From a virus: a stretch of 22,584 nt of DNA. The position numbers and the translations under genes are program-made. The stretch covers positions 1-22,584 of IMG/VR virus record IMGVR_UViG_3300001686_000029; one strand, written 5' to 3'. Below, piece by piece: positions 1 through 22,584 of this stretch. The notes beneath the pieces are model-generated. The model saw only the letters and a program-made list of their open reading frames with translations. It had not been told where the DNA came from and searched no databases. Each line of letters begins with the position of its first letter. Position 1 is the first letter of the stretch.

Positions 1-687
1 GCCGAGGGAAGGGCCGGAGGCGCCGCCGCCGTAGAGGTAGCCGGAGAAGCCGCTGGTGCTGGTGGCGGCGACGCCGGTTGCACGGCGCAGGTTGGCCAGG
101 AACGCGGGGCCTCCGTTGTTGAACTTGAGCGGCGTACTGCTGACCACCTGGCCGTTTCCGCCGTCGCCGCCGGCTATGCGCCAGTCGCCGCCCGTGCCGC
201 CGCTGCCTCCGTTGGAGCCGCCAACGCTACCCAAGGTTGTGGCGGTCGCTCCGCCGCTGCCTGAGCCGCCGACAGCGGTGATGGCGGCGCCGAAGGAACT
301 AGTGCCGCCGTCACCGCCGGCGTTGGCTCCTGCGGTGCCGGCTGCGCCTCCGGCTCCGACCGTTACGGCGACGCTGGCTCCCGTGGCGGACGGGGTGAAC
401 CATCCGCACGCGTATTCGCCGCCTCCGGCACCGGGTGCGCATGCGGCCTGACCGGATCCTGTGGCACCGCATCCGCCGGATCCTCCCCCGCCGCCCTGGA
501 CCTGGACATGCACGAGGATGGCGTTCGCCGGACGGGTCCAGGTGCCGCTCGCGGTGAAGACCTGGACGTCCTTGCCGCCGATGATGATGGCGTCGGCGCC
601 TGTGGCGAGGGTCTGCATGTGCTCCCAGAGCCGGGTGTGGTCCGAGCTCTGGGGGTACGTGATGCCCTTGGAGGTGTTGGCGGTCAT
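1..687 (-). CDS. Glycine-rich tail fibre / adhesin-like protein (partial, C-terminus outside window)
   Basis: The minus frame from an ATG at 687 stays open for 229 codons to the window edge, so this is the N-terminal part of a longer protein. The first 30 or so residues (MTANTSKGITYPQSSDHTRL onward) look like a short helical or attachment segment. A strand-rich stretch with the motif VFTASGTWTRP follows, then long Gly/Ala/Ser-rich runs (GGGGGSGG, GGGEYACG, GGSGGTGGDW). This matches the general plan of phage glycine-rich adhesins, whose polyglycine II-like bundles display receptor-binding loops. The ATG overlaps the TGA of the upstream minor tail gene (ATGA), so translation is probably coupled. 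Position after the baseplate genes supports a receptor-binding role at the tail tip, which is inference. The plus-strand proline-rich reading frames here are its antisense shadow. Confidence 0.78.
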   Translation of the reverse strand, partial: MTANTSKGITYPQSSDHTRLWEHMQTLATGADAIIIGGKDVQVFTASGTWTRPANAILVHVQVQGGGGGSGGCGATGSGQAACAPGAGGGEYACGWFTPSATGASVAVTVGAGGAAGTAGANAGGDGGTSSFGAAITAVGGSGSGGATATTLGSVGGSNGGSGGTGGDWRIAGGDGGNGQVVSSTPLKFNNGGPAFLANLRRATGVAATSTSGFSGYLYGGGASGPSLG

Positions 688-1499
688 GACGAGGTACGCC
701 TCCAGGAGAGCGTGACGGTGAAGGCGGCCGACCAGGAGCCCCGGCCTGCGAGGTGGATGTACGGGTCGTCGGAGCTGACGCTGATTCCGATGCCGCCGCG
801 GGTGCCGTCGATGAGGGCCTGGCCCCAACTGGTGGGCAGGGTGAACGTCGCCGAGGAGCCGATCGTCAGGCTCGGTCCGGACATCGACTCGTTGAGGGTG
901 GGTGCGCCGCCCGGCCGGCTCGTCTGGGTGATGAGGCGCAGTGTCGCGGAGCGGGCTGCGAAGTCCCCGGCCGACAGCCGTTTGATCTTCACGGTGGCTT
1001 TGGTGCAGGTCGCGCCGTTCAAGGTGTGCGGCTTGCTGCCGTAGAACGCGGCGCCCGTGTTGCGGCCGTAGGAGGATCCGCCGTAGCGGCCCTGGAACAG
1101 ATCGAAGCTGTTGGTGGGGTCGCCGTCCGAGCGCCAGGAGCCGTCCCGGTAGCAGGCCGTCGCCGTTGGAACGCACGTCAACGTCCCTGTGGTCACCGTC
1201 GGTTTCGGCGCGGGTGGCGGATCCCCCGTGTCGACGGGGGTCGTGTCCGTCGGCGCGGGCGTGGCCGGCGTCGACGACGGAGCGGCCGGAATGATGTTGA
1301 TGACGTAGTAGGTGCTGTCTAGACGGGCGGCTAGAAGAATGTTGCCGACCGCCACCGTCAGCCCGGTCGCCACCCGGGCAGTGACCGTGATGCCGCCGAC
1401 CTTGACCAGGCAAGCGCCCGATGAGGACGCGCTCTGCGCGATCCCGCGGACGACTCCTATCCCGGCGAGGGAGACGCGGGTATCAGCAAAGTCCGCCAC
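684..1499 (-). CDS. Minor tail protein with OB-like N-terminus and C-terminal beta domain
   Basis: A 271-aa protein starting at a GTG preceded by AGGGGG four bases upstream. Residues about 8-68 form an alternating-strand module resembling the small OB-like domains seen on baseplate accessory proteins. Residues about 70-102 are a Pro/Thr/Ala-rich flexible linker. Residues about 105-271 form a beta-rich domain with Cys109 and Cys116 close together and another Cys at 155. This C-terminal part resembles carbohydrate-binding or DNRLRE-type stalk modules of actinobacterial extracellular proteins, but I cannot assign a family with certainty. It lies between the hub-like gene and the glycine-rich fibre, which fits a tail-tip or fibre-linking role. 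The ATGA overlap with the next gene suggests coupled translation. Confidence 0.72.
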   Translation of the reverse strand: MADFADTRVSLAGIGVVRGIAQSASSSGACLVKVGGITVTARVATGLTVAVGNILLAARLDSTYYVINIIPAAPSSTPATPAPTDTTPVDTGDPPPAPKPTVTTGTLTCVPTATACYRDGSWRSDGDPTNSFDLFQGRYGGSSYGRNTGAAFYGSKPHTLNGATCTKATVKIKRLSAGDFAARSATLRLITQTSRPGGAPTLNESMSGPSLTIGSSATFTLPTSWGQALIDGTRGGIGISVSSDDPYIHLAGRGSWSAAFTVTLSWRRTSS

Positions 1500-1513
1500 G
1501 ACGCCCCCTCTCT

Positions 1514-2602
1514 CTACAGGACGCGCACGGTCAGGGACTGTTCTCCGGGCGAGTAGGGCAGCGACAGCACTTCGATGGCGCAGCGCGCATTCGTCAGGCC
1601 GGCACCAGTGACGGACACGATGTCACCAGGGATGAGGCCCGGATGAGGAACCATCGTGACCTGCAGCTTCCGGAACGCCTGGCGCCGCAACAGCTTCAGT
1701 TGGGCTGCTGCCGCGGTACGGCACTGAGCGACGGTGGTCAGTAGCGACGACTGGTACGGGTAGGGGACGGGCAGCGGGTTGAACGCGCCGCCGTACTGGT
1801 AGGGGCTGGCACCATCCGAGTCGTAGACGACGCCTTGGATCTGGTTGCCGGCCGAGTCCTCCCCTTGCGCGACGACCACGTTGTAGGCGCCGTCGCGGGT
1901 GGTTGATCCCTGCCAGCGCACGACGGTGCCCCCATTGGGATCGTCGGTGATGGCCAGAACGCTACTGCCCGAGTCGCTTACAGGTTCGATGAGCAGGTAT
2001 CCGTCTTCGGTGACTCGGTCGGCTGCACCCCAAGCGCCCTCCACCTCGGTGACGGCCGCGAGCCGGTCGGAGTCCCACTGCATGCCGAGGGGGATGGAAC
2101 GGTCGATGAGGGTGCCGTCGAAGCTGACGGTGAGGGCGGGTTCGACGAGGGCGCGGATGACGGAGGCGAGGGTGTCGGTAGAGGACGGCTGGAACGGCGC
2201 GATCAGGTTCGCTTCGTCGATGAGGGCGAGCAGGCCCACGCAGCTAACGGTGACGGTGTCACCCTCGGTGGACGAGTCGCTGATCAGGAACCAGCCTCTG
2301 TTGATCCACTCCATGGTGCCGCCGCCGATGTCGACGCCGTAGTCGATGCGGAGCATCTGGCCGTAGGCAGCGAGCGGGTGGGCCGGGTCGGTGCCGGGGT
2401 CCCAGTCGAAGCCGCCTTCCCGTCGGGGGATGGTGAGGGTGATCTGTTCGGGGACGGCGAGGGAGCGGTCGCGGGTCTCTGATCCGTCGTGGACGGGAAT
2501 GTTGTCGGCGATGAGTTGGCCGCCGAGCCAGGACTCGGCGCGGATGTCCATGGTGTAGCTGCCCTGTACGACAGCAAGGGCCGTTGTCGACATATCGAGC
2601 AT
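1514..2602 (-). CDS. Minor tail protein, baseplate hub-like (DUF5047-type)
   Basis: A 362-aa protein whose overall pattern resembles the DUF5047 minor tail proteins of actinophages. These occupy the place of the hub (gp27/Tal N-terminal) protein at the tail tip. Residues about 10-115 carry strand-rich segments with SLAVPEQITLTIPRR and the W-containing turn GGFDWDPGTDP. The middle (about 125-190) is helical, and the C-terminus ends with a strand pair around PGLIPGDIVSVTGAG, typical of hub proteins that close with an OB-like fold. The start at 2602 lies one base after the TGA of the Dit-like gene. There is no strong Shine-Dalgarno, so coupling is likely; an alternative ATG is at 2593. The hub role is inferred from order: tape measure, Dit-like protein, this protein, then accessory tail proteins. 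Confidence 0.78.
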   Translation of the reverse strand: MLDMSTTALAVVQGSYTMDIRAESWLGGQLIADNIPVHDGSETRDRSLAVPEQITLTIPRREGGFDWDPGTDPAHPLAAYGQMLRIDYGVDIGGGTMEWINRGWFLISDSSTEGDTVTVSCVGLLALIDEANLIAPFQPSSTDTLASVIRALVEPALTVSFDGTLIDRSIPLGMQWDSDRLAAVTEVEGAWGAADRVTEDGYLLIEPVSDSGSSVLAITDDPNGGTVVRWQGSTTRDGAYNVVVAQGEDSAGNQIQGVVYDSDGASPYQYGGAFNPLPVPYPYQSSLLTTVAQCRTAAAAQLKLLRRQAFRKLQVTMVPHPGLIPGDIVSVTGAGLTNARCAIEVLSLPYSPGEQSLTVRVL

Positions 2603-2603
2603 G

Positions 2604-4073
2604 TCAGGGTCCGAAGTCGTACTGTGCGATGTCGAGCAGCGTGCCGGGGAAGAAGGCGGCGATGTCGGCGAGCGTCGAGAAGTTGTTCGCGATGTCCTGC
2701 AAGGTGAATCCCGCCGCCTCCATCACGTTCGGCCAGTCGTCGGACTTGACGACGTTCAGGGCGAACCACCGGTAGGCGTCGTACCAGTTGGGGTCTTCGC
2801 TGTCGTCGAGCAGCGCATAGGTGCCGTCCAGGCGTGGGAGGCTGGTCTGCTTGCGGACGAGGATGACGCCTTCGGTGGCGTTGTCGAGGAGCTCGTTCAA
2901 CGCGTCGCCGGCATCGTCGGTTTCGGTGCGGACGGTGAGGGTGCCGGAGCGGGCCGATCGCGGTTTGCCGACGACGACGATCCGCCCGTTGATGTTGAAC
3001 TGGGTGGCGTCGCGGTCCCGTTTCCAGCCGAGCGGCGACTCGACCTTCACGGCGGCGCCGACCCCGCGGATCGCGTCCGAGATGACATCGGAACTGACGG
3101 TCGACGTGATGGGTCCGGAGTAGACGGTCCACTGGCTGCCGTTGACGTCGGTGAGGACGGCGGCGTAGTTGAGGCTGACTCCGAACGGCTGCTCGGCGTC
3201 CACGCGCAGCAGGGTGGCCTGCCCGGTCACGTCAATGCCGCTTGCCGCGCGGACCGCAGTCAGGGCCGTGCCGACCTGCCGGTACAGGGTGGCGGTGACG
3301 ATGTCGTCGCCGGTCAGGCCCGTCGCTGACACCAAGTTGCGAGGCGGGAACACGGACTGGGCGGAGGCGTTGATGTCCGAGGACGCCTCGCGGATCCTCA
3401 GTGCGCCGCCCACGCCGGTTCCCGCGACCGACAGTGTTCCCGCGACCGTCGGCGCCTGCGCGCCCGATCCGGATGAGACGGTGCTGTAGGCCTGTACGCT
3501 GCGGGCGCCGTACCCGGTGGTCGAACCAAGGTCGGATGGCTCAGTGACCGCGCCGAACGTGATGCCGCTGGCGGTCACCGTCTCGGCGGAGATGCTCGTC
3601 CCGTTCTGCGGCAGCCCGTATCCGAGCAGCGCGAAGTCACCGGCAGCCCACGTGAGCGCGGTGGATCCCACGATCGAGAATCCAGTTCCGGATGCGGTGT
3701 CGTCACCGAAGGTGGCCGCCCACCTCCAGCCTGTTCCGGCGGTCCGGTCCAGGACCCAGATGCGGCCGCAGATCACCGACCCGGTGGATCCCGAGGGGAT
3801 CGCGGTGGTCGGTGCCGCATCCGAGCCCGCCAGCACCCGCAGGAACCAGGTGAGTCGGCGAGGGCCGGCGCCGGACGCGAAGGTGCCGCCCCCGCCCGAG
3901 AAGCTTCCCGCTGACGTCCAGCCTGAAGGTGTGGAGGGGGCATTGTCGTTGGGGTGCCCGGAGACGACCTGCAGCACAGCAAGTCGCCCTGCGGTGGCTC
4001 CCGCCGGATAGGCCGGGGTGATGGTGTCGGCGGCCCCGGCCAACGACCCGGAGGCGATGAACGAGATCGTCAC
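2604..4073 (-). CDS. Distal tail (Dit)-like minor tail protein with N-terminal beta-sandwich
   Basis: The gene starts at GTG 4073, giving 489 aa. The frame is open further upstream, but that stretch lies inside the tape measure gene. A purine-rich GGAGGAGG site precedes this GTG, which overlaps the tape measure TGA as GTGA. Residues about 1-215 look like a jelly-roll with many small residues and Trp-containing loops (GWTSAG, LTWFLRV, GWRWAATF). This type of module is often an accessory carbohydrate-binding domain on tail proteins. Residues about 220-440 are strand-rich and probably correspond to the Dit/belt core, for example WTVYSGPIT and GRIVVVGKPRSARSGTLTV. The last 35 residues form a helix-rich tail with repeated aromatic and Asp positions. 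Placement directly after the tape measure supports the Dit-like call; the domain assignment is inference without a profile search. Confidence 0.75.
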   Translation of the reverse strand: MTISFIASGSLAGAADTITPAYPAGATAGRLAVLQVVSGHPNDNAPSTPSGWTSAGSFSGGGGTFASGAGPRRLTWFLRVLAGSDAAPTTAIPSGSTGSVICGRIWVLDRTAGTGWRWAATFGDDTASGTGFSIVGSTALTWAAGDFALLGYGLPQNGTSISAETVTASGITFGAVTEPSDLGSTTGYGARSVQAYSTVSSGSGAQAPTVAGTLSVAGTGVGGALRIREASSDINASAQSVFPPRNLVSATGLTGDDIVTATLYRQVGTALTAVRAASGIDVTGQATLLRVDAEQPFGVSLNYAAVLTDVNGSQWTVYSGPITSTVSSDVISDAIRGVGAAVKVESPLGWKRDRDATQFNINGRIVVVGKPRSARSGTLTVRTETDDAGDALNELLDNATEGVILVRKQTSLPRLDGTYALLDDSEDPNWYDAYRWFALNVVKSDDWPNVMEAAGFTLQDIANNFSTLADIAAFFPGTLLDIAQYDFGP

Positions 4074-7000
4074 CCGCCGCTCCTCCTCCCTACCTTCGCC
4101 CGGTGCGCCTGTTCGCGCTCCGACACCTTGACCATGGGCTTGACGGTGCCCTGGATGACCCCGAGGAGTTCCCCGGAGTCGAGGACCAACTGCCCGGTCA
4201 GGTGCTGGGGTTGGCTGTTCTGCTGCTCCAGGGCTGCGGCGAGGCGTTCCCACGTCTCGTCCTGGCCGGAGCGGCTGCGTGCCGCGGTAGGCACGTAGCG
4301 CCGGCGCATGGACACGCCGGTGGCGGTGTCGGCGAGCCGCTGGGCCGCGGAGCCGACGAGGTGGCTGTGCATGTCGATGCCGTGGGCCATGCCGAGGACG
4401 ACGTTCTTTCCGACCTCGTCACGGAACACGCCCGACGGCGACTTGATCTTCAGGGCCTTCTTGATGGCGCTGACCAAGTCCTTGGCGAGCTTGTTGATCT
4501 GCTTCTGCAGATCCTTCTCCTGCGCCTTCAGGCCTGCGAGGAAGCCCTCCCCGGCGTGCTTACCGGAGTCGTACATCATGTCGGCCATGTCCTTGCCGAA
4601 GGACGTCGCCAGCTTCCCGCCAGAGGCGACCAGCTTGTTGAGCTTGTCGATGTCCTGCGTGGTGACGTTCTTCTGGCCGAGGATCGTCGCGAGCTGGCTG
4701 CCCGGACCGGCCTCTGCCAGCTGCGCCAGCAGATCCTTCGACGCGCCGCGCCCCTTCAGAGACTTCGACAGCGACACGAAGCCGCTGGCCGTCTTCTGCT
4801 GGCTGCCCATCTGGGAGATGAGGTCGCCGACCGAAGCGGCCGAGGTCCCGGAGACCGACAGGAAGTCCTTGATGGTGCCAGCCTGGTCGGAGGCGTACTG
4901 GTTGGCTGCGGCGATCTGCTGCTGGATCGATGCCCGCTTGCCCGCGAGGGCCTCCAGCTTGCCGCCGCGACGCTGAATGCTCGCCGCGGTCCGGCTGTAG
5001 CCGGCGTTCAACAGCTTCGTCGCCAGCGACTTGATCGCCGAAGTGATGGCCGCAGCGGTGCCCGTCGACAGCGTCTTGAGAAGACCAGTCGCGATCGTGT
5101 TCGCGATCGACGTCTTCGCCGAACGCTGGGCGTTGCGCAGCGCGATCTCGGCGGCCTTCAACTCCTTCTCTGCCGCCTTCAACCGCTTCTCGGCTGCAGC
5201 CACGCCCTTGTGCCGACGCCTAGCGCTCGCCAGGGCGTCCTTGGCGTCCTCGACGCGCTGCCTGTCGCGGTGGACGCGGTCGGAGGCGTTGAGGATGGTG
5301 CCCGACGCGTAGCCGGGCAGCTTGATGCCGTGCGTCTTGGCCATCCTGACCGAGTCCTCGTGCGAGAAGATGCGGGTCCCCTGCTTGGTGACCTGCATCA
5401 ACTCAGCGCCACGCTCACCGACCCAGGCAGTCTCACCGAACTGCGCGTACCCGCCCTTGGCGTATCCGCCAGGCCGAGTCATCACATTGATCCAGTTGCT
5501 GCCGTACCTGTGCATGGCATAGTTGACGCCCGCATAGATCGAGGCCAGCGGGTCAGTGATGCCCCTGGAGCGGAATGGGCCCGCGTAGGCATTGAAGGTG
5601 CCGGGGATCGTCTGCATGAGGCCCTGCGACGGGTGCCCCGCACGGGCGTTGCTGTCGGTCAGGTTGATCGCGTTCGGGTTGCCGCCGGATTCGATCTGGA
5701 TACGCTTGAGGACCGCGCCCTGTGCGAAGGCTGGCGCTCCGAGCATCTGCAGCACAGTGGCGACGGCACCAGACCAGCGGTTCACGCTGCCGCCCCCGCC
5801 GCCTCCACCGATACCGAGGAAGCCGAGCAGGTCCCCACCCAGTCCGCCGAGCGCCTTCATCGCCTTCCCGGGCAGGGAACTGAGGGAGACAAGTCCCTTC
5901 TTGACGATGTGCGCCAGCGCCTTGGGTAGCGAGCCGAACACCTTCTTCGCGATCGCCGTGCCGCTGGTTTTGGCCATGCCCTTCATCAGGCCAGACACCA
6001 GATGTCCGCCGATCGACATGAAGACGCGCGACGGCGACTTGACGCCGAAGAAACGCTTCACCGCGCCGACGACCGGATCGACGACATGGCCCTTGATCCA
6101 GCCGCCGATGCCCTTCATCGCGACGAGGATCCCCGACTTCAGGCCAGAGATCATGCCCCCGCCCTTACCGGGCAGCCAGCCGCGCGCACGGGCGAACGGG
6201 CCCTTCACGGGGTTGATGACGTGGGAGGTCACCCAGCCGCCGATGCTCTTGCCGACCGAGTAGATGCCCGCCTTGAAGCCGGACACCATTGAGCTGCCCC
6301 TGCCGGGCAGCCAGGACCCGGTGCGCGAGAATGGGGACCTGACCGGGTTCACGATGCGGTCGACGATCCAGCCGCCGATCCCCTTCACGGCGACGACGAT
6401 GCCGGACTTGAGGCCAGCGATCAGATTGCGGCCGATGCCCATGAAGACACGGCTCGGGCTCTTGATGCCGAACAGCGACTTCACACCGTTCGTGATCGGG
6501 TCGACGATGTGGCCCTTCAGCCACGACCCGATGCTCTTCATCACGTTCCAGGCGCCGAACGTCAGGCTCTTCGCGAGGTTGACGCCGATCTGGTAGAGGC
6601 TGAACCGGCCGAACGCCTTGTAGGTGGCCCGGATGAACCGGTTTCCCGCGCCCGGCAGGTGCTCGATCAGTGCCCGTCCGAGCCCGGCGACGATCTCGTT
6701 GCCCTTGCGTGCCAGTTCCAGGCCGAGGACGCCGAGCCGGATCGGGAGGAGCCCGAGCTCGCGAGCGAACCACGCGGCGATCTTCGGGAAGTGGCGGGCG
6801 AAGGCCTCCAGGAACTTGAGGGACATCCTGCCGACGAACTCGTTGATCTTCAGGAAGATGGGTCCGGCAGCCCTGCCCAGCCTCTCCCCGAACGGAATGA
6901 GCTTCTGCCAGGGAATCTTGCTCAGGACCTCGCCTAGCCTGCCCCACGGCACCTTCGAGCCGAGCTTGGCCAGGACCCCGCCCACCTTGCCGAGAGGCAC

Positions 7001-8797
7001 GACGGAGATGACCGCCAGGATGGTGTCCAGCCAGTGCTTCTTCCAGAAGTCCGGGTGCATCATCGGCTCGAACAGGTTGACTGTGAAGCCGATCGCGAAC
7101 GGCAGCGCGATCTTGCCCAGGCTCTTGCCGACATCCACCCAGTCGATCCCGCCGATGGCCTTGCCGAGCTTCGCCGACAGTTCAGCGCCGTGCGAGGCGA
7201 CCCACGCGAATGCCTTGCCCAGGCCCCCGCCGAGGACCGGCCCGAACTTGTCCCAGTTGACGTGCATGATGCCGTCACTGAAGGCGATACGGACCTGCTC
7301 GCCGATCTGTTGAGCCAGCGACTTCGGCGGCTTGACCTTCGCCTTGACCAAGGGTGCAGCGAGCCCGGACCCGCCGTGCGGCGTTGCGAACTTCGACGAG
7401 TCGACGATCCGCCCGTTGGCTGGGGCGACCTGGCCGACGCCGTAGTGCGGCATCGGCGCCAGCGCCGGTCCCTTGGATGCGGCGGCCGTCTTGCTGGAGC
7501 CCAGGTGCGGCGATGGGTCGGCGAAGCCCTTGACCAGGTCGGAGACCGGGTTCTTGGAGCCTCGGAAGCCCTTCAGGAAGTCGTCGATGACACCCTTCGC
7601 GCGGCCGACTGCCCGCTCGATCGGGGTGACGGGAATGATGTTCGCCACCGCCCGGCCGAACCGCGCAGCCTCGGGCATCGCCTTGACGGCAAGGAAGTGC
7701 ACGAAGTCAGTGACGTAGGGCAGCACCTTCGTGCCGATCCGGATGCCCATCACTTCCAGGTTGGAGGTGAGCAGATGCCATTGGGCCTCGGCGGTCTTCC
7801 GCTGCATTTTGACGGCGTCGTCGAACTTGCCGGTGCTGCGGTTGATCTGCTCCTGCTTCTTCTCCAGCACGTCCAGGTTGTTGAGCATGAGGAGGATGCC
7901 GGAGGAGGACCGGCCGCCCCCGAACGCGCGCGACAGCAGCTGGGACTGCTTCGACGCGGACAGACCACTCTTGTCCAGGTGGTCTTTCAGGAGGCCGATC
8001 GCGCCGATCAGACCCTTCGGACCGCGCATCGCGTCCGCGAGATTGAGACCCGTCAGGCCGATCTTCGCCAGCTGCTTCTCGGCGGCATGCGACGGGGCGC
8101 CGAGCAGGCTGAAGGACATCCGCAGCCGGGTGGCCGCGGACGCAGAGTCGATGCCCTCATCCGTCATCAACGCCAACGCGGCCCCGACCTGCTTCATCGA
8201 CAGACCGAACGTCTTCGCCGACGGGAGGATGCCCGTACCGATGGCCGCGTTGAACTGGTCCATCGACATGTTGCCCGCGCCAATGATGGCGTTGACGGTG
8301 GAGACTGCCTCGTGAAACGAGGTGGCGCCCTTGATGCCGGTCCGCCATGCGCCCGCAAGCGCGTTGGTGGTCTCCTCCAGGTTGGCGTGACCGACCGCCG
8401 CAAGGTCGGACGCCTCCTTCAGTGCCTTCATCGCCTGGACGTTGTCCATGCCGACGCTCTTCAGGTGGTACAGCGACTCGGCGAGATGCTGAGGCCCCTG
8501 CTGGGTGGACGTGCCCAGCTTCAGGACCTGGTCGGACAGCGTCTTGACGTCCTTCGCCGTGCCGCCGGCCTGCGTCGAGATGCGGGTCATCTCGCTCTGG
8601 AACTTGACCGCCGCCTTGGTCCCCTCGGCCAGGCCGACCGCCAGACCCACCGCGAGCGCCTCACCGGCGATCTTGGCCGTCTTGGCGAGCTTGCCCATGA
8701 TGCTGTCCGTGCGGGATGCGGCACGACCCACCTGGTGGAATGTGCGGCTGGCCGCGTCGCGGGCGATGAGGGTGTAGATGATGCCGGTGGACGCCAT
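4070..8797 (-). CDS. Tail tape measure protein with lytic transglycosylase domain
   Basis: At 1575 aa this is the largest gene of the window. At roughly 1.5 angstrom per residue it would set a tail of about 235 nm. The N-terminal 250 residues (ARDAASRTFHQVGRAASR, then a hydrophobic A/G/L-rich helix and FQSEMTRISTQAGG) match the TP901-type tape measure core. Long helical and hydrophobic stretches fill residues 330-960. A soluble lytic transglycosylase-like domain lies at about 1010-1115: the likely catalytic Glu is E1036 in IQIESGGNP, followed by QGLMQTIPGTF and the Tyr/Asn motif IYAGVNYAMHRYG. Then come the tape measure-type GERGAEL motif and coiled-coil helices. Four ~46-residue repeats with KSPSRVF-like motifs sit around 779-960, with another KSPS at 1452. 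The ATG follows GAGGGGAGG. The domain probably aids cell-wall penetration during DNA injection. Confidence 0.95.
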   Translation of the reverse strand: MASTGIIYTLIARDAASRTFHQVGRAASRTDSIMGKLAKTAKIAGEALAVGLAVGLAEGTKAAVKFQSEMTRISTQAGGTAKDVKTLSDQVLKLGTSTQQGPQHLAESLYHLKSVGMDNVQAMKALKEASDLAAVGHANLEETTNALAGAWRTGIKGATSFHEAVSTVNAIIGAGNMSMDQFNAAIGTGILPSAKTFGLSMKQVGAALALMTDEGIDSASAATRLRMSFSLLGAPSHAAEKQLAKIGLTGLNLADAMRGPKGLIGAIGLLKDHLDKSGLSASKQSQLLSRAFGGGRSSSGILLMLNNLDVLEKKQEQINRSTGKFDDAVKMQRKTAEAQWHLLTSNLEVMGIRIGTKVLPYVTDFVHFLAVKAMPEAARFGRAVANIIPVTPIERAVGRAKGVIDDFLKGFRGSKNPVSDLVKGFADPSPHLGSSKTAAASKGPALAPMPHYGVGQVAPANGRIVDSSKFATPHGGSGLAAPLVKAKVKPPKSLAQQIGEQVRIAFSDGIMHVNWDKFGPVLGGGLGKAFAWVASHGAELSAKLGKAIGGIDWVDVGKSLGKIALPFAIGFTVNLFEPMMHPDFWKKHWLDTILAVISVVPLGKVGGVLAKLGSKVPWGRLGEVLSKIPWQKLIPFGERLGRAAGPIFLKINEFVGRMSLKFLEAFARHFPKIAAWFARELGLLPIRLGVLGLELARKGNEIVAGLGRALIEHLPGAGNRFIRATYKAFGRFSLYQIGVNLAKSLTFGAWNVMKSIGSWLKGHIVDPITNGVKSLFGIKSPSRVFMGIGRNLIAGLKSGIVVAVKGIGGWIVDRIVNPVRSPFSRTGSWLPGRGSSMVSGFKAGIYSVGKSIGGWVTSHVINPVKGPFARARGWLPGKGGGMISGLKSGILVAMKGIGGWIKGHVVDPVVGAVKRFFGVKSPSRVFMSIGGHLVSGLMKGMAKTSGTAIAKKVFGSLPKALAHIVKKGLVSLSSLPGKAMKALGGLGGDLLGFLGIGGGGGGGSVNRWSGAVATVLQMLGAPAFAQGAVLKRIQIESGGNPNAINLTDSNARAGHPSQGLMQTIPGTFNAYAGPFRSRGITDPLASIYAGVNYAMHRYGSNWINVMTRPGGYAKGGYAQFGETAWVGERGAELMQVTKQGTRIFSHEDSVRMAKTHGIKLPGYASGTILNASDRVHRDRQRVEDAKDALASARRRHKGVAAAEKRLKAAEKELKAAEIALRNAQRSAKTSIANTIATGLLKTLSTGTAAAITSAIKSLATKLLNAGYSRTAASIQRRGGKLEALAGKRASIQQQIAAANQYASDQAGTIKDFLSVSGTSAASVGDLISQMGSQQKTASGFVSLSKSLKGRGASKDLLAQLAEAGPGSQLATILGQKNVTTQDIDKLNKLVASGGKLATSFGKDMADMMYDSGKHAGEGFLAGLKAQEKDLQKQINKLAKDLVSAIKKALKIKSPSGVFRDEVGKNVVLGMAHGIDMHSHLVGSAAQRLADTATGVSMRRRYVPTAARSRSGQDETWERLAAALEQQNSQPQHLTGQLVLDSGELLGVIQGTVKPMVKVSEREQAHRAKVGRRSGG
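5930..6490 (-). repeat. Four degenerate ~46-residue repeats inside the tape measure protein
   Basis: Coding repeats at about residues 770-957. Each unit has a start like KSPSRVFMGIG or GPFARARGWLPG, a glycine-rich helix such as LIAGLKSGI, and then a G-G-W motif (KGIGGWI) followed by VNPV or VDPV. The first and last units keep KSPSRVFM (Lys 779 and Lys 920), and the two middle units have the PF/WLPG variant. This is internal protein duplication, a common tape measure feature, not a separate DNA element. Confidence 0.75.
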
Positions 8798-8823
8798 GAC
8801 GCCTCCCCTCGATCAGCGGCCCG

Positions 8824-9383
8824 TCATGGCCAGTTCCGGCGCGGCGGCTCGGCCGCCTCGTTGTCGGCTGCGGCTTCTTGCTCGTCCTTGATCCGGTAGA
8901 AGATCTCCCACTCGGTCAGTTCGCGGGCGCTGATTCGTCGTAGGAGCTCGGCGACGGTGCATCCGAGGTCTCGGGCGAGGACGAAGTAGAAGAGTCGTCC
9001 GTCGCCGCTTCGGAGTTTCCCTCCATCTCCTCCTGCTCCTCTTCGGACAGGCCGGACAGGCGGGCGGCAACGTCGTAGAGACGGTCGAGGACCTTGGCGT
9101 TCTTCATGCCGAGCAGGCCCGTGTCCTGGTCGGTGAAGAGCCGGTCGCCGTGCTCGTCGATGAGGCACTTGACCAGCAGGCCGGCGCGGGCGTTGTCCTG
9201 GATGAAGACGACTTCGGCCTGCGGCGTCCCGGCGTTGCGGATCTGACGGCGCGAACCCTGGTAGGCGTCCAGCTCTTCGCCGGTCAGGCCACGGACGATG
9301 ACCTCATCTCCCCACTCGGGAACGGGGACCTTCTCGGTCTGCAGGTCACTGACGCCAAGGATGGCGTCTCGGGACAGGGCCAT
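8824..9383 (-). CDS. Tail assembly chaperone, frameshifted long form (G-T product)
   Basis: A -1 frameshift at GGGAAAC (9015-9021) joins codons 1-123 of the upstream frame to a 63-codon downstream frame ending at the TGA at 8824, giving a predicted 186-aa fusion. The downstream part contains GRLFYFVLARDLGCTVAELL and the conserved-type helix ARELTEWEIFYRIKDEQ, which is characteristic of the T half of siphoviral tail assembly chaperones. The frame has no convincing independent start with a ribosome site, and it lies directly before the tape measure gene as expected. In lambda and related phages the short and long products in a fixed ratio chaperone the tape measure protein during tail assembly. 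The slip site and reading frames are seen directly; function follows from the family. Confidence 0.9.
8916..9383 (-). CDS. Tail assembly chaperone, short form (G product)
   Basis: A 155-aa acidic protein with ATG at 9383 and the ribosome site AGGAG five bases upstream. The N-terminal part (DLQTEKVPVPEWGDEVIVRGLTG, written here only as landmarks DLQTEKV and GLTGEE) matches the tail assembly chaperone family: a short strand region followed by helices, including the LVKCLIDEHGDRLF stretch. After residue 123 the unshifted frame becomes low-complexity Ser/Thr/Pro (DDSSTSSSPETSDAPSP), typical of a frame under selection for the alternative -1 reading. It lies between the gp10-like protein and the tape measure gene, the canonical place for this pair. 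Confidence 0.9.
   Translation of the reverse strand: MALSRDAILGVSDLQTEKVPVPEWGDEVIVRGLTGEELDAYQGSRRQIRNAGTPQAEVVFIQDNARAGLLVKCLIDEHGDRLFTDQDTGLLGMKNAKVLDRLYDVAARLSGLSEEEQEEMEGNSEAATDDSSTSSSPETSDAPSPSSYDESAPAN
9015..9021 (-). promoter_or_regulatory. Programmed -1 ribosomal frameshift slippery site GGGAAAC
   Basis: On the minus strand the heptamer G GGA AAC is in the zero frame of the chaperone gene, fitting the X XXY YYZ rule. Slipping back one base re-pairs as GGG AAA and continues as CTC CGA AGC into the open T frame. The upstream codons are unusually purine-rich (GAGGAGCAGGAGGAG), which could act as an internal Shine-Dalgarno stimulator about 10-25 bases before the slip site. Confidence 0.9.
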
Positions 9384-9390
9384 GGTGCTC

Positions 9391-9864
9391 CTAGCTGATG
9401 TCTCGTGAAATGCCGTCCAGCACCTTGCTGACAGCCCGCCTGGAGACGGGGCCGGCGGCGCGGACGACGTGGTAGAAGTAGGGCTCCGCCGACTGGTTGA
9501 CCCAGTTCTCGCGGTTGCCGAAGACAGGGTGCCGCCACCGCTTCTTGCCCTCGACCATGCTGGGCAGGCTCTTCATGCGAGTGGGCATTTTGCGCCCGTC
9601 CACACGGATGGCGACACCGGCCTGCTTGCCGACGGTCTTCACTTCGAGGCGCGTTGCCCGTGACAGCGCACCCCGGAGTCCGTCAGGGCTGTAGGACTGC
9701 TTGGACGGGATGGTGCGGATGCTCGCGCGGACCTTCGGAACGAGCGGCGCTGCTGCCTTTCGCAGCTCCCGGCGGAACCGCTTCTTGATCTCTTTGTCGT
9801 CCATGCGGCGCAGCTCGCGGCTGATTCGCCGCAGGTCACCGCTGTCCCGAAGGCCGATCGTCAT
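9391..9864 (-). CDS. HK97 gp10-like head-tail joining / tail completion protein
   Basis: A 157-aa strongly basic protein. I chose the ATG at 9864 because GGAGG lies six bases upstream; a GTG one codon earlier is also possible. The N-terminal half is an Arg/Lys-rich helix (RRISRELRRMDDKEIKKRF), followed by the helix RELRKAAAPLVPKVRASI. Then come strand segments and the motif WRHPVFGNRENWVNQ, with AEPYFYHVV near the end. This arrangement is typical of the HK97 gp10-like family of neck/tail-terminator-associated proteins. It lies after the tail tube gene rather than before it, so the family assignment is firmer than the exact assembly role. Confidence 0.75.
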   Translation of the reverse strand: MTIGLRDSGDLRRISRELRRMDDKEIKKRFRRELRKAAAPLVPKVRASIRTIPSKQSYSPDGLRGALSRATRLEVKTVGKQAGVAIRVDGRKMPTRMKSLPSMVEGKKRWRHPVFGNRENWVNQSAEPYFYHVVRAAGPVSRRAVSKVLDGISRDIS

Positions 9865-10084
9865 CACTGGCCTCCTCGCCGTACCGGACGAAGATCCGGT
9901 GTGTCGCAGGGCCGCGACCGTCGGACAGTTGCTGTCCGGCGCTGTCCGTCGCGCGAAATGTGACGTATAGGCCGAAGGTCCCGAACTCCAGTCCCCGCAC
10001 AGAACTCGGCTCCAGGCCCAAGGAGTGGCATATGGCCCAAGCGACTGGACGCGGGATCGACTCGGGAACGTCGGGCACGCTCAC
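9836..10084 (-). CDS. Small hypothetical tail-region protein
   Basis: An 82-aa protein from a GTG that overlaps the TGA of the tail tube gene (GTGA), and it overlaps the start of the gp10-like gene. The N-terminus IPRPVAWAICHSLGL looks helical; the second half (TFGLYVTFRATDSAG and GPATHRIFVRYG) looks like strands. I do not recognise a family. Tight packing between two tail genes and normal codon use indicate a real gene. It may act in tail assembly, but nothing in the sequence shows this directly. Confidence 0.7.
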   Translation of the reverse strand: MSVPDVPESIPRPVAWAICHSLGLEPSSVRGLEFGTFGLYVTFRATDSAGQQLSDGRGPATHRIFVRYGEEASDDDRPSGQR

Positions 10085-10560
10085 GGCACGGTGATGTTTT
10101 CGACGGGGATCGACGTGATCGCGAACTGGATGGTGATCTGCGCCGGGTTCTCGACGTCACGCGCCTTCGGCTGCCCGGTGACCTTCACCGGGAACACGTC
10201 GTACTTCAGACCCGCCGTGTCGCCCTCGGGGAAGATGCAGACGAACCCGGCCGTGTCCCGCGGCAGCAGCGTCCGCACGTCGCTCGACGTCGACGACATG
10301 TACAGCGTGATCGAGCTGTCGTCCGCGGTGATACGGCCCGGAATCTTCGACACGAAGCGGCTGCCGAGGTCCGGGGTGTCCTGCTGGTCGCTGTTCGTCG
10401 CGAACCCGGACACGGATGCGATCTCCGCGGTCAGATCGGATCCTGCGTTCAGCTCGGAACGCGTCGGGCTGTTCTTGTTGGCGATGGTCGCGACCCAGTA
10501 GTAGCGGGTCGTACCCGGCGGGATGTACCGGGACGTTGCAGTGATCGGCGTGGCCACCAT
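10081..10560 (-). CDS. Major tail tube protein
   Basis: A 159-aa beta-rich protein with ATG at 10560 and GGAG about nine bases upstream. Features typical of siphoviral tail tube proteins are visible: an opening with aromatic strands (TTRYYWVATIAN), a region near ITADDSSITLYMSS, the segment TAGFVCIFPEGDTAGLKYD, and a closing strand set (VFPVKVTGQPKARDVENPA, then QITIQFAITSIP). It sits upstream of the chaperone pair and tape measure gene, exactly where the tube gene is expected. Copies of this protein stack as hexameric rings around the tape measure protein. Confidence 0.85.
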   Translation of the reverse strand: MVATPITATSRYIPPGTTRYYWVATIANKNSPTRSELNAGSDLTAEIASVSGFATNSDQQDTPDLGSRFVSKIPGRITADDSSITLYMSSTSSDVRTLLPRDTAGFVCIFPEGDTAGLKYDVFPVKVTGQPKARDVENPAQITIQFAITSIPVENITVP

Positions 10561-10563
10561 GGG

Positions 10564-10866
10564 TCAGCTCTCCTCTTCGCTCTTCTTGGCGGCCGTCTTG
10601 GTGCGCGACCGCGCCGGCCTCTCGGTGGATGCGTCCGCCGGCTCCGACTGCTCCGGCTCGTCTGCGGTTTCGGCCTGCTCGGTCGCCTCTTCGGCTGCGG
10701 CAGCCTCGGCAGCCGCCTGCGCCTTCAGCTCGGCGCGCTGCTCCAGTTCCTCAGCGGGAACTTGTTGCCAGCCGGCGTTCGTGTAGTGCGGCATGGCGTC
10801 CTTGGGAACCTCGATCTCCTGCGCCTCCGGCAGGGTCGGGTGCCGCATCACGATGGTGTCGCTCAC
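10564..10866 (-). CDS. Small structural-region protein with Ala/Glu/Lys-rich tail
   Basis: A 100-aa protein starting at GTG 10866, which overlaps the TGA of the preceding gene and has GAGGG four bases upstream. The same frame is open to 11358, but that extension runs under the upstream gene and the opposite-strand membrane gene and is not needed. Residues 1-35 (HPTLPEAQEIEVP, YTNAGWQQVP) form a small strand module of a type common in actinophage head/tail operons. Residues 40-100 are low complexity: Ala/Glu first, then Lys/Arg-rich at the end (RSRTKTAAKKSEEES). Function is unknown; it directly precedes the tail tube gene. Confidence 0.75.
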   Translation of the reverse strand: MSDTIVMRHPTLPEAQEIEVPKDAMPHYTNAGWQQVPAEELEQRAELKAQAAAEAAAAEEATEQAETADEPEQSEPADASTERPARSRTKTAAKKSEEES

Positions 10867-11201
10867 GGGACCCTCACCACCGCGACGCTGACGCTGCTGG
10901 TCACGCTGTAGTTGATGGTCGCCAGCCCGGTCGTCGGGTCCGCGTACAGGCTGGCCGACAGCGGGATGACACCGATGCCCGTGGTCGCAGCCACAGTGAA
11001 GCTGGAGTCGGCGATGGCGAGGCGGCCATCGACCTGGCCGGGCGTGGTCAGCGTGACCGTGCACGCTGCCGCGTTCCCATTCTTCACGTAGAGGAAGGTG
11101 CCGGAGCCGCACGCGGCGGTGTCGCCGTTGGTGGCGGCTACAGGCAGTGAGCCGATGTCGAGCCCGACATTGGGCACGACCTGGGTTACGAGCGCGGTCA
11201 T
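10863..11201 (-). CDS. Small beta-rich structural protein (hypothetical)
   Basis: A 112-aa protein with ATG at 11201 and a strong AGGAGG five bases upstream. It is almost all predicted strands, with a GDTAACGSGTFLYVKNG motif followed by CTVTLTTPGQVDG and a closing ASLYADPTTGLATINY. Similar small beta-sandwich proteins are frequent near the head-tail junction of actinophages, and some are suspected decoration or tail-associated proteins. I cannot assign a function. It is the first minus-strand gene after the region occupied by the reversed membrane protein gene, and its good ribosome site may restart translation there. Confidence 0.75.
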   Translation of the reverse strand: MTALVTQVVPNVGLDIGSLPVAATNGDTAACGSGTFLYVKNGNAAACTVTLTTPGQVDGRLAIADSSFTVAATTGIGVIPLSASLYADPTTGLATINYSVTSSVSVAVVRVP

Positions 11202-11223
11202 CCGCTCCTCCTAGTCGATTTCG

Positions 11224-11252
11224 TTGACCCGGATACCGGGGAATGGGACGAT
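11224..11252 (+). promoter_or_regulatory. Promoter-like sequence for the reversed membrane gene
   Basis: A TTGACC hexamer at 11224-11229 is followed 17 bases later by GACGAT at 11247-11252. The -35 matches the actinobacterial housekeeping consensus well; the -10 is a partial match. Transcription starting near 11259 would leave a short leader before the strong GAGGGGGG ribosome site of the gene at 11279. It is a visual match only. Confidence 0.45.
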
Positions 11253-11278
11253 CCGCGCCACTGGCACGAGGGGGGTCC

Positions 11279-11626
11279 ATGAATCTGAAAGACGCCATGG
11301 AACAGGTGGAACGGGAGCAGCCACACCTGCGCGGCACCGCGAAACTTGAAGCCATCAAGACGCTCCGAGCTCAGCCGGCCGACGCCAAGCCGATCGAACC
11401 TGCGCCTGAGCCGGTCAAGCCGGAAGTCGTGGACTCCACCCGGAAGCCGACCAGTGTCGGCGAGGCGTGGGCCCTCCTGGCTTTGGTTGCCGTGGGGATG
11501 CGGGTGATCCCGTACTTCGTGTGGGGGTCACTCGATGGGGAGCCGCACTGGTACGACGCGCTTCATGCCGTCCTGCTGATCGGCGCCATCATCGAGGTGG
11601 TCTCGGCTCACCGGCGTCGGCCCTAG
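11279..11626 (+). CDS. Small two-helix membrane protein in opposite orientation (moron-like)
   Basis: A 115-aa protein on the plus strand, the only convincing gene on that strand. I chose ATG 11279 because GAGGGGGG lies just upstream; the frame is open from 11243 but lacks such a site there. Residues 1-55 are charged and proline-rich (PADAKPIEPAPEPVKPE), probably cytoplasmic. Two hydrophobic helices follow at about 60-82 (AWALLALVAVGMRVIPYFVW) and 90-108 (ALHAVLLIGAIIEVVS), and an RRRP end. Codon use is as GC3-rich as the neighbours. It has its own promoter-like site. Its TAG interlocks with the TAG of the convergent minus-strand gene (both within CTAG at 11623-11626). Such inserted genes are often expressed in lysogens. 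A superinfection-exclusion or host-envelope role is possible but only inference. Confidence 0.72.
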   Translation: MNLKDAMEQVEREQPHLRGTAKLEAIKTLRAQPADAKPIEPAPEPVKPEVVDSTRKPTSVGEAWALLALVAVGMRVIPYFVWGSLDGEPHWYDALHAVLLIGAIIEVVSAHRRRP

Positions 11627-12090
11627 CGGCCCGTGTAGCTGTCGCAGGAGACTTCGAACACGACCATGGCCTGCGCGCCGTTGGTCGCCAAATCCATCGT
11701 GAGATTGTGCGATGAGATCATTGCCCGCATCACGGAGCCGCCCAGTGAGCGGTTCGCGGCGATCGCAGCGCCCGCCTCGCCCAAGAGTTCATAGGCCCGT
11801 TTTCGGGCCCCGGAGACGTCATCGCTTCCCCTGAGGACGGCCGCGGCGCAGCGGATCGTGAACTGTTCGCGATCGACGGCCCCGCCCATTCCCTCGGTGA
11901 GAAGAGTGGATCCGGCGTCGCTGTCGTCTTCACCACCCGTGTAGCCAACCGACAGGATCTCTTTCACGGTGGCCTGCGAAGCCGACGGGCCATCTCTCAC
12001 GATCACACCGCCGCCCCCCAGTCCGGGCCACTCCGTGAAGGAGGCCACCAGGGCATCCATGGCGGCCGGTAGCCTCGAAGTCCACGCCAT
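11623..12090 (-). CDS. Probable tail terminator / tail completion protein
   Basis: A 155-aa protein whose ATG follows the TAG of the connector gene with no gap. The N-terminal helix (AAMDALVASFTEWPGL) is followed by strands and the loop GYTGGEDDSDAGSTL, then strand FTIRCAAAVLRG, a helix (GARKRAYELLGEAGAAIA) and closing strands (AMVVFEVSCDSYTGR). This helix-strand order resembles tail terminator proteins of the lambda gpU / HK97 gp10-neighbour type. Position directly after the head-tail connector supports the call. Sequence similarity to a named family is not obvious, so the function is inferred from fold pattern and position. Confidence 0.6.
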   Translation of the reverse strand: MAWTSRLPAAMDALVASFTEWPGLGGGGVIVRDGPSASQATVKEILSVGYTGGEDDSDAGSTLLTEGMGGAVDREQFTIRCAAAVLRGSDDVSGARKRAYELLGEAGAAIAANRSLGGSVMRAMISSHNLTMDLATNGAQAMVVFEVSCDSYTGR

Positions 12091-12897
12091 CTACGCCACC
12101 CCCGGCAGCGGAGGATCCAGCAGCTCCAGCGCCCGGCGGGGGATCGCGAAGCTGCGGCCCGGCATGTACGGCTCGCTGTCACCGCCGAGCTGGACACCCA
12201 TCGTGCCGCGCTGCGTCTCCCACAGATGCTGAATGATGATCAGTCCGGCGAGCCGGTAGTCCTCCGGGATGATCGGCAGACCAGCCTGGTAGGTGATTGC
12301 CACGGAGCCCGTCAAAGGAGCCCCCGCAGTGACCGTGACCAGCCCCGTTTCGCCATCAACCCGCAGGTTCCCCACCGTCCATGTGGTGGCGCCATCGGTT
12401 GAAATGGCCGAGGTGAGCGACAGCACCGGGACGTTCCGCAGCAGGACTTGAGTGGTCGCCCCGCCGACGTCGAACCGGTCAGTGACCGTGCGCCGGACCA
12501 CGACCCGCCCCAGTGCCCGCTCCACCGCCCCCGTCGCCGCGCCGATGAAGCCGCGCAACTCGTCATCGTCCGACGTCTCCGCCGCAGCAAAATTCAACTG
12601 GGCACGAGCGTCCGCCAGCGACACGATCCCGACCGGGATGGCGGGCTGCACATCGAAAACGTCCGCATACGCCGTCGTCGGCGCAGAGGTGACGAGCCGC
12701 CACACATGCCGGCCCGCCTGAACGGTCACATAGTCGACGCGCACCTTCCCGACAGTCGCCGGCGTCGGCACGGCAGGGCTGACCGTCGTTCCGTCCGGCA
12801 AAGTGATCGTGAGTGTGGCGGAGGCCGGATTGACGAGAATGCCCGACGCGTCGGCGACATCAACAGCCACCTGGTAGACGCTGCCTAGGTCGATCAC
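12091..12897 (-). CDS. Head-tail connector protein (HK97 gp6-like) with N-terminal Ig-like domain
   Basis: A 268-aa protein from GTG 12897, overlapping the TGA of the upstream gene. Residues about 1-88 form an Ig-like beta-sandwich (LVNPASATLTITLPDGT, then AGRHVWRLVTSAPTTAY). Residues about 92-268 carry the connector core: VSLADARAQLNF, the helix DDDELRGFIGAATGAVERALG, a strand region, and the C-terminal IIPEDYRLAGLIIIQHLWETQ helix. The core matches the gp6-like family that forms the ring below the portal. The extra N-terminal domain may face outward at the neck; this is inference. Confidence 0.85.
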   Translation of the reverse strand: MIDLGSVYQVAVDVADASGILVNPASATLTITLPDGTTVSPAVPTPATVGKVRVDYVTVQAGRHVWRLVTSAPTTAYADVFDVQPAIPVGIVSLADARAQLNFAAAETSDDDELRGFIGAATGAVERALGRVVVRRTVTDRFDVGGATTQVLLRNVPVLSLTSAISTDGATTWTVGNLRVDGETGLVTVTAGAPLTGSVAITYQAGLPIIPEDYRLAGLIIIQHLWETQRGTMGVQLGGDSEPYMPGRSFAIPRRALELLDPPLPGVA

Positions 12898-14153
12898 AAG
12901 GCCCCTCCCCTCGCTGTCGGTACGGCCAACTCACCACGCTGCGCCCGCGCTACCGCAGGATCACCACGCCGCGAACGAGGCCCGGAACCCGCCGCCCCTC
13001 GAGCAGTGCCACGCACCACCACACCAGCGACCTGCCCGGCCGCGGTAAGCCCGGCAGAGACAGCGACGCTGCCCCCGGACGTGGCTCCGATCGCCCCAGC
13101 CGCCGTGCAGGCGACTGTCGCAGTGAAGGCCCCATCGAGGCCGCGGCCGACCGCGCCTGCCGCAGCCAGCACCGCAGTCACGGAGACCGCCGCATTACCG
13201 GTAGCGCCGGTAGCCACCGCGCCAGAGGCGGTCAGCGTCGCCGATACAGCGAGGCCGGTGTCCCCAGATGTGCCACGGGTTCCGTCCGCCGACAGACTGG
13301 CCGTAGAAGACAATGCTGCGGCGCCAGTCGTGGCCCGCACGCCGTCCGCCACCAGACCGGCCGTGGAGGCCAGGCCTGCACTCCCGGACGTGGCCCGGAC
13401 ACCGTCGGCTGTCAGGGCGGCCGTAGAGGTCAGCGCTGCGCCGCCAGCGGTAGCTCGGACGCCATCGGCGGTCAGTCCGGCCAGGGCCGCCAGGCTGGCA
13501 CCGCCAGTCGTGGCTCGCGCGCCAGCAGCGGTCAGGCCCGCGGTGGCCGCGAGCGCTGCACCGCCCGCAGTGGCCCGCAGGCCCGCTGCGGACAGGGTTG
13601 CAGTACCGGACAGCGCCGCGTCGCCCGTAGTGCCGGCAGTGACGTCGGCGCCGGTGAAATCGTCGTATCTGAGCGAGCTGGTGGACTGTGAGCGGACGCC
13701 GACGTTCGTGCCCGACGTGACGGCGGTGTCGGTGACGGTGGCGCGTGCGACACCGTTGACGTAGCCGGTGACCGTGGAGCCGACGACCTGAATTTTCGCG
13801 ACGTCGCCTGCTGCAGCTGCGGCCGCGTAGGTGCTGCCGATGGCGGTGAACGTGCCGCTGACCGCCTTGAAAAGACCCCAGTTCGATCCGTTGTTGCGCC
13901 ACAAGTAACCGTTGGCGAGGGTGCTGTCGCCCCGGCACATCACGCCTTGGCTCACCGCTGTGGTCGCGGCGATGGTGACTTGGGCGTAGTTGTCGCTTGT
14001 GGCCATTGGGGTGGCGGTGCGTATGACGATCGTCGCGCCTGATGCGCCCGGTGAGAGCTGCTGGGAGACGATCGACCAGGTGCCGGACACCTGAACCCAG
14101 GTGGCTCCTGGATCACCGTCGGCCCTGTTGAAGTCGTCGACGAAGGTCGTCAC
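12894..14153 (-). CDS. Lectin-like repeat protein (minor structural protein)
   Basis: A 419-aa protein with GTG at 14153 and GGGGAGGG just upstream. Residues about 1-170 look like a concanavalin/LamG-type beta-sandwich: it opens with FVDDFNRADGDPGATWVQ, followed by NGYLWRNNGSNWGLFK and a closing SSLRYDDFTGAD. Residues about 175-378 are ten 20-residue Ala/Gly/Thr/Leu repeats (consensus around LTADGVRAT). The last 40 residues are Arg/Gly/Ala-rich with short near-repeats. The N-terminal type of domain often binds sugars. The gene sits between capsid-proximal genes and the head-tail connector, so the product may be a capsid or neck appendage rather than a tail fibre, which is inference. The codons of the repeat section look normal for the operon. 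Confidence 0.75.
   Translation of the reverse strand: MTTFVDDFNRADGDPGATWVQVSGTWSIVSQQLSPGASGATIVIRTATPMATSDNYAQVTIAATTAVSQGVMCRGDSTLANGYLWRNNGSNWGLFKAVSGTFTAIGSTYAAAAAAGDVAKIQVVGSTVTGYVNGVARATVTDTAVTSGTNVGVRSQSTSSLRYDDFTGADVTAGTTGDAALSGTATLSAAGLRATAGGAALAATAGLTAAGARATTGGASLAALAGLTADGVRATAGGAALTSTAALTADGVRATSGSAGLASTAGLVADGVRATTGAAALSSTASLSADGTRGTSGDTGLAVSATLTASGAVATGATGNAAVSVTAVLAAAGAVGRGLDGAFTATVACTAAGAIGATSGGSVAVSAGLTAAGQVAGVVVRGTARGAAGSGPRSRRGDPAVARAQRGELAVPTARGGAL
13030..13630 (-). repeat. Ten tandem 60-bp coding repeats (20-residue units)
   Basis: Within the lectin-like gene, near-identical stretches such as GTGGCCCGCA and GTGGCCCGGA recur exactly every 60 bases (for example beginning near 13330, 13390, 13450, 13510 and 13570). 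At protein level each unit reads roughly G-A-A-L-x-x-T-A-x-L-T-A-D-G-V-R-A-T. The central five units are the most alike. The flanking units are degenerate and two are a residue or two longer or shorter, which suggests expansion from the centre by duplication. Confidence 0.9.
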
Positions 14154-14188
14154 GAGCCCTCCCCGTCAGAGCGTCACGCCGCCTGCTT

Positions 14189-15292
14189 CTACGGGGCCAG
14201 GGGGACGGCGTCCACGTTGTGTGATCCGCAGTCCAAGCAGGCGAAACGAACCCCTACGCCGTGATTGCCCTTTCGGAGCTGCAGGTTCTCCAGGCGGTTG
14301 TCCTGCTTGTCGCCGTTGATGTGGTGGACCGTCTCGTGCCGGGTCAGGGGCCGCCCGAGCGACCTTGCCATGACCAGCCGGTGCTCAAGTACATAGCCAG
14401 TCACGTTGGCCATAGATGACGCGATCGGATCGTCGGGATCGGCGGTGACAGCCGTGTAGCCGCCCGACGCCACGACTCGCCCACCGCGCCACGCCTTGTC
14501 GCGAAACTCGACTTCGGCTGCGCGCAGGATGCTCCAGATCGACTGCGGGATGCCGTCGAACTCTTTGGCGATCTTGTAGATGCTGTCGCCGGACTCGTAG
14601 CGAGCAACCATCTCGCGCTTCTGGTCCATCGTGTAGCGGGCGCCGACGCGTTCGAGTGATGTTGGGTTAACCCAGGCACCTAGCCGCTGCAGCATGGCTG
14701 TGATCGTGGTCTGGTGACATCCAAACTCGCGCGCGATCTGCGAGGGCTTGATTCCCGCCTTATAGCGAGCGACGATCCTGTCCCGCTCTTCGGGCGTAAA
14801 GCCTTGGAACCGAAGTTCCTGGTAGACGCCATGGCGCTTCAAGACCGTGACCACTGGCCCTCGGCCGCAATCGAGGCTTCGGCGCAAGCTCTCCACGGAC
14901 TCGCGCCCGCAGTAGCGGGTGACCATCTCGGCCTCTTGCTCCGCTGTGAACCCCTGGAAACTACGCGGCTTATGAACCCCACGAGCCTTGAGTGCTCGTC
15001 GCACCGCCGCCGCGTCACTGCGGCCAAATGACAGCGCGATAGCGCGCGCGGATTCTCCAGCCTCATAGCGCCTTACGGCCTCTCGCTGTTGCGCGTCGGA
15101 GAGAACCCAAGCTCCAGGTCGTTCCTTGAGTACGTAGACGCCTTCTTCGCTCAGTACGCGCTGAACGGTAGATCGATTACACCCGTGGGTCTCGCCGATC
15201 GCGGCGATTCCATCACCGCCTTGATACCGGCTGACCATGTCGGCGACCTGCTCGGGGGTGAATTTGCGCGGAGGGCGCCCCTTATTCGTCAC
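14189..15292 (-). CDS. HNH endonuclease with five tandem helix-turn-helix domains
   Basis: A 367-aa protein starting at GTG 15292 with no clear Shine-Dalgarno. Five helix-turn-helix units of about 44 residues occupy 11-55, 63-107, 115-157, 165-208 and 220-263. Each begins with a motif like FTPEQVADMVSRY or FTAEQEAEMVTRY and has the G-x-S-x-x-x-I turn. An HNH_3-type nuclease follows at about 299-339: EHRLVMARSLGRPL, then VHHINGDKQDNRLENLQL with the paired His 323/324, Asn326, Asp328 and the C-terminal Asn residues. A C-L-D-C motif (352/355) with no second pair lies near the end. Free-standing HNH genes of this kind are mobile homing-type nucleases that insert in phage structural operons. The flanking genes appear intact. 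The gene looks slightly less GC-rich than its neighbours, fitting later arrival. Confidence 0.9.
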   Translation of the reverse strand: MTNKGRPPRKFTPEQVADMVSRYQGGDGIAAIGETHGCNRSTVQRVLSEEGVYVLKERPGAWVLSDAQQREAVRRYEAGESARAIALSFGRSDAAAVRRALKARGVHKPRSFQGFTAEQEAEMVTRYCGRESVESLRRSLDCGRGPVVTVLKRHGVYQELRFQGFTPEERDRIVARYKAGIKPSQIAREFGCHQTTITAMLQRLGAWVNPTSLERVGARYTMDQKREMVARYESGDSIYKIAKEFDGIPQSIWSILRAAEVEFRDKAWRGGRVVASGGYTAVTADPDDPIASSMANVTGYVLEHRLVMARSLGRPLTRHETVHHINGDKQDNRLENLQLRKGNHGVGVRFACLDCGSHNVDAVPLAP

Positions 15293-15299
15293 ATAGTCA

Positions 15300-15309
15300 A
15301 GCTTAAGCT
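15300..15309. repeat. Perfect 10-bp palindrome AGCTTAAGCT at the HNH gene boundary
   Basis: An AT-containing palindrome in the 15-base gap between the stop of the 132-aa gene and the HNH gene start. It stands out in this GC-rich operon. It overlaps the last bases of the TAG stop region of the preceding gene. It might be a trace of insertion or a cleavage-related site, but palindromes this short also occur by chance. Confidence 0.5.
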
Positions 15310-15706
15310 ATGAGGCGGCGGGTGACAGGCTCACACCCAAGCTCGCCAATGTGAACGTGTCGGCTGACGCCCAGGCTTTGCTGGCCGTCAGCGCCACCGA
15401 GAACAGGAACGTGCCGGCGCTGCTTGCCGTCCACACGGAGATGTCCGTGATGGTCTCCGACGTGCCGCCGTTCGTCCATGGACCCACTGAGCCCGACAGC
15501 GCCAGCGCCGAGCCGCCCGATGACGCAGCAAACGTCGCGGCGATCCGCGTCGCCGAGCCTGCGGACACTGCCGTCGTGCCAGCAGCGCCCGGGTTCGCGG
15601 TGTGCAGCTGCACGAATGTGCCAGCGACAGGACCGAACGCTGCGCCCGCCGAGCGCAGCGTGTTCAGCCAGTTCGAGACCAGGGTGGTGGACAGTCCCTC
15701 AGCCAT
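15308..15706 (-). CDS. Actinophage 'tail fibre protein'-type small structural protein
   Basis: A 132-aa protein with ATG at 15706 and GGAGGAG seven bases upstream. It begins with a helix (VSNWLNTLRSAG) and then has the motifs TFVQLHTANPGAAGTTAV, WTNGGTSETITDISVWTAS and a closing TLASLGVSL. This pattern is a common small family in actinophages that is often annotated as a tail fibre protein. Here it lies between capsid-proximal genes and the connector, so a decoration role is equally possible. Its ATG overlaps the end of the 37-aa small ORF by eight bases. Confidence 0.8.
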   Translation of the reverse strand: MAEGLSTTLVSNWLNTLRSAGAAFGPVAGTFVQLHTANPGAAGTTAVSAGSATRIAATFAASSGGSALALSGSVGPWTNGGTSETITDISVWTASSAGTFLFSVALTASKAWASADTFTLASLGVSLSPAAS

Positions 15707-15812
15707 CGGTCATCTCCTCCCGCTCAGGAGACTCCTCGGCCTCCGGCCGCTCCCCGGCGGGCGTCACCTCACCGGACGCCTCCACGGTCAGGACGAACAC
15801 CTGGCCGTCCAC
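15699..15812 (-). CDS. 37-aa small protein between two structural genes
   Basis: A GTG at 15812 opens 37 codons ending in TGA at 15699. It starts two bases after the stop of the 162-aa gene, has GGAGAG about 10 bases upstream, and overlaps the next gene start by eight bases. The product begins VDGQVFVLTVEASG and ends with an acidic stretch (EAEESPEREEMTDG). It exactly fills an otherwise empty 108-base gap, which is the best evidence that it is translated. Function unknown; at minimum its translation would couple the flanking genes. Confidence 0.6.
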   Translation of the reverse strand: MDGQVFVLTVEASGEVTPAGERPEAEESPEREEMTDG

Positions 15813-15814
15813 AG

Positions 15815-16303
15815 CTACTTGCTCTCCGGCTTGGCCGGGGAGCTCTTGGTCGCGGCAGCCTTCCGGGGGGCCGCCGCCTTCTTCGCAGACTGCGCGGTGT
15901 CCGACTTCGCCTCAGCGGTGTCCCCGGCAGCCTCGTCCGACACGTCCTGGGTGACCTCGTGCGGCGGGTGCTGGTCGTCGGCGCGGGCCGCAACATCGCG
16001 GTTCTCCGGGGTCGCCGCCACCATGGCCGCGTCCTTCTGCCCCTGAACCACAGGGTCGTGACCGCCATCCTTGGGCAGGTAGGCATTGCCGACCGGCCCG
16101 TCGAAGGTCGTCAGGGCGCGCTTGTCGGAGTCGCCGGGGACAGCCTTCTCGACGTTCTCGTCGCCATCGGTGACGGGCTCCGCCATCCCGGACGCGCACA
16201 GGTCGGCACCCTCGGCGTCCGACACCTCGAAGCTCTCGCCGCGCTTCGGCCAGGGCTGGCCGTCCCGGGACCCGGACACATCCGTCTTCATGCGTACACG
16301 CAT
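15815..16303 (-). CDS. Small capsid-region protein with Ala/Lys-rich tail (hypothetical)
   Basis: A 162-aa protein with ATG at 16303 and GAGGAGAGG seven bases upstream. The first 45 residues (MRVRMKTDVSGSRDGQPWP, then FEVSDAEGADLCASGMAEPV) form a compact strand module of a kind found in actinophage head operons. The middle is acidic and polar. The last 35 residues are Ala/Lys/Pro-rich (KKAAAPRKAAATKSSPAKPES), similar to nucleic-acid-binding tails. Its overall plan mirrors the 100-aa protein at 10564-10866. A DNA- or capsid-interior-interacting role is possible but unproven. Confidence 0.78.
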   Translation of the reverse strand: MRVRMKTDVSGSRDGQPWPKRGESFEVSDAEGADLCASGMAEPVTDGDENVEKAVPGDSDKRALTTFDGPVGNAYLPKDGGHDPVVQGQKDAAMVAATPENRDVAARADDQHPPHEVTQDVSDEAAGDTAEAKSDTAQSAKKAAAPRKAAATKSSPAKPESK

Positions 16304-16320
16304 TGCGTTACCTCTCCTCG

Positions 16321-16539
16321 TCAGTTGGCGATGATCCCGGCGTCGCGGAGCGCCTGTGTGAGGGCGTTGACGCGCTGCACGAGCGTGGCGAAGTTGTTGT
16401 TGATCGTGGTCTGAGTCGGTGTGCCGGTGACGTCGACCGTGCCTGCGCCGGGCGTACCCACCGCGCTGGTCATGTCGGTGAGGCCCGCGCGCACGCCGAG
16501 GGCTCCGTCGGTACCGAGGACGTGCTGGCCCTTGGCCAT
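16321..16539 (-). CDS. Small head-fibre-like protein
   Basis: A 72-aa protein with ATG at 16539 and GCAGGAGA upstream. The first 40 residues are Gly/Thr/Val-rich. The last 30 form a heptad-like helix (INNNFATLVQRVNALTQALRDAG), probably an oligomerising coiled coil. Short proteins of this plan directly follow the capsid gene in many actinophages and are sometimes annotated as head fibre proteins. The position after the major capsid protein and its hairpin supports a capsid-associated role. Confidence 0.72.
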   Translation of the reverse strand: MAKGQHVLGTDGALGVRAGLTDMTSAVGTPGAGTVDVTGTPTQTTINNNFATLVQRVNALTQALRDAGIIAN

Positions 16540-16570
16540 GAGTTCTCCTGCAGCTGTTGGAGGAACCCCC

Positions 16571-16601
16571 CGCAGGGGCGGTCAGAACGGCCGCCCCCGC
16601 G
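16571..16601 (-). terminator. Strong GC hairpin after the major capsid gene
   Basis: On the minus strand an 11-bp stem (CGCGGGGGCGG paired with CCGCCCCTGCG, one G-U pair) encloses a nine-base loop, 10 bases after the capsid stop codon. There is no proper U tract after it, so it may be a partial terminator or an RNA-stabilising hairpin that raises capsid mRNA level rather than a full stop. Confidence 0.6.
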
Positions 16602-16610
16602 GAGAGGCGG

Positions 16611-17885
16611 TTACGAGGCGCCGCCGGCGTAGTACTTGACGGCGCCCGTGAGGTCGACCAGGGAGCAGTCGGCGCGCAGCAGAGCCCGGAAGGTCACCAG
16701 GTCCGTGTTGAACGCGTAGTCGTCGGACCGCTCGAAGCGGACACCGCCGGCGAAGCGGACGAAGAACTGGCTGAAGTCGCCGAACAGGACGGACTTCGCG
16801 GACAGCGCGACGCCTGCCACGTTGGGGTCGGTCAGGACCGGCTTGCCGAGCAGCATGTCGGGCGCACCGGCCTGAATGGACGGCTGCCAGATGTACTGAC
16901 CGGTGGTGTCCTTGAGCTTGCGGGCGGCGCCGACCGTCGCATCCTTCATGATCCACTTGCAGGAGGCGGACGCACGGTACGGGGCGATCACCGAGTAGAA
17001 CAGATCGATGATGTTGTCACCGGAGAAGCCGCCCGTCACGCCCGTGCCGCCCGTCACGCCGAGCGTGGCGTCGGTGATAACACCGCGCGGCTGCGACGTA
17101 CCCGTACCGGTGATGGCGTGCGCGCCGAACGCGTTGCCGAGCGCGCGGCCCGCCTGCATCGCCAGGTAGCCCTCCAGGTCGACGCCCGTGTCATCCAGGA
17201 GCTCACGCGAGACCTGGATGAGGGTGCCGTACTTGTAGGCGCCGAGCGGGACCTGACCGAACGCCGGGTCGGACACGCCGATCGCGTTGCCCTCGGTGAC
17301 GATCGCCGCCGAGGAGTGCGCGGTGGTCTTGGGGACCTGGATGACCTCGCCCGAGTTGGTGTTGAGGATCGTCGCACCGGCCTGCATGATCGCCGACACC
17401 TCAATGAGGTGCGTGATCAGCCGGTCGTAGAAGCCGGTCGGAACCGTGTTGCCGCCCGCGGTCGACGTTCCCTTCACCAGGGTGCGGTAGTCGACCGGGC
17501 CCTCCGGGTTGACGTCGTAGAACCGGCCGCGCTCACCGCGCAGGAAGGAACGCAGCTCCTCCGCACCGCTTCCGCTGCCGCCGCCCGCCGGGCCCTGCTC
17601 GCCCCGGCGCTCCTGCTGGCCTGCGCCGGAACCGCCGCGCTGCCCGGAACCCTTGCCGTTGAGACGCTCGAACGCCGCGTCGGCGTCCTTGGCCCGCTGC
17701 TCGGTGTCCAGCGCCGCCTTGATGCGGGTGTCGAGCTTGTCGAGCTCCTCGTTCATCACATCCCACTGGCCCTGCTCCTCGGCCGTCAGGTTGCGGTTCT
17801 CCTCGGTGCTCCGGTCGGCGATGCCCTTCATCTGCTCCCAGACCTGGGCGCGCCGCTCGCGAAGCCTCTGAACCATTTCAGACAT
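16611..17885 (-). CDS. Major capsid protein (HK97 fold)
   Basis: I chose the ATG at 17885 (MSEMVQRLRERR), giving 424 aa, because GAGGAG lies nine bases upstream; the frame is open to 17948 without a better start. Residues about 1-75 form a charged coiled coil typical of the HK97 delta domain. This acts as a built-in scaffold and is removed by the protease; no separate scaffold gene is seen. A Gly/Gln/Ser/Arg linker follows at about 76-105 (RGGSGAGQQERRGEQG), where cleavage is likely. The rest carries the HK97 capsid core: FYDRLITHLIEVSAIMQAG, IQVPKTTAHSSAAIVTEG, the spine-type helix LLDDTGVDLEGYLAMQAGRAL, and the A-domain segment SVLFGDFSQFFVRFAGGVRFE. Portal and protease lie directly upstream. 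Confidence 0.95.
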   Translation of the reverse strand: MSEMVQRLRERRAQVWEQMKGIADRSTEENRNLTAEEQGQWDVMNEELDKLDTRIKAALDTEQRAKDADAAFERLNGKGSGQRGGSGAGQQERRGEQGPAGGGSGSGAEELRSFLRGERGRFYDVNPEGPVDYRTLVKGTSTAGGNTVPTGFYDRLITHLIEVSAIMQAGATILNTNSGEVIQVPKTTAHSSAAIVTEGNAIGVSDPAFGQVPLGAYKYGTLIQVSRELLDDTGVDLEGYLAMQAGRALGNAFGAHAITGTGTSQPRGVITDATLGVTGGTGVTGGFSGDNIIDLFYSVIAPYRASASCKWIMKDATVGAARKLKDTTGQYIWQPSIQAGAPDMLLGKPVLTDPNVAGVALSAKSVLFGDFSQFFVRFAGGVRFERSDDYAFNTDLVTFRALLRADCSLVDLTGAVKYYAGGAS

Positions 17886-18161
17886 GAGTGTGGACTCCTC
17901 GTCCGCTCGAAATTCGATCTCGAACGGGGAGCCCGCGCGGTCCCACACCCAGGGGTGTCGGCGGCCGGCGCCTCTTCGCTACCGGCGGTCCGCTGATCGC
18001 TTCCTCGTGTCGCACGTCATCCCGTTGTGTGCTTCACCGCATCCAGAGCGGACACCAACCGGGAGATCCCAAGTCGGCGCCGTGGCAATGCGGCTACGCG
18101 GTCCTAGAACGGCGCGCCGCCCCCATCACGGGGGTCTTTCTCAGGTCTGGGACGAGAATCC
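17886..18161 (-). other. 276-base leader between protease and capsid genes
   Basis: No convincing gene in either strand beyond the shadow continuation of the capsid frame up to 17948. It holds a small hairpin at 18120-18134 and the capsid ribosome site. It is the longest non-coding gap inside the structural operon, suggesting a regulatory leader for the capsid gene, such as a promoter or mRNA processing site; I cannot point to a definite promoter. Confidence 0.5.
18120..18139 (+). terminator. Short hairpin CCCCC-ATCAC-GGGGG followed by a T-rich run
   Basis: A five-base-pair perfect GC stem with a five-base loop, followed on the plus strand by TCTTTCTC. It could stop antisense transcription or just be a structural element between protease and capsid genes. 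On the minus strand it has no U tract. Confidence 0.35.
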
Positions 18162-18884
18162 TCAGACGTAGGGGTCTTCCCGGCGGGCAAGGAGAGCCGC
18201 TGCCGCTGCATGCCCGGCGATGCCCTTGCGGGCCGCCTTCTTGGTCTGCGGGCCGTCGCTGCGCACGAAGAACTTGCGGAGCTCGTCGGCCTGGGCCATC
18301 GACCGCACCTCTTCGAGTGACGCGTCGAACTTGGCGGCCAGCGACCGCAGACCCGCCGAACTGTCCGGGTAAGCCGGGGTGTTGACCGGCGCCACATCCA
18401 CCAGCTGCACACCCGTGAGGCGGCGCAGCGGATAGCCCTGCTCGGTCGTCGCCCAGTCGTCCGCGACCGTGCGGAACGCGAACGACGACTTGCGGACGTC
18501 GCCGCGCTGCACCAGCTCGGTCACATGCGCCATGGACGACGGCGGGTCCACCTCGTAGGACAGGCCGTAAGCGTCCAGGCCCATCCGCAGCGTGCCAGCC
18601 GCGGTCGTGCCCAGCAGCTGGTTGTCGTCGTGGTTGTAGCGGGCGATGACGTCCGGCCAGCCGTCCCCGCGGGACTGATTGAAGGCGATCGGGTCGACGA
18701 TCTCAATGAAACCGCCGAGATTGCGGGACTGCCGGTTGAAGACCGCGGCATAGCCGCCGATCTTCTTCGCGCCGCCGTCGGCGCGCAGTTCGGCCTTGCC
18801 TGTATCGCCGGAGGTGTACCGGCGCTCTGTTTCCACGGTGTTGCCTCCTACGGCGGTCGGCGTGGTCTTGCCCTGGTCAGCCAT
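18162..18884 (-). CDS. Prohead protease (HK97 family)
   Basis: I chose the ATG at 18884 (240 aa), which has GGGGAG 12 bases upstream and overlaps the portal stop; the GTG at 18896 is adjacent to that site and too close. The family motifs are clear: a strand opening GGYAAVFNRQS, the catalytic His in ARYNHDDNQLLG (His85), the Ser motif VRKSSFAFR (Ser123/124), and the conserved QLVDVAPVNTPAYPDS segment. The last 60 residues are helical and charged with an Ala-rich end, probably a self-removed tail. The enzyme cleaves the capsid delta domain during maturation. Portal-protease-capsid order is canonical. Confidence 0.93.
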   Translation of the reverse strand: MADQGKTTPTAVGGNTVETERRYTSGDTGKAELRADGGAKKIGGYAAVFNRQSRNLGGFIEIVDPIAFNQSRGDGWPDVIARYNHDDNQLLGTTAAGTLRMGLDAYGLSYEVDPPSSMAHVTELVQRGDVRKSSFAFRTVADDWATTEQGYPLRRLTGVQLVDVAPVNTPAYPDSSAGLRSLAAKFDASLEEVRSMAQADELRKFFVRSDGPQTKKAARKGIAGHAAAAALLARREDPYV

Positions 18885-20301
18885 GCTTTTGGTCACTCCC
18901 CTGAATCAGACGCAGCCGCAGATCGTCGACTGCACTGCGGATCGCCGGTGGAGTGATCGACGTGCCGGCCTGGATGGGCAACGGTGTGTAGTCCTGGCCC
19001 TTACCGTCCGGCAGCGGCGGCATGTTCTCCTTGTTGCGGATCTCGTCGATGTTCGCGCCGCCGATGAGGCGCTGCTTCTCGTAGATCGACCAGCGTGTGA
19101 GCGGATCGAGACGGATCAGGGCGTCGGCGTCGAACTTCACGCACTGTCCGCGCGGCGTCAGCATGCTCAGGTGGGATTCGAGCTTGCTCATCCACGGCAG
19201 CAGCGTCAGCTGAATCAGCTCGATCTCCCGCTGCTCCGGGCTGCTGTAGGACATCGAGCCGCCGGTCTCGCCGCCGATCAGCTCCGGCGGCACCCCGTAG
19301 ATCGCCGCCAGCTGCGTGGCGCCGAGCTTCAGCGTGGCGATGAACTGCGCCTCGTAGGCCGGGACGGTGATCGGTGAGTAGTCCCAGTCCTTGCCGTAGA
19401 CGATCGGCTGCCTGGTCCGGATCGCCTCCATCAGACGCGCCTTGATGACCGAGGCGTCCGCCTGGTCCACCATCTGCGTCGTGTTCTTGAAGGTGCCCGG
19501 CGGGACGCCACCGGTGGCGTGCCAAGCCTCCATGTACTCCTGCGCCGCCAGGTTCGTCGTCGCCATCGAAGCGAACGCCCCGATCGGCGACAAGCCCAAG
19601 ATCTTGCCCGGCAGTGTGAACCATGGGATGTGGACGATGTCCGTGGCGTCGACCTCGTTGCCCAGGACGTACCAGATCGGATTGACGAAGGAACCGGGGC
19701 CGTAGGGCATCGAGTCGATGACCTGCACCCAGTCCATCGGCAGCCACTCGACCATGGTCGGCGAGCCGTAGTAGTCGCGGGCCGTGACGTAGCCGACGGC
19801 GTTGCCCCGGTAGACCATCGACAGGATGGCCCGCCAGATCCAGTCGTTGAAGTTGCCCTGCGTCGACGGACTCGCGAAGAGGCTGGCCAGCGGGAGTTGC
19901 TGAACCGACCCGTTGACTTCCCTGAACTGCCGCAGCGGCGCGGCAGCGATGTTCGATGCCAGGATCCGTCCGGCCGCGTACACCGGCGCCAGCCGTAGCA
20001 CCCGCTCCACGCTCACGGACCCGCCGCCGGTTCCGCCGCCTCCATGCGACCACGGCACCGACGTGATGGAGCGCTGCTCCACCCCCGAGCGGGCCTCAAC
20101 GCCCACCAGCCAGGCCCCGACGCTTCGGAAGCCGCGCGCTGCCAGGCCGAGCCGCCGCCCCCACGTGGCGCGCGCCGTCGCCCGCCAGTCACTCGACGAA
20201 TGCCCCCGCGCATCCATCCACACGTCACCCACCAGGACCGGCCCGGCATCCTCCGACACCAACCGTTTCGGAGCGCGACGGAACCACCGCCCGAACGCCA
20301 T
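18877..20301 (-). CDS. Portal protein (HK97 type)
   Basis: I chose the ATG at 20301 (474 aa), with AGGGGG four bases upstream; an in-frame GTG at 20316 overlaps the preceding stop and is less likely. The N-terminal 75 residues are Arg/Gly/Trp-rich and probably flexible. The portal core then shows VERVLRLAPVYAAGRILASN, FNDWIWRAILSMVYRGNAVGY, MVEWLPMDWVQVID, HIPWFTLPGKILGLSP and the stem-region helices (LTLLPWMSKLESHLSM). These match phage portal proteins of the HK97 class. Twelve copies form the DNA entry ring at one capsid vertex, contacting the terminase. Confidence 0.93.
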   Translation of the reverse strand: MAFGRWFRRAPKRLVSEDAGPVLVGDVWMDARGHSSSDWRATARATWGRRLGLAARGFRSVGAWLVGVEARSGVEQRSITSVPWSHGGGGTGGGSVSVERVLRLAPVYAAGRILASNIAAAPLRQFREVNGSVQQLPLASLFASPSTQGNFNDWIWRAILSMVYRGNAVGYVTARDYYGSPTMVEWLPMDWVQVIDSMPYGPGSFVNPIWYVLGNEVDATDIVHIPWFTLPGKILGLSPIGAFASMATTNLAAQEYMEAWHATGGVPPGTFKNTTQMVDQADASVIKARLMEAIRTRQPIVYGKDWDYSPITVPAYEAQFIATLKLGATQLAAIYGVPPELIGGETGGSMSYSSPEQREIELIQLTLLPWMSKLESHLSMLTPRGQCVKFDADALIRLDPLTRWSIYEKQRLIGGANIDEIRNKENMPPLPDGKGQDYTPLPIQAGTSITPPAIRSAVDDLRLRLIQGSDQKHG

Positions 20302-20309
20302 CACGCCCC

Positions 20310-20546
20310 CTACCACCAGTCGTCTTCGGGCTCATATCCGGCGATCCAGAAGCCGACTCGGCGGCGCGAGTTCCACAGGAAATCGCGCCAGGCCCACCGC
20401 AAGCGCTTCTGCCACGGCACCGGCGGGCTCGCAGGAGGAGGCTCCATGCCGTCAGGCAGCGGCAGCCCCGCGTCTATCAGTGCCTCAGCTGACACCGGAA
20501 TGAGGTACCCGAACCGCTTCACTTCGAGGTGCTCCGGAAAATCCAT
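20310..20546 (-). CDS. Small Trp/Pro-rich protein between terminase and portal
   Basis: A 78-aa protein with ATG at 20546 and GAGGGG seven bases upstream. It lies 11 bases after the large terminase stop and ends just ahead of the portal ATG. It has a Pro-rich middle (MEPPPASPPVPW), then a basic aromatic helix (RLRWAWRDFLWNSRRRVGFW) and an acidic aromatic end (YEPEDDWW). Small genes in this place are common in actinophages. Function unknown; a packaging or portal-associated role is only a guess. Confidence 0.75.
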   Translation of the reverse strand: MDFPEHLEVKRFGYLIPVSAEALIDAGLPLPDGMEPPPASPPVPWQKRLRWAWRDFLWNSRRRVGFWIAGYEPEDDWW

Positions 20547-20557
20547 GCGACCACCCC

Positions 20558-22105
20558 TCAGAAGATCGATTGCAGAACGTCGTACTGACTGCCCTCAAGC
20601 AGATGCGAGCGGGTCACATAGGACCAGCGGGCCAGCGTCATCGCCACCAGAGGGCTGATGTCGCCCTCGACGCCCTTCGTCGTCCACGCGATCGTCTCGC
20701 CGGTCTGCCGGGTCTTCGCCGAGGCGACTGCCACATCGAGGTGTCGGTTCGGGACGACGCGGAACGATTCCTCGCGCACGGCCTCCAGTAGCTGGCCGGC
20801 TGCCGCGGCCATGTCGACCGCGTTCGTCACCGCCAGATCCCCGGCCTGCGGCGCCTCCGGATCCTCCGGCCGATGAAAGTCTGCCGCGTCCAACGCCGTC
20901 TCCAAGAACGCGAACGTGCCACGCCCCATAGCGATCGAGATCGGCTCCAGCGCCTCCCGCAGCTCCTTCAAGCGCGGGATCAGCCACTTCGTGCCCGGCC
21001 GGTAGTCCGCCAACTGCGTATGCCCCAGCCCGTCGCCACGCAGCCCGTACACCTGCACTGCCGCGTAGTCCCGCAGCGGGCTGATATCCACGCCGATCGC
21101 GACGCCGGCCTCACGGTCACGCTGCGAACCTGCGTCCGTCAACCGCACCCACACCGCAGGGTCGATGACCGTGTTGCCCTGCGAAATCCTCGGCCAGACA
21201 CACAGCCGCTCTCGCGCGAATCCGGCGTTGCCCATGGAGCGGCGTTCCCGAAGGATCGTCTCCTCCGTGAGGCGTCGGCCGAGCGCCGGATTCGACGCCG
21301 CCCACAAACTCCGGTCGTCGAGGTCGATGTCGTCAAGGTGGTCGAGGTCGCCCGCGACACCCCAGTCCCGCCAGCCGAGGCTGTCGTCGCCACCGGCATC
21401 CGCGCGGCGCTTCAGGTTGAACATGACCTCGCCGGACTCGCCATTCAACGGCGGCGACGACGTGTAGATGATCTGTGCGTTCGGGCGGGCCGCCATTGCG
21501 GGCATCAACGCATCCTGCTGCTCCGCGGTGAACGCGAACGACTCGTCGATGATGACGAGATCACCGGAGAAGCCACGGCCCGAACCCTTGCTGCGGGCCA
21601 CGAACTTGATGCGGGCCTCGGTGTCGAGCCGCTCGAAGCCTTCCTCGCCGTTCGTGTTGACGACCTTGACGATGACCCCGTCGACATCCCACAAGTTCTC
21701 GTTGTTCGGATTGACCTGCTTGCCGAGTCGCCGCAGCAGCGTCCGGCAGCGGCGGAACGCCTCCATCGACGTCTTGTACTCGTGAGCCGACCACATGATC
21801 AACTGCTCGCCCAGCAGCAGAAACCCGGCGAGCGCCCGGATTTCCAGGATCGAGCCCTTGCCGTTCTGCCGGGCCACGATCTCGCCGTACTCGTAGCACG
21901 CCCACTTGCCGTCAGCCCGGCACGCCAGCATCAGATTCACCGCATCCGCCTGCCACGGATCCGCAATCAAGCCCGCCCGCTCAGCCAGCTCGCACGCCTC
22001 CGGGCCCAGCGAGTACTCGTAAGGCGGCGACAGCTCAACCCTGGGCTTGCTTGCGCCGTTCAGCGATACGCGCCGAGAGATCCGAGACACCCGAACCCCC
22101 CGCAC
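20558..22105 (-). CDS. Terminase large subunit
   Basis: A 515-aa protein from GTG 22105; GTG 22090 with GGGGGG five bases upstream is an equally good start. The ATPase half has the Walker A-like ARQNGKGS (about 78-85), the Walker B motif LVIIDE (183-188), and the coupling motif IIYTSSPP. The nuclease half starts near GVAIGVDISPLRDYAAV (likely catalytic Asp340), followed by the FLETALDAADFHRPED segment. It is the motor that packages DNA into the prohead and cuts the genome. The start overlaps the small terminase gene by 55-70 bases. The length is normal for the family. Confidence 0.95.
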   Translation of the reverse strand: MRGVRVSRISRRVSLNGASKPRVELSPPYEYSLGPEACELAERAGLIADPWQADAVNLMLACRADGKWACYEYGEIVARQNGKGSILEIRALAGFLLLGEQLIMWSAHEYKTSMEAFRRCRTLLRRLGKQVNPNNENLWDVDGVIVKVVNTNGEEGFERLDTEARIKFVARSKGSGRGFSGDLVIIDESFAFTAEQQDALMPAMAARPNAQIIYTSSPPLNGESGEVMFNLKRRADAGGDDSLGWRDWGVAGDLDHLDDIDLDDRSLWAASNPALGRRLTEETILRERRSMGNAGFARERLCVWPRISQGNTVIDPAVWVRLTDAGSQRDREAGVAIGVDISPLRDYAAVQVYGLRGDGLGHTQLADYRPGTKWLIPRLKELREALEPISIAMGRGTFAFLETALDAADFHRPEDPEAPQAGDLAVTNAVDMAAAAGQLLEAVREESFRVVPNRHLDVAVASAKTRQTGETIAWTTKGVEGDISPLVAMTLARWSYVTRSHLLEGSQYDVLQSIF

Positions 22106-22433
22106 CCTCGGCCTGATTGGACGCAGGCGCCGCCGAACCCTTCAAGCCCTGCCGAATCTCCGCCAGAAGCCCCCGAAGAGCAGTCGCCTGCTGCCGAGCC
22201 TCCGCCAGAAGCTGCTGAATGCCCCCCGAATTCGGCCCGTCCTCTTCGTCATCCGCGTTGACGGGCGACATCCAACGCAGGACAATCGCGTTGAGCCAAT
22301 CCAGCCGGTCAGCGAGACGGCAAGCCTCCTCCAGAAGCACCAAGTGCGCCGGAGTCAGAGAGCCCGAAGCCGTCGTATCCCGCCAGAGCCGGGAACCTCG
22401 CTCACCAAGACCGGGCGGGAAATCTGAAGCCAT
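22035..22433 (-). CDS. Terminase small subunit
   Basis: From ATG 22433 (MASDFPPGLGERG) the product is 132 aa; ATGs at 22448 and 22454 are alternatives. The motif PPGLGERGSRLWRDTT followed by LTPAHLVLLEEACRLADRLD resembles actinophage small terminases, which begin with a G-L-G-x-x-G-x-x-L-W turn and a helical bundle. A middle loop is acidic (NADDEEDGPNSGG). The C-terminal helix (LLAEARQQATALRGLLAEIR) probably supports oligomerisation, followed by an A/G/S-rich tail. It would recognise the packaging site and hand DNA to the large subunit. Confidence 0.8.
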   Translation of the reverse strand: MASDFPPGLGERGSRLWRDTTASGSLTPAHLVLLEEACRLADRLDWLNAIVLRWMSPVNADDEEDGPNSGGIQQLLAEARQQATALRGLLAEIRQGLKGSAAPASNQAEGAGGSGVSDLSARIAERRKQAQG

Positions 22434-22454
22434 TCCCCACCACCCCATGATCAT

Positions 22455-22584
22455 CTTGCCCTGTGGAAAAACAGCGGGGGGAGAGGACTTTCAGGTGAGG
22501 GCGGGGTCAAAGGGGGGTCGAATCAAAAAACGGACATTTCGGCACCCCGTGCGCGTTTGTGCAGGTCAGAGGCTTGCGACGTCC
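22455..22584. other. Leader upstream of terminase genes with four G runs
   Basis: I see no convincing gene. The plus strand holds G runs at 22476-22481, 22499-22501, 22503-22506 and 22512-22517, and an A run near 22535. A packaging (cos or pac) site is often near the small terminase gene, so this stretch is a candidate, but no cos sequence can be read directly. A minus frame is open from the window edge to about 22513 and could be the tail of an upstream gene. Confidence 0.5.

What the first reader, a model, noticed from the sequence alone, without database searches (positions are those of the whole stretch)
11203..11626. Reversed membrane-protein gene with its own promoter inside the late operon
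All other genes run on the minus strand, but 11279-11626 encodes on the plus strand a 115-aa protein with two hydrophobic helices, a very strong ribosome site and a TTGACC-17-GACGAT promoter-like sequence. This is the pattern of a moron: an added gene that can be expressed in a lysogen when the late operon is silent. A small membrane product suggests exclusion of other phages or a change to the host envelope. When the late operon is on, transcription runs antisense through it, which would switch it off.
Basis: partly seen in the sequence, partly recalled or inferred. Interest (0 to 1): 0.62.

Follow-up and report, generated by a model that had tools for sequence, protein, structure and literature searches.

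The report
Swappable reversed cargo gene in phage
In the block of virus-building genes of an actinobacterial phage there is one small membrane-protein gene pointing the wrong way with its own switch, and relatives carry different cargo genes (or none) at exactly that spot, so it is a plug-in slot that probably arms the host cell while the phage lies dormant.

Summary
11279-11626 (+) is a real gene. Its codon usage is about 6 SD above shuffles. Orthologues from IMG/VR share 52-63% identity, with dN/dS 0.17-0.52. They sit in reverse at the same spot, between a tail-terminator-like gene and a phrog_16194 tail gene.

The spot is a moron hotspot. I found at least eight alternative reversed cargo types: a helical N-domain plus two TM helices (window), the TM part alone, N-domain plus a soluble domain, that soluble domain alone, N-domain plus Cys-rich/TM, two other membrane proteins, and a lipoprotein. 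The N-domain is exchanged between otherwise unrelated partners. Other phages have the spot empty. The TTGACC-N17-GACGAT element is invariant in six t1/t2/t4 loci whose flanking genes are near saturation at third positions. It is decayed in four empty spots but kept in stubs that have lost the cargo. Two unrelated cargos start exactly where a leaderless transcript would.

Lysogenic expression, silencing by late transcription and phage exclusion remain inference. Tab, Tai and Tha are precedents for the architecture. No significant protein match was found in GenBank phages, GTDB genomes, PDB, Pfam, PHROGs or PADLOC. New variant of a known kind.

The parts
11224..11229 (+). -35 element TTGACC of the cargo promoter
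   Evidence: invariant in 6 of 6 t1/t2/t4 loci while the spacer varies; Streptomyces -35 core is TGAC (PMC6742748)
11247..11252 (+). -10 element GACGAT (17-nt spacer), in the invariant block GGGACGATCCG
   Evidence: invariant in t1/t2/t4; same hexamer in t3, t5 and t8; GACCAT in t7, GATAGT in distant t1; lost in empty spots L013, L015, L025, L102
11268..11275 (+). ribosome-binding site GAGGGGGG
   Evidence: sequence; a G-rich SD-like stretch is also present before t2, t4, t7, t8 and distant t1 starts
11279..11626 (+). cargo gene (type t1), 115-aa protein: helical N-domain plus two-helix membrane hairpin
   Evidence: codon usage, dN/dS, orthologues at the same spot
11279..11377 (+). N-domain (aa 1-33), exchanged between cargo types t1, t7 and t8
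   Evidence: BLASTP with L104 2e-10; L219/L221; two helices in the model, pLDDT about 75
11450..11623 (+). membrane hairpin (aa 58-115), shared with t2 where it stands alone
   Evidence: 43% identity to L006, E 2e-18
11623..11626 (.). CTAG shared by the stop codons of the cargo gene and the convergent late gene
   Evidence: sequence; the same 4-bp tail-to-tail overlap in t1, t3, t4, t5 and t7 loci
11623..12090 (-). upstream late gene A (phrog_22863; tail terminator by synteny with Chymera and Yara), border of the spot
10863..11201 (-). downstream late gene B (phrog_16194 tail protein), other border of the spot
11205..11213 (-). ribosome-binding site TAGGAGGAG of gene B
   Evidence: sequence

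Best explanation
The locus is a moron slot: a fixed insertion point between a tail-terminator-like gene and a tail gene, in which a single small cargo gene stands reversed to the late operon behind its own vegetative-type promoter. In the window the cargo is a two-helix membrane protein with a helical, probably cytoplasmic N-domain. Shown: real gene, shared promoter, exchangeable cargo, modular shuffling, temperate relatives. Inferred: the host RNA polymerase transcribes it in the lysogen while the late operon is silent; the product sits in the inner membrane and blocks an incoming phage (DNA entry, or a sensor that depolarises the cell); after induction, late transcription through the slot lowers its expression so that it does not harm the phage's own growth.
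For: Variable occupancy at one spot: gaps of 37-56 bp (empty), about 90 bp (stub), 247-421 bp (occupied). Eight cargo types, always on the opposite strand, ending within 16 bp of the stop of gene A. Promoter elements invariant where the flanking genes keep only 45-74% third-position identity, decayed in four empty spots. t3 and t5, unrelated proteins, both have ATG six nt after GACGAT without a Shine-Dalgarno sequence, as for leaderless mRNA, about 20% of Streptomyces genes (PMC6742748). Purifying selection on t1. Domain swapping t1/t7/t4/t8. Most cargo types are predicted membrane proteins and t6 is a lipoprotein with LALAGC, classes known for prophage exclusion (TP-J34 Ltp, PMC3952083; P22 SieA, PMC10883804). 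Relatives carry integrases. Architecture precedents: Tab on the minus strand with its own promoter inside the late operon; TaiEcA reduced when Q drives the late operon.
Against: No transcript or phenotype data. No anti-phage family matched (PADLOC). No cognate inhibitor gene is seen next to the cargo; A and B are also present where the spot is empty. GACGAT is a weak -10 (3 of 6 against TATAAT). Stubs keep a perfect promoter without a cargo gene, which protein function alone does not explain. The window record has no lysogeny gene, so lysogeny is inferred from relatives.
Confidence: 0.66

Rival explanations
1. The promoter, not the protein, is what is kept: it makes an antisense RNA into the tail-terminator gene that damps leaky late expression in the lysogen, and cargo genes ride on it.
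For: Seven stub loci keep an intact promoter (one mismatch in one of them) with the gene deleted; the stub reading frame is not conserved (L002 differs from L010/L012); cargo stops overlap the A stop and no terminator lies between, so transcripts should run antisense into A.
Against: The cargo proteins are under purifying selection; the promoter decays in empty spots L013, L015, L025 and L102; stubs could be recent or spread by recombination.
Confidence: 0.12
2. The cargo acts in lytic growth (holin-like, envelope or receptor function) and is off in the lysogen, perhaps because the phage repressor covers the -10 region.
For: The block GGACGATCCG also occurs in the repressor-side intergenic region of G001, G003 and G004, where GACG-NNN-CGTC dyads cluster; t8 resembles an actinobacterial holin family weakly (E 0.006, below cut-off).
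Against: G005 and G002 carry the same promoter block without that repressor; the right half-site is incomplete in the cargo promoter; the 10-mer also occurs by chance elsewhere in most of the 11 genomes; the reversed orientation is poor for a gene needed while the late operon is running.
Confidence: 0.15
3. The conserved element is mainly a recombination seam (boundary sequence) through which cargo genes and flanks are exchanged, and its promoter look is secondary.
For: Flanks are mosaic at the spot: L002 and L012 share B (86% third-position identity) but not A (53%); L019 and L010 likewise. The 37-bp t3 block is nearly identical across divergent phages.
Against: In t1/t2/t4 only the two elements are invariant while the 15-16 nt between them varies, as expected of a promoter, not of a homology patch; leaderless start spacing in two unrelated cargos.
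Confidence: 0.06
4. Spurious ORF in GC-rich DNA.
For: Long chance ORFs are common here.
Against: Codon usage, dN/dS and codon-position bias, conserved position in divergent phages.
Confidence: 0.01

Closest known systems
Tab / anti-Tab of Pseudomonas phage JBD26 (PMC10884400)
   Same: Small moron reversed inside the late operon with its own promoter, always at one place between structural-module genes, made by the prophage.
   Different: Located between terminase genes, unrelated sequence, acts on tail assembly, and paired with an inhibitor gene in the late operon; no such partner is seen here.
TaiEcA / AtiEcA of phage phi80 (PMC11364771)
   Same: Noncontiguous operon: reversed gene interrupting the late operon, lowered when the late operon is on.
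   Different: Placed near the packaging module, cognate counter-defence gene present, unrelated sequence.
Tha / Ith of Staphylococcus phages (PMC11087260)
   Same: Opposed transcription couples defence to the life cycle.
   Different: The defence gene is in the cI operon and its inhibitor is the reversed gene.
Sbash gp30/gp31 and cluster N mycobacteriophage defence genes (PMC6426596)
   Same: Lysogenically expressed, variable cargo genes in actinobacterial phages, with membrane proteins among them.
   Different: Located in the central, attachment-site-proximal region, not inside the head-tail operon; unrelated sequences.
Superinfection exclusion membrane proteins and lipoproteins (P22 SieA PMC10883804; TP-J34 Ltp PMC3952083)
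   Same: Small membrane proteins or lipoproteins of prophages; cargo t6 here is a small lipoprotein.
   Different: No sequence similarity detected; function untested.

Membership tests
Phage moron | Extra gene between two genes that are adjacent in relatives | tested here: met
   Gap 37-56 bp in L013, L015, L020, L023, L025, L102 and 12-66 bp in named phages Chymera, Yara, phiSASD1 and Madraxi, against 421 bp here
Phage moron | Own promoter | tested here: met
   Conserved TTGAC-N17-GACGAT by comparison; no transcript mapped
Phage moron | Own terminator | tested here: not met
   No terminator-like site near the cargo; its stop overlaps the stop of gene A
Phage moron | Base composition differs from neighbours | tested here: not met
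   GC 0.65-0.66, like the neighbours; GC3 0.80 against 0.74-0.91
Phage moron | Expressed from the repressed prophage | not testable with these tools
   Needs RNA from a lysogen
Noncontiguous-operon defence (Tab/Tai type) | Reversed gene with own promoter inside the late operon | tested here: met
Noncontiguous-operon defence (Tab/Tai type) | Cognate inhibitor gene on the late strand accompanying the cargo | tested here: not met
   A and B occur equally where the spot is empty; no extra late-strand gene was seen at the spot
Noncontiguous-operon defence (Tab/Tai type) | Late transcription lowers cargo expression | not testable with these tools
   Needs strand-specific RNA-seq
Superinfection-exclusion membrane protein | Membrane location | tested here: met
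   Two hydrophobic helices predicted; prediction only
Superinfection-exclusion membrane protein | Sequence or fold match to a known exclusion family | tested here: not met
   Pfam, PHROGs, PADLOC, PDB sequence and Foldseek gave nothing significant
Superinfection-exclusion membrane protein | Protects cells from another phage | not testable with these tools
   Needs a plating assay

The most novel reading that the evidence does not exclude
A plug-and-play defence slot of actinobacterial prophages: one conserved reversed promoter inside the head-tail operon drives interchangeable single-gene effectors built by shuffling a short helical adaptor domain with membrane hairpin, soluble or Cys-rich/TM modules. 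The adaptor recognises one common target, and the antisense arrangement works as a two-way switch that also quiets the tail genes in the lysogen, which would explain stubs that keep the promoter without a gene.
Probability: 0.2. Interest if true: 0.8.

Novelty: new variant of a known kind. Interest (0 to 1): 0.6.

Why it matters
Reversed morons inside late operons are now known to hide anti-phage systems (Tab, Tai). This gives an actinobacterial case with a fixed spot, a nearly invariant promoter and at least eight undescribed cargo types, so a search for the promoter and spot alone becomes a way to fish for unknown prophage defence genes. The stubs that keep a perfect promoter offer a natural test of whether antisense transcription into a tail gene has a value of its own.

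Tried and rejected
Direct search with the window protein alone: no hit in IMG/VR, GTDB or GenBank phages; only the flanks and later the N-domain alignment reached relatives. A GTDB search with an alignment found nothing.

RNA hairpin between A and B: inverted repeats between the two promoter elements looked conserved, but folding z-scores average -0.06 on either strand; rejected.

Repressor operator over the -10 region: dyads GACG-NNN-CGTC sit beside the repressor in four relatives, and three of these share GGACGATCCG with the cargo promoter, but two promoter-bearing phages lack that repressor, and the 10-mer is common elsewhere in these genomes; kept as a weak lead only.

phrog_1322 'moron, membrane protein': E 0.055 for L017 only; not used. 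Fold searches of the low-confidence model gave nothing. Model of L104 too poor to use (pLDDT 50).

Full report
WHAT IS THERE. The window is a 22,584-bp virus record. Its genes run leftward on the minus strand: small and large terminase, portal, protease, major capsid protein, head-tail adaptor (12091-12897), gene A (11623-12090, phrog_22863), gene B (10863-11201, phrog_16194 tail protein), major tail protein (10081-10560), tape measure and distal tail genes (terminase, portal, protease and tape measure named from position and sequence, terminase). Between A and B lies a 421-bp gap, and in it, on the plus strand, the ORF 11279-11626.

IS IT A GENE. Length alone is no evidence in GC-rich DNA. 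The codon score of the frame is 0.326, against -0.226 +/- 0.088 for shuffled sequence and at most 0.07 in the other five frames; the late genes score 0.16-0.65. Orthologues were reached only after an alignment of the N-domain was built: L215, L217, L218 and L220, besides L017, all at the same spot. Pairwise dN/dS with the window is 0.17-0.52. Substitutions by codon position against L215 are 28/23/62, p = 6e-6. Against L017 alone the bias is weak (p = 0.04-0.13 depending on the alignment).

THE SPOT IS A HOTSPOT. Relatives of A and B show gaps of 37-56 bp (L013, L015, L020, L023, L025, L102), about 90 bp (stubs L002, L010, L012, L106, and L011, L057, L059 from the pattern search) or 247-421 bp. 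In named phages Chymera, Yara, phiSASD1 and Madraxi the spot is empty. Occupied spots hold one reversed gene: t1 (window, L017, L215, L217, L218, L220; N-domain plus two TM); t2 (L006, L037, L038; TM part alone, 43% identical to the window, E 2e-18); t3 (L003, L004, L009, L018, L019, shorter form L097; MTVLKWWF..., one or two TM); t4 (L026; soluble); t5 (L095, L099, L101; three TM); t6 (L100; lipoprotein, LALAGC); t7 (L104; N-domain plus the soluble domain of t4, E 2e-10 and 2e-17); t8 (L219, L221; N-domain, two Cys-x2-Cys pairs and TM segments). The cargo genes end within about 16 bp of the stop codon of A, many sharing the four bases CTAG.

THE PROMOTER. In t1, t2 and t4 loci TTGACC and GGGACGATCCG are invariant (6 of 6) while the 15-16 nt between them differ, although A and B keep only 45-74% third-position identity. 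In t3 and its stubs a 37-bp block is identical except for one base. In empty spots L013, L015, L025 and L102 the element is recognisable but decayed. In t3 and t5, two unrelated proteins, the ATG follows GACGAT by six bases and no Shine-Dalgarno sequence is present, which fits leaderless mRNA; t1, t2, t4, t7 and t8 have G-rich Shine-Dalgarno sequences. Streptomyces promoters show TGAC and TANNNT, and about 20% of genes are leaderless (PMC6742748); HrdB promoters conserve A at -11 and T at -7 (PMC6344877), both met by GACGAT. The more distant t1 loci have GATAGT in the same place and no clear TTGAC; t6 does not share the element.

LIFESTYLE. Tyrosine recombinase matches over the cut-off occur in the relatives of L003, L006, L026, L019 and L015, and serine recombinase matches in those of L038, L019 and L015. 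G001, G003 and G004 have a cassette of integrase (phrog_1, 3e-41 for G001), a 145-148-aa protein and a 142-144-aa repressor (phrog_12831, best 7e-6) next to a divergent intergenic region, and G006 has the same repressor. So the lineage is temperate; the window fragment itself does not cover that region.

MECHANISM. Shown: a selected gene, a shared promoter, exchangeable cargo, domain shuffling. Inferred: the gene is on in the lysogen and weakened by late transcription, as measured for TaiEcA of phi80 and in line with Tab of JBD26 (own promoter, minus strand); membrane proteins and a lipoprotein as cargo point to exclusion at the envelope. Unlike Tab and Tai, no inhibitor gene accompanies the cargo. 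Transcripts from the cargo promoter should run antisense into gene A, since no terminator is found; this and the stubs keep an antisense-RNA role open.

LIMITS. No expression data; the structure model is of low confidence (pLDDT 66); the host is taken to be actinobacterial, probably Streptomyces-like, from the nearest named phages, not proven.

Noticed in passing
window 14189-15292 (-): 367-aa protein with repeated helix-turn-helix motifs and a C-terminal HNH endonuclease domain inside the structural operon; lowest codon score of the late genes (0.163) and GC3 0.74, so probably a recent homing-type insertion.
   Followed up: partly
window 12894-14153 (-): 419-aa protein with about a dozen degenerate repeats of the kind 'GGAALTSTAALTADGVRAT', no Pfam match; possibly a capsid decoration or fibre-like protein.
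   Followed up: no
G001 8251-8740, G003 44124-44462, G004 6600-7162, G006 51200-51700: Intergenic dyads GACG-NNN-CGTC (fuller form GTAGACGNNNCGTCTAC) clustered beside a 142-144-aa repressor of the phrog_12831 type: likely immunity operators of this phage group.
   Followed up: partly
L002, L010, L011, L012, L057, L059, L106: Stub alleles: intact cargo promoter and first codons of t3, rest of the gene deleted, with mosaic flanks; the promoter stays nearly identical without the gene.
   Followed up: partly
G001 1-6600 and 63200-69908: The record repeats its start at its end (same gene calls), as expected of a circular or circularly permuted genome of about 63 kb; the integrase-repressor cassette lies near this junction.
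   Followed up: no
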